The position numbers and the translations under genes were made by a program. DNA of 64,000 bases from Chloroflexota bacterium (lineage in GTDB: Bacteria > Chloroflexota > Dehalococcoidia > GIF9 > UBA5629), in assembly GCA_016875875.1 (NCBI GenBank), contig VGOP01000005.1:62001-126000 (forward strand). The letters run 5' to 3'. The notes beneath the pieces are model-generated. The model had not been told where the DNA came from. It searched no databases and saw only the letters and a program-made list of their open reading frames with translations. Numbering within the stretch: the first letter of the stretch is position 1; each line of letters opens with the position of its first letter. Shown piece by piece: positions 1-64,000 of this stretch.

Positions 1-593
1 CGGAAACCGGGGACACTGATTTCTCTTGGCGCGAATTTCTGCGTCGCAACAACGATGAGCTGGTAGCCACTTACGGTAATTTAGCTCATCGCGTTCTCAC
101 TTTTGCCTACCGTAATTTCGATGGGGCAGTGCCGACACCAGGAGAGTTTGATGGTCAAGATAAAGGGCTTCTGGCTAAGTCCCAGGCGGCGTTGCAGGAT
201 GTTGATAACCTCCTTCACGGGTGCCACTTCAAGGAGGGGATTAAGGCGGCTATGGCATTAGCTCAAGAGGCTAACCGCTATCTCGATGACAAAGCTCCGT
301 GGAAAGCCATCAAGCAGGACAGTCAGGCTTCAGCTACAGCTGTTTATGTAGCCTTGTCGGCGCTTGCAGCTTTGAAGACCATTCTCTATCCATTTCTGCC
401 TTTTAGTTCTGGGAGACTTCATAAATTTCTCGGCTTCGATGGCAGCATTGAGACAACTGGCTGGAAGGCTCAATCGCCGGTGCCGGGGCGTAAGCTGCCG
501 GTGCCGGAGCCACTGTTCCATAAGCTGGATGACAGCGTTGTTGCTGAGGGAACCAGTCGCCTGGGGTCTGGTGGATCAAGTGAATCTCAGTGA
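1..593 (+). CDS. metG: Methionyl-tRNA synthetase, C-terminal part (5' end outside window)
   Basis: The reading frame is open from base 3 to the TGA at 591-593, giving about 196 residues. They match the C-terminal end of class I methionyl-tRNA synthetase: the helical anticodon-binding domain, with the segments FSWREFLRRNNDELVATYGN and ANRYLDDKAPWK near residues 8-27 and 91-102. The second is the conserved region that packs against the tRNA anticodon stem. The catalytic Rossmann domain and KMSKS loop lie upstream of the window. The protein ends shortly after the anticodon domain, so there is no C-terminal EMAP-type tRNA-binding extension. The stop overlaps the start of the downstream prenyl synthase, which implies co-transcription. 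The enzyme charges tRNA-Met in the cytoplasm. Confidence 0.93.
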   Translation, partial: ETGDTDFSWREFLRRNNDELVATYGNLAHRVLTFAYRNFDGAVPTPGEFDGQDKGLLAKSQAALQDVDNLLHGCHFKEGIKAAMALAQEANRYLDDKAPWKAIKQDSQASATAVYVALSALAALKTILYPFLPFSSGRLHKFLGFDGSIETTGWKAQSPVPGRKLPVPEPLFHKLDDSVVAEGTSRLGSGGSSESQ

Positions 594-1542
594 TATTTAC
601 AAACCCGTACAAGAGGACCTGGAGAAGGTCGAGCGAAGCTTAGAAGAGATAGCTGATTCTGAATTTCCCTTGCTGGCACAGTTGCTGGCGTATACTTTGA
701 AGAATGGCGGGAAACGCATTCGGCCAGCCCTTACTTTGCTTGCCGGTAAGTTTTATGTCTATGACGCCGCTCTGATTGTTCTGATGGCGATGGCGATAGA
801 ACTTCTCCATACTGCTACTCTAGTTCATGATGATATTGTGGATAATTCACCGGTTCGGCGTGGTAAGCCGACGGTTAGCCGTGCCTGGGGTGAGAACAGG
901 GCCTTGCTCCTCGGTGATTACCTTTTTGCTAAAGCCGGCAGTCTAGCGGCGAGCACGAGGAATTTGAGAGTTGTAAAGCTGTTCTCCCAGACACTGATGA
1001 CTATTTCCGGTGGTGAATTAAAGCAGACCGGTGTCTCCTTCGACTTGGCAAGCGCTCGTGAATATTACTTTGCCTGGATTGGCGCCAAGACAGCCTGCCT
1101 TTTTTCAGCGGCAACTGAGTCTGGCGCTATTTTAAGTCAGGCGCCTGAAGATGCTATTGAGGCGATGAGGGACTATGGCCATAATCTTGGGATGGCATTT
1201 CAGGTTGTGGATGATGTTCTAGACTTTGTGGGTGAAGAAAATGAGCTGGGTAAGCCAGTAGGTTCTGATTTGCGTGAAGGGACAATGACCTTGCCGTCCA
1301 TATTGTTTGCTGAGTCTCATCCTGAGGATAACCTAATAAAGAGCGTTGTTGAAAAGAGGGATACGGAAAGCGTGGCACTGGCCGTGGAGAGGATTCGTAA
1401 TTCGCCGGTTATCGATGAGTGCCTGGCATTGGCTTCGGAATTTTGCTCACGAGCCAGACTAGCTTTGGAAAAGCTTCCTGATAATAGTGCCCGTCAGTCT
1501 CTACTGGGGTTGGCAGCCTACATTGTCGAACGCCAGAAATAG
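580..1542 (+). CDS. Polyprenyl diphosphate synthase (IspB/HepT type)
   Basis: A trans-polyprenyl diphosphate synthase of about 320 residues that condenses isopentenyl diphosphate onto an allylic primer, probably for the quinone side chain or a lipid carrier. The hallmarks are GGKRIRP, the first aspartate-rich motif HDDIVD followed by RRGKPT, GGELKQ, and the second aspartate-rich motif in FQVVDDVLDF. A longer open frame runs back to 439, but its extra residues are translated metG. The conserved N-terminus begins with VNLSDIYKPVQ, so I chose GTG at 580 (GTG 571 is the alternative), overlapping metG by 14 bases. Chain length cannot be read safely from sequence. The gene is translationally linked to metG. 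Confidence 0.9.
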   Translation: MNLSDIYKPVQEDLEKVERSLEEIADSEFPLLAQLLAYTLKNGGKRIRPALTLLAGKFYVYDAALIVLMAMAIELLHTATLVHDDIVDNSPVRRGKPTVSRAWGENRALLLGDYLFAKAGSLAASTRNLRVVKLFSQTLMTISGGELKQTGVSFDLASAREYYFAWIGAKTACLFSAATESGAILSQAPEDAIEAMRDYGHNLGMAFQVVDDVLDFVGEENELGKPVGSDLREGTMTLPSILFAESHPEDNLIKSVVEKRDTESVALAVERIRNSPVIDECLALASEFCSRARLALEKLPDNSARQSLLGLAAYIVERQK

Positions 1543-1549
1543 ATTAAAA

Positions 1550-1655
1550 GCCACAAGTTAAAAAGACAAATAGAAATGCAAAAATTACCGTTTTGGATTT
1601 TGACTTGTAAATTTCGAATTTGTTTATGATTTAGGGATTGTGGTATTTGGGATTT
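1550..1655. repeat. AT-rich dispersed intergenic repeat
   Basis: This stretch between two convergent genes has the wording of an AT-rich repeat family seen again at about 3630-3764 and 5320-5458: runs such as aaatgcaaaaattacc, ttttggattttgac and tatttgggatttgcc. Left and right parts are partly complementary, so the transcript could fold. No ORF, promoter or terminator is evident. Confidence 0.5.
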
Positions 1656-1660
1656 GCCTA

Positions 1661-3505
1661 TCAGGAGGCTGGTGTGGCTTGTAGTTGAGGTGAAGGCAGA
1701 GGCTCTTTGAGCAAGGTCTCAAATTCTGCTTCTTCTATGGTCTCCGTAGTCATGAGGCGTGCTGCAATTAACTTCAGCCTTTCTTTGTTATCAGTCAAAA
1801 TCTTCTTGGCAGTGTTGTGAGCATGCTGAATAAGTGTATTGACCTCTTCATCAATTTCGTCGGCCACCTTGTCACCGTAATTGCGCTGCTCGTGGATTTC
1901 ACGGCCGAGGAAAACCAGCTCCTCTCGTTTGCCGAAGGTGCGTGGTCCTAGCTTGTCGCTCATTCCGTATTCGGTCACCATCTTTCGGGCAAGGCCAGTT
2001 GCCTGTTCCAAATCATTTTGAGCTCCGGTGGTTACTTCACCGAAGATGATCTCCTCGGCGGCTCGCCCGGCAAGGCTTACTGCCAGTCTATCCTCAAATT
2101 GGGAGTGTGTCCACAGGTGGCGGTCTTCGGTAGGCAGGAAGCGAGTCCAGCCTCCTATCATGCCTCGAGCTACGACAGAGATTTTATGTACTGGGTCAGC
2201 ATTGGGCAGCATTTTAGCGGCCAGCGCATGGCCGGTTTCGTGATAGGCAATGATTTCCTTTTCCTTTTGACTTATAATTCGCCCTTTCTTTTCCGGACCG
2301 GCGATAACGCGGTCGATGGAATCCTCCAGCTCTTTCATGCCGACATCTTTGCGATCACGTCTAGCTGCCAGAATGGCCCCCTCATTTATAAGATTGGCTA
2401 AATCTGCGCCGCTGAAACCAGGGGTCTGCTTGGCTAGCACTTCTAGGTTAGCGTCTTTTGCCAGAGGCTTGCCCTTAGCGTGAACCTGGAGTATGGCTTT
2501 TCGACCGTTTATGTCTGGCTGGTCAATGACAACATGGCGGTCGAAGCGGCCAGGTCGCAGCAAAGCCGGGTCAAGGATATCGGGACGATTAGTCGCCGAG
2601 AGGACAATGACGTTGGTGCTGCTATCGAAGCCATCCATTTCCACCAATATCTGGTTTAGGGTTTGTTCTCGTTCGTCGTGGCCTCCGCCCAAGCCGGCGC
2701 CACGATGCCTGCCTACGGCATCGATCTCATCAACGAAGACGATGCACGGTGCATTGCGCTTGGCCTGTTCAAAAAGGTCTCTAACCCGGGAAGCGCCGAC
2801 GCCGACGAACATCTCTACAAATTCACTGCCGCTGATAGAGAAAAAGGGGACTCCAGCCTCGCCGGCAACAGCTTTGGCTATTAGAGTCTTTCCACATCCG
2901 GGTGGCCCCACCAGTAGAACACCTCGCGGGATGCGAGCTCCTAAAGCCAGGAATTTTTGAGGCGATTTAAGGAACTCAACTATCTCCTGGAGTTCCCCCT
3001 TAGCCTCATCAACTCCAGCAACGTCGGCAAAGGTGACGGTAGGCTTGTTGCCAGATGCCAGCCGAGCCCGGCTCTTGGCGAAATTGAAGGCTTGAGTATT
3101 GGCACCTCGGGCTGAACGGAAAAGGAAGAAGAGCAGTGCACCGAATAGAAGCAGAGGAATGAAGCTGATTAATACGCCTCCCCAGTCGAAGCCGCCAGCT
3201 TTGACAGTAAATTTCACTCCGTCCTCGCCGAGCGTTATCCCGGCTTCCTTAAGGCTGTCCATAAGCTCCTTGGTGCTACCTACAAAAGAGGCCTCGATTT
3301 TCTTTTCATCGCCCTTCAAGCCGATGAGGGTAGCCCCGTCCTGTTGAATAGTATCGATTTCCCCCTGCTTGGCCTGTTCGACGAATGTGTAGAAGTCCAC
3401 TTCCTTTGGCTTCTTAGACGTCGGCAGAAAGCTGAAAGCCAAGGCTAAGATGGCTACCAGAATCAGAATGTAGAATAAACCACCTTGCCACCACTTCGGT
3501 TTCAT
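1661..3505 (-). CDS. ftsH: ATP-dependent zinc metalloprotease FtsH
   Basis: A membrane-anchored AAA+ protease of about 614 residues that degrades misfolded and regulatory proteins at the cytoplasmic membrane. In order: a TM helix at about 6-25, a short extracytoplasmic domain, a second TM at about 108-130, the AAA module with Walker A GPPGCGKT, Walker [12 protein letters not shown] and the arginine-finger region LLRPGRFDR, then the peptidase zinc motif HETGH. The length is typical. The open frame extends to a GTG at 3517, but ATG 3505 sits six bases after GGAG and is the better start. A TATAAT on the minus strand (3523-3528) lies just upstream. The gene stands alone and converges on the prenyl synthase gene. 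Confidence 0.96.
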
Positions 3506-3522
3506 ATTTTGCTCCACACCCT

Positions 3523-3528
3523 ATTATA
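3523..3528 (-). promoter_or_regulatory. Probable -10 element of ftsH
   Basis: A perfect TATAAT read on the minus strand, placing transcription start about a dozen bases ahead of the ftsH ATG, with a GGAG ribosome site between them. The -35 at 17 bases (TTTCTA) is weak. Confidence 0.5.
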
Positions 3529-3569
3529 TCAAATGCCAATGAATATAGAAAAAACAGGAGGCTTCGAGA

Positions 3570-3618
3570 ATAATTGCCTGTCATTGTGAGGCATGTAGTG
3601 CTATGGCAATCTCAGGCA
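3570..3618. repeat. REP-like palindromic repeat (gtcatt...aatctc family)
   Basis: An imperfect palindrome beginning gcctgtcattgtgagg and ending atggcaatctcaggc. Other members of the family lie at 5921-5987, 9764-9854 and 18544-18575. It lies in the spacer upstream of ftsH and resembles short non-autonomous REP or MITE elements. Confidence 0.55.
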
Positions 3619-3629
3619 AATTAGAAATC

Positions 3630-3764
3630 AAATGTGAAAATGCAAAATGAGAAGTCAAAAGTTAAAGGTAGGGATAGACCTTCAGGTCTGCTCCCTTCTA
3701 AAAGAAAAAACGAATTTGTGCATTTTTATTTGTCATTTTGATGTTCAACCTTTCAATTTTGAGT
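3630..3764. repeat. AT-rich dispersed intergenic repeat
   Basis: Same class as 1550-1655 and 5320-5458: aaatgcaaaatgagaagtc on the left and tgcatttttatttgtcatt on the right, partly complementary across about 100 bases, with an internal small hairpin agaccttcaggtct. It abuts the 3' end of the endonuclease IV-like gene. Confidence 0.45.
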
Positions 3765-4607
3765 TCAGAGTTTCCCTCGCTGAGCGTCTCTGTAGGTCTG
3801 CTGCAAAAGCAAGGCGTCTTCCTCAAGATTGGGACTTTCATTGATGACCAGCCCTTTTACGTTATAGTCGCTTAGCGCGTGGATAAACTCGACGTAGTTG
3901 AAATCTGACTCTTTTAGTTCCAGGTGTTTGGTTTCTCCACTTTTGCCATAGGCTATGCCCGAGACATGAATGTGCATATTATCCAACGCCTGTCTGCCCA
4001 GCTTAGCCTCCACTTGCTTTAGGGCGAAGGCGAATTCATCGTAGGAATTGAACTTGCCGGTGCGGGCATGCCAGTGGGCGAAATCTATGCATGGAGCTAC
4101 GCCTTCCACCTCGGCGCTCAGATCAATCGTCTCCTCCAGGGTGCCAAACTGGCTGGCCTTGCCGGTTACCTCAGGTCTTATCCAGACCCGATTGCCTTCG
4201 GCTCTTAATTGACGGGTTAGCTGCTGAAGTTGCTTCTTGACCTGTTCATAGACTTGGCTCGGCGGGTCACTGAGATAGAAGGCGGCGTGGAAGACGATGC
4301 TTGTGGCGCCACAGAGGGCAGCAATGCGGGCTGTCTGGAGCACTCTCTCTTGGCTGGCTTTTATCTTCTCGGGTTCTCTGGCATTGAGGTTTATGAAGTA
4401 GGGGCCGTGAGCAGTAAGTGCTACTTTCTTCCTGCTGGCAATTTCAGCCACTGTTAATGCGGTATCACGGTTCATCTTGACACCTTGGACGAATTCCAGC
4501 TCCATGCAGCCAAGTCCTAGCTCGGTAATGCGCTCAATGCCACCTGCTGTAGACTTTACTCTGGAACTGTGGGGCACCCCCGCTGGCCCAAAAAACAACT
4601 TTTCCAT
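3765..4607 (-). CDS. Endonuclease IV-like TIM-barrel protein (AP endonuclease family 2)
   Basis: A 280-residue TIM-barrel protein of the AP endonuclease 2 superfamily. Candidate metal ligands appear in the endonuclease IV order: LTAHGPYF (His), IVFHAAFY (His), IRPEVTGK (Glu), CIDFAHWHAR (Asp and His), MHIHVSG (His), TKHLEL (His) and INESPN (Glu). In classical Nfo the sixth segment is DxH; here the Asp is replaced (TKH), so one zinc ligand may differ. The likely role is cleavage 5' of abasic sites in base excision repair, but sugar isomerases share the fold, so this is a family-level call. ATG 4607 is the only sensible start; no clear Shine-Dalgarno is seen. Single-gene unit. Confidence 0.75.
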   Translation of the reverse strand: MEKLFFGPAGVPHSSRVKSTAGGIERITELGLGCMELEFVQGVKMNRDTALTVAEIASRKKVALTAHGPYFINLNAREPEKIKASQERVLQTARIAALCGATSIVFHAAFYLSDPPSQVYEQVKKQLQQLTRQLRAEGNRVWIRPEVTGKASQFGTLEETIDLSAEVEGVAPCIDFAHWHARTGKFNSYDEFAFALKQVEAKLGRQALDNMHIHVSGIAYGKSGETKHLELKESDFNYVEFIHALSDYNVKGLVINESPNLEEDALLLQQTYRDAQRGKL

Positions 4608-4702
4608 TGTGTTACACTCAATAACAATGTCTGCAGAGATTATACTGGCAAATGGCCTGAAATACTACATGGATTGACACAGGTTAAACATTGTAGTAAC
4701 AA

Positions 4703-4740
4703 ATCTTCAGACCTATGCGAGTTTGGACAGATCTGAAGAT
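4703..4740. repeat. Perfect 9-bp inverted repeat
   Basis: Arms atcttcaga and tctgaagat are separated by 20 bases. There is no T-run on either side, so it is not an obvious terminator; it could be an operator or a remnant. It lies about 110 bases upstream of the rsfS promoter and 95 bases upstream of the nfo-like start. Confidence 0.45.
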
Positions 4741-4852
4741 CTATCCTTGCGAAATCTGCCCCAACCCAACTCCAGACAATCCTAAAGTGTCGCAGCCGCA
4801 TTTGTATAGCAGTAGTTCTCCTCTCTTGGTGAGGATTTGCGGAGAAGAGCTA

Positions 4853-4882
4853 TTCAAGATATAGTTTAGCATGTGGTATAAT
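4853..4882 (+). promoter_or_regulatory. Extended -10 promoter of rsfS
   Basis: TATAAT at 4877-4882 preceded by TGG (extended -10, TGGTATAAT), with TTCAAG 18 bases upstream as a weak -35. It fires toward rsfS with a leader of about 40 bases. Confidence 0.6.
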
Positions 4883-4926
4883 TGTTTATGTTACTTCATA
4901 GCAGTACTGATTAGGAGGCGTGAGTT

Positions 4927-5271
4927 CTGCAATCGATAGAATTAGCGCGGCGAGCGGTGGAGGCTGCTTCGGATAAACAGGCTGACAATATTGTCATGCT
5001 GGATACCAGAGAAGTTTGCTCCTTCGCTGACTATTTTGTTATTTGTAGTGGGGATAGCGTCCGCCAGATTGAAGCTATCTGGCAGGAAATTCGTGAAAAG
5101 ATGAAGCGTGATGGTGTCGCCCCTTTTCACATTGAGGGGGCTGCTGATTCGGGATGGATTCTCCTCGATCTAGGAGAAGTAATAGTCCACATTTTCTCCC
5201 CATCACAGCGGGATTATTATCGGTTGGACGATTTGTGGCACGAAGCCACACCTGTGGTCAGGATACAGTAA
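4927..5271 (+). CDS. rsfS: Ribosomal silencing factor RsfS
   Basis: About 114 residues of the RsfS (Iojap) family, which binds ribosomal protein uL14 on the large subunit and blocks subunit joining in starvation. Typical segments are DIVMLDTREV, FADYFVICSG and DLGEVIVHIFSPSQRDYYRL. Conserved family residues (QSIELARRAVEAASDKQA) extend upstream of the first GTG (4957). The frame has a stop at 4921-4923, and an AGGAGG (4913-4918) sits eight bases before a CTG at 4927. CTG is therefore the most likely start, an unusual choice. Nothing else is in the operon. Confidence 0.88.
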   Translation: MQSIELARRAVEAASDKQADNIVMLDTREVCSFADYFVICSGDSVRQIEAIWQEIREKMKRDGVAPFHIEGAADSGWILLDLGEVIVHIFSPSQRDYYRLDDLWHEATPVVRIQ

Positions 5272-5319
5272 TCCGCCCATCAATCCTACAAGAGCAATGT
5301 GTCTATATAGCAGTATAAC

Positions 5320-5458
5320 TACCCCTCCCATACACCAAATCCTAAATCCGAATATCTAAACCACAAACAATACCAAAATTCGAATAACTAAATTCAAAAC
5401 CGTTTTAGTTTATTAATTTTTGGATATTTGGATTTGTTTGGGATTTGGAGTTTGGAGC
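5320..5458. repeat. AT-rich dispersed intergenic repeat
   Basis: Left half caaatcctaaatccgaata and right half tatttggatttgtttggg are near inverted copies, with the gttttagtttattaa segment in the centre. Same class as 1550-1655. It fills the gap between the convergent rsfS and ndk genes and runs into the ndk stop region. Confidence 0.55.
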
Positions 5459-5893
5459 TTAGGATTTGGCAGTTGGCCAACCCAAAATCTCAGCTGGTGA
5501 GAAGAAAAGGCTGGTCTCCTTTTCGGCGTTTTCTGCTGAGTCGGAGCCGTGGACGAGGTTCTGCTGAATGTCCAGTCCGAAGTCTCCCCGAATGCTGCCG
5601 GAAGAGGCTTTGACCGGGTCGGTGGCACCCATAGTCTGCCGCACGGCTTCTATGGCTCTTTCCCCTTCGAAAACGGCGGCGATGATGGGACTGGAGGTGA
5701 TAAAGTCAATCAGGTCGTTGAAGAAGGCTTTACCTTGGTGGACGGCATAATGCCGCTGGGCTAAGGCCTTGTCCATTTGCAGCATCTTCATAGCCACAAT
5801 CTTTAGCCCTCGTCTCTCAAGGCGGGAAATGATGACTCCAGCCAGTCCTCGTTGCATGGCATCAGGTTTGATTAGCACTAAGCTTCGTTCCAT
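5459..5893 (-). CDS. ndk: Nucleoside diphosphate kinase
   Basis: A 144-residue nucleoside diphosphate kinase that moves the gamma phosphate of ATP to NDPs through a phosphohistidine. The whole family pattern is present: ERSLVLIKPDAMQRG at the N-terminus, the ATP/base pocket around RQTMGATDP, GSIRGDFG, and the catalytic histidine in NLVHGSDS. The length is normal, with the end (FFSPAEILGW) placed as in other family members. ATG 5893 follows a short AGGAGGGG stretch, a good ribosome site. It is a stand-alone cytoplasmic gene flanked by repeats on both sides. Confidence 0.97.
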   Translation of the reverse strand: MERSLVLIKPDAMQRGLAGVIISRLERRGLKIVAMKMLQMDKALAQRHYAVHQGKAFFNDLIDFITSSPIIAAVFEGERAIEAVRQTMGATDPVKASSGSIRGDFGLDIQQNLVHGSDSAENAEKETSLFFSPAEILGWPTAKS

Positions 5894-5920
5894 TTCAGAC
5901 CCCTCCTAAAAATTCTTAAT

Positions 5921-5987
5921 GTTATTGCGAGGAGCAGCGCGACGAAGCAATCTCTGAGATTGCCACGCCTTCGGCTCGCAATGACAG
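5921..5987. repeat. REP-like palindromic repeat
   Basis: A near-perfect hairpin: attgcgaggagcagcgcgac / gaagcaatctc, then gagattgccacgc / cttcggctcgcaatgacag. It is the clearest copy of the family also present at 3570, 9764 and 18544. It sits between ndk and the tsaB stop. Confidence 0.65.
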
Positions 5988-6003
5988 GTAAACACACACT
6001 TTT

Positions 6004-6681
6004 TTATTTCACTTTGCGCTGGGTAATTGGTGGTTGGCGCAGATACAGAGGCTGCAGACTTGCCGGATCGTCGTGTTCACCTCTGTTCAGACGTTGCCAG
6101 CCTAATACTGCCAGATAACTGGCGTGACGTAGTCTGGCTGCATGGTCAGGTATTATGGCGTGTCTGCTTAGCTTTTGCTGTAGTTGCTCGATGACAGATG
6201 GTGGGATTTCGCCGCAGAATAGTGTTTTTCGCTTGATTTGTTGGCATAAAGCGTCGGCAGTAGTGATGTGTACTGGAACTATGCAGCGCCAGTTATCATT
6301 TTGCCGGTAAAGAGCAGTGGCAATTTCGCCACGGCCGGCGTTGTGAATTGGGCATAGAGGGAGTTTGGTAAAGGCAAAGGGATAAGCCTCGACTTCTAAG
6401 GTGCTTATCCCAACCAGTGGGATATTTAAGGCTAGGGCTAAGCCTTTGGCTGTGCTGATGCCGACCCTAAGGCCGTTGAAGCTCCCCGGACCTTTAGCTG
6501 CGAAGATGGCAGTAAGATATTGAGGGCTGGTTTTGTTTTGAGCGAGCAGACGGACTATGTTCGGGACCAGTTCTACAGTGTGGCTTTGCCCCGAATGCCA
6601 GGTCAGCTCGGCTAGCGTCTCGCCCTGGCGGGATAAGCCGATGCTGCAGCAATCGGTTGAAGTATCTATGGTTAACTCCAT
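6004..6681 (-). CDS. tsaB: tRNA threonylcarbamoyladenosine biosynthesis protein TsaB
   Basis: A 225-residue ASKHA-fold protein matching TsaB, the scaffold partner of TsaD in making N6-threonylcarbamoyladenosine at A37 of ANN-decoding tRNAs. N-terminal LTIDTSTDCCSIGL, then HSGQSHTVELVP and KGPGSFNGLRVGISTAKGLA are the family signatures. The start codon overlaps the end of tsaE by ten bases, and tsaE overlaps thiL, so the three form one operon read leftward from a promoter next to thiL. No tsaD is seen in the window. The C-terminal part is less conserved, as usual for TsaB. Confidence 0.92.
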   Translation of the reverse strand: MELTIDTSTDCCSIGLSRQGETLAELTWHSGQSHTVELVPNIVRLLAQNKTSPQYLTAIFAAKGPGSFNGLRVGISTAKGLALALNIPLVGISTLEVEAYPFAFTKLPLCPIHNAGRGEIATALYRQNDNWRCIVPVHITTADALCQQIKRKTLFCGEIPPSVIEQLQQKLSRHAIIPDHAARLRHASYLAVLGWQRLNRGEHDDPASLQPLYLRQPPITQRKVK

Positions 6682-7163
6682 GTTTCCAAGTCCAGATTAA
6701 GAGATTTTAGTAATTGGCTATGACGATGACCTCTGGGCTCCAGACTAATGGAGCGCTCCGTGTCCGAAATGTAGCTCAGCCCAATAGACAGGTTTTCTTG
6801 TGGCAGCACTGCTATGCCTTTCTCTGCCCATTCGATTACGCAAACGCCTTTGCCATAAAGATATTCGTCCAGCCCCAAATCTGTGATCTCCTCAATGTGG
6901 TCGAGTCGGTAGAAGTCTATGTGGTATAGGGGTAGTCTGCCATGATATTCTCTGACAATGACAAAGGAGGGGCTGAAGGCATATTCTTTGACGTCCAGCC
7001 CCCAGGCAATGCCCTGCGTCAGACAGGTCTTGCCGCTTCCCAGATTGCCAATGAGGAGAAATACATCTCCCGCCTGAGCTATTTCACCGAGACGAATTCC
7101 CAGGCGCTGAGTTTGCTCTGGGCTGCGGGAAATGAGTTTTATGTCTGTCGTTTTGGCGTTCAT
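6672..7163 (-). CDS. tsaE: tRNA threonylcarbamoyladenosine biosynthesis ATPase TsaE
   Basis: A 163-residue P-loop ATPase required for turnover of the TsaBDE complex in t6A synthesis. Walker A reads GNLGSGKTCLTQGIAWGL. SPSFVIVREY and LPLYHIDFYRL are the conserved switch region, and CVIEWAEKG is the characteristic tryptophan motif. The length is at the upper end of the family. Its ATG overlaps the thiL stop by four bases and its end overlaps tsaB, which indicates translational coupling. This fits the usual tsaE-tsaB pairing in bacteria. Confidence 0.93.
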   Translation of the reverse strand: MNAKTTDIKLISRSPEQTQRLGIRLGEIAQAGDVFLLIGNLGSGKTCLTQGIAWGLDVKEYAFSPSFVIVREYHGRLPLYHIDFYRLDHIEEITDLGLDEYLYGKGVCVIEWAEKGIAVLPQENLSIGLSYISDTERSISLEPRGHRHSQLLKSLNLDLETWS

Positions 7164-8170
7164 GTTTGAGATTTGAAATGCTCCCAGCCAGTTTGTTGCC
7201 AGGGGATGCTTCTACCGTTGGCATCAATAATAGTCACCTGCCCCTTTTTGCCTTGAGTTATTTCACCTATTACTGTCACCGGACAAGATATGGACTGTTG
7301 TATTTGTTTGATAATCTGTCTGCCGGCAGTGAACAGCAGTTCATAGTCCTCGCCGCCACTCAGGGCTAATTGCTGGCAATCTGATTTGAAGTTTTCTTGA
7401 ACTGCGGGATGGATTGGCACCGCGTTTTCGTTTATCTGGGCGCTGATTTTGCTCGCCTGGCATATATGGGTCAGGTCAGCGATCAGGCCATCGCTTATGT
7501 CTATGGCGGCCCGGACCCCGTGGCGTAGCAGAATCTGCCCCTCGTTTACTCTCGGCATTGGCTGGAGATGAGCTTGTCTGAGAAGTCGGCTGGTTTCGGC
7601 ATCGAAACTGAGCTCTTGTTTGAGCATCTTGAGGCCAGCAGCTGATAATCCCACGTATCCGGTAACAGCTACTTGGTCATCTGCTACAGCCGCTGAGCGG
7701 GTGAGCGCGGAAGTAGATTCCAGACTACCTAGAACGGTGACGTTAATCACTACTTCTTTGGCGGAAGCGATGTTACCGCCGACTATGGCAACTCCGAACT
7801 GGTTTGCTATTTGAGCCATGCCGTGGTACAGACTAGAAATGCAGCTTGTTTCGATCTCGCCGGGCAGAGCCAGAGAAATCAGGGCATATTTAGGAATGCC
7901 ACCCATAGCGGCGATATCGCTCAGATTTACGGCAATGGCTTTCCAGCCCAGCTCTTCCCAGTTGGTGATATTCAAGTCGAAATGGGTATCTTGAACTAGG
8001 CTATCTGTAGTGGCTAGTTGGATGGTCTTGTCTCCTTGCCAGGCGGCGGCATCGTCACCGATGCCGATGAGTACCCCTTGCCAAGAGATATCCTTTGGAT
8101 TTTTGGTTCTATTAACGATATCGGCTAAAAGCTCAATTAAGCCAAATTCGCCTAGCTCGGAGACCTTCAT
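7160..8170 (-). CDS. thiL: Thiamine-monophosphate kinase
   Basis: About 336 residues of the AIR synthase-like fold; it phosphorylates thiamine monophosphate to thiamine diphosphate with ATP. Signatures are GEFGLIELL at the N-terminus, GIGDDAAAW (metal/ATP loop), TTDSLVQDTHF, AVNLSDIAAMG, DISDGLIADL and SGGEDYELLFT. The open frame runs to 8239, but the family N-terminus begins at ATG 8170 (KVSELGEFG). An extended -10 (TGCTATAAT) ends only seven bases upstream of this ATG and no Shine-Dalgarno exists, so translation is probably leaderless. It is the first gene of the thiL-tsaE-tsaB operon; no other thiamin gene is nearby. Confidence 0.93.
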   Translation of the reverse strand: MKVSELGEFGLIELLADIVNRTKNPKDISWQGVLIGIGDDAAAWQGDKTIQLATTDSLVQDTHFDLNITNWEELGWKAIAVNLSDIAAMGGIPKYALISLALPGEIETSCISSLYHGMAQIANQFGVAIVGGNIASAKEVVINVTVLGSLESTSALTRSAAVADDQVAVTGYVGLSAAGLKMLKQELSFDAETSRLLRQAHLQPMPRVNEGQILLRHGVRAAIDISDGLIADLTHICQASKISAQINENAVPIHPAVQENFKSDCQQLALSGGEDYELLFTAGRQIIKQIQQSISCPVTVIGEITQGKKGQVTIIDANGRSIPWQQTGWEHFKSQT

Positions 8171-8177
8171 TGCCGCG

Positions 8178-8186
8178 ATTATAGCA
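8178..8186 (-). promoter_or_regulatory. Extended -10 promoter of thiL (leaderless start)
   Basis: Read on the minus strand: TGC-TATAAT, then seven bases, then ATG. Transcription would start on or beside the A of the start codon. There is no good -35. Confidence 0.6.
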
Positions 8187-8245
8187 CACAGCCTATATTT
8201 TGGCCTAAACTTTAATCGTTTTTCTATATGAGGCTTCAAAAAGCC

Positions 8246-8274
8246 TTGTATGTGGCAAATGCAAGTTATATAAT
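8246..8274 (+). promoter_or_regulatory. Promoter of the first zinc-ribbon gene
   Basis: TTGTAT (8246-8251), a 17-base spacer, and TATAAT (8269-8274), upstream of a strong AAGGAGGTGA ribosome site. A small hairpin (aggctt...aagcct, about 8231-8245) lies just upstream. Confidence 0.55.
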
Positions 8275-8303
8275 TCGACTAAACAGGTAAGGAGGTGAGT
8301 GAT

Positions 8304-8714
8304 ATGGAGCAGATGGTCAGATGCTCTAACTGTGGTATGGAAAACCCTGCAGGGCAGCAATTCTGTGGGAAATGTGGAGCAAAGCTGGTTACTGAGGTAC
8401 AGCAGCAAAAAATTAAGTGTCCAAAATGCGGTTTTCAGAATCTCGCCGGGCAGCAGTTCTGTGGAAGTTGCGGAGCGAGCTTGGCTGCTACGGTTCAGCA
8501 GGTGCCAACTGCCCCGACTCAGGGGGCGCCTACCAAAGTTGCGAGCTCTGCTGCCTATCGCCAGGGGGTCGAGGTCAAGCCTACTTGGGGGCTGGCCTGG
8601 GGTCTATGGTGGCGAATGTTAGTACTGGGACTATTAATTGGTGGCATAATCTACTTGATTATCGCTATTGTCATGGTTCTTGCTTTCAACTATAAGCTTC
8701 CTTTTGGAGCCTGA
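8304..8714 (+). CDS. Double zinc-ribbon membrane protein
   Basis: About 136 residues, function unknown. Two zinc ribbons follow each other: CSNCG...FCGKCG and CPKCG...FCGSCG, each with two CxxC pairs and the shared core AGQQFCG. A Gln/Pro/Ala-rich linker and one hydrophobic helix near the C-terminus (LVLGLLIGGIIYLIIAIVMV) follow, so the ribbons probably face the cytoplasm on a single anchor. ATG 8304 is eight bases after AGGAGG; the GTG at 8295 lies within the ribosome site. It pairs with a similar gene 25 bases downstream. Such proteins are often annotated as zinc-ribbon domain-containing; no enzymatic role should be inferred. Confidence 0.8.
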   Translation: MEQMVRCSNCGMENPAGQQFCGKCGAKLVTEVQQQKIKCPKCGFQNLAGQQFCGSCGASLAATVQQVPTAPTQGAPTKVASSAAYRQGVEVKPTWGLAWGLWWRMLVLGLLIGGIIYLIIAIVMVLAFNYKLPFGA

Positions 8715-8739
8715 AGTGATAGATAGGCTTTGATAATCT

Positions 8740-9189
8740 ATGCAGCAAATGGTCGCCTGCCCGAATTGTGGTGCGCAAAGCACAGGGCATCCGTTTTGTA
8801 CCACCTGCGGAACTAAATTGCCGGCTATCAGCCAACAACAAGTTTCGGAGGCTCAGCCGATGCCAGATGTTAGGCCAGCAGCAAGAAAGGCACCATCCCC
8901 AAAATACGGAGTCCTGAGAGCTGTTGCCATTATTTATACAATTATCGGCTGGGTAATATGCGTAGGCGGCAGCGTTTTATCAATTGCAGCGGCGGTAATG
9001 ACAGCGCAAGGCGTCACATTCTTAGAGAACCTTGTGCCTGAAGTCGCCGGATCTACCTGGATTGGGGTGGTAATCATAGGAGTAGGAGGTGTTGTGGTGT
9101 CTGTATTGGGTGGTTTATTCTTATTAGCTTTTGCTGAACTTTGCGACGTGACTATTGATATAGAACAGCGTACAAGGTCACAAGAGTGA
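8740..9189 (+). CDS. Zinc-ribbon membrane protein
   Basis: 149 residues. One zinc ribbon at the N-terminus (CPNCGAQSTGHPFCTTCG), a linker rich in Gln, Pro and Ala, then two hydrophobic segments (about 62-85 and 105-130, the second glycine- and valine-rich) and a charged tail. The layout matches the upstream gene and the pair is probably co-transcribed (25-base gap). No clear Shine-Dalgarno precedes ATG 8740, so it may rely on coupling. The function is unknown; the ribbon could mediate protein contacts. Confidence 0.75.
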   Translation: MQQMVACPNCGAQSTGHPFCTTCGTKLPAISQQQVSEAQPMPDVRPAARKAPSPKYGVLRAVAIIYTIIGWVICVGGSVLSIAAAVMTAQGVTFLENLVPEVAGSTWIGVVIIGVGGVVVSVLGGLFLLAFAELCDVTIDIEQRTRSQE

Positions 9190-9221
9190 ATAGGGAAAGG
9201 ATTGTATGTAACCCCTCGCGC

Positions 9222-9662
9222 TTAGACTATCTGCCAGTCCCTGTAGCCTTGTTGAATAACAGCTAGGTATTCCGGAGCAGGCTTTAGTTCGCGTGATTGG
9301 TCTATCTTGATATAAGTAATGACCTCTATCGGTTCGTTGGTCTCCGTCCAAACAGTTACCTTGCGTCGGTCGTAGATTGTAGGATAACCCTCATATTCAT
9401 CCAACCGCTTCAAATCCCTCTCAGATATTTCATAGACAGCTCCCAAAACCTTCTCGCCTCTATGTGGAGTTATGCTGGCAACTCCGCCTTGTCGCCCTGA
9501 CCGGGCGGTGAAGGTGAGTTTGAAATTAGGCAAGGTAGCGATGAACTTGGGCTTGCTGTCCGGAGCCCGCTCTGCCATCTGCTTCCGATTCAGATTGGAG
9601 GCGTAAGCGAAGTAATATATCTCATCTCTCCTGATATGCTGCGGTTGACTTGTCTTTAGCAT
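9222..9662 (-). CDS. Gamma-glutamylcyclotransferase-like (AIG2 family) protein
   Basis: A 146-residue member of the GGCT/AIG2 fold. The substrate-binding loop is YFAYASNLNRKQM (family YGxN), followed by LPNFKLTF, VLGAVYEIS and the region with the conserved acid, LDEYEGYPTIYDR. These suggest conversion of gamma-glutamyl amines or peptides to 5-oxoproline, but many members of this fold have other substrates, so only the family is secure. An AAAGGG lies about six bases before ATG 9662 on the minus strand. It converges on the zinc-ribbon gene with a 32-base gap. Confidence 0.8.
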   Translation of the reverse strand: MLKTSQPQHIRRDEIYYFAYASNLNRKQMAERAPDSKPKFIATLPNFKLTFTARSGRQGGVASITPHRGEKVLGAVYEISERDLKRLDEYEGYPTIYDRRKVTVWTETNEPIEVITYIKIDQSRELKPAPEYLAVIQQGYRDWQIV

Positions 9663-9763
9663 ATTTTACCCTTTTTTATTCATTTGTCCATATCCTTAGA
9701 CCTAAAACTGAGTTCGCTTAGATAGACGGGTGACACTCTGTTGTCATTGCGGCTTCTTTTTTC

Positions 9764-9854
9764 TGTCATTGCGAGCAAGGCGTGGCAATCTCTGCATGGC
9801 AATTACATCTGCCTCGGCTGAGATCGCCACGGGGCTACGCCCCTCGCGATGACA
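9764..9854. repeat. REP-like palindromic repeat
   Basis: Left arm tgtcattgcgagcaaggcg with tggcaatctc; right arm gagatcgccac with cctcgcgatgaca. An extra copy of tgtcattgcgg sits immediately upstream (9732-9742). Same family as 5921-5987. It fills most of the gap between the two divergent genes. Confidence 0.6.
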
Positions 9855-9919
9855 AATAGATTGCTTTTCAAAATGATGGACACAGGTGGCGTCACTAATG
9901 TGCTGGACGATACAAAAAC

Positions 9920-9948
9920 TTAACAAACCGGCTTCTGGATGGTATAGT
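9920..9948 (+). promoter_or_regulatory. Promoter of the metallophosphoesterase gene (leaderless)
   Basis: TTAACA (9920-9925), a 17-base spacer, and TATAGT (9943-9948) preceded by TGG, then only eight bases to ATG 9957. No Shine-Dalgarno fits in that space. Confidence 0.65.
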
Positions 9949-9956
9949 TAGGCGGT

Positions 9957-10688
9957 ATGCGGTATGCAATTCTCGGTGATATACACAGCAATTTAACGGC
10001 TTTTGAGGCAGTGCTTCGCGATGCTGATGACAGAGGGGGTTTTGATAAGATGTGGTGTCTTGGTGATGTGGTGGGCTACGGCCCTGACCCTCATGAGTGC
10101 CTTGAGCGTCTGCGTCAATTTGAGCATGTATGTGTTGCTGGCAATCATGATTGGGCAGCCATAGGCAAGATGGATACCGCTGACTTCAATCCTGTGGCGG
10201 CTCGAGCCTGTCACTGGACAGCTCAGCAGCTAACTGCGGAAGACAAAGATTATTTACAAAACCTGCCTCTCACCCTTCGTGAAAGTGATTTTACGCTGGT
10301 TCATGGCAGCCCACGCGAGCCTATTTGGGAATACCTGCTGTCGATTGAGGCAGCGCAAGATAACTTTGCCTGTTTTGAGACGGCTTACTGCCTCGTTTGC
10401 CATTCCCATGTTCCGCTCATTTTCGAGCTTGCTGGTAATAAGACAGTCTACAGGATGTTTCCAGAAGGAACTGACTTGGAGTTGGGGAAAAACCGTATGA
10501 TTATCAATCCCGGTGGTGTGGGACAGCCTCGAGATGGTGACCCTCGGGCGAGCTATGCACTTTATGATATTGAAGCTCAGACCGTCCATCATTACCGGGT
10601 TGAATATGATATTCAAGCTACACAAAAAAAGATGGAGGAGAGGGGATTGCCCATGCCGCTCATTTTGCGCTTAAGCATGGGCTGGTAA
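9957..10688 (+). CDS. Metallophosphoesterase family protein
   Basis: 243 residues of the calcineurin-like phosphoesterase fold with all metal motifs: GDIHSN (motif I), GDVVGYGPDP (II), GNHDW (III), HGSP, and CHSHVP (the GHxH-like motif). The family includes YfcE-type phosphodiesterases and small phosphatases; the substrate is not deducible. The length is normal and the protein is soluble. Transcription seems to begin at the start codon (promoter 9920-9948), so it is a candidate leaderless mRNA. The SRP RNA gene follows with its own promoter. Confidence 0.88.
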   Translation: MRYAILGDIHSNLTAFEAVLRDADDRGGFDKMWCLGDVVGYGPDPHECLERLRQFEHVCVAGNHDWAAIGKMDTADFNPVAARACHWTAQQLTAEDKDYLQNLPLTLRESDFTLVHGSPREPIWEYLLSIEAAQDNFACFETAYCLVCHSHVPLIFELAGNKTVYRMFPEGTDLELGKNRMIINPGGVGQPRDGDPRASYALYDIEAQTVHHYRVEYDIQATQKKMEERGLPMPLILRLSMGW

Positions 10689-10690
10689 TC

Positions 10691-10719
10691 TTGAAAAGTT
10701 CAAAGTTCCATAGTAGTAT
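10691..10719 (+). promoter_or_regulatory. Promoter of the SRP RNA
   Basis: TTGAAA (10691-10696), a 17-base spacer, and TAGTAT (10714-10719). The predicted start is about 10725-10726, exactly where the closing helix of the RNA begins. Confidence 0.65.
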
Positions 10720-10724
10720 TTGGT

Positions 10725-10995
10725 TGGGTCGTGCTAGACGGGGAACTAGCGGTGCCCTGTACCCGAGATCCGCTATAGCGGGGTTGAATCCCGGCTCGAG
10801 GTTCCTGTCTTTTAGGACTGCTGTGGTAAAGTGGCGTTGAGGGCTGGGTCTTGCGCGGCGGAGAACTATGAATCCCGTCAGGTCCGGAAGGAAGCAGCGG
10901 TAAATAGTATTCTCCGGGTGCCGCAAGGCTACCTGGTCGGAGCTGGCTAACTGTGGCAAGCTAGAAGGCAAAATCGACAGTCGGTGCACGACCCA
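10725..10995 (+). ncRNA. Signal recognition particle RNA, long (Alu-containing) bacterial type
   Basis: About 270 bases. The 3' half carries the universal SRP helix 8 core: gtcaggtccggaaggaagca, with flanking strands closing the Ffh-binding hairpin (gcggcggagaa / ttctccgggtgccgc). The 5' part contains an Alu domain like that of the Bacillus scRNA: gtgctagacggggaactagc, ggtgccctgtaccc, then ggttgaatcccggctcgagg. The ends pair (tgggtcgtgc at 10725-10734 with gcacgaccca at 10986-10995), as expected for helix 5. This is therefore the long form, not the roughly 100-base 4.5S form. No T-run follows; the downstream SDR gene starts 26 bases later, so the 3' end may be made by processing. It guides membrane proteins to the translocon with Ffh. 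Confidence 0.93.
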
Positions 10996-11021
10996 TATTA
11001 AAAAATCAGGAGGATTCAAAG

Positions 11022-11813
11022 ATGGATTTGCATTTGGCCGGCAAGACGGTGATTGTTACTGGTGGCGGCTCGAATATCGGTCGGGGTATAGTCTTAGCCT
11101 TTGCTAAGGAATGGCCGAATATAGTAATTGCTGATATAGACGAGGTGCAAGGGCAAAAGGTAGCTAAAGAAGCTAATGCTCTAGGTGGTAAGCCTGTAGT
11201 TATCAAAACTGATGTCACCAATGTCGATTCCGTAACAGCTACGGTTAAAAAAACACTGGAGCAGTTCGGGAAAATAGATATACTGGTCAACAACGCTGGC
11301 TGGGGTATGGACCGGCTGTTTATCGAGAAGCCGAGGGCGGAATGGGAGAAAGAGGTAAGCATCAATTTCTGGGGGGTTATCAACTGTACCAGGGCAGTAT
11401 TGGACCACATGATTGAACAAAAATATGGCAAAATTATCAGCATCAGCTCTGATGCTGGCAGGATGGGCGAGTATAGAGAGGCAGTCTATGCTGGGTGCAA
11501 AGGCGGTGTTATCGCTATGTCCAAAGCTTTGGCTCGTGAATTAGGGCGCTATGGTATAAATGTTAATGTTGTTTGTCCTGGAATGACGTTGCCTGAAAGT
11601 CCTGAGCATGCTGGTGAGCTTAGCATGTGGAAAAGTCCGATGGCTCAATTCTTGACCCCAGAAGTTCAGGAGAGGGCAGCAAAGGCATACCCCTTGCGCC
11701 GGCTGGGTAAGCCCCAGGACGTCGCCAACCTCGTCGTTTTTTTGGCTTCGGATGCGGCTAGCTTCATAACCGGACAGACCATTAGCGTTAGCGGTGGCTA
11801 TACAATGATGTAA
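11022..11813 (+). CDS. SDR-family NAD(P)-dependent oxidoreductase
   Basis: A 263-residue classical short-chain dehydrogenase. The nucleotide-binding motif is TGGGSNIGRG, with an acidic residue at the end of beta-2 (IADID), which favours NAD(H). It is followed by NNAGWG, the catalytic Ser in IISISSDAG, and YAGCKGG with the YxxxK pair; the C-terminus (TGQTISVSGGYTM) is typical. It resembles 3-oxoacyl-ACP reductases and 2-hydroxycyclohexanecarbonyl-CoA dehydrogenases; the substrate is unknown. AGGAGG lies eight bases before ATG 11022. It follows the SRP RNA closely and is followed after 24 bases by an amidohydrolase, suggesting a small catabolic pair ahead of ksgA-ispE. Confidence 0.88.
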   Translation: MDLHLAGKTVIVTGGGSNIGRGIVLAFAKEWPNIVIADIDEVQGQKVAKEANALGGKPVVIKTDVTNVDSVTATVKKTLEQFGKIDILVNNAGWGMDRLFIEKPRAEWEKEVSINFWGVINCTRAVLDHMIEQKYGKIISISSDAGRMGEYREAVYAGCKGGVIAMSKALARELGRYGINVNVVCPGMTLPESPEHAGELSMWKSPMAQFLTPEVQERAAKAYPLRRLGKPQDVANLVVFLASDAASFITGQTISVSGGYTMM

Positions 11814-11837
11814 AATGGTGTAAAAGGAGGCTTTAAA

Positions 11838-12701
11838 ATGAAAGCTATTGATGTTCATGTCCACCCGAGCACGTCGGCTTTTGACCGCAAGCGTATCTGG
11901 GGGACGGAGTTGGTTGAGTATATCTCCAAGTATTACGGAGCTGAGTACAAAGTTAAGACAGATGAAGAGATGGCACAGGATTTCAAGGAGCTGGATATAA
12001 AGGCTATCTTGATAGGTTGGGATACGCAGACCACAAGTGGTACTGATACTAACAATAGCAATGACGAGGTGGCGAGGCTGATTAAGAAATTTCCCGATGT
12101 GTTTATCGGCGGCTGGGCAATGATTGACCCCTGGAAGGGGAAGGCAGCTATAAAAGAACTGGAGCGCTGCGTTAAGGAACTGGGGTTGATGGGGCTGAAG
12201 TTCCAGCCAGCTCTCCAGGCTTTTTACCCTAATGACCGGCGATTTTATCCTCTTTATGAGAAGTGTGTGGAACTGAAAATACCAGTTTCTTTCCATACCG
12301 GGACTACCGGCGCCGGGGCTGGTATGCCAGGGGGTTATGGCATACGTTTAAGCTATACTAGACCCATACCCTATATTGATGACGTGGCAGCTGATTTTCC
12401 CGATTTGACCATAGTAATGATTCATCCTGCCTGGCCCTGGCACGAAGAACAAATTGCCGTTTTGCTGCACAAAGGTAACGTATATGCTGACCTTTCGGGT
12501 TGGGCACCGAAATATTTCCCAGAGGTGATTAGAAGGGAGGTCAACGGACGGCTCCAAGATAAGTTTATGTTCGGCTCTGACTATCCTGAGATTCCGCCAA
12601 AGCGATGGCTTGATGAATTCGAGAGTTTTGGCTTTAAGCCCGAAGTGATTGAGAAAGTCCTGTACAAGAATGCCCAGAGGATACTAAAGCTTAAGGTTTG
12701 A
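11838..12701 (+). CDS. Amidohydrolase family protein (ACMSD-like)
   Basis: A 287-residue TIM-barrel metal-dependent hydrolase of the amidohydrolase-2 group. Metal ligands are visible as IDVHVH (HxH), LKFQPALQ with its lysine, VSFHTG, MIHPAWPW and the distal FGSDYP aspartate. The family catalyses non-oxidative decarboxylation or C-C and C-N hydrolysis of ring-derived acids; the substrate is unknown here. AGGAGG stands upstream of ATG 11838. Next to an SDR, it may serve the same pathway. The ksgA start follows nine bases after its stop. Confidence 0.82.
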   Translation: MKAIDVHVHPSTSAFDRKRIWGTELVEYISKYYGAEYKVKTDEEMAQDFKELDIKAILIGWDTQTTSGTDTNNSNDEVARLIKKFPDVFIGGWAMIDPWKGKAAIKELERCVKELGLMGLKFQPALQAFYPNDRRFYPLYEKCVELKIPVSFHTGTTGAGAGMPGGYGIRLSYTRPIPYIDDVAADFPDLTIVMIHPAWPWHEEQIAVLLHKGNVYADLSGWAPKYFPEVIRREVNGRLQDKFMFGSDYPEIPPKRWLDEFESFGFKPEVIEKVLYKNAQRILKLKV

Positions 12702-12710
12702 AGGCGCCAA

Positions 12711-13580
12711 GTGCCTGATAAAAAAGCATTATCCTCAGCTCAGGTCAAAGGACTGCTTCGCCAGTCTGGTCTGAAGGCGAAGAAAAGCCTGGGGCAACAT
12801 TTCCTTGTAGATACATCAATTTTGCAGATAATTGTTGAAGCTGCTGAGCTTTCCCCAGATGACACTGTAATTGAAATTGGCCCTGGTCTAGGCATATTGA
12901 CTGTCGAGCTAGCCCGGCATGCTGGCGATGTCATTGCTGTGGAACTCGATACGAAGCTGGCGTCGCTGTTGAAGCGTCGGTTAGTTTCGCTGGCGAATTT
13001 AAATGTGATTAACGCTGATATACTCAAGGTTAGTCCATCACAGCTATTGGAAAAGAAAAGCACATATAAAGTGGTAGCTAATCTGCCATATTATATTACC
13101 TCTCCCGTATTACGTTATTTTGCAGAGGCTTCGCCGAAGCCATCGTTGATGGTGATGATGGTGCAGAAGGAAGTTGGTGAAGCCATTGTTGCTGGTCCGG
13201 GAAAGATGTCTCTGCTGGCAGTTAGTCTTCAGGTATATAGCAAGCCGATGATTATCTCGCACGTGCCATCCAGATGCTTTTATCCTCAGCCGAAAGTTGA
13301 TTCGGTTATCCTGCGATTTGATGTATTGTCAGAGCCTGCGGTTAAAGTGTCTGATATGGGCGGCTTTTTCGAGGTAGTAAAATGTGGATTTAGCTCACCT
13401 CGAAAGCAATTGCATAATTCGCTAGCTCACGGCTTAGGGATAAAACCGGCTGAAGTTGCCTTATTGTTGGAGAAGGCGAGCATCGACCCTAAACGCCGGG
13501 CTGAGACGCTCGGACTGGAAGAGTGGGCTAAGTTATATGAAGTTTGGGCGGTTTCAAAAAAGGTCAGGATGCAATGCTGA
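12711..13580 (+). CDS. ksgA: 16S rRNA dimethyladenosine transferase KsgA (RsmA)
   Basis: A 289-residue SAM-dependent enzyme that dimethylates two adjacent adenines in helix 45 of 16S rRNA. Motifs: KSLGQHFLVD, VIEIGPGLGILT (SAM loop), IAVELD, the catalytic NLPYYITSPV, VMMVQKEVGEAI and FYPQPKVDSVILRF. It starts with GTG 12711 directly after the amidohydrolase, with a weak ribosome site (aaggcgcc). Its 3' end overlaps ispE by seven bases, so translation is coupled; ksgA-ispE adjacency is common in bacteria. Confidence 0.95.
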   Translation: MPDKKALSSAQVKGLLRQSGLKAKKSLGQHFLVDTSILQIIVEAAELSPDDTVIEIGPGLGILTVELARHAGDVIAVELDTKLASLLKRRLVSLANLNVINADILKVSPSQLLEKKSTYKVVANLPYYITSPVLRYFAEASPKPSLMVMMVQKEVGEAIVAGPGKMSLLAVSLQVYSKPMIISHVPSRCFYPQPKVDSVILRFDVLSEPAVKVSDMGGFFEVVKCGFSSPRKQLHNSLAHGLGIKPAEVALLLEKASIDPKRRAETLGLEEWAKLYEVWAVSKKVRMQC

Positions 13581-14419
13581 ACTACCTGGCACCGGCTAAA
13601 ATTAATCTTGTCCTTGAAGTTCTGGGCAAGCGTGATGATGGCTACCACGAGATTCATAGCCTGGTTCAGACAATTAATTTGTGTGATGTTCTGTATTTTG
13701 AGCCGGCTGACAAGGTTGCGTTTGAATGCACCGAGCGGAGCCTGCAAGCTTCAGATAATCTGGTTGTTCAAGCTGTTGAGTTGCTTAAGAAAGTCAGTGG
13801 CTGTGACAAGGGGGTCAGGATCAGACTTGAGAAGCGAATCCCCTGGGGTGCTGGTTTGGGTGGTGGCAGCAGCGATGGGGCTGCCACTTTGTTGGCTCTC
13901 AATAAGCTTTGGGGACTGAAACTGACAACTTCGGCTTTAGTTGAGCTGGCAGCCAGGCTTGGGTCAGACGCACCCTTTTTTATTCATGGAGGCGCTGCTT
14001 TAATAGAGGGCAGGGGCGAAAAAGTGACTCCTTTGGCAGCTCCGGTGCCGAGCTGGTTTGTTTTGTTGATACCACCATTGCCCAAAATATCTCGCAAGAC
14101 GCAGCAGCTTTATTCACGTTTGGATGCGAGGCACTTCACCGGAGGCCAATTTGTTTACAGAGCATTCAGAATGTGGTCTCAAGATAGGCAAATCGCTCCG
14201 TCCTTGTTGTTTAACGTTTTTGACAAGGTAGCCTTTGATGCTTTTCTTGGGTTGAAAGATTATTGGAAACGTTTTGAGACAGTTGGTGCTAAAGATATTC
14301 ATTTAGCCGGCTCGGGACCGGCTTTGTTTGCGCCTGTAGATAGTGAAGCCCAAGCCAAGGAGATGCAGCGACGGCTACGGCGGCAGAAGCTCGAAGGCTA
14401 TGCTGTATCTACTATCTAA
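13574..14419 (+). CDS. ispE: 4-diphosphocytidyl-2-C-methyl-D-erythritol kinase
   Basis: About 281 residues, a GHMP kinase of the non-mevalonate isoprenoid pathway (phosphorylates CDP-ME). N-terminal LAPAKINLVLEVLGKRDDGY carries the conserved Lys, WGAGLGGGSSDGAA is the ATP-binding loop, and the C-terminal LAGSGPALFA is motif 3. The open frame continues upstream to 13544, but the conserved N-terminus starts at ATG 13574, inside the end of ksgA, after a GTCAGG. With the prenyl synthase at 580-1542 it shows that the organism makes isoprenoids by the MEP route. Confidence 0.94.
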   Translation: MLNYLAPAKINLVLEVLGKRDDGYHEIHSLVQTINLCDVLYFEPADKVAFECTERSLQASDNLVVQAVELLKKVSGCDKGVRIRLEKRIPWGAGLGGGSSDGAATLLALNKLWGLKLTTSALVELAARLGSDAPFFIHGGAALIEGRGEKVTPLAAPVPSWFVLLIPPLPKISRKTQQLYSRLDARHFTGGQFVYRAFRMWSQDRQIAPSLLFNVFDKVAFDAFLGLKDYWKRFETVGAKDIHLAGSGPALFAPVDSEAQAKEMQRRLRRQKLEGYAVSTI

Positions 14420-14685
14420 AGATTGTAAATTAATTTCGACAAAAGCATTATGTTTGGTTAGTATTTTCGAAAAGGTAACAATTCAGGCAAATGTGCAGTG
14501 GCAAACAATATGGACAATCGTGTGCTCCAACAAAGCGCTAGACTATTACTAATACACGAACATCGGGATGTATGTTAAATTGGGCGTACGATTATATTCG
14601 ACACTGTAACATATTTATACCAGACCGTCCTTGCCCAAAATTAATCATCCCCGTTTAGTTACAAAATAAAATCTATAATTACTCA

Positions 14686-15819
14686 CTACTTGAGCTTTTT
14701 TTGAAACCTTCCTGTGCCTTGATTAATTCTATAAACCCATACCTTTCCTCTAACCCTTATGTTAGCAAACTGATCCATAGCCCATTGCGATAAATCATCA
14801 TATTTGACTTCATGCCATGGATCATACTTGCGCCGCCTGAGCTTCCTTTCAAACTTTCCAGTGCTTCTGTTAATCCTATAAGCGAATTCCTTGCCTTTAA
14901 CTGTTCTGTTACTGAATTGATCTATTACCCATCGAGATAAATCTTCATATTTTATTTCTTGCCAACTACTTGGCGATGGTGGTGTAGTAGTAGGTGGCGC
15001 CGTAACAGGAGGTGTGGGTGTCGAAGGTTGTTTCGTTGCCTTCTTCCATAGGTTACAAATATCTTCATACTCCCAAGTAAGAATCTTATACTGTCGTGCT
15101 TCATCTTCAGCTTGACTTGTAAAACCGCTAGGGCAAATTACAATGCCTTTAACGCCCGCTTTATTATCAGGAAGAGCCCCATTTAAATTGCGGATCACAT
15201 CTGGTGGTGCTCGATAATCCCAGTTTTTACATTGGATATATAATTCCTGCCTGCCATAATCCCGGTCTATTTTAGTTACTACCAAGTCTAGCCCCCTGTC
15301 ACCGGGTCCTCCTTTAGCTTGAACTACTGCCCAACCGTCTCTTTTAAGCAATCCCCCTATATAGTTCTCAAATCCGTATCCACCCATATTAATTAACTGT
15401 TCCTTGCTTGGCGGGTTATTTTTTGGGATAGTTAGTTGTAAGAGCCATCCTTTTTTCCATGCCAACAGAAGTAAAGCAATAACAAGTATAGATAAAACAA
15501 CTACCGTAACTGTAATATTCTGTCTAAACCACTGAATTAACAGAGGTAGCAAATATACCCACAATAAATACCCACACGATAATACAATTAATGCTATGCA
15601 TATGATGCGGCCAAACAAACCCTGCCTTTTGTTAAATATCAGTCTTAATATAGAAAAGAGTAAAATAATGATGCTGATGCTGGTTAATATTATCGTTAGA
15701 TACTGACTAAACCAAGAGGAGTTTGCCTTCGAAAAAAACCAAATAACACCAATGCATATTGCTGCAAATACACCAAAGATCAATGGCTGAGGTTGTTTTC
15801 TACGACGCTTGCCCCTCAT
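14686..15819 (-). CDS. Membrane-anchored Mrr-type restriction endonuclease-like protein with duplicated C-terminal module
   Basis: 377 residues. A basic N-terminus (RGKRRRK) is followed by about four hydrophobic helices (roughly 13-30, 37-57, 68-92 and 100-122), then a Mrr_cat-type nuclease domain (about 145-265): GFENYIGGLLKRDGW, GDRGLDLVV (catalytic Asp), and YIQCKNWD, giving the D-(Q)xK core. A Thr/Pro-rich linker leads to two tandem copies of a roughly 45-residue module (WQEIKYEDLSRW...YRINRSTGKFERKL and WHEVKYDDLSQW...YRINQGTGRFQKKL). Mrr-like enzymes cut modified or foreign DNA; membrane anchoring suggests action near the envelope. It stands alone, with AT-rich flanks. No methyltransferase is nearby. 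Confidence 0.8.
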   Translation of the reverse strand: MRGKRRRKQPQPLIFGVFAAICIGVIWFFSKANSSWFSQYLTIILTSISIIILLFSILRLIFNKRQGLFGRIICIALIVLSCGYLLWVYLLPLLIQWFRQNITVTVVVLSILVIALLLLAWKKGWLLQLTIPKNNPPSKEQLINMGGYGFENYIGGLLKRDGWAVVQAKGGPGDRGLDLVVTKIDRDYGRQELYIQCKNWDYRAPPDVIRNLNGALPDNKAGVKGIVICPSGFTSQAEDEARQYKILTWEYEDICNLWKKATKQPSTPTPPVTAPPTTTPPSPSSWQEIKYEDLSRWVIDQFSNRTVKGKEFAYRINRSTGKFERKLRRRKYDPWHEVKYDDLSQWAMDQFANIRVRGKVWVYRINQGTGRFQKKLK

Positions 15820-16090
15820 ATCTTCTTATAATCACACAAGTCATTAGCGAATGCTCTGATGTCGCATTATACACTGAAACTGTGAAAATACAAATATAAA
15901 CAAGGGTAGCGTCATTAAGGACAGGGCAAATTACATTTCCCTATTCGCTCATAGTAAGCATGAAATGACATGCAATGGGATGTCTGCGTGAACTTAGCTA
16001 TAAACTCCCCCATTTGAGGCAAGTGTCACATTCTGAGTTTTTGTTCGGTGGGTGCATTACACAATAGTCAGTTTAGTATAATCGCCATAT

Positions 16091-17329
16091 TCAACGTAAT
16101 TGATTGACGAGTCTTTCCTCGTCTTTTCTGGTTCGAACTTCGCCATCAAGTCTGGCTTTTAGTATTTTGCCTAAAATCTCTCCTATTTTAGGGCCGGCGG
16201 GAATGCCCATTTTTTTTAAGTCTTCCCCATTCAACAGAGGCTTTATATAGCGCAATTTGGTTAAATACAAGTGCAGGTGTTGGCTCGCTATCGATGATTC
16301 CGATGCCAAAGCATTGGCTTTAATGGCTTGTGCTGAATAACCGTGAAGCGACTGGTAAATATCGCTGGGTTTTAGCTGGGGGTTGGCTAAGTTGTGCAAT
16401 TTGGCCTTGACTTGTAATGTGTGTCGCATGGCTTGAGAGGAGGTTTTCGGGAAGTTGAGATGTGAGATGAACTCCTCGTTTCCCTTTTCTGCCAGATTAT
16501 AGATGAGCAGGCACAGGTAAAGAGCTGAGAATGAGCCCCGTATATCAACCTGGCGAGCTTTGGTGAACATTTTGCTAAGCCAACCGTCGCCTTTGAGCGA
16601 TGGGTGCAATTGACGGAGAACTCCTAGCTCTTCAGCGCGTCTAAAGGCTGGCTCCGGTTCATCTTCTTTAAGAATTAACTCCAGCTCGTGCCTTATGCGG
16701 TCACCGCTTATGGTATCGAGCATAGCCACATCACGACGGAGCAATTTTTCGGTTTCCGCCTCCAGTTTGAAGCTTAATCTCTGCTCGTAGCGTATCGCCC
16801 TTAATATTCTGGTAGCGTCGTCGACGAAGCTTTTTGAGTGCAGTATACGGATGAGGCGATGCTCGAGGTCGTCTTTGCTGTGGTATAGGTCAATCAGCTC
16901 GCCGAAGCGTTGTGGGTTAAGGTGCAATGCCATGGCGTTGATAGAGAAGTCCCTGCGGATGAGGTCATCCTTGAGGCTGCCCGGCTTGACGATGGGTAAA
17001 GCTCCCGGTTTGCTGTAAGTTTCACTGCGGGCGGTAGCTAAGTCAAGGCTAAAGCCGGGATAATCGAGTTTGGCAGTGCCGAAGCGAGGATGGACTGTTA
17101 ACTTTGCCCGGCTATCTTTTGCTAGCTTCCGCGCCAGTTCGATAGCATCACCTTCGACGACCAAATCGAAGTCGAAGTTAGCACGTTCCAAAAACAAGTC
17201 ACGCACCACTCCGCCGACAATATATAGCTCCTGCCCCAGCGCACTGGCCTCTTGCCCTGCAATTTTTACCAGAGCTAGAACTGCAGGCGGTAGATATTTT
17301 TCAAGTTGCGACGAAAGATTTTCAGGCAT
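16091..17329 (-). CDS. CCA-adding enzyme / poly(A) polymerase family protein
   Basis: A 412-residue class II tRNA nucleotidyltransferase. Motif A reads YIVGGVVRDLFL followed by DFDLVVEGD (catalytic DxD), then the flexible loop region, RRDFSINAMAL (motif B/C), RILRAIRYEQRL (motif D/E) and an alpha-helical tail. It may add CCA to tRNA 3' ends, or only CC or A in a split system; sequence alone does not separate these from poly(A) polymerase. No HD domain is evident in the C-terminal part. It starts at ATG 17329, 30 bases after the end of the acetyltransferase gene on the same strand, and could be co-transcribed with it. Confidence 0.88.
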   Translation of the reverse strand: MPENLSSQLEKYLPPAVLALVKIAGQEASALGQELYIVGGVVRDLFLERANFDFDLVVEGDAIELARKLAKDSRAKLTVHPRFGTAKLDYPGFSLDLATARSETYSKPGALPIVKPGSLKDDLIRRDFSINAMALHLNPQRFGELIDLYHSKDDLEHRLIRILHSKSFVDDATRILRAIRYEQRLSFKLEAETEKLLRRDVAMLDTISGDRIRHELELILKEDEPEPAFRRAEELGVLRQLHPSLKGDGWLSKMFTKARQVDIRGSFSALYLCLLIYNLAEKGNEEFISHLNFPKTSSQAMRHTLQVKAKLHNLANPQLKPSDIYQSLHGYSAQAIKANALASESSIASQHLHLYLTKLRYIKPLLNGEDLKKMGIPAGPKIGEILGKILKARLDGEVRTRKDEERLVNQLR

Positions 17330-17359
17330 AGTTTAGTAATTACGTGGTAGTATTCAAGC

Positions 17360-17854
17360 TCAATAGATTAACTGCATTAGATGTACATCTAACAAATTGC
17401 CAAACTTTTTACCCACCTCTCTCATAGTTCCTATGTGCTGGAACCCGAAAGACTCGCAGAGTTCAATACTTACGTCATTACCGTCCGCTATTCTGGCAAT
17501 TACTGTGTGTAAGCCTGCCGTTTTACCTTTCTGGATAATCGCTTTCATAAGCTCCTTCCCAATTCCCTTTCCCCGGTATTCTTCCTTGACGTAGAGCGAT
17601 ATTTCGGCAGTATCGCAATAGGCGCATCTGTCAGACCATTGGCTTAAAGATGTCCATCCTACAATGAGGCCATCCTGCCCGGCAATTAATATAGGATGAC
17701 TGGCATCATGGTTTACAAACCAGCTTTCTTGTTCCTCAAGAGTCTTCGGCTCAGTGTCAAATGTAGCGGTCGTTTTTTCAATAGCGTCGTTGTAAATTTC
17801 GGTAATTTGCCCTAAATCTGCCAATTTTGCTTGCCTAATGGTTAACATGTTCAT
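17360..17854 (-). CDS. GNAT family N-acetyltransferase (phosphinothricin acetyltransferase-like)
   Basis: 164 residues with the GNAT fold. N-terminal TIRQAKLADLGQITEIYNDA matches the Pat/Bar/YwnH subgroup, followed by TATFDTEP, the acetyl-CoA loop EEYRGKGIGKELM and the C-terminal ELCESFGFQHIG. The subgroup acetylates amino-acid analogues such as phosphinothricin or methionine sulfoximine; the actual substrate here is unknown. The promoter (17924-17952) and an 18-base perfect palindrome (17877-17894) in its leader indicate regulation by a repressor. Two close ATGs (17854, 17848) are possible starts; neither has a strong ribosome site. Confidence 0.83.
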   Translation of the reverse strand: MNMLTIRQAKLADLGQITEIYNDAIEKTTATFDTEPKTLEEQESWFVNHDASHPILIAGQDGLIVGWTSLSQWSDRCAYCDTAEISLYVKEEYRGKGIGKELMKAIIQKGKTAGLHTVIARIADGNDVSIELCESFGFQHIGTMREVGKKFGNLLDVHLMQLIY

Positions 17855-17876
17855 GTGTCCGTTGACTCCGTACCAG

Positions 17877-17894
17877 GGTGTGATTTATCACACC
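17877..17894. promoter_or_regulatory. Perfect palindrome, candidate operator
   Basis: GGTGTGAT-TT-ATCACACC, a perfect inverted repeat placed between the predicted transcription start and the GNAT start codon, where a bound repressor would block transcription. The half sites resemble TGTGA boxes, but the spacing (four, not six) differs from the CRP type. Confidence 0.6.
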
Positions 17895-17923
17895 TTGTCC
17901 TGTTCGTCTATTATATTTTTGGA

Positions 17924-17952
17924 ATTCTACTGCTTGGCGTAGGAGTGGTCAA
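17924..17952 (-). promoter_or_regulatory. Promoter of the GNAT gene (copy 1 of a duplicated promoter)
   Basis: On the minus strand: TTGACC, a 17-base spacer, and TAGAAT. The whole block (ggaattctactgcttggcgt and beyond) is repeated at 18428-18456 in the same orientation. Confidence 0.7.
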
Positions 17953-17972
17953 GACTGTCTTTTTCAATGTAA

Positions 17973-18380
17973 TTAGTCACCTTTGGCTTTGAATATGGAA
18001 TATGTGCCTATTGCCTTGGCGATGAGGCGTCCGTTGCCTTCTATTTCTGATTCCAGTACGGCAATCCTCTTGCCCTTGTGAATAACCTTTGTTTTGCAGG
18101 CAAGCAGGCCAGATGCCAGTGCTGCGAAGTAGACCACTTTGATTTCCACAGTGGCACAAATTTCATCTTTATCTAAATGGGGATAAAGAGCTGCGCCCAT
18201 ACCGGTATCTGCCATGGAATAGACGACGCCTCCATGCACGACTTTGTGCGGGTTAAGCAGCTTTTCATTTATCTCTAAGACGCACTCACTGTATCCTTTC
18301 TCGGATGCTGTGAAATTCAGACCTATCAGCTCAGCGAAGGGGTGAAATCCTTCTGCGTTCAGAGGAAATTGCTTTGGCAT
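17973..18380 (-). CDS. PaaI-family hotdog thioesterase
   Basis: A 135-residue hotdog-fold acyl-CoA thioesterase. The signature NPHKVVHGGVVYSMADTG gives the helix-start HGG and catalytic Asp region, and ATVEIKVVYF is the central strand of the 4HBT/PaaI group. It would hydrolyse aromatic or medium-chain acyl-CoAs; the substrate is unknown. GGAGGT lies eight bases before ATG 18380, and its promoter (18428-18456) is a copy of the one before the GNAT gene. The two genes are separate units read leftward. Confidence 0.85.
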   Translation of the reverse strand: MPKQFPLNAEGFHPFAELIGLNFTASEKGYSECVLEINEKLLNPHKVVHGGVVYSMADTGMGAALYPHLDKDEICATVEIKVVYFAALASGLLACKTKVIHKGKRIAVLESEIEGNGRLIAKAIGTYSIFKAKGD

Positions 18381-18427
18381 AGGAATACCTCCATATGTCC
18401 AGCCTTATGCTTGTCGCAGCTTGTGGA

Positions 18428-18456
18428 ATTCTACTGCTTGGCGTAATGGTGGTCAA
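18428..18456 (-). promoter_or_regulatory. Promoter of the thioesterase gene (copy 2 of the duplicated promoter)
   Basis: TTGACC, a 17-base spacer, and TAGAAT on the minus strand, nearly identical including spacer to 17924-17952. The predicted start lies about 40 bases ahead of ATG 18380. Confidence 0.7.
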
Positions 18457-18543
18457 GGCTTCTCTGCTGGGTTGTTTACTGGCAATGTCATTTTGCGGTA
18501 CGTAAGCCACCGAAGCCTTGTCCTGAACGCAGTGAAGGAATCC

Positions 18544-18575
18544 AGAGATTGCCACGCTTCGCTCGCAATGACAGG
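18544..18575. repeat. Half copy of the REP-like repeat
   Basis: gagattgccacgcttcgctc followed by gcaatgacagg, matching the right half of the element at 5921-5987. Confidence 0.5.
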
Positions 18576-18757
18576 GGGGAAGAACGGGGCTAAAGCCTCG
18601 CTACGGTGAAAGCGACTCTGAAGCGTTGCACTACATTGGTTGGATAATTACTACCCTCGAAATGACGCCAAACACTCTCGGATTTGACTATGCGTTTTAG
18701 AAGGTGATATAAATAAAAGCAGAAAGCTCTCGCTGAATGAGGAAGGAGTCTGAGGCT

Positions 18758-18826
18758 ATGTGCAAGACATGTGCCGCTCATGCCAAGAAGGCTGACAAGC
18801 CAAAGAAAGCCACCAAGAAAAAATAG
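18758..18826 (+). CDS. Very small Lys-rich CxxC peptide
   Basis: A 22-codon ORF with a good ribosome site (AAGGAG, nine bases upstream of ATG). The product starts MCKTCAAHAKKADKPKK and ends in lysines. It holds a CxxC plus a His, a possible metal site, and is strongly basic, so nucleic-acid binding or a ribosome-linked role is conceivable. There is no family I can name. It may be real because ribosome site and composition agree, but an ORF this short can arise by chance. Confidence 0.4.
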   Translation: MCKTCAAHAKKADKPKKATKKK

Positions 18827-19144
18827 GCACGAAATCCTATAGGTATTGGTTCTCCCTTCGTTATCGTCTGGAATGGCGGAGCATTTTAGCTCGGCAAAAG
18901 TTGGGATGTGTGAGAAACCGAAGCTTTACGCCATGTCGATAGCAAGTTAACTTTATTCCTCTGGATGTTCTTGTCTCGTCCTTATTTTGAAGTCATGCCG
19001 GCTGCCATCAACAAGCGGCGTGGCAGTTCTCAAGTGTTTGTGGTTCCTGCATCATCTGTTGTGTTAGCACTGATGGTTGTTGTTTTGTTGCCAGTTAGGA
19101 TGCAGATATAATGGGCATGTAGCGATGACGCAAGGAGGTGCAAA
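18827..19144. other. Intergenic leader region of the trehalose genes
   Basis: About 318 bases without an ORF. The right part holds the otsA promoter (19085-19112) and ribosome site (AAGGAGG). I see no riboswitch-like fold or repeat elsewhere in it. Confidence 0.55.
19085..19112 (+). promoter_or_regulatory. Probable promoter of the otsA operon
   Basis: TTGTTG, a 16-base spacer, and TATAAT (19107-19112), about 25 bases before AAGGAGG and the TTG start of otsA. Confidence 0.5.
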
Positions 19145-20617
19145 TTGAGCTGGACAAAAGCAGATTTGCAGCAGTTGGTTAAAACCAAACTAACTGACCG
19201 ATTGTTCATAGTCGTGTCCAACAGAGAGCCTTATATTCATATTTTATCTGGTGATGAGATTCAGTGTATTGTTCCAGCCAGTGGTCTCACGGTGGCTTTA
19301 GACCCGGTAATGTGTGCCTGTGGTGGTGTCTGGATTGCCCATGGAAGCGGTAGTGCCGATAGAGAGGTTGTTGATGATAAAAACCGCGTATCAGTTCCCC
19401 CAGATGAGCCTTGCTATACCTTGAGACGGGTGTGGTTAACCAAGGAAGAAGAAGAAGGTTACTATTTGGGGTTTTCAAACGAAGCCTTGTGGCCGCTATG
19501 TCATATTGCCTATACGCCACCTAACTTTGATGAAGCTCATTGGAACACTTACAAAAGTGTGAATCAGATTTTTGCTGACGCTGTACTTGAGGAAATCGGC
19601 GACAGGCAAGCGTTCGTTTTTATTCAGGACTATCATCTGGCGCTCTTGTCTAGATTGATAAAAGCCAAAAATCCTCAGGTAATTACGGCACAGTTTTGGC
19701 ACATACCATGGCCTAACCCTGAGGCCTTTCGAATTTGCCCCTGGGGAGAAGAAATATTGGATGGTTTACTGGGCAATGACCTCTTGGGTTTCCACATAAA
19801 ATATCATTGTGATAACTTCCTGGAGACTGTGAAGCTGATGCTGGAGTCGAGAGTTGACCATGAGAGGTCGGCGGTTAGTCGTGGCGGCAGCATGACATTA
19901 GTGCGTCCTTTTCCTATTAGTGTTGACTTTCACCGAATAGCACGTGATGCTGCCAGGGCGGAAACCACTGAAAGAATGGAAGAAATTCGCCGTAGGTGGC
20001 AGTTGGGAGATGAGTTTATCGGGATTGGGATTGACAGGTTGGATTACACGAAAGGAATACCGCACAGATTCAGGGCTTTGGATAAGTTCCTAGCTAAGTA
20101 TCCAGAGTATCAAGGACGAATAGTTTTCTTTCAATTAGGAGAGCCAAGCCGAATTCACATTAAGAAATATAAAGAGCTGAATGCTGAGGTTGATGACCTT
20201 GTCGAGGAGATAAACTGGAAATATCAATCTGCTAATTGGAAACCAATAATATACGTTAGGGAACATTCGTCGCCGGCAACTTTGCTGAATTTCAATAGGT
20301 TGGCACATTTCTGCATTGTCAGCTCGCTCCACGATGGTATGAACTTGGTGGCTAAGGAGTTTGTTTCTTCCAGAACAGATGAAGATGGTGTGCTGATACT
20401 CAGCCGATTCACCGGCGCTGCCAGGGAGCTGACCGAGGCGCTTCTTGTAAATCCTTACGCTATTGATGACTTTGCTGAGGCTATAAAAAAAGCCATCGAA
20501 ATGCCTAAGGAGCAAAGGAAGGCAAGGATGCGGAAGCTGCGCCAGGTGGTGGAGGAAAACAATATTTATCGTTGGGCTGGAAGCATCATTTCTGAGTTAG
20601 CTAATCTGGGGCTTTAG
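19145..20617 (+). CDS. otsA: Trehalose-6-phosphate synthase (GT20)
   Basis: A 490-residue GT20 glycosyltransferase that joins UDP-glucose (or another NDP-glucose) to glucose-6-phosphate. It starts with TTG 19145 after AAGGAGGTG. Motifs: VSNREPYIH at the N-terminus, [30 protein letters not shown], the phosphate-binding [13 protein letters not shown], and [14 protein letters not shown] near the nucleotide site. The length matches OtsA. otsB follows after 13 bases and then mscS and treT, all the same way, so this is a trehalose/osmotic-stress operon. The variant GSGS in the first glycine loop is a small departure from the enterobacterial sequence. Confidence 0.92.
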
Positions 20618-20630
20618 GGGTGTTTATTTC

Positions 20631-21419
20631 ATGCAGTATCTTTTCGATGTATGGGATGAGGTTGCCCAGCGTCTCAAATCGGCTGACCATGTCCTGCTTC
20701 TCTCGGATTATGATGGCACCTTAACTCCCATTGTAGATAAGCCGGAGTTAGCTATTCTTCCTCAGGAGACGAGAAAGCTACTCCGAATATTGGCTAAGAA
20801 CCGACGCTATGCAGTTGGCATCGTTAGCGGTAGGGCTTTGCCTGACCTAAAAAACAAGATAGGCTTAGAGGGTATTATATATGCTGGAAACCATGGGTTG
20901 GAGATAGAAGGTTTTGGTTCAAGCTTTTTAGAGCCTATTGCTGAGGAAATGAGGCCTTTCCTTAAGATGTTAAATCAGGCGCTATCAGCCACGTTGAGGA
21001 ATATTAAAGGAGTGTTTGTTGAGGATAAAGGATTGACTGTCAGTGTTCACTATCGATTGGTTGATGATTCTGAGGAGGCAAGAGTGAAAGACACATTTAG
21101 AAAGGTCACTGACCCGCTGCATGTGACCGGCAAGATAAGGATTACTCAAGGTAAGAAGGTTTACGAAATAAGGCCGCCTGTAGATTGGAACAAGGGTAAA
21201 GCGATATGCTGGCTTATGGCTAAATGCAGAGCGGCCAGGGGAAGAGGAGCAGCATTACCGATATATTTGGGTGATGACTTGACTGACGAAGATGGTTTTA
21301 GGGCGGTTGAGAGAAATGATGGCATTTCAATTTTTGTTGGTGAGGGTAACTTGCAATCAGCGGCGCGTTACTTCTTGAAGTCGCCTGAAGAAGTGACGGA
21401 ATTCTTAAAGATGTTATAA
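20631..21419 (+). CDS. otsB: Trehalose-6-phosphate phosphatase
   Basis: A 262-residue HAD-superfamily phosphatase that removes phosphate from trehalose-6-phosphate. Motif I LLSDYDGTLTPI provides the nucleophile and acid aspartates, VSGRALPDL is motif II, the cap region includes YAGNHGLEIEG, a lysine follows in WNKGKAI, and motif IV is YLGDDLTDEDGF. It completes the OtsA-OtsB route immediately downstream of otsA. The length and motif order are standard. A weak ribosome site (ggggtg) precedes ATG 20631; translation may be coupled with otsA. Confidence 0.94.
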   Translation: MQYLFDVWDEVAQRLKSADHVLLLSDYDGTLTPIVDKPELAILPQETRKLLRILAKNRRYAVGIVSGRALPDLKNKIGLEGIIYAGNHGLEIEGFGSSFLEPIAEEMRPFLKMLNQALSATLRNIKGVFVEDKGLTVSVHYRLVDDSEEARVKDTFRKVTDPLHVTGKIRITQGKKVYEIRPPVDWNKGKAICWLMAKCRAARGRGAALPIYLGDDLTDEDGFRAVERNDGISIFVGEGNLQSAARYFLKSPEEVTEFLKML

Positions 21420-21435
21420 TGTGTGGAGATGCTCA

Positions 21436-22827
21436 ATGGTTGATTGGCTAACCACAAGTTGGCTTTGGCTAACAAGAAACTGGCTTTACATTGCCGTTCC
21501 TCTGGTTATTTTCTTGGCTACCTATGTGGTCGGTTTGTGGGTCAGGAGGATTGTTTATAGGGCCTTCAACCGTTGGATGGTAGGGAAGTGGGAAGGAGGC
21601 CAGTTAATCATTCATACGACACGGACCCCGTTTATCTACTGGTTCCTGATTTTAGGTGCTTTCATAGCCATCCAGGTCTCAAAATTAAACTCTTCCGCAA
21701 AGATATTCGCTGATAAGATATTGGCCAGTCTTTTCGTCTTTTCATTGACTTGGGTGGTTGTCAGTTTAAGCACACAAATATTGAAGCTTTACATTGGTAA
21801 GGTTCCACGCCTGCAGCCCTCGGAGACTTTGATAGTAAATGCCGTTAGAATTGCTATTGCTGTGGTCGGAGCCTTGATATTGCTCGATGTTTGGGGAGCA
21901 CCGACTACACCAATCATCTTGCTTCTGGCTGCTGCTATTCTGATAGCGGCTTTAGCTTTTAGAGACGTGCTGGCCAATTTTTTCTCAGGTTTTCAACTAG
22001 CCCAAGGTGAGCAAATCAAGGTCGGCGACTTTATAAAATTGGAGTCTGGGGAGAGCGGTTATGTCACCGACGTGACCTGGAGAAATACCCAGGTCAGAGC
22101 ACTGGATGGCAACCTCATCCTGGTTCCCAACAGTCGATTGGTCCAGAGCACTGTTATTAATTACGGGCGTCCACTCAAGAAAGCTACTAGGCCTTTTCGT
22201 TTTTACACGCGTCTCTATTTGAAGGAGCTGACCGGATTAAAAGCCAGCAATTTGGTGGAGCTGGTTAATATGTTGAAAGAAGTTCCTGACTCTGTGATTT
22301 ATTACCATACTCATCATTTTCTTGAAGAGTATCATTATCTAACTCCTGAACCAGCCAATGATTTTGCCCTGTGGGTTAGCGACGAGCTTGGCGACGAAGT
22401 CATAGGAGAGAAGTTAGCCAGCATTGATACGTTTGATTTCCCAACCATCAGCGCCTTAAGGGCAAGAATTGAGGGCGTCATTAGGGATTATCTATCGAAA
22501 AAGCCGGATGGGCGAACTGCACGCGAGGGTAGGGAGTTCCATTTTATCAAGTCAGTGAGCTTCATAATGCCTACCCCGTATGTTGCTCACGATCTCAGGG
22601 AGTTTATTGAGGTGCTCAGGCAAGTCAGTATAAATTCCCTTGCTTATCACATTTTTGAGGCAAGGTTAAGGTTAAAGAAGGGTGTTAGTGACTTTGCTAT
22701 TTGGATTGAGGAATGTCTTGATGATAAGGATTTGGCTGAGAAACTTGCTTACTTAGACCCATATAATTATACGCTGGAAGGTCTGAGGTCGACTATGATT
22801 CAAGTGATTGAGAAGCGTATTAAATAA
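21436..22827 (+). CDS. MscS-family mechanosensitive channel
   Basis: About 463 residues. Four or more hydrophobic helices lie in the first 190 residues, ending in the pore helix region (LLAAAILIAALAFRDVLANF) of MscS channels, then the beta domain FSGFQLAQGEQIKVGDFI, with VTDVTWRNTQVRALDGN and VPNSRL. A long C-terminal cytoplasmic part follows with a repeated YHTHHF / YHIFEA-type segment (about residues 285-330 and 395-440), which suggests an internal duplication. These channels release solutes on hypo-osmotic shock. ATG 21436, after GTGGAG, is preferred over GTG 21421. The gene sits between otsB and treT, consistent with osmotic control. Confidence 0.9.
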   Translation: MVDWLTTSWLWLTRNWLYIAVPLVIFLATYVVGLWVRRIVYRAFNRWMVGKWEGGQLIIHTTRTPFIYWFLILGAFIAIQVSKLNSSAKIFADKILASLFVFSLTWVVVSLSTQILKLYIGKVPRLQPSETLIVNAVRIAIAVVGALILLDVWGAPTTPIILLLAAAILIAALAFRDVLANFFSGFQLAQGEQIKVGDFIKLESGESGYVTDVTWRNTQVRALDGNLILVPNSRLVQSTVINYGRPLKKATRPFRFYTRLYLKELTGLKASNLVELVNMLKEVPDSVIYYHTHHFLEEYHYLTPEPANDFALWVSDELGDEVIGEKLASIDTFDFPTISALRARIEGVIRDYLSKKPDGRTAREGREFHFIKSVSFIMPTPYVAHDLREFIEVLRQVSINSLAYHIFEARLRLKKGVSDFAIWIEECLDDKDLAEKLAYLDPYNYTLEGLRSTMIQVIEKRIK

Positions 22828-22837
22828 GGTGGATTAA

Positions 22838-24085
22838 TTGCAGAACGAAATTCATTTACAATCTAGAATCCGGTTGCAAGATTATGAGCCCATAGTTGGC
22901 AGAAGTTGCCTTGAAGAATTGAGGATGCTGACCGAGAAATCTTCGGGCAAAGTTGTCCAGATTATAAACTCTACGTTTATTGGTGGTGGGGTGGCAGAGA
23001 TTTTGGAGCATATGGTACCTCTGCTTAATCAGCTAGGTGTTGATGTCAGATGGAATGTGATAAATGGTAGCGATGAATTCTTTGAGGTGACTAAGAAATT
23101 CCATAATGCCCTCCATGGTAAGCATGAGAAAATTTCGCCTCGAGATTTTGCTTTGTTCTCGGAAGTAACTGAGCGGAACCTGGAGGAGATGAGTTTTTAC
23201 GGAGATATTGTTTTTGTTCATGACCCTCAGCCGGTGGGTTTGATAGCCAAGAAGAAGGAGATAGGCAAGAAATGGGTATGGCGATGCCATATCGATGTCT
23301 CCAGCCCTGATAGGAAGGTATGGAGGTTTCTGCGTGGCTTTATTGTGGACTATGATGCCGCTGTCTTCTCAGCACCTAACTTTGCTCAACAACTGCCCAT
23401 CCGTCAGTTCTTAATTACACCATCCATAGACCCACTGAGCGATAAGAACAAAGAGCTTGACTCAGGGACAATTGATACTGTGCTGGCAAAGTATGGTTTG
23501 GTTTCAGACAAGCCCATGATTACCCAGATTTCTCGTTTTGACCGTTTGAAAGACCCGCTGGGGGTGATAGAAGCTTTTGAGATGGTGAGGAAAAGCATAG
23601 ATTGTCAACTGGTTCTGGCTGGTGGAACAGCCACTGATGACCCTGAGTCCGAGGAGGTGCTTGAGGAGGTGAGGAAAAGAGTGGAAGAGAATCCTGACAT
23701 TCATGTCTTGCTAGTGCCGCCAGAAAGCGATATTGAGATTAACGCTTTGCAGCGGGCAGCCACGATTATCATTCAGAAATCGTTGAAAGAAGGTTTTGGG
23801 CTAACCATAAGCGAAGCATTGTGGAAGGCGAAGCCGGTAGTGGCTTCGGCGGTCGGAGGCATACCGTTGCAGGTTAAGAATAAGTTTACTGGACTGCTAT
23901 GCTACACGGTTGAGGGTGCTGCCTATGCCCTCAAACAGCTATTGAGCAACCCAGAATATGCTAACTGGCTGGGGCAAAATGGAAAAGAGCATGTTAAGCA
24001 GAACTTTTTGATAACTGGCCACCTTAAAGACTACTTACTTATGTTTTTGTCTTTAGACCAAACCTCTGACGTAATCTATTTGTAA
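22838..24085 (+). CDS. treT: Trehalose glycosyltransferring synthase TreT-like (GT4)
   Basis: A 415-residue GT4 glycosyltransferase. The N-terminal half has the TreT signature INSTFIGGGVAEILEHMVPL and RWNVINGSDEFFEVTKKFHN, followed by VFVHDPQPVGLI. The C-terminal half has ISRFDRLKDPLG and the EX7E-like EGFGLTISEALW. TreT-type enzymes make trehalose reversibly from NDP-glucose and free glucose. It begins with TTG 22838 ten bases after mscS. The operon thus encodes a second trehalose route, independent of OtsAB. An alternative is a related sucrose- or trehalose-phosphate synthase, but the N-terminal signature favours TreT. Confidence 0.85.
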   Translation: MQNEIHLQSRIRLQDYEPIVGRSCLEELRMLTEKSSGKVVQIINSTFIGGGVAEILEHMVPLLNQLGVDVRWNVINGSDEFFEVTKKFHNALHGKHEKISPRDFALFSEVTERNLEEMSFYGDIVFVHDPQPVGLIAKKKEIGKKWVWRCHIDVSSPDRKVWRFLRGFIVDYDAAVFSAPNFAQQLPIRQFLITPSIDPLSDKNKELDSGTIDTVLAKYGLVSDKPMITQISRFDRLKDPLGVIEAFEMVRKSIDCQLVLAGGTATDDPESEEVLEEVRKRVEENPDIHVLLVPPESDIEINALQRAATIIIQKSLKEGFGLTISEALWKAKPVVASAVGGIPLQVKNKFTGLLCYTVEGAAYALKQLLSNPEYANWLGQNGKEHVKQNFLITGHLKDYLLMFLSLDQTSDVIYL

Positions 24086-24140
24086 TCGCTCCCAGACTAT
24101 TGCTCTTATGGAAGGCAATTGAAAGCCAAGAGATACTAAG

Positions 24141-25358
24141 ATGACAACTGCAGCAGTATTCGGGTTCATCGGAATCCTCCTCCTTATCGGCTTCCTGGCA
24201 GATTTTCTTTTCAGGAAAACAAATTTTCCTGACATACTAATACTACTGGCATTAGGCTACTTAATAGGACCTGTTCTGAATATTGTTGATCCATCTCAAA
24301 TAGCCCCGGCTTCGGAAATAATCGCCAGCTTGGCTTTAGTCGTAATCCTGTTCAGCGCGGGACTAGAATTCGAATTTAAAAAGGTTCTTTCAGGTGCACC
24401 CAGAGCAATACCACTGGTCTTATTGGGCGTTGGAGTCAGCATAGCATCAATAGCAGCCTTTACCTATTACCTGTTGGACTGGGGACTGATGGACAGCTTA
24501 TTGCTCGGGACTGTTGTAGGTGGTACCAGCTCTGCCATAGTAGTGCCCTTGATAAGTCGAGCCAGAGTCCCAACTCAAGTCTCATCTTTGCTAAGTCTGG
24601 AATCTGTTCTGAACAGCCCTATAGTAATAGTCCTTGCTCTAGTCATCCTAGGAGCCATGTCTAGCGGGGAGGCTGAACTCGAAGTTTCAATAATTGGTCA
24701 GGATATTGGTATACGGTTTGGCCTAGGGGTTGCAATCGGAGCTGCTGTCGGATTTTTCTGGCTCTGGATGCTTACGCTGCTTGAAAAAGAGGCTTATAGC
24801 GACATCACGACTTTGGCTATTGTTTTCCTTTTCTACTTTGTTGTAGAGGCTTTCCATGGCAGCGGAGTCATCTTTGCTTTGGTCTTCGGTCTTATGCTAG
24901 GAAACGGCGTAAGCGTAGCTAGACTATTTAGAATTAAGCGAACAGTCGAGGCTACTGAAATAATGAAGAGATTCCATTCTCAAATATCCTTCCTTATAAA
25001 GACCTTCTTCTTCATCTATTTAGGATTAATGATAACTTTTAAGGAGCCTGGACTTGTTGTGCTCGGCGTCGTTCTGTCTCTTATACTCCTCTTTGGAAGG
25101 TACATTGTAGTCCTTCTCACTTCTGTGGGTAGTCGTATCCTGTTATCCAACAGTGGTATATTGACCACAATGTTTGCCAGGGGTGAATCTGCTGCTGTGC
25201 TGACTCAAATTGTAGTCGCTGCTGGGATTCTAAATGCCTCTGTTTATCCCGACATTATAATGTCAGTCATCGTGACCAGTGTTATCATCTCAGCTATAGG
25301 CATTCCTATTTTCGCCAGAAAATCGCGCCAGCAAAACGCTGATGCAGTACAGGAGTAA
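24141..25358 (+). CDS. CPA2-family cation:proton antiporter
   Basis: A 405-residue protein with about 12 membrane helices of the CPA2/Kef fold: GYLIGPVLNIVDP, LILFSAGLEFEF, GTVVGGTSSAIVVPL (discontinuous helix) and the helix with LSLESVLNSPIVIVLAL. In most antiporters the last helix reads ND, QD or DD; here the pair is NS, so the usual ion-binding Asp is missing. There is no C-terminal TrkA-N domain, unlike the second antiporter at 30295. It follows treT after 55 bases and may be the last gene of the osmotic operon. Its role is likely K+ or Na+ movement, but transport may be altered or lost. Confidence 0.82.
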   Translation: MTTAAVFGFIGILLLIGFLADFLFRKTNFPDILILLALGYLIGPVLNIVDPSQIAPASEIIASLALVVILFSAGLEFEFKKVLSGAPRAIPLVLLGVGVSIASIAAFTYYLLDWGLMDSLLLGTVVGGTSSAIVVPLISRARVPTQVSSLLSLESVLNSPIVIVLALVILGAMSSGEAELEVSIIGQDIGIRFGLGVAIGAAVGFFWLWMLTLLEKEAYSDITTLAIVFLFYFVVEAFHGSGVIFALVFGLMLGNGVSVARLFRIKRTVEATEIMKRFHSQISFLIKTFFFIYLGLMITFKEPGLVVLGVVLSLILLFGRYIVVLLTSVGSRILLSNSGILTTMFARGESAAVLTQIVVAAGILNASVYPDIIMSVIVTSVIISAIGIPIFARKSRQQNADAVQE

Positions 25359-25650
25359 GTTGTCTGTTTTCCGCTATTAAAAGATGCAGATTGGCAGGTG
25401 CAGCAAAACCTCTTAATAACTTGTCGTCTTAAAGTTGTCTGTTTCTCTTCTTCTTGTCGGATCACCCCTCTGGCGTAGCCTATTTTTCAGGCTTGCTTGA
25501 TGGTAAAATACACAGAAAGCGCCAAGCAAGGCAGATAGAGTCTAAGTAAAGGTTAAATAGCAAAAGATACTAAAATGACAGCTGTGCAGAGTCTTCGTTA
25601 GCACTTTCATTACGTATACCTGACAAACAGGCTGCATGATTTCAATATGT

Positions 25651-26583
25651 CTACACTTGATTTACATTGAGAGCTTGATCAAAGAAAGATAGCACCTGAG
25701 TGATATATTCTTTGGGTCTGGCTCGGTGGGAACCTACGTGTTCCGCTTCTGGTACTATCCATAACCTAGTATTGGGATTACAGGATGCTCGTGCCAATAT
25801 ACTGGCGTGCTCCACAGGAACAGTATTGTCTTGCCCTCCATGGATAATTAGTATTGGAGGCGTAGTGAATTGCCTAACAGCGTCGACAGGCTTGGGCATA
25901 GACAAATCAATGCCGTGTATTTTCTTAGCCACGAAAAGGACCAAAGGTATAAAGAACTTCGGCAGGCTGCTTCGCTTGGAAAACTGAGGCTCGACAATAT
26001 CTGCAAGGTATGCGAAGGAGCTATCAGCGACAATGGCATCAATCTGTTTACAATTGGCAGCAGTCATGAGAGCAGTTGCTGCTCCCATAGAGAAGCCAAT
26101 AACGCAAATCTTACTCATGCCACGTTGCTTAACGTAATCTATCGCACCTAGCAGGTCTCTTTGCTCATAATAGCCTAAAGATACGTGTTTCCCTTCTGAC
26201 TCGCCATGTCCACGCAGGTCAAACATCAGAACGTTATAGCCGGCGTTCAACATTTCTCGAGCTATATCCAGCATCTTTATATCTGGGTCAGCACGGTGCC
26301 CATTTGCGCCATGAATCATCACAACGACACGACTGCTATCGCCCGCTTCAAGCCACCAGCCACGTAATGTCAGCCCATCCCTGCTGGTAAAAGATATGTC
26401 CACATATTTCAGGCCAAGGTTATTAGGCTTTTTCTCAAACGGCGCCCGGACAACTTTGGTCATTGAATAGGCAGCATACAACGAGATCCCGAGAACAGTC
26501 CCAAGAGCTGCCACGGTAAAACCAAATGGAATCCAGAGAAGCCTCTTTTTAGGCCACCTGGATTTAGCAGCTTGATCATCCAT
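25651..26583 (-). CDS. Alpha/beta hydrolase with N-terminal membrane anchor
   Basis: About 310 residues. One N-terminal hydrophobic helix (LLWIPFGFTVAALGTVLGIS) anchors an alpha/beta-hydrolase fold: oxyanion region VVMIHGANG, VLMFDLRGHGES, nucleophile elbow GFSMGAA (Ser), acid in HGGQDNTVP and histidine in AEHVGSHR. It resembles the BAAT/prolyl-peptidase-like serine hydrolases often annotated as alpha/beta fold hydrolase; the substrate is unknown. The frame runs upstream to 26679, but ATG 26583 is preferred. A TAAAAT ends seven bases before it and no ribosome site is visible, so this may be another leaderless start. Confidence 0.8.
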   Translation of the reverse strand: MDDQAAKSRWPKKRLLWIPFGFTVAALGTVLGISLYAAYSMTKVVRAPFEKKPNNLGLKYVDISFTSRDGLTLRGWWLEAGDSSRVVVMIHGANGHRADPDIKMLDIAREMLNAGYNVLMFDLRGHGESEGKHVSLGYYEQRDLLGAIDYVKQRGMSKICVIGFSMGAATALMTAANCKQIDAIVADSSFAYLADIVEPQFSKRSSLPKFFIPLVLFVAKKIHGIDLSMPKPVDAVRQFTTPPILIIHGGQDNTVPVEHASILARASCNPNTRLWIVPEAEHVGSHRARPKEYITQVLSFFDQALNVNQV

Positions 26584-26854
26584 AGGGTTTATTTTACAGC
26601 ATTTTACAGTGAGAATCACGCGTACGTGCCTACCGATTCGGCCGCGACTAGAGCCAAGGATGCAGAAAGGAGACTGCACACAGCGCTAAGCTCGCAAGGC
26701 AAAGAGGAAACATTTGCTAGCTGTTATTGTAGGACTCGAAGAACGCTACAGGAAAACACAAACTCTGGTTAGAATTCATTGCTGGACGTGACTTAATGAA
26801 CAGCCTCCCGTTGCCATTTGTTTGGCGCTTACGTCATTCAGTTAGTTTTTGGTC
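26584..26854. other. Intergenic spacer
   Basis: About 270 bases between two leftward genes. Apart from the candidate -10 (ATTTTA, 26591-26596, read on minus) I see no gene, repeat or terminator. Confidence 0.5.
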
Positions 26855-27898
26855 TTAGGAAGTGACTTTTTCCCTCAGTCTTTTTATTATCCATTCGGCT
26901 TCGGCGACTGTTTTTTCAATTACATCCTGGCAAGTGGGTATATCGTTTATCCTGCCAGTGACCTGTCCCAGGGGCAGAATAACAGAGTTTATATCATCGG
27001 CGGGCTCGTAGAGGTGCTGCCTGAGAAAGTCGATTCCGACCGCTTGGCGAGCTAAATCCTGAACTCCCTTTTGTTGTCTTAGCCCACTCAGGAAGAGCTT
27101 AAAGAATGGAACATTCAGCATTTTCTTTATCTGCCACGCGCTGGATGCAGCCTGTGCTAGTGACACATTTCCTTGTGCCATCTCTAAAGCTCCTTTACTT
27201 GCCCAGAATCTGCCGGGCAGGCCATCGATTTTATCTGAGCGAAAGGTATCCTCGGCAGTAGCGTTGAGTCCGATCTCTTTGATTCTTGTATGTACCGGGC
27301 TCTCCTGTGTAAGCATGAACCTGGTGCCCATAGATATGCCGTCAGCCCCCAGGGCCAAAGCTGCTGCAAGCCCCTTACCATCACAAAAACCACCAGCGGC
27401 TATAATAGGTATGTTTACCTTGCCAGCTAGTAATGGTACTAGCACCAACGTGGTGGGCTCACCGCCATGTGCTGCGGCATCCAAACCGGTGACGGCAAGA
27501 GCGTCGGCCCCGTCCAGCTCTGCCCGGCGTGCATGTCGCTCTGTGGCTACAGTGGCTATAACCTTACCGCCGTACTCGTGCACCGCTTTGATTAGCCAAT
27601 CACCTTTCCCCAGCGCATAGTTCAGAATCGGCACCTTTTCTTCCATGGCTACTTCTGCGTTCTCCCTGGCGTTGGGGAACAGCAGCGTAACATTTATGCC
27701 GAATGGTTTATCGGTGAGCGACTTAATCTCTTTGATAATATCTTTCATCTGGTCAGGTGTGTTGGCAACGCTATTGAACATACCCAAGCCCCCAGCATTG
27801 CAGACGGCAGCTACAAGCTTGGGTAAGCTCACGAAAGCCATTCCAGCCAGCATAATGGGATGCTTTATTCCGAATACCTCAGTCATCCTTGTTTTCAT
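26855..27898 (-). CDS. Nitronate monooxygenase family flavoprotein (copy 1)
   Basis: About 347 residues, an FMN-dependent TIM barrel of the nitronate monooxygenase / 2-nitropropane dioxygenase / FabK-like family. Signatures: GIKHPIMLAGMA, NAGGLGMF, TDKPFGINVTL, IAAGGFCDGKGLAAALALGA and GTRFMLTQES. The usual EAGGH stretch is here DAAAHGG. The open frame continues to 27985, but ATG 27898 sits after AAGGAGG. It is clearly paralogous to copy 3 (29123-30178) and more distantly related to copies 2 and 4. The substrate could be nitronate or an enoyl thioester; this cannot be settled from sequence. Confidence 0.87.
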   Translation of the reverse strand: MKTRMTEVFGIKHPIMLAGMAFVSLPKLVAAVCNAGGLGMFNSVANTPDQMKDIIKEIKSLTDKPFGINVTLLFPNARENAEVAMEEKVPILNYALGKGDWLIKAVHEYGGKVIATVATERHARRAELDGADALAVTGLDAAAHGGEPTTLVLVPLLAGKVNIPIIAAGGFCDGKGLAAALALGADGISMGTRFMLTQESPVHTRIKEIGLNATAEDTFRSDKIDGLPGRFWASKGALEMAQGNVSLAQAASSAWQIKKMLNVPFFKLFLSGLRQQKGVQDLARQAVGIDFLRQHLYEPADDINSVILPLGQVTGRINDIPTCQDVIEKTVAEAEWIIKRLREKVTS

Positions 27899-28002
27899 TG
27901 AGAGTCCTCCTTTATCATAAGTGTGGTCACTTGGCAAACGACCGTAGGAAGTATAGCAGAGGCAAAGAGGTAGAATCAACGGCAATGCCGCACAATACTC
28001 TA

Positions 28003-28031
28003 TTGTCCCGCTGCTCTCACTGGGTTATAAT
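28003..28031 (+). promoter_or_regulatory. Promoter of the second nitronate monooxygenase gene
   Basis: TTGTCC, a 17-base spacer, and TATAAT, about 40 bases before the ribosome site (AGAGGAGG) and GTG start at 28081. Confidence 0.6.
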
Positions 28032-28080
28032 TACATCCTAAATAGGGATAAGTATCTTTCGCATCTAGAGGAGGCAAACC

Positions 28081-29079
28081 GTGAAAACTAGAATGACGGA
28101 ACTCTTCGGTAGTAAGCACCCTGTGATGTGTGGTGGTATGATGTGGCTGGCTAAGCCTGAGCTCTGTGCCGCGATTTCGAACGCTGGCGGACTTGGGAAT
28201 TTAACGTCTGGCAACTATGAATCTGGTAATGCGCTACATAAAGCCATTGATGAGACCCGGCGGTTGACGAACAAGCCCTTCTGCGTGAACATTACGTTTA
28301 TGCCATCGGTGCGGATTACAAAAGAGATGCACCAGGAGTATTTTCGGGTCTGTTGTGAAGAAAAAGTGGCTGCTATTGAAATCTCAGGTGCACCTTTGGA
28401 TAGGTACCTGGGCGTGGATGCTGTTAACCGGGCGAAGAAAGCAGGCGTCAAATTGATACATAAACTCGGTTCGGTGAGGCATGCCAGGCATGCTGAGGAA
28501 GCTGGCTACGATGCTGTCATCGCAGCCGGTTTTGAGGAGGGGGGACACCCTTTGAATGATGATGTGACCACAATGCTGCTCACGCCGCGGATTTCTGAGT
28601 CGGTTAAGATACCAGTTATTACTGCTGGGGGCATTGCTGATGGCAGAAGCTTGGCTGCCGCCCTGGTTCTTGGAGCGGAAGGCGTCATGATGGCTTCACG
28701 GTTTATGGCTACAACCGAATGTTCGGCGCATCCCAAGATAAAAGAAGAACTCATCCGCCGCCAGGAGAATGATACTACTCTCATATGTGGGACAATTGAT
28801 TTGCAGATGCGAGCCCTGAAGAATGAGCTGGTCTATAAGGTGCTTGAGGTAGAGGGGCGGCGTGGGGGGCTGGAAGAAATAATACCCCTGATATCCGGTG
28901 AGCGCTCCGAGAAGGCTTGGAACAATGGCGATGTGGACGGGGCTCCGTTTGCTGTGGGCCAATCCATAGGTCTAATCAAAGAAGTTGTTAGTTGCCAGGA
29001 ATTGCTGGAGAAAATGGTGCGGGACGCTGAGACATTGCTGGCTAATATACAGCGGCGACTTGGAGGGGCACATAGTTAG
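28081..29079 (+). CDS. Nitronate monooxygenase family flavoprotein (copy 2)
   Basis: 332 residues starting with GTG 28081 after GAGGAGG. Family motifs: GSKHPVMCGGMMWL, SNAGGLGNL, TNKPFCVNITF, EEGGHPLND (with the conserved His), ITAGGIADGRSLAAALVLGA and ASRFMATTE. It has the EGGH form, like copy 4 at 57755, and differs from copies 1 and 3, which flank it in the opposite orientation. It may be an FMN-dependent oxidase or an enoyl-ACP reductase-like enzyme. It has its own promoter and the three neighbouring copies are separate units. Confidence 0.87.
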   Translation: MKTRMTELFGSKHPVMCGGMMWLAKPELCAAISNAGGLGNLTSGNYESGNALHKAIDETRRLTNKPFCVNITFMPSVRITKEMHQEYFRVCCEEKVAAIEISGAPLDRYLGVDAVNRAKKAGVKLIHKLGSVRHARHAEEAGYDAVIAAGFEEGGHPLNDDVTTMLLTPRISESVKIPVITAGGIADGRSLAAALVLGAEGVMMASRFMATTECSAHPKIKEELIRRQENDTTLICGTIDLQMRALKNELVYKVLEVEGRRGGLEEIIPLISGERSEKAWNNGDVDGAPFAVGQSIGLIKEVVSCQELLEKMVRDAETLLANIQRRLGGAHS

Positions 29080-29122
29080 AATCCCCTAAATTTATGCCCC
29101 TTCTTTTTAGAATGTAGCATTT

Positions 29123-30178
29123 CTATGATTTCACCAGCTTCTTTCTTGTTGTTTCTAGCGTCTCTTCAGCCTCGGCTATTACGCGGTCGATAATCTCCTT
29201 AACACTGGGCAAGTCGCCGATACCACCACAACATTCTCCAGCAAACAAAATCCCTTCCTTTTCATCACCCTCGTATATTGCCTTCATATGTCTTCTGGCA
29301 CCGGCAGCTTGACGGGCTTGCACCCAAAGTGGTGACCCTTCTTCGGCTCGCATCATTTGGAAGCTGAGCCCCATGAATTGCCAGAATGAAAGTCCAAGCA
29401 ATTGTTTTACTTCGCTAGCCCCCTTAAGTGCTTCCATTAGAGGGAACCCGCTTTTCATCATTGCTTCAGTTGTTTTGGTTTTTAGTGCTCTTCCAGGCAT
29501 GCCATCGAAATGGTCGCTATATAGTGTGTCCTGTTCAGTAGCCTGCAGGCAGAGCTTCTTAAAATTATCATGGACTCGGCTCTCTTTAGAGAGCATGAAC
29601 CTGGTGCCCATGGATATACCGTCAGCCCCTAATGCTAAAGCTGCTGCAAGCCCCCTGCCGTTGTAAAAACCGCCGGCTGCTATAAGGGGGACTTTTATGT
29701 GGCTGGAGACAAGAGGTATTAACACCATTGAGGTAGCATTAGCTCCATGAGCTGCTGCCTCTTGGCCGGTGATTACAACGGCGTCACAACCTAATTCTGC
29801 TGCTCGGACTGCATGCCTGGCAATTGCTGTTGTCCCTAAAACCTTGCCCCCATAGCTGTGGACTTGCTCGATGAACCAGGGCTTTCCCAGGGAGTAGTTT
29901 ATCACGGGCACCTTTTCCTCTATGGCTACCTGTATGTTTTCCTTAGCCCCGGGACCTATCAGGATTTGGTTTACACCAAATGGCTTATCGGTAAGTTTTC
30001 TAATCTGTTTTATGTTTTTTCGCGTCTCGTCGGGAGTGGAGGCGGCGGTAGCAAAAATACCTAGACCACCGGCATTACAGACGGCGGCTACCAGCTCAGG
30101 CTCAGTAATCCAGTTCATGCCTGCAAGCATGATGGGGTGCTTTATTCCAAATAGCTCAGTCATGCGTGTCTTAAACAT
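29123..30178 (-). CDS. Nitronate monooxygenase family flavoprotein (copy 3)
   Basis: 351 residues. GIKHPIMLAGMNWI, NAGGLGIFA, TDKPFGVNQILI, EAAAHGANATS, IAAGGFYNGRGLAAALALGA and GTRFMLSKES show a close match with copy 1 throughout. ATG 30178 follows AAGGAGGAG. It converges on copy 2 with 43 bases between their stops. The three together look like a local duplication in which the middle member belongs to another subgroup. FMN-dependent; the substrate is unknown. Confidence 0.87.
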   Translation of the reverse strand: MFKTRMTELFGIKHPIMLAGMNWITEPELVAAVCNAGGLGIFATAASTPDETRKNIKQIRKLTDKPFGVNQILIGPGAKENIQVAIEEKVPVINYSLGKPWFIEQVHSYGGKVLGTTAIARHAVRAAELGCDAVVITGQEAAAHGANATSMVLIPLVSSHIKVPLIAAGGFYNGRGLAAALALGADGISMGTRFMLSKESRVHDNFKKLCLQATEQDTLYSDHFDGMPGRALKTKTTEAMMKSGFPLMEALKGASEVKQLLGLSFWQFMGLSFQMMRAEEGSPLWVQARQAAGARRHMKAIYEGDEKEGILFAGECCGGIGDLPSVKEIIDRVIAEAEETLETTRKKLVKS

Positions 30179-30248
30179 CGTGGTCTCCTCCTTTTGTTGT
30201 TTAGTTTAATAAGGCTTGGGGGTCTCTGGAGCTTATCAGTTGCAGATT

Positions 30249-30276
30249 TTGGCTAATTTGCCTCATGTGTTAGAAT
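30249..30276 (+). promoter_or_regulatory. Promoter of the second CPA2 antiporter gene
   Basis: TTGGCT, a 16-base spacer, and TAGAAT (30271-30276) preceded by TGT (extended -10). The leader to ATG 30295 is about a dozen bases with no clear ribosome site. Confidence 0.5.
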
Positions 30277-30294
30277 TGGATTTGAATCAGTGGG

Positions 30295-32034
30295 ATGCAA
30301 GCGATTATGACAGGATTCGACCCTATTGTCAACGTTGCTATTGTCTTAGCGGCGGCTTTGGTCGGTGGCATGGTAGCTCATCGGCTGAGGCAGCCAGTAA
30401 TCTTGGGCTATCTACTCGTGGGCATTGCTATTGGCCCTTATGGTTTCGGGATAGTTAGAGACGTGGAGTTGATTGAGACTCTAGCTACCATAGGCGTGGC
30501 TTTGCTGATGTTTGCAGTAGGGTTGGAGATATCCTATAGTCAGCTGCGAGAGGTAGGCAAGGTCGGTATTTGGGGTGGTATAGCCCAGATTTTAGCCACC
30601 TTTGCTCTTGGTCTGGTGGCTGGGAAGCTCCTATTCCAGTGGACTGTATCAGATGCTGCTTTCTTTGGTCTTCTTATCTCGCTGAGCAGCACCATGGTTT
30701 GCCTCAAAATACTCATGGAGCGGGGTGAATTAGATTCAGTACATGGGCGAATTATGGTAGCAATTCTCATTGTTCAGGATTTAAGTGTTGTATTTATGAT
30801 GGTCGTGGTGCCTGTATTTGGTGCCACGCCACAAGTCTTATTGTCTAGCCTCGCAATTGCTCTTGGCAAGGCAGTTCTTTTCTTGGGGGTAGCTGTTATT
30901 TTGGGAATTTGGGTGCTTCCCTGGTTGTTGGGGACGGTGGCAGGTATAAGGTCTCGCGAACTTTTCTTGCTAACTGTTCTCATTCTGTGTTTCGGAACAG
31001 CTTTTGGAACCTACATTTTCGGGTTGTCTATCGCCTTTGGTGCCTTTGTCGTCGGCTTGCTACTTAAACAATCTAGATTCGCTCACCAGGCTTTGGCTGA
31101 GGTTACCCCTTTGCGGGATGTGTTCGCTACCCTTTTCTTTGTGTCCCTTGGTATGCTCCTCAGTCCCAAGTTTGTGGTGGAGCATTGGTCTGCAGTGGTG
31201 TTAACTGTGGTACTTATAATTGCTCTTAAATTTGCAATCTGTTTTAGCATCGCCAGGCTCTTTGGCTACGGTGGGCGGACGGCTTTGTTTGTTGGTATTG
31301 GTCTGGTTCAGATTGGGGAATTCAGCTTTATTCTAGCTCGGGCTGGAATAAGTTCGGGGATAATATCTGACTACTTCTATTCGGTAGTTATAGCCAGCAC
31401 TATTATTACTATGTTGCTTACCCCATTGCTAATCGGTTTCGTTTCGGTACTATATCGCAAATTGGCTAGAACTCCAGACCCAGGGGAATTGTTGGCTGGT
31501 GATGTTCTTCCTGCAGCTGGGGCAGAATCGAAGCGGCCTTTTACGAAGGTAGTGATATGTGGGTATGGTCGCGTGGGACGAAATATTGCTCAGAGTTTGA
31601 ATGAACTCGAAATACCCTATCTGGTGATTGAAATGGACCCCGAGCTTATTTCTGAGTTACATCGTAGAGACGAGGCCTCTATCTATGGGGACGCTAGCAA
31701 TGTTCACGTACTTGCTTTGGCTGGACTGGATAAAGCTAAAGTTATGGTCGTTACATATCCTGACCCTTTAGTAGTGGTGGCTACGGTAAAAAATGCCCTG
31801 AGGATTAATCCTAAACTTGAAGTGGTTGCTCGTGTACATAGGAAGAGAGAATCAGAAGTGCTTGAGAGTTTGGGGGTTTCGGATTTGGTAAGCCCGGAAT
31901 ATGAAGCTAGTTTTGAATTCGTGCGCCGCACTCTGTCCCGTATTGGCTGGAGTAAAGCCGGGATTCAACAAACAATAAGCAAATTGAGACATCGCGAAGA
32001 GGAAATTGAATCCAGGGTGCGTGAGGAGGGATGA
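30295..32034 (+). CDS. CPA2 cation:proton antiporter with TrkA-N domain (KefB/KefC-like)
   Basis: 579 residues. About 12 membrane helices fill the first 390 residues, with HRLRQPVILGYLLVG, MFAVGLEIS, GLLISLSSTMV and the QD motif in VAILIVQDLSVV intact. The C-terminal regulatory NAD-binding domain starts at about 415: VVICGYGRVGRNIAQSL, VIEMDPE and YGDASNVHVL. It resembles K+/H+ efflux antiporters gated by nucleotide. ATG 30295 and ATG 30307 are both possible starts. It converges on a TrkA-type K+ channel gene, so the pair likely handles K+ balance. Confidence 0.88.
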   Translation: MQAIMTGFDPIVNVAIVLAAALVGGMVAHRLRQPVILGYLLVGIAIGPYGFGIVRDVELIETLATIGVALLMFAVGLEISYSQLREVGKVGIWGGIAQILATFALGLVAGKLLFQWTVSDAAFFGLLISLSSTMVCLKILMERGELDSVHGRIMVAILIVQDLSVVFMMVVVPVFGATPQVLLSSLAIALGKAVLFLGVAVILGIWVLPWLLGTVAGIRSRELFLLTVLILCFGTAFGTYIFGLSIAFGAFVVGLLLKQSRFAHQALAEVTPLRDVFATLFFVSLGMLLSPKFVVEHWSAVVLTVVLIIALKFAICFSIARLFGYGGRTALFVGIGLVQIGEFSFILARAGISSGIISDYFYSVVIASTIITMLLTPLLIGFVSVLYRKLARTPDPGELLAGDVLPAAGAESKRPFTKVVICGYGRVGRNIAQSLNELEIPYLVIEMDPELISELHRRDEASIYGDASNVHVLALAGLDKAKVMVVTYPDPLVVVATVKNALRINPKLEVVARVHRKRESEVLESLGVSDLVSPEYEASFEFVRRTLSRIGWSKAGIQQTISKLRHREEEIESRVREEG

Positions 32035-32096
32035 CCAGTGGGAATCCGTGCGTACTTCGGTCGCTCTTTACAAAGGTGCGGGAAGAGGCTTTTTTT

Positions 32097-33143
32097 CTAG
32101 CCAGTTCGCGTCTTACTGCCAGATTTTGTTGCGACTTTGCTTGGCTGGCAACATCCCTCTATGGCTCGCAATTGCTCGATAGTGCCAAAGGCAGTCAGGC
32201 TACTGGCCTGCGTGACAGTTGTATTCGGACTCGGGTTAGGAACTAATGCCCCGTCCCTCTTTTTCAGAGCTAAAATTCTTACTCCTGGGAAGCGCTCCTC
32301 TATTTCTTTTATTGTAGAGCCAACTAATGGCGATTCTTCCCCCGTTTCTATCTCTTCTACAAGCAGTTGTTTCTCTCGGCCGAATAAGACTGTCTCGATA
32401 AATTCTACGGCTTGTGGGCGTAAGGCTAGCCTGGCCATTCGTGCTCCGCCGATGATTTCTGGAGCTACCACACGGTGGGCACCGGCTTGCTGCAATTTTC
32501 TCTCGGCATCTTCATTATTAGCTCGGGCGACTATGGGTAACGTAGCATTTAGTTCTTGGGCAGCAAGGGTGGTATAAATAATATCGGCGTCATCGCCCAG
32601 GGCTATAATTATACCTCTGGCACTGTCTATCCTTGCCTGTCTCAGCGATTCATCCTTAGTGGCATCACCGTGAATGGTTAGATAGCCTGCTTGCTGTGCC
32701 CTGTTGACGGCCTCCCTGTCTCGTTCGATAACTACAAATTTAGCTTCTTGTTGTTTGAGTATATTGGCAATTGCTTGCCCAACTCGCCCATAACCGCAAA
32801 GGATGAAGTGGTTATTCAGTCTTCTGATTTTGGCTTCCATACGTCGCCTCCCTATTCTGATTCCGAATTCTCCCTCGAGCATGTATTGCACCAGGGTGGT
32901 TAGGATATAAAAGGCAGTGCCAACACCAGTTAGAATGAGGATAATGCTGAAGATTCGACCGGCTGTTGACAGTGGGTGGACTTCGGTATAACCCACAGTG
33001 GTTATGGTTGTTATGGTCATATACAGGGAATCCATGAAAGACCAGCCTTCAATAGTCCTGTAGCCGATGGTGCCAGCGAATATGACGAGTAACAGCAGGC
33101 CTATGCCTCCGGCTAGATTCTGTAGGGGATTTGATAATTTCAT
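32097..33143 (-). CDS. Two-helix potassium channel with RCK (TrkA-N/TrkA-C) domains
   Basis: 348 residues. TM1 (about 9-29), a pore loop with selectivity filter TTVGYTE, TM2 (about 62-90), then a TrkA-N domain (HFILCGYGRVGQAIANIL, VIERDREAV, HGDATKDESL) and a TrkA-C domain toward the end. The organisation matches MthK-type ligand-gated K+ channels. TATATA lies nine bases before ATG 33143 and no Shine-Dalgarno is visible, so this may be a near-leaderless start. It converges on the antiporter gene. Confidence 0.88.
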   Translation of the reverse strand: MKLSNPLQNLAGGIGLLLLVIFAGTIGYRTIEGWSFMDSLYMTITTITTVGYTEVHPLSTAGRIFSIILILTGVGTAFYILTTLVQYMLEGEFGIRIGRRRMEAKIRRLNNHFILCGYGRVGQAIANILKQQEAKFVVIERDREAVNRAQQAGYLTIHGDATKDESLRQARIDSARGIIIALGDDADIIYTTLAAQELNATLPIVARANNEDAERKLQQAGAHRVVAPEIIGGARMARLALRPQAVEFIETVLFGREKQLLVEEIETGEESPLVGSTIKEIEERFPGVRILALKKRDGALVPNPSPNTTVTQASSLTAFGTIEQLRAIEGCCQPSKVATKSGSKTRTG

Positions 33144-33189
33144 CTTAATGCGTATATAGAGAATGAAAAGAGCAATTTATAGAGTTTTA

Positions 33190-34137
33190 TTACAGGGAAT
33201 CGAGCATACCCTCTATCTCTTCGGAACTCTCGGATGCATTATCCTTTATAGCTCTGATGATGCCGTTGCCATCAATGAGAAAGGTTGTGGGGGCACCGCG
33301 CTTGTACTCCGCGCATATCTTACCATCTGTGTCAAGCAGCATAGGGAATGTAAGTCGCAGACCATCGACTATACTTTGCACAGTCTGGCTGCTTTCCCCG
33401 CAATTTATAGCGAGTATAATTAGCCCCTCGTTCGTTTGCTCATCAAACACTATTTGGAAGTAAGGCATTTCATCGACACAGGCAGCGCATGAACTCACCC
33501 ATAAATTTAACAACACAGTTTTACCTCGGAAGTTGCTTAGGGTAATGCTTCGACCATCGAGGGTTTGCAGGGTGAAATCAGGGGCGAGCTTGCCGATTTC
33601 GGGCCCCGCTTCAACTTTGGGAGTCAGTGTTAGGGATGGGAACACCTGTGCGAGTGCGCTTTCTATTGCCTCTCGGCTCTTGAAGGAGCCAATCTGGTAT
33701 GCTTTCACGATGCCCTCAGAATCAATCAGGAAGGTCATCGGGACACCAGGGAGCCCGTAGGTTTTGGCAACTCTTCCTTTGCCGTCGAGCAGTACGGGGA
33801 GAGTAAGTCCGTGACTTTCGATGAACTCCTGAATACGTGTGGCTCTGTCACCCACATTGACGGTTAACATCGCTATCTCTTCGGTTTGATACTCGGCGTA
33901 GAGTGCTTGCATATGAGGCATTTGGAACTCACAGGCCGGGCAATCAATCTTCCAGAAGGTGAGCATTACCGGCTTACCGCGAAAGTCACTTAGGCTTACA
34001 GTGTCACCATTAACAGATTTCAAGGTGAAGTCAGGGGCATAAGGTACTTTATCAGATCTGGCACAGGACACAACCGACCCTATCAGAAGAAGTGCTAATC
34101 CCGTGACTAGAATCAGATGCCATTTATGTCTCTTCAC
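33190..34137 (-). CDS. Lipoprotein with two tandem TlpA-like redoxin domains
   Basis: About 315 residues. GTG 34137 follows GAGGAG and gives a signal peptide ending in the lipobox GSVVSC, so the mature protein is lipid-anchored outside. Two AhpC/TSA-TlpA-type thioredoxin domains follow: the first (about 30-165) with FWKIDCPACEFQMP (CPAC), the second (about 180-312) with WVSSCAACVDEMPYF (CAAC). Both have the cis-Pro loop (VPMTFLID and APTTFLID). It probably reduces disulfides using electrons passed by CcdA (36852), or acts in haem or thiol protection. Other redoxin genes lie downstream and upstream on the same strand. The frame extends to 34281, but those residues lie before the signal peptide. 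Confidence 0.87.
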   Translation of the reverse strand: MKRHKWHLILVTGLALLLIGSVVSCARSDKVPYAPDFTLKSVNGDTVSLSDFRGKPVMLTFWKIDCPACEFQMPHMQALYAEYQTEEIAMLTVNVGDRATRIQEFIESHGLTLPVLLDGKGRVAKTYGLPGVPMTFLIDSEGIVKAYQIGSFKSREAIESALAQVFPSLTLTPKVEAGPEIGKLAPDFTLQTLDGRSITLSNFRGKTVLLNLWVSSCAACVDEMPYFQIVFDEQTNEGLIILAINCGESSQTVQSIVDGLRLTFPMLLDTDGKICAEYKRGAPTTFLIDGNGIIRAIKDNASESSEEIEGMLDSL

Positions 34138-34284
34138 GTGAATCTCCTCTTGTGTTCTAGGGTATTTTATATGACGGACTGGAGCCATTGCAATTGTGGC
34201 TGGTAAATCGGACTCATGCATTCTCTCGCCTTGGGTGGTGTTCAGGTGGGGGCTAAAGGTGCAAAAAGCTGCTGGATTCAATCA

Positions 34285-34440
34285 TTATGACAAATCATAA
34301 TTAGAGGACTTGAGTATGGCTTCTATTTCGCATGGACTCATAAAGCGCCCTTCTTTTATTTCCTTAATAATACCATCAGCGTTGATGAAAAGGTCGCGGG
34401 AAAAGAGGATATCTGGTAGGTCTCGCTGACTGCGTATGTG
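34285..34440 (-). pseudogene. Remnant of a redoxin gene (C-terminal end only)
   Basis: In the gap between two redoxin genes, the minus strand reads DLPDILFSRDLFINADGI and then IKEIKEGRFMSPCEIEAILK before a TAA at 34285-34287. This matches the end of the redoxins beside it (NFLIDAEGIIRYK and FQSQEEIEDILKSL at 36314; FFIDAQGIIK at 34441). It is in frame with, and directly behind, the stop of the zinc-ribbon/FN3/redoxin gene, but has no start, no ribosome site and no CxxC part. It looks like the tail of a deleted fourth redoxin gene. Confidence 0.75.
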
Positions 34441-36096
34441 TTACGGTGACGATTGAAGAGATTCGAGTTTACTTTCTATCTGCATGTCTGTTTTGAAGGG
34501 GACATCTTGTCTTAGCTTGATAATACCTTGGGCATCAATGAAGAAAGTGGAGGGATTGGAACTGGGAGACACCTTGTATTTGGAAGCTACCTCTCCTTCT
34601 TGATCAAGCAGTACGGGGAATGTTAATCCTTTGTCTTCGACAAAGCTTTGCACCTGTGCAGGAGGTTGTTTCCAGTTGATGGCCAGTAGTATGAGTTCTT
34701 CGCCCGTCCATTTTTCATAGAATGCCTGTATGACGGGCATTTCATTTCGAGAGGTTTGACTGTCTGTCCAGAACTTGAGCATCACAGTCTTCCCCCGGAA
34801 CTCACTTAAGCTCACTGCTTTTCCGTCAAGATCCTGCAGGGTGAAATCAGGAGCGCGCTTGCCCACTTCGGGGCCCACCTCGGCGGCGGCTGACACAGTG
34901 CTACGAGTAGTAAAAGTCTGGTCTTGAAATGCCGCTTCCGTTCCGCTAGCGTCTTTTGATTTGACTTTGAAGTGATATGTGGTGCTTGGTATTAGCCCTG
35001 CTAATGTGGTGCTATGGCTAGTGGTTAATTGCTGGTCGAGTGTTGTGGTTGAGCCGTAGGCATTTGTTGTGCCGTATTCCACCTGGCTGGTGGCAGCTTT
35101 GTCAGTCGTCCAGCTTATGGTGGCGCTTATGTCAGTGATGTTGGATGCTTTGATTCCTGAAATTGCTGGTGGAGTTGTAGTGGCTTGCGCTAAAGTCGTG
35201 AAATCTCCTTCGGAGATCGCTTGATTCTCCTTGGCGTCGGTTGATGTTGCAGTGAAGTGATAGGTCGTACTGAGCTTGAGGTTGCTTATAGTTACGGAGT
35301 GGTCAGTAACTAAATTTTCATCAACCTCTGTCCAGGTGCAGCCACCTTCTGGATCGCATACCATTACTTGGCTGGTAGATGGCTCATCTGTTTGCCAGGT
35401 TATGACGGCGTTTGTCTCGGTTATATTTGAAACATTAACCTCTGAGATTGCAGGTGGTGTGGTATCTTTAGGGCCAATAGGCAACCAGTTTGGCCACTGG
35501 ATCCCAACAGCGAATTCTTGAATGGCGTTAAGTGGACTTTCAAGCCAGCCGGCTGCGAAGGCAGAGAAGCCTAGAAGGCCGATAACGGCGATAATGAGGA
35601 TAGCCACTAGAGCTGGAGGGAACCGCCTCACTCGTATTGGGGCGGTGTCCACAAATGTTTTTCGAGTGCTTACTGATGGTTCTTGTGCACTCACATAAGG
35701 CATAGCACCGGGTGAGTCAGAGACTCCCGGTGGTTGGCCACCTGTTCCATATTGCTGGGGTGGCATGGGTTGTTGGATTGGTGTTCCAGGTATGGCACTT
35801 GGTGTCGGAGCTGATGGAGTCGGAGGATATGACGGCGGTTGTATAGGCTGTGGTCCTATTATGCCACCTTGTGATGCACTAAACGGTCTGGGAGATGGAG
35901 GTGGTGTTAGTGGCCGATGTTCTACCATTCCAGGCGGTGACGACCCCAGAAGGTAATTGCATCTTGGGCATTTTGTGCCTCCCTGTGGTATAAGCGTGCT
36001 GCAGATGGGACAGAATGTCGCACCACAGTTGCTGCAGTGCTTCTGACCAGACTCGATTTGCGTTCCACAATTAGGGCAGAATCTTTGCTGCTGCAC
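34441..36096 (-). CDS. Zinc-ribbon / FN3 / redoxin fusion protein lacking redoxin cysteines
   Basis: 551 residues with an unusual order. Residues 1-50 hold zinc ribbons (FCPNCG...HCSNCG, then FCPICS...KCPRC). A Pro/Gln-rich linker follows (to about 150), then one TM helix (ALVAILIIAVIGLLGFSAFA, about 163-182), two fibronectin type III domains (about 210-300 and 308-395, each with an ITWQTDEPSTSQV- or ISWTTDKAATSQV-like strand and a TTYHF strand), and a TlpA-like redoxin domain (about 405-548). In that domain the CxxC site is replaced (KFWTDSQTSRNEMP), so thiol chemistry is unlikely. It starts with GTG 36096. It is probably a surface scaffold or sensor, cytoplasmic ribbon inside and FN3/redoxin outside. 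Confidence 0.82.
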   Translation of the reverse strand: MQQQRFCPNCGTQIESGQKHCSNCGATFCPICSTLIPQGGTKCPRCNYLLGSSPPGMVEHRPLTPPPSPRPFSASQGGIIGPQPIQPPSYPPTPSAPTPSAIPGTPIQQPMPPQQYGTGGQPPGVSDSPGAMPYVSAQEPSVSTRKTFVDTAPIRVRRFPPALVAILIIAVIGLLGFSAFAAGWLESPLNAIQEFAVGIQWPNWLPIGPKDTTPPAISEVNVSNITETNAVITWQTDEPSTSQVMVCDPEGGCTWTEVDENLVTDHSVTISNLKLSTTYHFTATSTDAKENQAISEGDFTTLAQATTTPPAISGIKASNITDISATISWTTDKAATSQVEYGTTNAYGSTTTLDQQLTTSHSTTLAGLIPSTTYHFKVKSKDASGTEAAFQDQTFTTRSTVSAAAEVGPEVGKRAPDFTLQDLDGKAVSLSEFRGKTVMLKFWTDSQTSRNEMPVIQAFYEKWTGEELILLAINWKQPPAQVQSFVEDKGLTFPVLLDQEGEVASKYKVSPSSNPSTFFIDAQGIIKLRQDVPFKTDMQIESKLESLQSSP

Positions 36097-36198
36097 TAGA
36101 GTACCATCCGTTGATTGCTTCGGTGCACCGACTTAAAGTCTCTGTAACTGACCTTATTATACATCCTGGGCAAGAACGAAACTAGGACATTTTTTACT

Positions 36199-36234
36199 AA
36201 TGTAGCAGCGAGGCTTTAACCTCGTCACTACATT
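36199..36234. repeat. Imperfect hairpin
   Basis: aatgtag / ctacatt outer arms and cgagg / cctcg inner arms with a ctttaa loop. No T-run follows, so it is not called a terminator. A similar gctaaagcctcgctac block occurs near 18592. Confidence 0.4.
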
Positions 36235-36313
36235 GAAAACAACCGTTGAAAAACACTCTCAAAGTAGTATTTTGATGAACAGATGGCCGGGTTCAGAAGC
36301 TGCGCATAGCTGG

Positions 36314-36817
36314 CTACAGAGATTTGAGTATGTCCTCTATTTCCTCCTGACTCTGGAAAGGTCCGATCTTTTTATATCTGATGATTCCCTCTGCATCTAT
36401 GAGGAAGTTTGTTGGTGGAAAGCGTGTAGCGCCATAGGCAGTGGCAACTTTGTTTTTTGGGTCAGGCAGAGCGGGGAAAGTAGTGAACTGCTTCTTTGTT
36501 ATATAACCTTGCACTATTTTGGCATCGTAAATCATGTGGTAGATGTCCAATACTATTAGCTCCCCATTTGCCTTCTGGTATGCTTCAATTAGGTATGGCA
36601 TTTGCTCTTCACACTCCTTGCAGTTGACGCTGGCGAACACGACTAGTACTATCTTGCCTTGAAAATCGCTCAGGCTTGTGCTCTTGCCGTCAATGCTTTC
36701 CAGTGTGAAACCAGGAGCTTTGTCACCAATTTGGGGGACATTATCGGTACCGCAGCTAATCATTGCTAGCGATATGAAGGCAACGATCGCCAATATTATC
36801 GGTGTTTTTCGTTTCAC
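36314..36817 (-). CDS. TlpA-like redoxin lipoprotein
   Basis: About 167 residues. GTG 36817 follows AAAGGAG by about nine bases and gives a signal peptide with lipobox LAMISC. The mature part is a TlpA/ResA-type thioredoxin fold: APGFTLESIDGKSTSLSDF, FASVNCKECEEQMP (active site CKEC) and the cis-Pro loop FPPTNFLID. It lies 34 bases downstream of ccdA, which fits an electron chain from cytoplasmic thioredoxin through CcdA to exported redoxins, used in cytochrome c maturation or disulfide repair. The frame continues up to 36913, but that part overlaps ccdA. Confidence 0.88.
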   Translation of the reverse strand: MKRKTPIILAIVAFISLAMISCGTDNVPQIGDKAPGFTLESIDGKSTSLSDFQGKIVLVVFASVNCKECEEQMPYLIEAYQKANGELIVLDIYHMIYDAKIVQGYITKKQFTTFPALPDPKNKVATAYGATRFPPTNFLIDAEGIIRYKKIGPFQSQEEIEDILKSL

Positions 36818-36851
36818 TTGATTAGCGCTCCTTTCATTCATTGACTGGGTT

Positions 36852-37550
36852 CTAAGACGGTGCGAGTTGACCGAGCCAGGCCAGGTTGCCGGTAAGCATG
36901 AGTATGCCAACAATTATAAGCAGTACTCCACTTACTATGGAAATTACCCCCAGATAACGGTTTATACTCTTCCATAGCGGCATGATTGCTCCCCAGACTA
37001 AACCGAGAATGATGAAGGGAATACCTAAACCCAGGGAGTAGATAGTGAGCAACAGGGCACCTTCGGCAACAGTTTGAGAACTCCAGGCTAAGGTCAGGAT
37101 GGCGCCTAGTATCGGGCCGATGCAGGGCGTCCAGCCTAAGGCGAAGGCAGCCCCGATGCCGATAGAGCGTAGGTAACCGGGGTTGCCACCCACTGTCGTG
37201 TTTAGACGTTTTTCATAGTTCAGCCAGGGTAATTTGAAGGCGGCTATTAGGAATACACCAAAGGCGATAATCAGACCGCCGGCTATCTGGCTGAGTAGAG
37301 TTGAATAGGCGGTTATGGCTGTACCTATCAAACCAACTGAGGCACCCAGGCCGATGAAGATTATGGAGAAGCCAAGCACGAAGCTGAGGCTGTGAAACAA
37401 AGCTGGCAGGTAGCTTTTCCTAGTATTGGGGTCGATGGCGGTAACGCCAGCCAGGTTAGCTAGATAGGCTGGTACCAGGGGTAAGACGCATGGCGAGAAG
37501 AAGGAAAGTAGTCCGCCGGTAAAAGCGACGATGTAGGAAATATCTGTCAT
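36852..37550 (-). CDS. ccdA: Cytochrome c biogenesis protein CcdA
   Basis: 232 residues, six membrane helices. The two redox cysteines sit in the pseudo-symmetric motifs LLSFFSPCVLPLVPAYL (TM1) and LGWTPCIGPILGAIL (TM4). CcdA moves electrons from cytoplasmic thioredoxin across the membrane to TlpA/ResA-type acceptors. Its ATG overlaps the end of trxA by four bases, and the redoxin lipoprotein gene follows, so trxA-ccdA-redoxin is an operon. No other cytochrome c maturation gene is in the window. Confidence 0.95.
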   Translation of the reverse strand: MTDISYIVAFTGGLLSFFSPCVLPLVPAYLANLAGVTAIDPNTRKSYLPALFHSLSFVLGFSIIFIGLGASVGLIGTAITAYSTLLSQIAGGLIIAFGVFLIAAFKLPWLNYEKRLNTTVGGNPGYLRSIGIGAAFALGWTPCIGPILGAILTLAWSSQTVAEGALLLTIYSLGLGIPFIILGLVWGAIMPLWKSINRYLGVISIVSGVLLIIVGILMLTGNLAWLGQLAPS

Positions 37551-37891
37551 TTGCTGTCCTGCTTCGCCAACGTGCCATCCAGCAGTTTCTTTAGCTGCTC
37601 CTTGGGCTGGTAGCCAATTGCATGCTGTACAGGTTTTCCGCCTTGGAATACCATAATAGTCGGGATGCTCATAACTCCGTACTTTGAGGCTACAAATGGG
37701 GCTTCATCTACGTTAACCTTGGCGAATTCTATTTTCCCCTTGTATTCATTGGCTAACTCCTCGACGATGGGAGCAACAGCACGGCACGGACCACACCAGG
37801 GTGCCCAGAAGTCAACCATCACTGGCTTTTGTGAATCTAAGACAGCTTTTTGAAAGCTATCGTGGTCTACATTCGTTATGTTTTGTGACAC
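37547..37891 (-). CDS. trxA: Thioredoxin
   Basis: A 114-residue thioredoxin with the canonical FWAPWCGPCRAVAP active site and cis-Pro loop MSIPTIMVF. It starts with GTG 37891 eight bases after AGGAGG. It is cytoplasmic and is the likely electron donor for the CcdA encoded immediately downstream with a four-base overlap. It heads the redox operon; the upstream sugar nucleotidyltransferase gene is on the same strand 41 bases away. Confidence 0.96.
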   Translation of the reverse strand: MSQNITNVDHDSFQKAVLDSQKPVMVDFWAPWCGPCRAVAPIVEELANEYKGKIEFAKVNVDEAPFVASKYGVMSIPTIMVFQGGKPVQHAIGYQPKEQLKKLLDGTLAKQDSK

Positions 37892-37932
37892 GGTCTCGGC
37901 CTCCTGATTTTTTTATTTGGATGACTTTAAGG

Positions 37933-38955
37933 CTACTCCTTTGTCTGTGCAAGGGTAGCACATTCGATGCAGGCATTATTATCAATGCAGCTATTGCTAG
38001 CTACAATACAATCTTTTAATATGGCTTGCTCTCCTATTGTAACATTTTGCCATAGAATTGAGTTTTCTATTATAGCACCATCCTTTATTGTACAATCTGT
38101 GCCAATAACCACTGGCCCTTTGAGCTGAACGCCCTTGCCAATGGTGCAATCTCTATCAACTAGTATTGGTCCGGTCAACTTGGCTTGGGGATGGACGGAA
38201 CTCTTTTCGTTTATCCGGATTTCCTCAGGCGTGAAGGCAACCTGGACGCTTTTGCCGAACATTAAATCGTGGTTCAACTGTAAATACTGCTCTGGAGTCC
38301 CAGCGTCAATCCAGTAGACATCGGTTGCGTAGCCGGAAACAGGCTCTCCGTCAGCTAAGAGTGCGGGGAAGACATCGCGTTCAAACATAAAACGTTTGCC
38401 TTGTGGGATACGCTTTAGGATTTCAGTTTCAATAATGTAAACGCCGGCATTTATCATGTTGCTTGTAACCTGCTCACGCTTTGGTTTCTCGACGAAGCGG
38501 GTTACCCGCTGATTACTATCGGTTTCAACAACGCCGAATCTAGTGGGGTCTTCTACGGGCGTCAGGGCGATGGTTACCTTGGCGCCTTTATTTTTATGGA
38601 AACGTAGCATGTCGGTCAAGTTGATATCGGTGAAGATATCTCCATTCATAACGAAGAAAGTGTCGTCTATGTACTGCTCGGCGTTCTTGATAGCCCCAGC
38701 AGTGCCCATTGGGTCTGTTTCGACGCTGTAAACTAGCATCGTACCCAGTTGGCGGGCATCACCGAAATAGTCTGTAATGCAATCTGGCTTATGACCTAAG
38801 GCTAGAATGATTTCTTTTATTTTGTGATTGCTGAGGTGACGAAAGACATATTCAATAAACGGCTTATTCAGGACTGGCACCATAGCTTTCACAGTGGAGT
38901 AGGTGAGTGGACGCAGCCTGGTGCCTTCACCGCCAACAAGAATGACTGCTTTCAC
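37933..38955 (-). CDS. NDP-sugar pyrophosphorylase (nucleotidyltransferase with left-handed beta-helix)
   Basis: About 340 residues. N-terminal nucleotidyltransferase: VKAVILVGGEGTRLRPLT with the signature GxGTRLxPLT, KPFIEYV, the metal Asp in FFVMNGDIFTDI, and FVEKP. The C-terminal third is a left-handed beta-helix of hexapeptide repeats (VHPQAKLTGPILVDRDCTIG onwards). It belongs to the mannose-1-phosphate guanylyltransferase / glucose-1-phosphate thymidylyl- or adenylyltransferase-like group; the exact nucleotide and sugar are open. The frame extends to 39021, but GTG 38955 opens the conserved N-terminus. It likely supplies activated sugar for glycans. Confidence 0.87.
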   Translation of the reverse strand: MKAVILVGGEGTRLRPLTYSTVKAMVPVLNKPFIEYVFRHLSNHKIKEIILALGHKPDCITDYFGDARQLGTMLVYSVETDPMGTAGAIKNAEQYIDDTFFVMNGDIFTDINLTDMLRFHKNKGAKVTIALTPVEDPTRFGVVETDSNQRVTRFVEKPKREQVTSNMINAGVYIIETEILKRIPQGKRFMFERDVFPALLADGEPVSGYATDVYWIDAGTPEQYLQLNHDLMFGKSVQVAFTPEEIRINEKSSVHPQAKLTGPILVDRDCTIGKGVQLKGPVVIGTDCTIKDGAIIENSILWQNVTIGEQAILKDCIVASNSCIDNNACIECATLAQTKE

Positions 38956-39024
38956 TGAGCCTTTAGCTTTTTCCTCGGTGATTTTCGCTAATATTTTACT
39001 CCGTTTCTCCTGTCTTGGCAAAGT

Positions 39025-39819
39025 TCATTTGGCCTGTAAATCGAAGTGGAAAAATTGTGTTGCGTCATATGTGGTCTGCTGAGCCATGGCGGACTCGTTG
39101 ATGCCCTTCAGTGCGGCAACAGCCTTCAGGCTTCTAAAGATGTCTGCGGGTTCAGAGCGATACTTGGTCTCTCTGCCGTATGTTACCGGACAGTCTGTCT
39201 CCAGAAGCAGTTTTTCCGGCGGTGTTTCCTTGATAGCCCGTCTGTGCTCCTGGTGGTATTCCGCAGCTGGGGTGGCTGAAATGAAGTAGCCGGCTTCGAT
39301 TATATCTTTCAGCACGCTGGAAAATCCGGTGAACCAGTGGAAAACAGCTTTTTCAATACCGGTCTCTTTAACCAAGTCAAAACTGTCTTTCCAAGCATAG
39401 CGACTGTGTAGTATAACCGGCTTTCTGTATTCCTTGGCTAAAGTTAACAGACGTCTTAGGGTTTCCTTCTGTAGCTCTTTGGAGGCTACTTTGACTACTC
39501 TTTTATCGTAATCCAGTCCTATTTCGCCTATTGCCACGATGTGTGCGGCTCTTTCTTCAATGGATATTAGAGTGGCGTCGATTCGTCGAGAATCTAAATT
39601 ACCTAGTTCCCAGGGGTGTAGGCCGAGAGCCGGATAGACAAGGGTGGGATACTTCAGGCTGATTTCCATCACCTTCTGGTTTGATTGGTGACTTGAGCCA
39701 ACAGCGACAATGGCTATAACGCCAGCCTCTTTGGCTTTTTTGAGCGCTGGTTCAAGTTTTTCCAGCTCATCGAGATGGGCATGTGTGTCAATAACTTCAA
39801 GTAAGTTTTCCTGTTTCAT
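39025..39819 (-). CDS. TatD family metal-dependent hydrolase
   Basis: A 264-residue TIM-barrel hydrolase of the TatD group (DNase/RNase-like). Metal ligands are in DTHAHLDEL, GEIGLDYD, ILHSRYA, VFHWFTGF and LETDCPV. TatD proteins trim damaged or RNA-linked DNA ends and have 3' exonuclease activity. The gene lies between the sugar nucleotidyltransferase and the eIF2B-like gene on the same strand, with short gaps (69 and 23 bases), so co-transcription is likely. ATG 39819 lacks a strong ribosome site. Confidence 0.88.
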   Translation of the reverse strand: MKQENLLEVIDTHAHLDELEKLEPALKKAKEAGVIAIVAVGSSHQSNQKVMEISLKYPTLVYPALGLHPWELGNLDSRRIDATLISIEERAAHIVAIGEIGLDYDKRVVKVASKELQKETLRRLLTLAKEYRKPVILHSRYAWKDSFDLVKETGIEKAVFHWFTGFSSVLKDIIEAGYFISATPAAEYHQEHRRAIKETPPEKLLLETDCPVTYGRETKYRSEPADIFRSLKAVAALKGINESAMAQQTTYDATQFFHFDLQAK

Positions 39820-39842
39820 TCTTGTCAGCCCGGGTTTCTATT

Positions 39843-40715
39843 TTAGATATTGTGATGTGCCATTTGCTCGATGTAAGAAATGACCATACTCGGCTGCATG
39901 GTGCCTTTTTCGGTTATTATCCCGGTTACTAGGTTGAGCGGAGTCTTGTCAAAGCCTGGCTCTAGCTCTGGTGCTTTGGCTATGTAACCGTAAGTGTCGA
40001 ACTTAGCGGTTTCACAGATAGTGAAGAGCGGGATTTTTTTCTTCTTGGCCGCCTGAGCCAGTGTAAGTGTCGGTGTGCCGTTAATAAGATAATCATCGGC
40101 TGTTATGCTGTCAGCACCGACTAATGCCTTGTCTGCTTTGGCTATGCGGAGGTGTATATTTTCATCACGTATTACTTCTACTGGAATGTGGTGCTTCATT
40201 AGTTGCTCGGCGGTGATTTTCCCGTAAGCTTTATCCCTAAACTTAGATTCAGCGGTGATAACCCGGAACCTTGTCTCTCTCTTTCTGGCTAGCTCAAGGA
40301 CCTTGCAGACTGTCGAACTATAGCTGCAGGTTATCACCGTATCAAGGTCGGTGATTATTCCGCAGCCGTACTCTACAGCTTTAGAAAAAGCTCTTACCGA
40401 TGATTTGATGAGCTCGTTTCCCTTAATCTTGGCGAAATTCTTTAGAGAAACTGGGTCCTTTTCACTCTGAGACCTAGTGATAATCTGATTCAGAAGCTCG
40501 TTGGTATAGTTAGCTATAGGAGTTATGCTAGGTCTGGCTTTAACAAGTTCTGCGGCTACCATTTGTACTTCTTCAACAAATTCGGTGATGGTACGAGCTT
40601 GGCTTGCGTTTACAGCAAAATTTAGAGTGCTGATAGCTTGCCGTGATAGCCAACCGGCACCGTGTACCCTATCGCTTTTGATTTTATTTATTCTTTCGAT
40701 TATCTTGCTATTCAC
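39843..40715 (-). CDS. eIF2B-like protein, probable ribose-1,5-bisphosphate isomerase family
   Basis: A 290-residue member of the eIF2B alpha/MtnA/R15P isomerase superfamily. The candidate catalytic cysteine lies in DTVITCSYSSTV and the aspartate in LVGADSITADDYLING, placed as in archaeal ribose-1,5-bisphosphate isomerase; FTICETAKF and the C-terminal TPLNLVTGIITEKG are also conserved. In archaea the enzyme belongs to the AMP/nucleoside salvage route with a type III RuBisCO. No AMP phosphorylase or RuBisCO is in this window, so the role is unsure. Divergent from the ADP-ribosylglycohydrolase gene, with about 70 bases between the starts. Confidence 0.78.
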   Translation of the reverse strand: MNSKIIERINKIKSDRVHGAGWLSRQAISTLNFAVNASQARTITEFVEEVQMVAAELVKARPSITPIANYTNELLNQIITRSQSEKDPVSLKNFAKIKGNELIKSSVRAFSKAVEYGCGIITDLDTVITCSYSSTVCKVLELARKRETRFRVITAESKFRDKAYGKITAEQLMKHHIPVEVIRDENIHLRIAKADKALVGADSITADDYLINGTPTLTLAQAAKKKKIPLFTICETAKFDTYGYIAKAPELEPGFDKTPLNLVTGIITEKGTMQPSMVISYIEQMAHHNI

Positions 40716-40787
40716 GGTCTCATTTAATTGCCCTTTAGTATATAATAACTGGTGACGAAAGTCTTGAGTTCTGTTGTGGTGGGCTGA

Positions 40788-41732
40788 ATGGATGAGGAAA
40801 TTCTAAGGGCAAAATTCTTAGGCTCTCTGGTTGGTACCGCGGTTGGGGATGCTGTTGGCGCTGGTTTTGAGGGTTTGCGGATGGCTGAGCCTGAGGCGAT
40901 TGAGGCTGCAACTGCCAGGAAAGAGCTTCTAGCCTATACTGATGATACTCAAATGATGATAGGCATGACTGAATCGCTGGTGTATAGAGAAGGTTTTGAT
41001 GGTGAACATATGGCACATACTTTTGCGCGAAATTATGAGCGTGAGCCGTGGCGTGGCTATGGGCCAGGACCGCCGCAAATATTCAGAATGATAAGGGCTG
41101 GTGAAGCCTGGGACAAGGCAGCTGAAAAGATGTATCGTGGCGGCTCTTATGGTAATGGCTCGGCAATGAGGATTGCCCCTGTAGGCGTCTTTTATTACGA
41201 TGATTTAGCTATGCTGAAAGAGGTGGCTTACAAATCAAGCCAGATTACACATAGCCATGAACTGGGTGAGGAAGGGGCGGCTTTGCAGGCCTATGCAGTG
41301 GCTTTGGCTGTGAATCTGGAGACAGCGGAAGCTCTTGACACGCGGGAGTTTTTAGCTAAGCTAGGTGAGTTTGTTAAGCACGAGGTGTACAAGCAAAAAT
41401 TGGCTAAGGTAGAGATGCTCCTGGGTGAGCTGGATAGGGCTAGAGTGGTGGCTGAGCTGGGTAATGGCGTTGAAGCTTTTAACTCGGTGCCGACAGCCAT
41501 ATATTCGTTTCTTTCCCACTTCGGCTCTTTCGAGGAGGCAATCCTGTTTGCTGTCAGCCTCGGTGGGGACACTGATACCATAGCGGCGATGACCGGGGCC
41601 ATAGCCGGGGCTTATCAGGGCGTAGACACTGTGCCGAACAAGTGGCAGATGAAGCTGGAAAATCGGATATACATAGAAGAGTTGGCGAAGGTGCTGTATG
41701 ATGTCTGGGTTCGAAAGAGGCGCGGCAAATAA
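40788..41732 (+). CDS. ADP-ribosylglycohydrolase family protein
   Basis: A 314-residue all-helical ARH/DraG-type enzyme that removes ADP-ribose from proteins or small molecules using two metals. Motifs: KFLGSLVGTAVGDAVGAGFE, the metal site YTDDTQM, SYGNGSAMRIAP, and SLGGDTDTIAAMTGAIAGA with the second metal site. The target is unknown and no DraT-like transferase is nearby. A TATAAT at 40741-40746 lies upstream with a leader of about 35 bases. The stop is two bases from that of the convergent GTPase gene, a very tight end-to-end arrangement. Confidence 0.9.
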   Translation: MDEEILRAKFLGSLVGTAVGDAVGAGFEGLRMAEPEAIEAATARKELLAYTDDTQMMIGMTESLVYREGFDGEHMAHTFARNYEREPWRGYGPGPPQIFRMIRAGEAWDKAAEKMYRGGSYGNGSAMRIAPVGVFYYDDLAMLKEVAYKSSQITHSHELGEEGAALQAYAVALAVNLETAEALDTREFLAKLGEFVKHEVYKQKLAKVEMLLGELDRARVVAELGNGVEAFNSVPTAIYSFLSHFGSFEEAILFAVSLGGDTDTIAAMTGAIAGAYQGVDTVPNKWQMKLENRIYIEELAKVLYDVWVRKRRGK

Positions 41733-41734
41733 CT

Positions 41735-42712
41735 CTAGACATGTAGCTCGATTATGTCGTTATCTTGCAGGACATGACCTTGACTGACTCTCTGCCCATC
41801 GAATTTTCCCGAGCCCCAGACGACAGCGTACTTCAGTTTGGCTTTGAAATCTTTGTGAATGTCTTCAGCGGCCTCTTTTACTGTGCTGCCTCTTTTCAAT
41901 ATTATCGGGTCAGTCAGGTCTGGCTTCTGCCCCGGGCTTTTGGTGTGGACGCGTATAATTTCCAAGGCTTTGAAAATTCCCTTTTTGAGGTCTTGCAGGT
42001 TGTTGCCCTCTGTGCCGGACACTGAAATCATGGGGAACTTGGCGTTATAGCGCGAATTCAATCGGCTCCAACTGGCAGCCGAGCTGTCCAGGTCATTCTT
42101 ATTGCCTATGATAAGTATTTTCCTTTGCCGTTTGCCGATTGTAGCCTCGGTAGTCTCTTTTGTGGCCGGCACTATGCCTATATTGTCCAGCTCCTGAAGG
42201 GTAGCCTCTGCCTGTTCTACTGGGCGGTTGTTAAGGTCGACGATTATAGCTATCAGGTCGGCGTTTCTGGCGATATTATTTAGCCAGACGCGGGAGTCCT
42301 TGCCTGTCACTGGCGGTGTGTCAACCAATTGGATTTGGATATTTTCGAATTTCATCATACCTATATTAGGAGTCTTGGTGGTGAAGGGATAATCGGCTAT
42401 TTCGGGCAAGGCATCGGTGACAGCAGCCAGCAGTTGTGACTTGCCCACATTGGGCAGCCCGACCAGGGCTACCTGGCCGGCGCCTTCTTTCCTGATGTAA
42501 AAGCTGGCTCTGCTGGTGGCAGCCTTTCTCTCCGCTTCTTCGGTGAGCTTGGCTATTCTTCGTCTCAGGTCGCCATACAGATGGTCGGTGCCCTTGTGCC
42601 TGGGCATGATGGCCAGCATGACTTCCAGAGCCTCGATTTTATCCTCCGGAGTCTTAGCCTGCCTGTAGCGCTTTTCAGCGTCAAAGTATTGTGGCGGTAG
42701 GTTCGCTGGCAT
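41735..42712 (-). CDS. TGS-domain GTPase of the Obg/DRG family
   Basis: A 325-residue Obg/DRG-like GTPase. An N-terminal helical region (about 1-80) precedes the G domain: G1 GLPNVGKSQLLAAV, G2 region YPFTTKTPNIGMM, G3 LVDTPPV (DxxG replaced by DTPP) and G4 GNKND. A C-terminal TGS domain follows (about 250-325), ending VLQDNDIIELHV. DRG-type proteins bind ribosomes or RNA and sense nucleotide state; the exact job here is unknown. It converges on the ADP-ribosylglycohydrolase gene, with only two bases between stops. Confidence 0.85.
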   Translation of the reverse strand: MPANLPPQYFDAEKRYRQAKTPEDKIEALEVMLAIMPRHKGTDHLYGDLRRRIAKLTEEAERKAATSRASFYIRKEGAGQVALVGLPNVGKSQLLAAVTDALPEIADYPFTTKTPNIGMMKFENIQIQLVDTPPVTGKDSRVWLNNIARNADLIAIIVDLNNRPVEQAEATLQELDNIGIVPATKETTEATIGKRQRKILIIGNKNDLDSSAASWSRLNSRYNAKFPMISVSGTEGNNLQDLKKGIFKALEIIRVHTKSPGQKPDLTDPIILKRGSTVKEAAEDIHKDFKAKLKYAVVWGSGKFDGQRVSQGHVLQDNDIIELHV

Positions 42713-42815
42713 AGTCTCTCAACCTGTTTTAGTTTAATTTTAGCATAATCCCCCTAGGGAGATTAAGGTTGAGCTTGTTGTGAAACTCTAAATCAAAGCA
42801 AAGGAGATTATAGTT

Positions 42816-43049
42816 ATGGATGAATTAGCCAAGACTAGGGAATATCAGAAAATAATATTACGCAATCAGATAGCAATTTTAGATATGATGGAAGCATTGG
42901 CTAAAGAATTGACGGGTAAAATTCCAGTAATATCTGTTGAAGTGTCAGATATTACTGGCGGCACTTCAATTATTGATGTCGTACCAACTATTCGAATGGT
43001 GAAATTCTGCCAGGAGGCACCAGATTACTTCGCTCTGACGGAGGAATAA
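42816..43049 (+). CDS. Small hypothetical protein
   Basis: 77 residues, no family recognised. AAGGAG stands upstream of ATG 42816 at good distance. The N-terminal half is helical (KIILRNQIAILDMMEALAKE) and the C-terminal half is a short acidic region. There is no signal, TM or metal motif. Its 3' end overlaps the 3' end of the convergent gene 42988-43353 by 62 bases; both have ribosome sites, so both are probably real. Confidence 0.6.
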   Translation: MDELAKTREYQKIILRNQIAILDMMEALAKELTGKIPVISVEVSDITGGTSIIDVVPTIRMVKFCQEAPDYFALTEE

Positions 43050-43353
43050 GCTCCCATAATTTACATGCATTAGAGTGGGTGTCATTCAAAATGTTTAATT
43101 TTTCAACTATTTGCTTAGCATCTGACCACCTGTCGGCATCAAATACATGTAAAGCACTTAACACCTTCGTCCTACTGGGTCTCTTGCCCTCAACAACAAT
43201 AATAGGAATGTTAAGAATGTCTTCTTTGGACGGGTTATCTTTTATTGCCCTAGCCACATTTTCCATTATTACAACCATTTCTTTAACATCTTGTTTTGCT
43301 TTATCAGATTCCTTTTTAGCAGCGATATATTTAAGAATGGCGTCTTCACTCAT
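42988..43353 (-). CDS. Small hypothetical protein
   Basis: 121 residues, no family recognised. AGGAGG five bases before ATG 43353 on the minus strand supports it. The N-terminal part is strongly helical and charged (ILKYIAAKKESDKAKQDV), possibly a coiled coil, and the middle (RTKVLSALHVFDADRW) looks like a small alpha/beta or winged-helix fold. Convergent and overlapping with the 77-residue gene. Neither function nor partnership is known. Confidence 0.62.
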   Translation of the reverse strand: MSEDAILKYIAAKKESDKAKQDVKEMVVIMENVARAIKDNPSKEDILNIPIIVVEGKRPSRTKVLSALHVFDADRWSDAKQIVEKLNILNDTHSNACKLWELIPPSERSNLVPPGRISPFE

Positions 43354-43641
43354 ACCAACCTCCTATATGAATTATGATAGTAGTTTAGATAAAGGAAATC
43401 AACTAAAACTGGAGAACCTTGAGGAATAAATAAATGGCAAGTGTTTAAGTAATAATACCAACACATTGCCTAACAGAAGATATTTGGCTATTCATGGCAC
43501 TATGCAAGGCTTGTGCCTGCGTAACAATAAGCGAGAAGAATTTGGCTCCCCGTAGTTAGTAAAAGAATTGCCCCTTCTGCTACAATGTGATGCGCTTGGC
43601 GCCAGGCTCCGGTTCTAGTTAGCTACGAGGAGGGAACAAGA

Positions 43642-44556
43642 ATGAAATGGATTTCTTTGATTGCTTTAATTTTGACCTGTTTGTTATTAGCTGGTTGTGC
43701 TAAACCGGTGGAAGTGCCTTCTCCTGAGCAACCATCTGAAGGAGTAAAGATTGAGCATAAGTTTGTGGAAGCTGGCGGGGTTGAATGGCACTACGTTGAA
43801 GCCGGCAAAGGTGAGCCTGTGGTTTTTCTTCATGGCTTGCCGGAAAGCTGGTTTTCCTGGCATTATCAAATCGAAACGGTTAGTAAGAAATATCGCGTTA
43901 TAGCTGTTGATTTGAAGGGGTACGGGCAGTCCGATAAAAGCGATGGCGACTATACAGCCCAGGGGGTGGCGAACGAGCTGATTGCTCTATTTGATGCCAT
44001 TGGGCTGGATAGGTTCTCACTGGTAACTCATGATTGGGGCACGTTGATAGGCGACTGTATCGCCAGCACTATTCCCGACCGAATCGTCAAGTATATCCGC
44101 ATGGAAGCGCCAGTGCTGAAGATTGACCCGACCAAGCATCCTCAGTTCGAGCTGTTCAAAAATCAGGATGTGGCCACAGGCATGATGTCACAAGCCAGAA
44201 CTTTTATTACCATGGTTTATGAACCTCGAACAGTGCAGAAAATCAGCGATGAGGACATGGAAGGCATTATCTTCGAGTTCAGCCGCCCCGGGGTTGCTGA
44301 AGCTGTACCTCGGTACTTTAGAGACTTTAGGCTCGAAGACGAGGACGTCCGGCTGGAGCGGTTTAGCAAGATGACATTCCCGGTGCTGGTGCTTCAAGGG
44401 GAGAAAGACCCGGCCCAGCCATTGTGGTACTATGAAGGTATTGAAGAGGTCTTTCCAAATGTTGAGTTTCAAATCATCGAGGATTCAGGCCACTTCACGG
44501 AGCTGGAAAAGCCGGAGGAAGTTAGTAAGGCCATACTCGATTTCCTGAGCAACTAG
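43642..44556 (+). CDS. Alpha/beta hydrolase lipoprotein, epoxide-hydrolase-like
   Basis: 304 residues. A signal peptide ends in the lipobox LLLAGC, so the enzyme is lipid-anchored on the outer face of the membrane. The alpha/beta-hydrolase fold has VVFLHGLPESWFSW, DLKGYGQSDK and the elbow THDWGTLIG, where the nucleophile is Asp, as in epoxide hydrolases and haloalkane dehalogenases. The acid is in LQGEKDPAQP and the His in EDSGHFTELE. Epoxide hydrolase-like activity is the best reading; dehalogenase is a possible alternative. It starts after AGGAGGG. A second hydrolase follows on the same strand. Confidence 0.85.
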   Translation: MKWISLIALILTCLLLAGCAKPVEVPSPEQPSEGVKIEHKFVEAGGVEWHYVEAGKGEPVVFLHGLPESWFSWHYQIETVSKKYRVIAVDLKGYGQSDKSDGDYTAQGVANELIALFDAIGLDRFSLVTHDWGTLIGDCIASTIPDRIVKYIRMEAPVLKIDPTKHPQFELFKNQDVATGMMSQARTFITMVYEPRTVQKISDEDMEGIIFEFSRPGVAEAVPRYFRDFRLEDEDVRLERFSKMTFPVLVLQGEKDPAQPLWYYEGIEEVFPNVEFQIIEDSGHFTELEKPEEVSKAILDFLSN

Positions 44557-44586
44557 ATACCTATTGTGAAGGCAGGAGGCAACACG

Positions 44587-45702
44587 ATGGAAAAACTGTC
44601 GGTTAAAGAAAGGGTAATCTATCGCTTTATCCTTAACGAGAAGAGGGTTTACAGGCATTGGTACACCAGGTTTCTGATTTGTGGCGTGGATTTAGCCCGG
44701 ATTCGGGGAGTAGTGTCACGGATAAAGAATTTCTATATGTGGTGTAGCGAATGGTCGAAAGAAGGGGAGAGCCTACTGAAGCTAGCTGAAGACGCCCTGT
44801 CAAATGGGAATACTTACACCGCTAGATGCTTATTCCATGAGGCAGCGGGGTGTTTTCATATCGGTCAGCATATCTACTTTATAGACCTTGAGCAGAAGGA
44901 AGAGGCTCAGGAGAAGGCCAGGCGGAGTTATAGAAGAGCCGTTGAGTTATACGATGAAGACAAAAGACCGATAAGATTAGAGATACCTTTTCGGGGGATT
45001 TTAATTCCCGGTTACCTCAGGCTTGCAGGGCAGCCGAACAGACCGCTGATAATTTATATCAACGGATTGGACAATATAAAGGAAGTTGAAAATCACTATA
45101 TGGGGAGCTTGCTGACGGAGGCTGGTTTTAACTGCTTCAGCTTCGATGGGCCGGGGCAGGGAGAGATGTGGAAGAACATGAAGATGATTCCTGACTATGA
45201 AAAGGCGGTTAGCGCTATTATCGACTGGTTTGAGAAGAATAACAAATACGGTATTAATCTTAAAAAGATAGGAACGTCTGGCTTTAGTTTTGGTGGTTAT
45301 CTGGCGCCTCGTGCTGCGGCATTTGATAAGAGGATTTCTTGTGCTATTGGAAATGGTGGCGTTGGTTATATAACAACGGAAATGGCTAAAAGAGTAACTC
45401 CAATTTGGGCCAGGGATTTGTTGTATGTCACCGGTTTCAAAAGCGTGGAGGAAGCTAGAGATAATTGGGGAGAAATCGACATTAAAAAGGCACCACCGCT
45501 GGACCGTCCGCTTCTTATCATTCACGGGGGAAGGGACATAGTGGTCCCTAATCCCACAGAGCAGGTCGATTACATTATGAATTGGGCGATTGGGGAAAAG
45601 GAGTTAAAGTGGTATCCTGATGGTGAACACTGCTGTGCCAACTACTTCGATGAAGTGATTCCTTATTCTATTGATTGGTTTAAGAAGCATTTGTTGAGAT
45701 AA
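44587..45702 (+). CDS. Alpha/beta hydrolase (DUF1100/FrsA-like or polyketide-lyase-like)
   Basis: About 371 residues. A helical N-terminal part (about 1-130) precedes an alpha/beta-hydrolase domain: IYINGLDNIKE, CFSFDGPGQGE, nucleophile elbow TSGFSFGGYLAP (Ser), acid in IHGGRDIVVP and His in YPDGEHCCANYF. The pattern resembles 2,6-dihydroxypseudooxynicotine hydrolase and FrsA-type proteins, which cleave C-C bonds or act on esters; the substrate is unknown. ATG 44587 has a strong AGGAGG upstream; the frame extends to 44566. It lies 30 bases after the epoxide-hydrolase-like lipoprotein and is likely co-transcribed. Confidence 0.82.
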   Translation: MEKLSVKERVIYRFILNEKRVYRHWYTRFLICGVDLARIRGVVSRIKNFYMWCSEWSKEGESLLKLAEDALSNGNTYTARCLFHEAAGCFHIGQHIYFIDLEQKEEAQEKARRSYRRAVELYDEDKRPIRLEIPFRGILIPGYLRLAGQPNRPLIIYINGLDNIKEVENHYMGSLLTEAGFNCFSFDGPGQGEMWKNMKMIPDYEKAVSAIIDWFEKNNKYGINLKKIGTSGFSFGGYLAPRAAAFDKRISCAIGNGGVGYITTEMAKRVTPIWARDLLYVTGFKSVEEARDNWGEIDIKKAPPLDRPLLIIHGGRDIVVPNPTEQVDYIMNWAIGEKELKWYPDGEHCCANYFDEVIPYSIDWFKKHLLR

Positions 45703-45715
45703 CAGAATATTTCAA

Positions 45716-45724
45716 TGGTATAAT
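45716..45724 (+). promoter_or_regulatory. Extended -10 promoter of tspO (leaderless start)
   Basis: TGG-TATAAT, followed by seven bases and ATG 45732. An ATG within the -10 itself (45723) cannot be used, because it lies upstream of the predicted transcription start. Confidence 0.6.
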
Positions 45725-45731
45725 GCGAGAC

Positions 45732-46211
45732 ATGAAACTCAAGGACGTCTTTAAGCTAGTAGCATGTATTGTTGCTTGCCTGGCTGCTGGTGCCATCGGT
45801 TCTATATTTACACGGGAGGCGATTCCAAACTGGTATGCAACGCTGGAGAAGCCGGCTTTTAACCCACCGAACTGGTTGTTTGCTCCGGTGTGGACACTAC
45901 TGTATATACTGATGGGCGTAGCCGCATTTCTGGTCTGGCGTAAGGGATTGGAGAATCGACAGGTCAGGATAGCACTAATCGTGTTCCTGGTGCAGTTGGT
46001 TCTAAATGCCCTGTGGTCGGTGGTTTTCTTTGGCCTCGAGTCTCCTTTGTACGGATTAATCGTAATCTTCGCTCTGTGGGTGGCGATACTGTTCACCGTT
46101 CTGAAGTTCTTCAGGATATCTTTGGCCTCTAGCGCACTTATGTGGCCTTATCTGCTCTGGGTGACTTTTGCGGCGGTTCTGAATTCATCGATATGGTTAT
46201 TGAACCGATAA
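45732..46211 (+). CDS. TspO/MBR family protein
   Basis: About 159 residues with five membrane helices, the TspO/peripheral benzodiazepine receptor family. Family motifs: NWYATLEKPAFNPPNWLFAPVWTLLYILMG split over TM1-TM2 (residues 33-62), ALWSVVFFGLESP, and the C-terminal VTFAAVLNSSIWLLNR. TspO proteins bind porphyrins and cholesterol-like ligands and influence tetrapyrrole levels and stress responses. The frame opens at 45723, but ATG 45732 fits the promoter better. No tetrapyrrole gene is adjacent. Confidence 0.9.
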   Translation: MKLKDVFKLVACIVACLAAGAIGSIFTREAIPNWYATLEKPAFNPPNWLFAPVWTLLYILMGVAAFLVWRKGLENRQVRIALIVFLVQLVLNALWSVVFFGLESPLYGLIVIFALWVAILFTVLKFFRISLASSALMWPYLLWVTFAAVLNSSIWLLNR

Positions 46212-46275
46212 GCCGCAAGCGTAACTAAAGGCAAGTTATCTGCATAACCTATCCCGCTGCACATTAATTCTGGAA

Positions 46276-47112
46276 ATGAAAGCTTCGAAGGATTGTTATG
46301 AGTGCTTGCAGAAGCTGGCTTGCCAGGCCGCTGAGCTGGCGGCGAATGATGAGCCGGCTAAAGCCAGAGCTGTAGCAGAGAGCCTGAAGATACTTGGTGA
46401 CAATTTCTCTCTGGATAGTGTATCTATTGTTATCGCCACCAAAATCCATGATGCCATAAAGAGGATAACCGGAAATTCTGACCCTTACCGGCAGATGAAA
46501 GACAAGGAGATCGCGGTCGCCAGAGAGCTGTCGAAGCAGATAAAAGTTGAACATGGCAGCTTTAGAAGTTGCCTCAAGTTTGCCGCTCTGGGGAATACCA
46601 TAGATTTCTTCAGGCCTCTTGATGTTATGAAGAAGGACATGAAACGGCATGTGGATTTTGTCATCGATGATTCGGAGCGGTTTGAAGCCAAACTTAAGCA
46701 TGCCCGAAGAGTTCTGTATTTGGCGGATAATGCTGGTGAGGTGTTTTTTGATTTACTGCTTATCAGGTGGATGAGGCAATGGGCTTCTGTTGCTTATGTG
46801 GTTAAGGCCTCGCCGGTTCAGGATGACGTTACTGTGGAAGATATCAGGCGAGCCGGGCCTGAAGCTGAGCTAGGCGAGATAATGACCACCGGGACGGCTA
46901 CCCCGGGCATAGATTTCTCTGTGGCGTCGGCGGAGTTTAAGCGTGAGTTCAATTCTGCAGACCTCATATTTGCCAAAGGCATGGGCTATTATGAGTCTCT
47001 ATCTGAGATGCCGGCGGAAGGCAGGGTTTTCTACTGTCTCAGGGCGAAATGCCAACCGGTGGCTGATTCCCTCAAAGTTCCACTGAACAGCTATGTGGCA
47101 ATGCTGAGGTAA
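46276..47112 (+). CDS. DUF89 (ARMT1-like damage-control phosphatase) family protein
   Basis: 278 residues of the DUF89 family, metal-dependent phosphatases that remove harmful phospho-metabolites. The N-terminal CYECLQKLACQAAELA has the CxxC of the bacterial subgroup; YLADNAGEVFFDLLLI and FAKGMGYYESLSEM contain the conserved metal and phosphate residues. The length is typical for the short prokaryotic subgroup. The substrate is unknown. Its 3' end faces the HAD gene with a 15-base gap. Confidence 0.85.
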   Translation: MKASKDCYECLQKLACQAAELAANDEPAKARAVAESLKILGDNFSLDSVSIVIATKIHDAIKRITGNSDPYRQMKDKEIAVARELSKQIKVEHGSFRSCLKFAALGNTIDFFRPLDVMKKDMKRHVDFVIDDSERFEAKLKHARRVLYLADNAGEVFFDLLLIRWMRQWASVAYVVKASPVQDDVTVEDIRRAGPEAELGEIMTTGTATPGIDFSVASAEFKREFNSADLIFAKGMGYYESLSEMPAEGRVFYCLRAKCQPVADSLKVPLNSYVAMLR

Positions 47113-47127
47113 AGGCGATCGATGAGG

Positions 47128-47823
47128 TCAGATGTATTTCGTGATTTCGGTGAGACTGCGGATTCTGGGGCAGTCGGTGATGTCCGGGAAATAGTCGTTG
47201 CGGTCGATGAATAAAGCTTTCATGCCGACCCCTCGGGCACCGACAATATCCAAGTCGTACTGGTCACCAACATATATGGCTTCTTCAGGCTTGACCTTAG
47301 CTTTCTTTAGCGCTGCCTGGAATATCTTTGGCTGTGGTTTGTCACAACCAACTTCGGCAGAGGTTACCTTGAAATCGAGGTACGGTTGTAGTCCTAACTC
47401 CGTATATGTGGACTCCATGTCCTGGACGACGTTGGAAATCAGCCCTAAGATTAAGCCTCGGTTCTCCAGCTCTTTTAAGGTGGGTAAGGTATCATCAAAG
47501 GTTCTGAACTCCCACTTATGCTCTCGGATTGCTGCCAGTATTTGAAGTGCCGTGTCACGGCTAGCTTCCACACCAGCTCCTTCGAGTATCCTGGTTGCGT
47601 ATTCGACGTAAAAGTTGATTTTTTCCTCTGGAGTTTTCTTGTCTACGGGTGAGCGGGAGTTCTCATCACGCCAGTACATGTCTGCTGCAGCTAAGGAGCT
47701 AAATAGCGTCTTTGCTTCCACCTTAATGCCGCGCTCTCGGCAGGCATTAGCCCATGCCTCTTCCCGAGGTGGATGGTAAGTGGCCAAGGTGTTGTAGAAG
47801 TCAAAGAAGACAGCTTTGATCAT
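47128..47823 (-). CDS. HAD-superfamily hydrolase
   Basis: 231 residues. Motif I AVFFDFYNTLATY gives the nucleophile Asp, but the usual DxD second Asp is replaced by Tyr (DFYNT), as in some haloacid dehalogenase-like groups. Motif II is LGLISNVV, motif III CDKPQPKIF, and motif IV YVGDQYDLDIVG. The cap is the helical C1 type. A phosphatase or dehalogenase-like role is likely; the substrate is unknown. A TTGACA-17-TACAAT promoter ends only 11 bases before the ATG, giving an almost leaderless mRNA. Confidence 0.85.
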   Translation of the reverse strand: MIKAVFFDFYNTLATYHPPREEAWANACRERGIKVEAKTLFSSLAAADMYWRDENSRSPVDKKTPEEKINFYVEYATRILEGAGVEASRDTALQILAAIREHKWEFRTFDDTLPTLKELENRGLILGLISNVVQDMESTYTELGLQPYLDFKVTSAEVGCDKPQPKIFQAALKKAKVKPEEAIYVGDQYDLDIVGARGVGMKALFIDRNDYFPDITDCPRIRSLTEITKYI

Positions 47824-47834
47824 GCCGAGTTGAA

Positions 47835-47863
47835 ATTGTAGAGAAAGCGACTTGAGGTGTCAA
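47835..47863 (-). promoter_or_regulatory. Strong sigma70-type promoter of the HAD gene
   Basis: On the minus strand: TTGACA, a 17-base spacer, TACAAT, then 11 bases to ATG 47823. The stop of the lipoprotein gene upstream (47865) lies immediately beside the -35. Confidence 0.72.
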
Positions 47864-47864
47864 A

Positions 47865-49499
47865 CTAAAGGTCAATCAGACCTATCTGGTTCCAGGTGAA
47901 GCCATCGTTGGTGCTTATGGAGAAGGCGCTCTGGTCGTGGCTGCCGCCACCGGCGGAGCTGGTACCGCAATAAACCGCTTTGCCATCGGGAGACCAGGCT
48001 ACGCGGGCCTGACCGGGGCCGGTGGGTGTTTTCTGGCTACTCTGCCAGGTGGGGTATGGTGACTGTGGGTTGGATGTAAAGTATACCTGAGGGCCTGGAT
48101 TGAAAGTGGCTGGCTTAGCCAACATAGCTCCAGCCAACAGCTTGCCCCGGCTGAACATGCCGTAATGCGCCAGACTGCAGATGATATCGTTGCGAACCAG
48201 AAGTCGGTAGCAGACGGTGTCATCAAGACGGTAAACGTCATCATTAGGATTGCCGGCGGTGGCTACTCCTGGTGGATTATCAGTCCAGCAAGTGTAGACA
48301 TGCCGGTGTGCGGGGACGGTGCCAGAGTAATCTGCTGGCAAGGCTATATCGGCATAAGTTAGCGGTGTTCCTGGTGTGTCTTGGCCTGATTGGCAGATTT
48401 CTACAGGGTAGCCTGCGGAGCTATTCCAGATTGTGGTATCTCCGCCAAGGTCCCTGATGCCGATGTAGAGGTAGGTGTCATCGGTAGCTGGAGCGGGGCC
48501 AGTGGCGGTGATAGCCAGAAGAGTGCCGTCAGCAGCAAACCCTGGTGGATACTCGATGGCGAAGACGTCGGCGTTTGACCAGCCGGTGGCGCCGGTGCTC
48601 ATGTCTTTCCAGTTGCTGGGAAATCCACTGGTTATGTTCACCAACACTCTGCCGTTACCACTGCCTGTGGAAGTGCCTACGGCTAAATCACGGCGGCCAT
48701 AGCTTGGCGATATGGCAATGCAATTGACTTGCTCACCGCCACCTAGTTTGCCGCTTAATCCGGTGGCAGTGAAATTGGCACCACCATCAGTGGACAGATA
48801 AACCTCAGTACCGGCATTGGCAGCTACGGCAACGATTTTCGGGTCATCCGGGGCTATGGCTAGTTCTGTCCACGGCGCCGCTGCAGGAAGGCCTCTTGTT
48901 ATGTCAGTCCAGCCGATACCGCCGTGGTCTGATTTGTAAAGCTTAGCGTTTGGGGAATCGACGGCGTAAATGGTGTTATTGTAGGCGACAGCTATGTGGC
49001 TGACATCGCTATTGGGCACTGTAAGCAAGGTGCTGACGATAGGTGTTACGACTTGGGGCTTTTCTTCCGGTGGGGCTGTAGCTATTGTGAATTTGACGGT
49101 TGCTGGAGTGGGGTCAGAATTGCCAGCTTCATCTCTTGATTTGACATAAAATGTGTAAGTGCCGTTAGGCAAGTCATTGTATATCCTGGTGGTATCAGCG
49201 GTGAACGGAGAATAGTCTGTATCATAGCCTTCTAGATAATATGAGTAGGTCAAGTTAATGGTTAGAGTTCTATCATCGCTACCAATCCATTCGAAGGTGA
49301 CTTTGTTGTAGCTGATGGTTTCAATCGGGGCGATGGTAATTACTGTTTGAGGTTGTGTAGTGTCTGGAGTTGGTAGTTCTGGTGGGGGTGGCGGTTGGGG
49401 TGATGGTGTTATGGGTTTAGGGCTGCAAGAGATGTTTGCCAAAACCAGCAGAACCAGATACACAATGCATAGTATTCCGGGCTTACTGATTGTATTCAT
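47865..49499 (-). CDS. Secreted lipoprotein with Ig/FN3-like domain and Asp-box beta-propeller
   Basis: 544 residues. A signal peptide with the lipobox LANISC and a Pro-rich spacer (PQPPPPPELPTP) precede an Ig/FN3-like domain (about 52-140, with YDTDYSPFTADTTRIYNDLP and TYTFYVKSRDEAG). The remainder contains beta-propeller-like repeats with Asp-box type turns (LYKSDHGGIGWTDI, VYLSTDGGANFTAT and FSISTNDGFTWNQI). Such propellers bind glycans or act as sialidase-like scaffolds, but no catalytic residues are visible. Its role is probably surface binding. A TGCTAGAAT extended -10 (minus, 49531-49539) lies ahead of ATG 49499. Confidence 0.8.
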   Translation of the reverse strand: MNTISKPGILCIVYLVLLVLANISCSPKPITPSPQPPPPPELPTPDTTQPQTVITIAPIETISYNKVTFEWIGSDDRTLTINLTYSYYLEGYDTDYSPFTADTTRIYNDLPNGTYTFYVKSRDEAGNSDPTPATVKFTIATAPPEEKPQVVTPIVSTLLTVPNSDVSHIAVAYNNTIYAVDSPNAKLYKSDHGGIGWTDITRGLPAAAPWTELAIAPDDPKIVAVAANAGTEVYLSTDGGANFTATGLSGKLGGGEQVNCIAISPSYGRRDLAVGTSTGSGNGRVLVNITSGFPSNWKDMSTGATGWSNADVFAIEYPPGFAADGTLLAITATGPAPATDDTYLYIGIRDLGGDTTIWNSSAGYPVEICQSGQDTPGTPLTYADIALPADYSGTVPAHRHVYTCWTDNPPGVATAGNPNDDVYRLDDTVCYRLLVRNDIICSLAHYGMFSRGKLLAGAMLAKPATFNPGPQVYFTSNPQSPYPTWQSSQKTPTGPGQARVAWSPDGKAVYCGTSSAGGGSHDQSAFSISTNDGFTWNQIGLIDL

Positions 49500-49595
49500 C
49501 GGCTGACTTATGCAGTCTTAGTGTGTTTCGATTCTAGCATAATTGTATAGAAACATCACTTTTGGGGTCTTTTGACACTCAGACATAAAGTTGAT

Positions 49596-49611
49596 AAGCT
49601 TGGTTAAGCTT
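49596..49611. repeat. Small palindrome in the glyS leader
   Basis: AAGCTT-GGTT-AAGCTT, a 6-bp stem with a 4-base loop, ending just before the AGGAGG of glyS. It could affect ribosome access; no T-box elements accompany it. Confidence 0.35.
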
Positions 49612-49625
49612 CTGAGGAGGTTAAA

Positions 49626-50993
49626 TTGCCTGAGGAAAAGAACAAAGTGGACATGGAAAAAATCGTCTCCTTATGTAAGCGGAGAGGTTTCATCTTTCCT
49701 AGCAGCGAGATCTACGGTGGGTTGGGTAGTTGTTGGGACTATGGGCCGCTAGGGGTGGAGTTGAAGCGGAACGTTAGAGACGCCTGGTGGCGAGCAGTAG
49801 TTCAAGAACGGGATGACATGGTTGGTATAGATGCCAGCATAATGATGCATCCCCAGACGTGGGTAGCTAGTGGTCATGTTGAGGGCTTTTCTGACCCCTT
49901 GGTAGAATGTAAGGCCTGTCACTTCAGGTGGCGGGCCACTGACCTGAATGGTGATAGCTGCCCCGATTGTAGCGGCGAGCTGACGGAGCCGAAGCAGTTC
50001 AACTTGATGTTCAAGACTTTTATGGGGCCAGTGGAGGATGATGCCAGCGTTGTTTATCTGCGTCCGGAGACAGCTCAGGGTATTTTTGTTAATTTCGATA
50101 ATGTACTGGCTACTTCAAGGAGAAAGTTGCCTTTTGGTATTGCGCAAATGGGCAAGTCATTTCGCAACGAAATCACAACTGGTAACTTCATCTTCAGAAC
50201 CAGAGAGTTTGAGCAGATGGAGATCGAGTACTTCGTCAAGCCGGGCACTGATGAGAAGTGCTTCAATTACTGGGTGAAGGAGCGCTTCAATTGGTACTTA
50301 AAGCTTGGAATCAGAGAGGAGAACCTGCGCCTTCGCCAGCATGCTAAGGAAGAACTGGCTCATTATGCCAAGGACTGCGACGATATTGAGTATCTTTTCC
50401 CTATGGGTTGGGCGGAACTAGAGGGCATTGCCAACCGGGGCGACTTCGACCTTGTGCAACATGCTAAGTATAGCGGAAAAACCTTGAGCTACTTTGATGA
50501 GGAGACAGGGGAGCGTTATACGCCCTATGTTATTGAGCCTTCGGCCGGTGTTGACCGCTCGACGCTGGCTTTCCTTATAGATGCCTATGATGAGGAGCTA
50601 GCTGAAGGGGAAACCAGGGTGGTTTTGCATTTTCATCCAGAATTAGCTCCAATCAAAGTGGCCATTCTGCCTTTAAGCAGAAATGAGAAGCTGGTGCCTC
50701 TAGCTAGGGAGGTATATGCTGAACTTCGCCGACATTTTATGACGCAGTATGATGATGCCCAGAGCATAGGTCGGCGGTATCGTCGGCAGGATGAAATCGG
50801 TACCCCATTTTGTGTTACTATTGATTTCCAATCGCTGGAGGACAAACAGGTTACTATTCGAGAACGCGATAGCATGGCGCAGATTAGATTGGCGATAAAG
50901 GATATGGCGAATACCTTACAGTCTAAACTGAGCGGTGAGCCCTTTGCTACACAGTCACTATGGGAAACTAGGACACCAGGTACTTCGGAATAA
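49626..50993 (+). CDS. glyS: Glycyl-tRNA synthetase (dimeric, class II)
   Basis: A 455-residue eukaryal/archaeal-like dimeric GlyRS. It starts with TTG 49626 after AGGAGG. Motifs: [17 protein letters not shown], a zinc insert with CKAC and CPDC, motif 2 FRNEITT and [14 protein letters not shown], motif 3 within [11 protein letters not shown], and the anticodon-binding domain opening with [12 protein letters not shown]. It charges tRNA-Gly and is the single-gene type rather than the alpha2-beta2 GlyQS. A relic of sbcD follows on the same strand. Confidence 0.96.
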
Positions 50994-51003
50994 ATAATAA
51001 ATA

Positions 51004-51401
51004 ATGAAGATTCTCCATTCTTTTGAACTCCGTCTGGGCGTGGAGACTTTTGATGTCGACTCGGCTACGGGATCCTCGACAAGGCTGATTGATGTTCTCA
51101 GGGCTCTGGGCGAGGTGGTAGAATATGCAGTGGGCAATGGTGTTGACTTGGTTATCTTCTGCGGCGATATACGAGGCTCTTAGAGAGGCTCATTATGCTA
51201 CTATTGCCGAAGCAGGCAGGAGATGTGCTTTAGATTGGGTGAGTGGACGAGCCAGAAGTTGACTCCGGTTGAAGGCTAAAGAAATACTTAGAGACTAAGA
51301 AAGTATTTGATGAGTGCCAGGAGGTCTTATTTGGATATGGCGAAAGGTTGATATGGGAAGCGGAGCAAAGGATAGAAGAAGGTATGGAGGTTGGAAGTTA
51401 A
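51004..51401 (+). pseudogene. sbcD: Degraded sbcD (DNA repair exonuclease) relic
   Basis: Right after glyS an ORF of 59 codons opens MKILHSFELRLGVETFDV and continues ATGSSTRLIDVLRALGEVVE, VGNGVDLVIFCGD, then stops at 51181-51183. This matches the N-terminus of SbcD/Mre11-type exonucleases (family MKILHFADLHLG...DLVLFCGD), but the metal-binding D and H of ADLHLG are lost (FELRLG). Bases 51279-51401, in another frame, read KKYLETKKVFDECQEVLFGY followed by GERLIWEAE and a stop, which fits the C-terminal end of such proteins. Most of the gene (about 1 kb) is missing and the frames differ, so it cannot be functional. Confidence 0.75.
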
Positions 51402-51402
51402 G

Positions 51403-53511
51403 ATGAGGTTAAAGTTTGGCATAAGAGCTAAAATTCTTATCTTTTTTTTGGCTTTGTCTTTTATCTCACTGGGTGTTACTAGCTCACTGGCATTTCGTAC
51501 CATATATCAGGTCAGGGATATTGCCAAAAAGAGTAGCGCTACCATGGTAGACGAAGTTGCGCGTCAGAGCATTGTTGCTTTGGAAGACCTGGGCCGAACT
51601 TTAATACAGCGGCGGGCACTGTATGTTGCCAATGAGATGGAACTCTTTATGCGGTATCATCCAGCCTTGAGCATTTCCGAGTTGACGGGGAATAAGGAGC
51701 TGGGCGAGATAGCAGTTCAACGTGTAGGACAAACTGGGTCTACAATGGCCTATGATAAGACTGGCACGGTCTATTTCCATAGCACCCCTCAAATGGTGGG
51801 TGTCAACTTACTTAAGGTGGGTGGTGAGCCTGTCTACTTTGCGTCTATCGTAGGAAGGAGTTTTAAGGGAGAAGCCTCAGGCATTTATGACTGGGAAGAT
51901 ACTAAAGGGGAGGTCAGGACAAAATATATGCATTGTATGCCTGTAGAAGGTACGGAGTTTGTAGTAGCGGCATCTACCTACATTGATGAGTACTCGGCAC
52001 CTGCCGGGGAGTTAGAAGCTGAGATAACTTCCACAGTTAAGAAGGCTATGCAAGACATAAATGAGAGAGTAGAGAAAACGCAGTGGATTCTCACTGGTGT
52101 TTTCGGTGGCATGATTCTTATTGCTGCTGCAGTGATATTTTTACTATCAAGGGCGATCACCCGGCCAATACTGGCGTTGACCAAGGGTGCTGAAGTCATA
52201 GCCAAGGGCGAGCTTGACTATAGCATTAGTGCTGATACTGGTGATGAAATCCAGCAGTTGGCTGAGCAGTTCAATGATATGGCCAAGGCTTTAAAGGAGT
52301 CCTATACTGACCTGGAACGAAAGGTTGAAGATCGCACCAAACAGGAACGACAGAGAGCGGAGCAACTACGTACCATAAACGAGGTTGGCCGTAAGATTAG
52401 CTCTATCGTGCATCTTGACGAACTATTACCGTATGTAGGCAACCTGCTCCATGAGACCTTCCACTACTATAATGTCAACATCTTTCTGATGGAACCTAGC
52501 TCTGGTAAAGTTGCGCTTAAAGCGCTGTGTTTAAGCGGACAGAAAGGGGTTATACCGGTGCAGGTGCCTCTGGAGGTTGATGAGGAGAGTATAGTTGGCT
52601 GGGTAGCTCAGACAGGTGAGCCGATTTTGGCGAATGATGTAAGTGAGGATTTTAGGTATCGTGCTGTCGAGGCATTAAGAGACACTAAGTCTGAGCTTGC
52701 TGTTCCTGTCAAGATTGGGAACAACGTTCTTGGAGTTTTGGATATCGAGAGCACCGAAGTTGATGCTTTTGGCGAAGCTGATTTATACACTGCCCAGACG
52801 CTAGCTGACCAGCTGGCTGTGGCTATTGAAAATGCCCGTCTCTACGAGGAGACACGTCAGATAGCAGTTATGGAGGAACGTAACCGCATGGCCAGAGAGA
52901 TCCATGACACACTGGCTCAAGGATTCAGCGGCATTATTCTACAGCTTGAAGCAGCTGAACAGGCATTGGGTGAGGATGTTGCAGCAGCGGAGCGGCATTT
53001 GAATCAAGCTCGAAGCCTGGCTCGAAAAAGCCTAGCTGAAGCTCGGCGGTCGGTGTGGAACCTACGGCCTCAGGCTTTGGAACAGCTGCCTTTAGTTGAG
53101 GCGATTAAACAGGAGGTAGATAAACTCAGTCAGGGCGTTGGTGTGAATGCTCAGTTCGATGTTTTTGGTGTGAGGCGTGGCCTGCCGCCAGAAATAGAAG
53201 CAGGTCTTCTGCGCATTTGCCAGGAGTCCCTGACTAATGTGAGGAAACATGCCAAAGCTACTGAGGTGGAAGTGAGTCTGACTTTTGATGAGTCAGCGGT
53301 GGAGCTGAGTGTTAGCGACAATGGCGTTGGCTTCAGGCCAAGAGCATCAGGTGGTGATGAAAAGAAAAGGGATACCTTCGGGTTAGTAAGTATGCGGGAA
53401 CGGGCTCGAGGCTTAGGAGGTACATTTGAAGTACAGAGCAGAAGAGGTAAAGGAACGCTGGTTAAGGTAGTTATTCCTACCAGCAAGGAGGTTTCGCAGT
53501 GGGAGCTATAA
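51403..53511 (+). CDS. NarL-type sensor histidine kinase with GAF domain
   Basis: About 702 residues. TM1 (about 9-28), an extracytoplasmic Cache-like sensing region (about 30-225, with TMAYDKTGTVYFHS), TM2 (about 233-255), HAMP (about 255-310), a GAF domain (about 335-480) and a HisKA_3 domain with the phospho-His in NRMAREIHDTLAQGFSG. The HATPase has the N box LTNVRKHAKA and the G box DNGVGF. It signals to the downstream LuxR-type regulator. ATG 51403 lies just after the sbcD relic; TTG 51391 is possible but abuts the GGAGG site. The last 13 bases overlap the regulator gene. Confidence 0.92.
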   Translation: MRLKFGIRAKILIFFLALSFISLGVTSSLAFRTIYQVRDIAKKSSATMVDEVARQSIVALEDLGRTLIQRRALYVANEMELFMRYHPALSISELTGNKELGEIAVQRVGQTGSTMAYDKTGTVYFHSTPQMVGVNLLKVGGEPVYFASIVGRSFKGEASGIYDWEDTKGEVRTKYMHCMPVEGTEFVVAASTYIDEYSAPAGELEAEITSTVKKAMQDINERVEKTQWILTGVFGGMILIAAAVIFLLSRAITRPILALTKGAEVIAKGELDYSISADTGDEIQQLAEQFNDMAKALKESYTDLERKVEDRTKQERQRAEQLRTINEVGRKISSIVHLDELLPYVGNLLHETFHYYNVNIFLMEPSSGKVALKALCLSGQKGVIPVQVPLEVDEESIVGWVAQTGEPILANDVSEDFRYRAVEALRDTKSELAVPVKIGNNVLGVLDIESTEVDAFGEADLYTAQTLADQLAVAIENARLYEETRQIAVMEERNRMAREIHDTLAQGFSGIILQLEAAEQALGEDVAAAERHLNQARSLARKSLAEARRSVWNLRPQALEQLPLVEAIKQEVDKLSQGVGVNAQFDVFGVRRGLPPEIEAGLLRICQESLTNVRKHAKATEVEVSLTFDESAVELSVSDNGVGFRPRASGGDEKKRDTFGLVSMRERARGLGGTFEVQSRRGKGTLVKVVIPTSKEVSQWEL

Positions 53512-54143
53512 AGATTTTGATTGCTGATGACCATCCGGTGGTTAGAGAGGGGTTGTTTGCCATGCTGAGCAGGGAAGCTGACTTTGAGGTGGTTGGCGAT
53601 GCTAAAGATGGGGTGGAAGCAGTGAATAAAGCCAAGGAGTTGAAACCGGACGTAGTGCTTATGGACCTTCGGATGCCGGAGATGGATGGTGTAGAGGCTA
53701 TGCGTCAGATAAAGTCAGTGGTGCCTGATGTTAGATTCATAATCCTGACCACCTATAGCGATGACGAGTATATATTTAGTGGTATCGAAGCTGGTGCTCG
53801 GGCCTATCTCCTTAAAGATGCTCCGAGAGAGGATTTATTCAAGGCAATAAGGGCTGTTTATCAAGGTGAGTCACTTATTCAGCCAGTGGTGGCATCAAAA
53901 TTGCTTGACCGTTTCTCCGAGCTATCTCGTCGGACACCGTCTGGTGATGAGCTTTCCGAGCGAGAGTTGGAAATATTGCGTCTTATGGCTAAAGGTGCGG
54001 CTAATAAAGAGATTAGTGCTCAACTTAGCATTGCCCAGAGTACGGTGAAGACGCATATTGCTAATATTTTTCAAAAACTGGGAGTGAATGACCGTACCGA
54101 AGCCGTAACTCAAGCTCTTAAGAAAGGTATAATCCGTCTTTAG
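53499..54143 (+). CDS. NarL/FixJ-family response regulator
   Basis: 214 residues: receiver domain (IADDHPVVREG, phospho-acceptor VVLMDLRMPEMDG, TTYSDDEY, AYLLKDAPRE), then a LuxR-type HTH (LSERELEILRLMAKGAANKE and STVKTHIANIFQKLGVNDR). It starts with GTG 53499, preceded by AAGGAGG, inside the 3' end of the kinase gene, so the two are translationally coupled as a standard pair. Target promoters are unknown; the stand-alone receiver downstream may compete for phosphate. Confidence 0.94.
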   Translation: MGAIKILIADDHPVVREGLFAMLSREADFEVVGDAKDGVEAVNKAKELKPDVVLMDLRMPEMDGVEAMRQIKSVVPDVRFIILTTYSDDEYIFSGIEAGARAYLLKDAPREDLFKAIRAVYQGESLIQPVVASKLLDRFSELSRRTPSGDELSERELEILRLMAKGAANKEISAQLSIAQSTVKTHIANIFQKLGVNDRTEAVTQALKKGIIRL

Positions 54144-54334
54144 TCATGCTAAAGTATTACTTAACATCGGATAGAAGGTTGACTTTAGGGTCACCCTTTT
54201 TCCGCAGGTGAAACCAGCCACTATCCTGATTGTGTAACTGAGTTAAGACGGTAAACTTAACTTAAGATTAAGGTGATTGGCGATGATATAAGTCACACCT
54301 AAGAAAGGCAAGCCTGGATATCAGTAGAGGTGAA

Positions 54335-54727
54335 ATGGAAAAGATAAAGGTACTTATAGTCGATGATAATGAAGTGGTAAGGGAGGGACTCAAGAGCATC
54401 CTCGAGCCCCAGACTGATATAGATGTGGTTGGGGAGGCTGTGGATGGCCTTGATGCAGTGACGCAAGCGGAAAAGCTGAACCCGGATATCATTTTGATGG
54501 ATGCTCACATGCCCGGCATAGATGGCACAGAGGCAACCCGTCGAATAAAGAGGAGCCTGCCCGATGTCAAAGTTTTATTTTTAACGGTCTATGGCGATTA
54601 TGTCGGGTCAGCGCTTGATGCTGGTGCTAGTTGGTACCTGACCAAAGATTGCAGACGTCAGGACTTGATGGAAGCCATCAGGGTTTTGGCGCGGAGCAAC
54701 CGAGCAAAAGCGAAAAAGGCCGGCTGA
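54335..54727 (+). CDS. Stand-alone response regulator receiver
   Basis: 130 residues consisting of a receiver domain only: LIVDDNEVVREGL, phospho-acceptor IILMDAHMPGIDG, LTVYGDYVGSALDAGASWYL and TKDCRRQDL, with a short Lys/Ala-rich tail. There is no output domain. It resembles the NarL-type receiver of the neighbour, so it may have arisen from it by duplication and loss of the HTH. It could act as a phosphate sink or bind a protein partner. AGAGGTG precedes the ATG. Separated from the upstream regulator by about 190 bases. Confidence 0.85.
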   Translation: MEKIKVLIVDDNEVVREGLKSILEPQTDIDVVGEAVDGLDAVTQAEKLNPDIILMDAHMPGIDGTEATRRIKRSLPDVKVLFLTVYGDYVGSALDAGASWYLTKDCRRQDLMEAIRVLARSNRAKAKKAG

Positions 54728-54877
54728 GCACAGTTGTTTGTAATTTAAGAAATTAGGCAGCAGTTTTAGGTATCATCTGAGCGAGCCCATAGCGTTTTCT
54801 TTGCCTCTTATCGTTGAAGCCTTTCCCGGAAGACTTTTGTTGTTAATGTCGATATGTAAGCATATCTGGACAAGGGC

Positions 54878-54905
54878 TTGAATTGCTCTCAGAGTCTGTT
54901 AGAAT
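54878..54905 (+). promoter_or_regulatory. Promoter upstream of the broken GYD gene
   Basis: TTGAAT, a 16-base spacer, and TAGAAT preceded by TGT (extended -10), then a strong AGGAGGGGG ribosome site. The promoter remains although the gene behind it is split. Confidence 0.55.
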
Positions 54906-54963
54906 TGAATTAAGCTGCAGGGGGCAAGGCTAGTTTGAAGTATTTTTAGGAGGGGGTGGAGCG

Positions 54964-55086
54964 ATGCCTATCTATGTGATGTTAACAACCTTGACTGATG
55001 AGGGCAGAAAGACCATTAAACCTGTTTATCCCTTTGTTTGTGGTATTGCCCTTTCCTGCTTTATGGGGGAGGGTCAGGGTAAGTGA
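54964..55086 (+). pseudogene. GYD-domain gene, 5' fragment
   Basis: ATG 54964 after AGGAGGGGGTGGAG opens MPIYVMLTTLTDEGRKTIK, the exact N-terminus of GYD-domain proteins (Pfam GYD family, about 95-100 residues, role unknown). Family similarity stops at about base 55020. From there the frame runs through foreign sequence (PVYPFVCGIALS...) to a chance stop at 55084-55086. The other end of the gene is at 57582-57708. The intact protein is therefore not made; a 40-residue chimera could be. Confidence 0.8.
55049..55080 (+). repeat. GA/CT-rich palindromic repeat, left flank
   Basis: ccctttcctgctttat followed by gggggagggtcagggt. The inverted relative on the other side of the glycyl radical gene is at 57530-57565. 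Such ctctcc...ggagagg(n)agggt blocks are common intergenic repeats in bacteria. Confidence 0.45.
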
Positions 55087-55102
55087 GAAAGTTCAGGCCA
55101 TC

Positions 55103-57469
55103 CTACACCTGAAGCCGCGTACGGTTGATGATCTCTCGCTTGGCAGCATCGGGGAGGTCATCGAAATAGGCGCAATAACCGGATACGCGTACCACCAACT
55201 CTGGATATTTCCCCGGATTGCGCCGGGCATCCTCCAGCATCTCAGGGTCGAGCACATTCAACTGCATTTCCAGCCCCTTTGAGCCGAAAAAGCCCTTCAC
55301 TAGACCGGTAAGTATGTCCAACCCTCGGTCGCCAGCTATAGTATTGGGGTCGAAACGGAGGTTCATAGCATAACCGTTTGGCGACAGTGCCGAGTCCACG
55401 TGCGCCACGGAGTTAAGCAAGGCTGTCGGTCCTAGCCGGTCACAACCGTTGGTGGCGCCCATGCTGGCAGCGAGCGGCTCCCCAGACTTTCTACCGCTGG
55501 GTAAAGCCGCTGTTCGCTTGCCGAAAGCTACATGGCAGGTCACGGAATAGAAACCGGGCACATAGGGACCGCCACGTGTATTGCGGTGCTGGGCTAAAGC
55601 TGAGTGGAAAATATGCACCACCTGATTGGCATAGCCATCAGGCAGGCGATGGTCATTCCCATATTTAGGGGCTTTGAGCAGTTCAGCCTGGAGTTCAGGA
55701 GACGAAGCGAAGTTATCACGCAACGCCTCCAGTACCTTAGCCATAGTATACTTGCGACGCTGGAAAACCACATAATCCAGAGCCGCCAGCGAATCAGCTA
55801 GGTCAGCCACTCCCACCCCCTGAATGCCGCTGGAGTTATATAAAGCTCCGCCAGCAGTTACATCACGTCCTGATTCCAGACAGCCATCTACCAGCATGGA
55901 CGAAAATGGCGTGGGGTGATAACCACGGTTCCCCTGTTCAATCACCTGCAGGTCATTTATCATCCGTGCCACCATATACCTCACCTGCGTCTTAAAGGCT
56001 TTAATCACCTGGTCAATGCTGGTGAAAGAGATGGGGTCTGAGGTGGCTGCGCCAATTTTACGTCGACCGTTGAGCCGTCGGCCACCATTGAGCGCCAGCT
56101 CAAGGCAGAGAGGAAGATTAAATAATGCCGCATCGGTGGAGAAGAAGCTCTTTCCCGGCAGAGCCAGCTCCACACAGCCGACCACGGCATAATTTCGTGC
56201 CTCCTCCAGTGGATAGCCATGAGAGACAAGCGAGGCTATGGCCGCCTCATCATTGAACAGGGCTGGCACCCCATTGCCTTTCCTGGCCACATCCGCCGCT
56301 CGCCTCAGATAACTTTCAGGAGAACCGACGTGGATGCGTGCCTGATAGTTCGGGTCACGCAAGCCAGATTCCTCCATCACGTCGAGAAAGATATGGGTAA
56401 GGTCATTAACCACGTCTTTCCCCTCTCGGTCCAGACCCCCGACTATCGCCGCCTGCACCACCAGGTAGCCGCCATGATATTGGCTGACCCCCTCGGAAAG
56501 CAGGAAGACATGCTCAGTTGCCTTAGCCGAGAAACAGAGCAGCAGTTCGCGGGCTCGTTGTGGAGTGATTCGCTCTTCTTGTAGGTCACGCTGGTAGTAA
56601 GGATAAAGATACTGGTCCATCCTGCCGAAGGAGATAGCGGAGTTGAGCCCTTCAAGGCACACCGCCATATGCGTCAGCCACAGCGACTGCAGGGCTTCAT
56701 GAAAAGTGTCGGCCGGGTTATATGGGACTCTGCGGCAGATGCGGGCTATTTCCTTCAGCCCAGCGGCACGCTCCTCATCCTTTTCCTTAATAGCTAAACG
56801 CTCAGCCTCGTCCCCTAGCCGCCCGGCATAATCAACCAGCCCTTCACAGGCAACTCTCGCCGCTCGGTGGAGGTCACTTTCCTTTCCCGCCATAGTTTCC
56901 AGATAGCCTTTTACACCCAGCCTGAGCATCTTCTGGTAGTTAGGCAGGAAGTGCCCGATGCCGCCGGCTTCGTTAATCAAGTAATAGGTAGCCTTAAGCT
57001 GCTCCAATACATAGCGCAGCAGCTCACGCCGACGCCCAGAGAAAGCCCGCACCGGCATATTGCGGAAAAGCCAGTAAGGAAAAACACCGAACAGCAGCTT
57101 CAAGCGGTCGCGCCAGGGGATGTGCAAAGGGGTTGTCTTCCTCTTATCAATCCACAGCAGGTCGGTGGCCATGAAGACACCGCTCAGCTCGGGCTGGATA
57201 ATAGCTGAGATGCGCTGGCTACCCATGCTACCCACGATGAGTTCATCTGGATAGATGCGCACCGACTTATGCCTTAGCAGATGGCGCAGAGCCTTAGCCT
57301 TGCGGATTATCATCGGCTCGGTTGGGTCATCGTGATGTTTAAAGTAGTCGGTGATGAGATATGCCCGCTCCGGGCACATGTGGACTTGGGTGGAGAGAAG
57401 TTCATGCTTTATGCGCCTAAAGCGTGGCGAGGCTTCTTTCTTTTCCACAGTGCTAACCTGCTTTGCCAT
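55103..57469 (-). CDS. Glycyl radical enzyme (pyruvate formate-lyase/dehydratase family), orphan
   Basis: About 788 residues. The catalytic cysteine is residue 432 in VVGCVELALPG (family GCVE) and the glycyl radical site is Gly 764 in VVRVSGYCAYF (family RVxGY), 24 residues from the C-terminus, where it belongs. The N-terminal region begins after ATG 57469, which follows an AAGGGGG. Length and motifs place it in the PFL2/glycerol-dehydratase-like superfamily; the substrate cannot be named. These enzymes need a radical SAM activase, normally next door; none is in the window. It sits inside a broken GYD-domain gene, in opposite orientation, and its codon usage is more GC-rich than the neighbours, so acquisition by transfer is likely. 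Confidence 0.88.
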   Translation of the reverse strand: MAKQVSTVEKKEASPRFRRIKHELLSTQVHMCPERAYLITDYFKHHDDPTEPMIIRKAKALRHLLRHKSVRIYPDELIVGSMGSQRISAIIQPELSGVFMATDLLWIDKRKTTPLHIPWRDRLKLLFGVFPYWLFRNMPVRAFSGRRRELLRYVLEQLKATYYLINEAGGIGHFLPNYQKMLRLGVKGYLETMAGKESDLHRAARVACEGLVDYAGRLGDEAERLAIKEKDEERAAGLKEIARICRRVPYNPADTFHEALQSLWLTHMAVCLEGLNSAISFGRMDQYLYPYYQRDLQEERITPQRARELLLCFSAKATEHVFLLSEGVSQYHGGYLVVQAAIVGGLDREGKDVVNDLTHIFLDVMEESGLRDPNYQARIHVGSPESYLRRAADVARKGNGVPALFNDEAAIASLVSHGYPLEEARNYAVVGCVELALPGKSFFSTDAALFNLPLCLELALNGGRRLNGRRKIGAATSDPISFTSIDQVIKAFKTQVRYMVARMINDLQVIEQGNRGYHPTPFSSMLVDGCLESGRDVTAGGALYNSSGIQGVGVADLADSLAALDYVVFQRRKYTMAKVLEALRDNFASSPELQAELLKAPKYGNDHRLPDGYANQVVHIFHSALAQHRNTRGGPYVPGFYSVTCHVAFGKRTAALPSGRKSGEPLAASMGATNGCDRLGPTALLNSVAHVDSALSPNGYAMNLRFDPNTIAGDRGLDILTGLVKGFFGSKGLEMQLNVLDPEMLEDARRNPGKYPELVVRVSGYCAYFDDLPDAAKREIINRTRLQV

Positions 57470-57529
57470 AGATGCCCCCTTCTTGCCAGCAGAATAGGCC
57501 ATTCCCCACCGCAATGTCAAGGACTGGTT

Positions 57530-57565
57530 CTCCCTAACTCTGCCTCTCTCCCGCCAGGAGAGAGG
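57530..57565 (-). repeat. GA/CT-rich palindromic repeat, right flank
   Basis: Contains the perfect hairpin CCTCTCTCC-cgcca-GGAGAGAGG (57543-57565) with ctccctaactctg on its left; its reverse complement resembles the left-flank copy at 55049-55080. Confidence 0.5.
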
Positions 57566-57581
57566 AGATCCTTTTAAACTA

Positions 57582-57708
57582 GATGCTCTAAATAATCAGG
57601 TCATCTGCAAGTTAGCTATAGAGTTGGGCTCTAGGGGGCACTCTTTAGACAATGACCATGGCGGCTATTGATGTTGACAGCTTTATCGCTAATTTAAAGA
57701 GGAAGTGA
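57582..57708 (+). pseudogene. GYD-domain gene, 3' fragment
   Basis: From 57582 the plus strand reads DALNNQVICKLAIELGSRG, and after a frameshift near 57640 TMTMAAIDVDSFIANLKRK with a TGA at 57706-57708. Both parts match the C-terminal third of GYD proteins (ELGSRG and the ending xAIxVDxFIxxLK). With 54964-55020 this accounts for roughly half of the gene. The frameshift shows decay after the split. The convergent nitronate monooxygenase gene ends 47 bases further on. Confidence 0.78.
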
Positions 57709-57754
57709 CTATATCTAAGCCTAGCTTTGCCCCCTGAAGCCGCTGAGATCCTGA

Positions 57755-58714
57755 TTATCTTAAACGGGCCAGAACTGCTTCGTAGTTATCGACGATGCTT
57801 TTGATGACCTCGCCGACGCTTTTGATTTCCTTAATCATGCCGGCTATGGAACCGCAATAGACTTCGCCACTAGTCAGGTCTCCTTCGAACTGTCCGGTCC
57901 GTGACCTACCACTCCCAATGAAGGCTAGCAGCTCTTCAACTGAAGCTCCAGCAGCTTCCATCTCCAATAGTTTGGCGGCCAGTTCGTTCTTCAGTATCCT
58001 GGTTGGTCCAAGTTTCCTACCGGTAATGACAGTGTCAACGTCGCTAGCTTTTACTACTGCCTCTTTGAAGTTTTTGTGGGCAGCACACTCGTGTGTAGCC
58101 ACAAAGCGGGTGCCCATCTGGACGCCATCGGCACCCAGTGCCAGAGCAGCTACTACGCCTCTGGCATCAGCAATCCCACCAGCGGCTACTACTGGGATTG
58201 TTACCGCATCTGCTACCTGCGGTATCAGGGTAAAAGTAGTAAGTTCATCTAGGCCGTTGTGACCACCGGCTTCATAGCCCTCTGCAATAACTGCGTCCAC
58301 GCCTCGTCTTTCGGCACTTTGGGCATGTTTCACTGCTGCAACCAGATGGAGGACTTTTATCCCGGCTTCTTTGAGTCGGCTTGTGTATATGGCTGGATTA
58401 CCAGCGGCTGTCACCACTACTTTTACCTTAGTATCAATGGCCGCAGCGACCAACTCCTCGATCTGGGGATTGTTCAATATAGGTAGATTAATTCCGAAAG
58501 GTTTGGAAGTTAAGCTTCTGGCTATTTCTATCTGCTTTTTTAGATTTTCTACCTGGTCGCCATTGAGGCTCATTCCGGCGGTAGGACTGATTAAGCCCAA
58601 GCCTCCTGCATTGGAGACCGCCGCAGCCAATTCAGCATTGGTGATCCATACCATTCCCCCCTGAATTATGGGGTATTTGATGTCCAACAGGTCACAAAGT
58701 CTTGTCCTCTTCAT
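57755..58714 (-). CDS. Nitronate monooxygenase / enoyl-ACP reductase II-like flavoprotein (copy 4)
   Basis: 319 residues, FMN TIM barrel. Motifs: DIKYPIIQGGMVWI, SNAGGLGLISP, TSKPFGINLPIL, EGYEAGGHNGLDE with the conserved His, PVVAAGGIADARGVVAALAL and GTRFVATHECAAHK. It is closer to the FabK/EGGH-type than copies 1 and 3. ATG 58714 lies after AAAGGAGG and 15 bases behind the adenine deaminase stop, so it is the last gene of an hpt-ade operon. Why a flavoprotein joins purine salvage is unclear. The substrate is unknown. Confidence 0.88.
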   Translation of the reverse strand: MKRTRLCDLLDIKYPIIQGGMVWITNAELAAAVSNAGGLGLISPTAGMSLNGDQVENLKKQIEIARSLTSKPFGINLPILNNPQIEELVAAAIDTKVKVVVTAAGNPAIYTSRLKEAGIKVLHLVAAVKHAQSAERRGVDAVIAEGYEAGGHNGLDELTTFTLIPQVADAVTIPVVAAGGIADARGVVAALALGADGVQMGTRFVATHECAAHKNFKEAVVKASDVDTVITGRKLGPTRILKNELAAKLLEMEAAGASVEELLAFIGSGRSRTGQFEGDLTSGEVYCGSIAGMIKEIKSVGEVIKSIVDNYEAVLARLR

Positions 58715-58729
58715 TAATCAGGCCTCCTT

Positions 58730-60427
58730 TTAGATTAACTTGAATTCTATCACGTTAACCAGTCCCATATCAGTCAACCTAATTTCTGGTATTACTGGTA
58801 ATGCGATGAATGAAAGAAGAGCGAAGGGTGCTGGAGGAACATTTCCTAGCCCAGACGCGGTTTTTTCCACCTTCTCAAACTTTTTGACAACTGCTTCCAG
58901 TGGCTCGGATGAAAGTAGTCCGGCGACAGGTAGCGGTAAAGCTGCCAGAATTTTGCCGTCGACGCACGCTACTAACCCACCTTGCAGCTTTTCTATCTCC
59001 TTGATTGATGTGAAGATGTCAAGGTCGTTTGTGCCAACCGCTACTATGTTATGAGAGTCATGGGCTATGGATGAGGCTAGGGCACCACGTTTCAGTCCAA
59101 AGCCGTTGACCATCCCCAGGCCAATATTGCCACTTGTCTTGTGCCTTTCCACAACTACCAACTTTAGTATATCTTCTTCTAGGTCAGGCATGACTACACC
59201 ATCTTTGGCTTTAACCCTCTCAATTCTTTTCTTAGTGATTATCTGGCCGGGGATGATTTCGATAACTGGAAAGTTTTCCCCACTTGTGGTTAATTTTAAT
59301 ACCTCTATGCCGAAAGGCTTGATGCGGACGGTATCCGCCAGCTCTTTGGCAGGAGCTTTTAGTGGTGGTAGAAGATAACTGCCTTCTCTAGCTACCAGGC
59401 CGCCTTTATAAAAGACCATATCTATTTCAAGTTGCGGGAGGTCGGTTATGGTTATGAGGTTGGCTATGTAGCCGGGAGCGATGCCGCCCCTGTCGTATAG
59501 CCTGAAATACTCAGCGGTATTGATGGTTGCCAGTTGTATTGCCCGCACTGGCTCAAGTCCGCTTTGTATTGCCTTCCTGACAACAGCATCAATGTCGCCC
59601 TCGTGGAGCAAATCGGAGCAACTGCGGTCATCGACAACAAAAAAGCATCTTTTAGACGTTTTAGCATTAACCAGAGGTAGAAGAGCATTCAGGTTTTTCT
59701 CCGAAGAGCCTTCACGTATCATCAAGTACATTCCCCTCCTCAGCTTCTCCCTCCCTTCCTCTGTGGTGGTCGATTCATGGTCCGAGCGGATGCCAGCAGC
59801 TAGGTAGGCGTTTAGCTGTTTGTTAGTGACGCTCGGGGCGTGCCCATCGATGAGTTTACCTTTTGCAGCGGTTACCTTGTTTAGAACTTGCTTATCGCCG
59901 AAGATAACGCCGGGGAAGTTCATCATCTCGCCAAGCCCAATAACGTTCTTCATCTTGAGTATCTTCTTAATATCCTGGGTTTTGATCTCGGCTCCACTGG
60001 TTTCCATATGGGTAGCTGGCACACATGATGGAGCCATGAAGAACATGTCCAGCGGTAACTTTTGTGCCCAGTCCAGGACGAACTTTATACCTTCGAGGCC
60101 GGACACATTGGCTATCTCATGAAGGTCAGTAACTATAGCTGAGGTACCTCTGGAAACCACAGCTTGGGCATACTGGGCAGGATGGAGCATAGAGCTCTCG
60201 AAGTGGCTGTGGCCGTTTATTAATCCAGGTGCTAGATAGCTGCCATTGAGTTCAATTGTTTTTTTGGCCTTGTGATAATTGCCGATGCCGGCAATCCTAT
60301 CGCCGTAGATAGCTACATTGCCTTCTTCTATGATGCCGACGAAAGTGTTTATTATTTTGGCGTTCTTTAGCAGCAAGTCTGCTGGAGTGTCCCCACGGGC
60401 CACTGAGATCAGTTTAGCTAAGCTCAT
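58730..60427 (-). CDS. ade: Adenine deaminase
   Basis: About 565 residues, the Ade-type amidohydrolase that converts adenine to hypoxanthine, unlike the adenosine-deaminase-like family. Motifs: NGHSHFESSMLHP (metal HxH), DLHEIANVSG, MAPSCVPATHMETSG, LIDGHAPS, SDHESTT and the C-terminal DSHNIVAVG. ATG 60427 after CAGAGGA is preferred over TTG 60445. It follows hpt closely, so adenine to hypoxanthine to IMP can proceed from one transcript. Usual length for bacterial Ade. Confidence 0.94.
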   Translation of the reverse strand: MSLAKLISVARGDTPADLLLKNAKIINTFVGIIEEGNVAIYGDRIAGIGNYHKAKKTIELNGSYLAPGLINGHSHFESSMLHPAQYAQAVVSRGTSAIVTDLHEIANVSGLEGIKFVLDWAQKLPLDMFFMAPSCVPATHMETSGAEIKTQDIKKILKMKNVIGLGEMMNFPGVIFGDKQVLNKVTAAKGKLIDGHAPSVTNKQLNAYLAAGIRSDHESTTTEEGREKLRRGMYLMIREGSSEKNLNALLPLVNAKTSKRCFFVVDDRSCSDLLHEGDIDAVVRKAIQSGLEPVRAIQLATINTAEYFRLYDRGGIAPGYIANLITITDLPQLEIDMVFYKGGLVAREGSYLLPPLKAPAKELADTVRIKPFGIEVLKLTTSGENFPVIEIIPGQIITKKRIERVKAKDGVVMPDLEEDILKLVVVERHKTSGNIGLGMVNGFGLKRGALASSIAHDSHNIVAVGTNDLDIFTSIKEIEKLQGGLVACVDGKILAALPLPVAGLLSSEPLEAVVKKFEKVEKTASGLGNVPPAPFALLSFIALPVIPEIRLTDMGLVNVIEFKLI

Positions 60428-60446
60428 ATTCTGTTCCTCTGGCAAA

Positions 60447-60965
60447 CTAATCTATGCAACATATATCTTGCAGATGGCGAAACTTTTCATTCCAGTCAAT
60501 TCCGTAGCCGACTATAAACTTGTTGGGCACAGTGAAACCGAGGTAATCAATGGTCACCGGAACCTTATGTCGTGAGGGCTTGTCGGTCAGGGCACAGAGC
60601 TTTAAGGACGCCGGTTTTTTCTTTCGCAGGTAATCTATTAGGAAAGAAACGGTCAGCCCGGTATCAACTATGTCCTCAATTACTATTACATCCCTGCCTT
60701 TTATTGGTGTCTTAAGTCCCTGCACCACTTTCACCTTGCCTGAAGTTTCCGTGCCTGCGCCGTAACTCGAGAGTCTGACGAAGTCAGTTTCTACAGGTAA
60801 GCCAAGCTCACGAACTAGGTCAGCCATAAAGATGAAGGAACCTTTAAGGATGCCGATGAGTAGTGGTTGTTTTCCTTGGTAATCCCATCTGATTTCAGCA
60901 GCCAGCTTAGCTACAGCCTGCCTGATTTCCTCTTGCGTGATTAGGACCTTAGGCTGTGGGGACAT
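60447..60965 (-). CDS. hpt: Hypoxanthine phosphoribosyltransferase
   Basis: 172 residues. The PRPP-binding motif is VIVIEDIVDTGLT; LIGILKGSFIFMADL is the PPi loop, RLSSYG is the flexible loop, and LGFTVPNKFIVGYGIDW closes the purine site. It makes IMP (or GMP) from hypoxanthine (guanine) and PRPP. The promoter TAGACA-18-TATAAT ends seven bases before ATG 60965, leaving no room for a ribosome site: a leaderless candidate. It heads hpt-ade-nitronate monooxygenase. Confidence 0.95.
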   Translation of the reverse strand: MSPQPKVLITQEEIRQAVAKLAAEIRWDYQGKQPLLIGILKGSFIFMADLVRELGLPVETDFVRLSSYGAGTETSGKVKVVQGLKTPIKGRDVIVIEDIVDTGLTVSFLIDYLRKKKPASLKLCALTDKPSRHKVPVTIDYLGFTVPNKFIVGYGIDWNEKFRHLQDICCID

Positions 60966-60972
60966 GGGCGTG

Positions 60973-61002
60973 ATTATACCCTTAGATGGTTTTCTTTGTC
61001 TA
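60973..61002 (-). promoter_or_regulatory. Promoter of the hpt operon (leaderless)
   Basis: On the minus strand: TAGACA (61002-60997), an 18-base spacer, TATAAT (60978-60973), then seven bases to the ATG at 60965. Confidence 0.7.
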
Positions 61003-61035
61003 TACAGTGGGCCTAGGGCCTCGTTTTAAGGGCTG

Positions 61036-62205
61036 TCAGCGCTTAACGATCAGTTTCTTCACAGCTTTTTGAAGACCTTCGATGGTTAGCTCAAACATGG
61101 GGAAGATTTTTCTAATCATTAGAACGGTAGGTTCGTTCCAGTAGTTGGGTGATTCGGGGTTTAGCCAGACGCAGTGGCTGAAATGGTCAGCGATTTGCTT
61201 AAGGCGGGCTATCCCCGGCTTGTAGTTTCGTTCATAGTAGTAAACGGCGCCGTAAACACTATTTAGCTCCGATGGTGCCATCCAAGCATCTCCTACCAAT
61301 ATCACCTTATAATCTTGCTCCATTGTGTGCAGTAGATGGTTGGTGCTTATTGCGTCCCGGCGCTCGATGTCTTTGTAAACGTAGTCGTAGATGCAGTTAT
61401 GGAAATAGTAGTATTGGAAATCCTTGAAGTGAGTGCTGCGGTGGGCAGCTGAGAAAAGCAGGCTGCAGAGATGGACAAAGGGGTCCATAGAGCCCCCGAC
61501 ATCCATAAGGAGGAGTAGCTTGACCTTATTCTTTCTGCTTCGCCTCCAGATTAACTCAATGTCACCGGCATTCTTGGCAGTAGCATCGATAGTTTTATCC
61601 AAATCTAGCTCGTCCTCTGGCCCGGTGCGATTCAATTGTCGTAGCCCTTTCAGGGCTACTTCGATTTGGCGGATATCGAGCGTCAGGTCATGACGGTAGT
61701 TGCGGAATTGCCTTTGTTCAGCGATTTGGATAGCGCTCCTGCCTCCGCCTGCGCCACCAATCCTGAAGCCGGCTGGATGTTGTCCAGAATGCCCAAAAGG
61801 CGAGGTACCTCCTCTGCCTATCCAGTAGGCGCCTCTGTCATGTTGTTCTGTTTGTTCTCTAAGCCTTTTCTCAAGCTCCTTGAGCAGTTCATCCAAATCC
61901 ATAATATCCAGCAGTGCTCTCTCTTCTTCAGTAAGGAAAATTCTGTTGAAGGGGTCTTTAAGCCAGTTCAGGATTTGTTCTGAAATTTCTGGTGGAGCTT
62001 TTATACCTTTGAAGTATTCCTGGAAGGCGACATCATAGTGGTCAAAGTAAGCCTCGCTTTTGACCAGTATAGCTCGGGCGAGATAATAGAAATCGTTCAG
62101 GCTGGAGATGTAACCTCTGGACAGAGCTTCCATTAGGGTCATCCATTCTGTGATTGAAACTGGTACTTTTCTTTCCCTTAGGGTGTAAAAAAACTCAGTA
62201 AACAT
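61036..62205 (-). CDS. VWA-domain protein (CoxE-like)
   Basis: 389 residues. The N-terminal half is helical and charged (about 1-130) with a Gly-rich stretch (GRGGTSPFGHSGQHPAGF and GGAGGG), followed by a von Willebrand A domain with the MIDAS LLLMDVGGSMDPF; the third MIDAS residue is Gly in place of Ser. It belongs to the CoxE/VWA group that works with MoxR ATPases in assembling or activating enzymes or membrane complexes. The MoxR gene lies 21 bases upstream, so the pair is an operon. The client protein is unknown. Confidence 0.87.
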   Translation of the reverse strand: MFTEFFYTLRERKVPVSITEWMTLMEALSRGYISSLNDFYYLARAILVKSEAYFDHYDVAFQEYFKGIKAPPEISEQILNWLKDPFNRIFLTEEERALLDIMDLDELLKELEKRLREQTEQHDRGAYWIGRGGTSPFGHSGQHPAGFRIGGAGGGRSAIQIAEQRQFRNYRHDLTLDIRQIEVALKGLRQLNRTGPEDELDLDKTIDATAKNAGDIELIWRRSRKNKVKLLLLMDVGGSMDPFVHLCSLLFSAAHRSTHFKDFQYYYFHNCIYDYVYKDIERRDAISTNHLLHTMEQDYKVILVGDAWMAPSELNSVYGAVYYYERNYKPGIARLKQIADHFSHCVWLNPESPNYWNEPTVLMIRKIFPMFELTIEGLQKAVKKLIVKR

Positions 62206-62226
62206 GCAGGTGCCTATCTACCGTTT

Positions 62227-63099
62227 TTAACGTGGCGTTTCGTAACTGTCTACAGTTTTTGTTGTTTGTTTTTTCTTCATAAAGGTGTTTACGAAATAAG
62301 CATAGTCTGTTTCTTTCTTCAACAAGGTGCCGGCAAAGGGGATTTCAGTGGGTATTGCCTCATATGGTGTACTGCTGGCGATAAGGACACGAATCCAATC
62401 TATCAGCTCGCTTGTTGATGGCTTCTTTCGGAAGTCGTCGATCTTCCGTAGTGAGTAGAATGTTGCCAGAGCCTGGTGAAGTAGCTTATCCTTGATGTCA
62501 GGGAAGTGCACCTTCACTATCTCCTCCATGAGCGTAGGGTCAGGGAATTCGATGTAATGGAATATACAGCGTCGGAGGAAGGCATCAGGGAGTTCCTTTT
62601 CAGCATTGCTGGTTATGACCACTATAGGTCGATGAGTTGCAACAACTGTCTCTCCTGTCTCCGGTATATAAAAACTCATCTCATCTAGCTCATTTAGCAG
62701 GTCGTTAGGAAATTCGAGGTCAGCTTTATCTACCTCGTCAATGAGGAGCACAATCTCCTCTTTAGAGACAAAAGCCTCTCCCAATTTTCCCAACTTTATG
62801 TATTGCCTAATATCGGAGATATCTTTATCCCCGAAGCGGCTGTCGTTCAGTCGTTGGACCGTATCGTAAACATATAAGCCTTCTTGGGCTTTGGTAGTTG
62901 ATTTTATGTTCCAGACGATCAGACTTTTCTCTAAACCTTTGGCGATACTGTGGGCCAGGAGCGTTTTGCCCGTTCCAGGTTCGCCTCTGACCAACAAAGG
63001 CCTCTTTAAGGCTATGGCTACATTAACCGCATTTCTCAGAGCTTCAGAGGTAACATAATCGTGGGAGCCTTTGAATTTGTCAAAACCGTCATTAACCAT
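62227..63099 (-). CDS. MoxR-family AAA+ ATPase
   Basis: 290 residues. Walker A is RGEPGTGKTLLAHSIA, Walker B VLLIDEVDKADLEF, sensor 1 IVITSNAEKELPDAFLRR and the sensor 2 helix bundle follows. MoxR ATPases act as chaperones for metal insertion or complex assembly together with a VWA partner. The partner gene is immediately downstream. ATG 63099 follows GGAGG with a long 13-base gap. No oxidoreductase or dehydrogenase client gene is adjacent. Confidence 0.92.
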   Translation of the reverse strand: MVNDGFDKFKGSHDYVTSEALRNAVNVAIALKRPLLVRGEPGTGKTLLAHSIAKGLEKSLIVWNIKSTTKAQEGLYVYDTVQRLNDSRFGDKDISDIRQYIKLGKLGEAFVSKEEIVLLIDEVDKADLEFPNDLLNELDEMSFYIPETGETVVATHRPIVVITSNAEKELPDAFLRRCIFHYIEFPDPTLMEEIVKVHFPDIKDKLLHQALATFYSLRKIDDFRKKPSTSELIDWIRVLIASSTPYEAIPTEIPFAGTLLKKETDYAYFVNTFMKKKQTTKTVDSYETPR

Positions 63100-63195
63100 T
63101 ATTTAAAATTTGCCTCCATTAGTGTTTACGCTTTTTGCCACTCCGTTGCTAATTGTAGCCGATATTGGAATGTGAAGCAATTTGGCCACTTAAGG

Positions 63196-64000
63196 CTATT
63201 TTAATGTGTAGGCTTTTTCGTAGTAGGAACATATGTTGGAAATAGCTTTTACTGCTCTCTGGAGAGAGGGCGATACGGCAATGCCGGCTTGAAGGAAGCG
63301 GTCTTGCACTCGCCTTCTTTCTGTCTCTATGTCTATCTTGTCAACATCGGTTGCTAGTTCTCCGAGAATAACCAAGAGCGGCTTTTTGCCCTTTTTTCTT
63401 ATGTCTAGCAGCACCTCGACGCGTTTCTCAGAATCTGCTCCAGGTATTCCTGCAAGTTGTTGGGTTCCGTATAAGAAAATACGGTCAATGATTATGGTAT
63501 CTATTCCATCCCAGAAAAGTAGGATTTCCAGGACTTTATGCAATACCGAAGAGGGGATTGTGGGAGCTCCTACATCAACTGGGTTTCTGATGCTTGTCCC
63601 GGCTGGAGGAAGGAGGGCCCTTAGCTGTTGCTGGATGTCGGGTGGTGATGTGGGAATTTGGAGCCCGAATTGTTCACAGATATCGCTGGCAGCTACTCCT
63701 ACTGAGCCTCCTCCACCGACTACTGCAACCTTTCGCCCGACGCTTTCTGAGAAGTGTGGGAATAGCGCTGTGGTGTCAAGGAATTCTTCAAAGTTGTCTA
63801 TTAGTACCGCCCCGGTTTGTTTGGAGAACGCTTGCCATATAGCTTTTTCTCCACTCATAGAGCCGGTATGGCTATTAACTGCTTTTTTACCGGTTTCTGT
63901 GAGCCCACCCTTCCATATAATAAGAGGCTTTTTACCAAGGAGGCTCTTGGCAAGTTCGAAGAAGCGCCTTCCCTCCTTTACCCCTTCGATATAAGCTGCG
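63196..64000 (-). CDS. ADP-forming acyl-CoA synthetase, CoA-binding alpha part (5' end outside window)
   Basis: About 267 visible residues, open to the right edge of the window. KPLIIWKGGLTETGKKAVNS and HTGSMSGE form the CoA-ligase domain with the conserved phospho-His region, followed by VAVVGGGGSVGVAASDICEQ and RNPVDVGAP, typical of acetate-CoA ligase (ADP-forming) and pimeloyl/succinyl-CoA ligase-like alpha subunits. The catalytic N-terminal CoA-binding domain lies beyond the edge. It makes ATP from acyl-CoA, or activates an acid. There is no beta/ATP-grasp part in the visible section. Confidence 0.82.
   Translation of the reverse strand, partial: AAYIEGVKEGRRFFELAKSLLGKKPLIIWKGGLTETGKKAVNSHTGSMSGEKAIWQAFSKQTGAVLIDNFEEFLDTTALFPHFSESVGRKVAVVGGGGSVGVAASDICEQFGLQIPTSPPDIQQQLRALLPPAGTSIRNPVDVGAPTIPSSVLHKVLEILLFWDGIDTIIIDRIFLYGTQQLAGIPGADSEKRVEVLLDIRKKGKKPLLVILGELATDVDKIDIETERRRVQDRFLQAGIAVSPSLQRAVKAISNICSYYEKAYTLK

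Follow-up and report, generated by a model that had tools for sequence, protein, structure and literature searches.

Triplex-forming repeats in bacteria have a statistical tie to genome instability, but defined events are scarce. The TM_ECO/PIT motifs of E. coli have been tied to raised genomic instability without mobility genes nearby, and variability is raised around them in E. coli strains (Holder et al. 2015, PMC4666352). A second class of dispersed bacterial repeat, the REP/BIME elements associated with RAYT transposases, combines a hairpin with an asymmetric tail and often occurs in inverse pairs. The locus described here has counterparts in both. The window, i.e., the whole stretch of DNA that was analysed, covers 64 kb (G000:C5:62001-126000) of a 1.97-Mb genome in 20 contigs, referred to as G000, from an uncultured and anaerobic bacterium of Dehalococcoidia type. 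Canonical repeat copies in this genome share with TM_ECO/PIT the layout CCCTCTCCC-loop-GGGAGAGGG-TTAGGGTGAGGG, the intergenic position, the lack of mobility genes and the link to rearrangement. In contrast to the published motifs, the present case concerns a single gene that is flanked by two degenerate copies and has become lodged in another gene; both copies in the window have eroded, and the left one may have lost the ability to form the structure. The locus represents one natural event with an empty site, a reciprocal site and repeats at both edges, and for this reason the step from motif to rearrangement becomes open to testing.

The initial annotation considered the mechanism open. The repeats now name intrastrand-triplex motifs as a candidate, and the history of the enzyme gene appears to be non-vertical. 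Our preferred reading, to which we assign a probability of about 0.6, is that a non-vertically acquired, stand-alone glycyl radical enzyme gene, with its own promoter and bounded by TM/PIT motifs, was joined into a GYD gene by transposase-free illegitimate recombination.

A glycyl radical enzyme gene within a broken GYD gene

The features of the locus are as follows.

54335..54727, plus strand: response regulator, left flank of the empty site; syntenic in G001, G015, G003, G007, G008 and G009
54964..55020, plus strand: GYD 5' fragment, 19 codons, MPIYVMLTTLTDEGRKTIK; 80-81% DNA identity to the intact orthologous loci in G001 and G015
55021..57578, no strand: inserted segment of 2,558 bp replacing 105 bp of GYD; missing at the orthologous site of G001 and G015
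55047..55087, plus strand: degenerate G/C-rich triplex-motif repeat, type A, tail towards the enzyme 3' end; pattern match with 3 mismatches, profile E=0.36
55103..57469, minus strand: intact glycyl radical enzyme gene; Pfam PFL-like (PF02901) E 6e-179, Gly_radical (PF01228) E 3e-23
57491..57520, minus strand: likely promoter of the enzyme gene, TTGACA-18 bp-TATTCT, read by eye; common to G001 and, less closely, G015 and G009
57526..57566, minus strand: degenerate triplex-motif repeat, type B, opposite in orientation to the left repeat and with its tail towards the enzyme 5' end; nhmmer E=3.5e-7
57579..57709, plus strand: GYD 3' fragment with a frameshift near 57630 and an in-frame TAG; 78% DNA identity to G015
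57755..58714, minus strand: FabK/nitronate monooxygenase-like gene, right flank of the empty site; Pfam NMO E 1e-70 (score under the TIGR03151 cut-off); syntenic in relatives

Both plus-strand fragments can be aligned to a single intact GYD orthologue, within a gene order that is conserved. The left DNA match to the intact loci covers 54837/54874-55020 (80-81% identity, E 7e-41 and 4e-32) and the right one 57579/57594-57750 (71-78% identity, E 1e-12 and 2e-30). The initial annotation had taken an N-terminus at 54964-55020 and a C-terminal remnant for the two ends of one GYD gene, with the glycyl radical enzyme on the opposite strand between them, and these matches bear it out. Its expectation that each fragment would match GYD proteins holds as DNA against the orthologous locus but not for the N-terminal fragment in a protein HMM search, where this piece alone is too short for significance (Pfam GYD E=0.28). 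In G001, G015 and G007 the intact orthologues are recognised as proteins with a GYD domain (PF08734), a domain for which the literature search returned one passing mention only; the G000 copy differs from them as a pseudogene without the middle 35 codons.

Of 18 codons compared in the 5' fragment, 17 still encode the residue on which three relatives agree, and the upstream DNA and ribosome-binding region of this fragment are also kept in relatives. In the 3' fragment, private changes affect 4 of the 12 residues before the frameshift that are identical in three relatives; intact GYD copies differ from each other at 5-8 of about 80 residues. The frameshift had already been proposed; a nonsense codon is additionally present, the L-Q-T of G015 reading L-stop-T. 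No complete GYD open reading frame exists at the locus. Taken together, the private changes, the frameshift and the stop indicate that the remnant is a true pseudogene.

The capture event with partial deletion and later decay suggested initially is corroborated by an empty site, with intact GYD and no enzyme gene, in G001, a genome of the same genus, and in G015, which belongs to a different genus of the family. In both genomes the conserved gene order is sensor kinase, two response regulators, GYD, a 259-aa ORF, the FabK-like gene, adenine deaminase and phosphoribosyltransferase. Homology to the empty site ends at 55020 and restarts at about 57579 (L066 7182 and 7288 in G015). The deletion thus amounts to 105 bp or 35 codons (G015 L066 7183-7287) rather than the roughly 45 codons first estimated, if the right break is at 57579, an edge that is certain only to about 15 bp. 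A second, intact GYD gene of G000, at C5:5658, is paralogous and lies apart from this gene order. The refuting scenario of an intact GYD gene elsewhere and no empty site thus does not apply.

Further changes are found to the right of the insert. G000 has lost, at window 57740-57755, the 259-aa ORF (L066 7591-8370) that separates GYD from the FabK-like gene in G001 and G015, and the spacing from GYD to the FabK-like gene is 50 bp compared with about 0.9-1 kb in relatives. At the orthologous place, G003, G008 and G009 have neither GYD nor the 259-aa ORF, so that the interval from response regulator to FabK-like gene is generally labile. An RNA family search of the insert interval returned no hits.

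Could the arrangement be an assembly chimera? The genome looks metagenome-derived (20 contigs, with metagenome-assembled near relatives), and misjoins typically arise at repeats such as those at both edges. Nevertheless, two misjoins would be needed, both into the same GYD gene and with only 105 bp lost. The flanks are syntenic on both sides, the enzyme gene is single-copy in the genome, and the decay of the remnant argues for a real event. We therefore regard a chimera as highly improbable.

A 16-20 bp inverted repeat (54914-54933 / 57721-57740; CTTCAGGGGGCAAAGC / GCTTTGCCCCCTGAAG) brackets the GYD gene, just 5' of its ribosome-binding site and just 3' of its stop, and is conserved in G001 and G015 and partly in G007. 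It was rejected as the ends of the insert because it lies outside it and is present in relatives where GYD is intact.

The enzyme gene, its settings and its ancestry

The enzyme comprises 788 aa from the likely ATG at 57469, or 805 aa from a TTG further upstream; this TTG, the start given in the ORF list, is 51 bp upstream of the ATG and within the promoter region. Its translation contains a PFL-like core and a glycine-radical domain, with the motifs GCVE and RVSGYCAYF supplying the catalytic Cys and Gly. The enzyme is intact and under purifying selection (dN/dS about 0.09). The best solved relative is the B12-independent glycerol dehydratase 1r8w, and full-length homology, the glycyl radical loop and GCVE are common to enzymes of the B12-independent glycerol/diol dehydratase type (PFL2-like). 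From GCVE and overall similarity, a diol-dehydratase-like chemistry would be predicted. The window enzyme differs from this type in scoring under every curated cut-off of the NCBIfam equivalogs (HypD, CutC, glycerol dehydratase and others) and in having no radical-SAM activase gene adjoining it in the window neighbourhood; activases are encoded elsewhere in G000, at C7:69007, C3:131063 and C3:134765. The literature search returned no Dehalococcoidia paper on this glycyl radical enzyme, whose nearest named relatives come from metagenome-derived genomes of Chloroflexota (Dehalococcoidia-type).

Homology to the relatives' enzyme copies stops at 57521, with the promoter just inside. Its position within the homologous stretch and its presence in G001, G015 and G009 indicate that the gene arrived with its own predicted promoter.

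The setting of the gene varies widely. It is found between an M50 protease and a response regulator in G001, beside a glycosyltransferase and an HD-domain regulator in G015, and elsewhere again in G009/G020 and in G011, so that within the close group its location keeps changing. In G000, the M50 protease/response regulator interval is continuous and without the enzyme, i.e., a reciprocal empty site. A fixed neighbourhood (DUF4389, CMD-family protein) is present in genera g3, g11 and g16 of the family. Orthologues (L189-L247, 60-86% identity) extend over Chloroflexota, Desulfobacterota, Syntrophia and Actinomycetota with few stable neighbours; those of Desulfobacterota and Actinomycetota share 60-76% identity, and their neighbours change. 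One actinobacterial group keeps its orthologue in a fixed setting. The activase (cluster 2) is never an immediate neighbour of these orthologues and is two genes off only in L213 and L225, beside a second enzyme. As a control, an activase-linked enzyme pair stays together in G000, G001 and G015. In Chloroflexota, Desulfobacterota and Actinomycetota, a widespread enzyme is thus almost always an orphan whose neighbours change from place to place, in contrast to the enzymes of the same genomes that are linked to an activase.

The trees of the enzyme and of its flanks conflict. Enzyme DNA pairs G000 with G015 at support 91/94 and rejects G000 and G001 as a clade, with a p-AU of 0.0024 (0.034 when third positions are excluded). 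In the flank DNA tree, by contrast, G015 falls outside the genus, and here it is the G000+G015 grouping that is rejected (p-AU 0.0004). On protein sequence alone, the enzyme tree leaves G000+G001 unrejected (p-AU 0.06). Regarding composition, the suggested GC and codon comparison gave an enzyme GC3 of 61.0 against 49.6 +/- 4.8 for the window genes, a contrast that is weak on its own because the orthologues are GC3-rich as well (54-60). The tree conflict and the high GC3 together indicate that the enzyme gene did not simply descend in place. Vertical inheritance within the genus was rejected on DNA (p-AU 0.0024), and transfer between lineages would be the simplest reading.

These data also bear on relocation within the genome, according to which the enzyme was inherited vertically at the M50/response-regulator site and later moved into GYD. 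This site is filled in G001, a member of the same genus, and empty in G000, and enzyme and flanks have diverged to a similar overall extent between genomes. Against this stand the enzyme DNA tree and the 3' end of the gene, where a repeat directly before ACTTCAG/AGTTCAG is common to G000 and G015 and absent in G001 and G009. Moreover, the flank tree joins G003 to G000 (91/95, unstarred), yet a close copy of the gene is missing from the G003 assembly, which is only 77% complete. We consider such a relocation unlikely and favour the joining of a non-vertically acquired gene.

Putative triplex-motif repeats beside the enzyme gene

The GA/CT-rich inverse repeats reported initially on both sides of the enzyme gene are confirmed. 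Allowing up to 3 mismatches, GGGAGAGGGNNAGGGTGAGGG matches twice in 64 kb, at 55065 (+) and 57532 (-), with 0.01 matches expected by chance. Profiles built from the genome copies recover the right repeat clearly (57564-57528, E=3.5e-7) and the left one weakly (E=0.36). Single-strand DNA folding compared with shuffles gives z=-2.1 for the right repeat and z -0.3 for the left, which is no better than shuffles.

Genome copies of type A read CCCTCTCCC-TTGAC-GGGAGAGGG-TTAGGGTGAGGG-TGAAA and those of type B CTCTCTCCC-...-GGGAGAGAG-TTAGAGTGAGGG, the two types often forming inverse pairs. The three-domain layout of pyrimidine arm, purine arm and purine third strand in canonical copies elsewhere in G000 matches Table 1 of PMC4666352; in the window it is recognisable in the right copy and degenerate in the left. 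Type A agrees in sequence with TM_ECO of E. coli and is, judged by this layout, the predicted intrastrand-triplex motif TM_ECO/PIT.

Matches to the core pattern number only about 10-18 per genome, and repeats lie 8-283 bp from the enzyme in G000, G001 and G015. Throughout 1.07 Mb around enzyme genes, clear copies were found in these three genomes only, all but one less than 300 bp from the enzyme; the other close carriers G009, G011 and G020 have no such repeats. The chance of this nearness is roughly 3e-5 over all bases and about 0.01 for an assumed 15% intergenic share; since the repeats prefer intergenic DNA, raw counts overstate how unusual a position near a gene end is. Repeat positions hardly persist from one genome to another, with one shared locus pair among the 30 loci compared. 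In G015, a related motif with an interrupted tail occupies the same spot beside the enzyme 3' end. The 5' side of the G001 enzyme (L062 7577-7700) is a mosaic of dispersed repeats (TCATTGCGAGGAGC..., GCGAGGCTAAAGCCTC..., triplex motif) within about 350 bp.

The order of the repeats differs between genomes: B(-) A(+) enzyme in G015 and A(+) enzyme B(-) in the window. The latter is a circular permutation of the former, which suggests a circular or tandem intermediate. The enzyme might accordingly travel as a circle or tandem copy together with an inverse triplex-motif pair, and the order A-enzyme-B would result if the circle opened between the paired hairpins. We hold this extension to be quite unlikely; if true, triplex-motif pairs would act as transposase-free break points by which single genes hop between places and lineages.

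Proposed joining of the segment into GYD

Under illegitimate recombination, the reading favoured here, breaks or fork stalling at triplex motifs would produce free ends, and an enzyme fragment would be joined into GYD with little or no homology, at most TTAAA, with 105 bp of the target probably lost on joining. Survival of the enzyme gene would be explained by its own promoter and by access to an activase from another locus, while GYD would decay as dispensable, the paralogue at C5:5658 remaining. The junction sequences carry no nucleotide-level sign of a triplex-mediated break.

A search for target duplications near 55020 and 57580, proposed at the outset, yielded none that is clear, only the 5-bp TTAAA at 55016-55020 and 57574-57578. 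TTAAA at both edges could be microhomology, or equally the target duplication of some element. The second option leads to a transposable element or MITE composite, in which the inverse repeats would be terminal inverted repeats cut by a transposase encoded elsewhere. The inverse repeats at both edges, the TTAAA copies and two Y1-transposase genes in G000 agree with this. However, the outer ends (tails) of the repeats point towards the gene rather than the target, an arrangement unlike that of terminal inverted repeats; the target shows a loss of about 105 bp instead of a duplication; and no transposase ORF is present in or beside 55021-57578, as the initial annotation had stated. Furthermore, whereas hairpin, asymmetric tail and inverse pairing of the window repeats resemble REP/BIME elements, the Y1-transposase genes lie among GTAGGGACAG palindromes and not among these repeats. 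Movement of the enzyme by a RAYT was rejected, the Y1-transposase genes being tied to the other repeat family, and a transposable element in general is distinctly improbable compared with transposase-free joining.

The two Y1-transposase (RAYT-like) genes themselves, L184 and L186 (G000:C2:211209-211526 and 225751-226071), are surrounded by TGTAGGGACAGGTCT...AGACCTGTCC palindromes, which form a second repeat family similar to the GTAG-tagged REPs of the literature.
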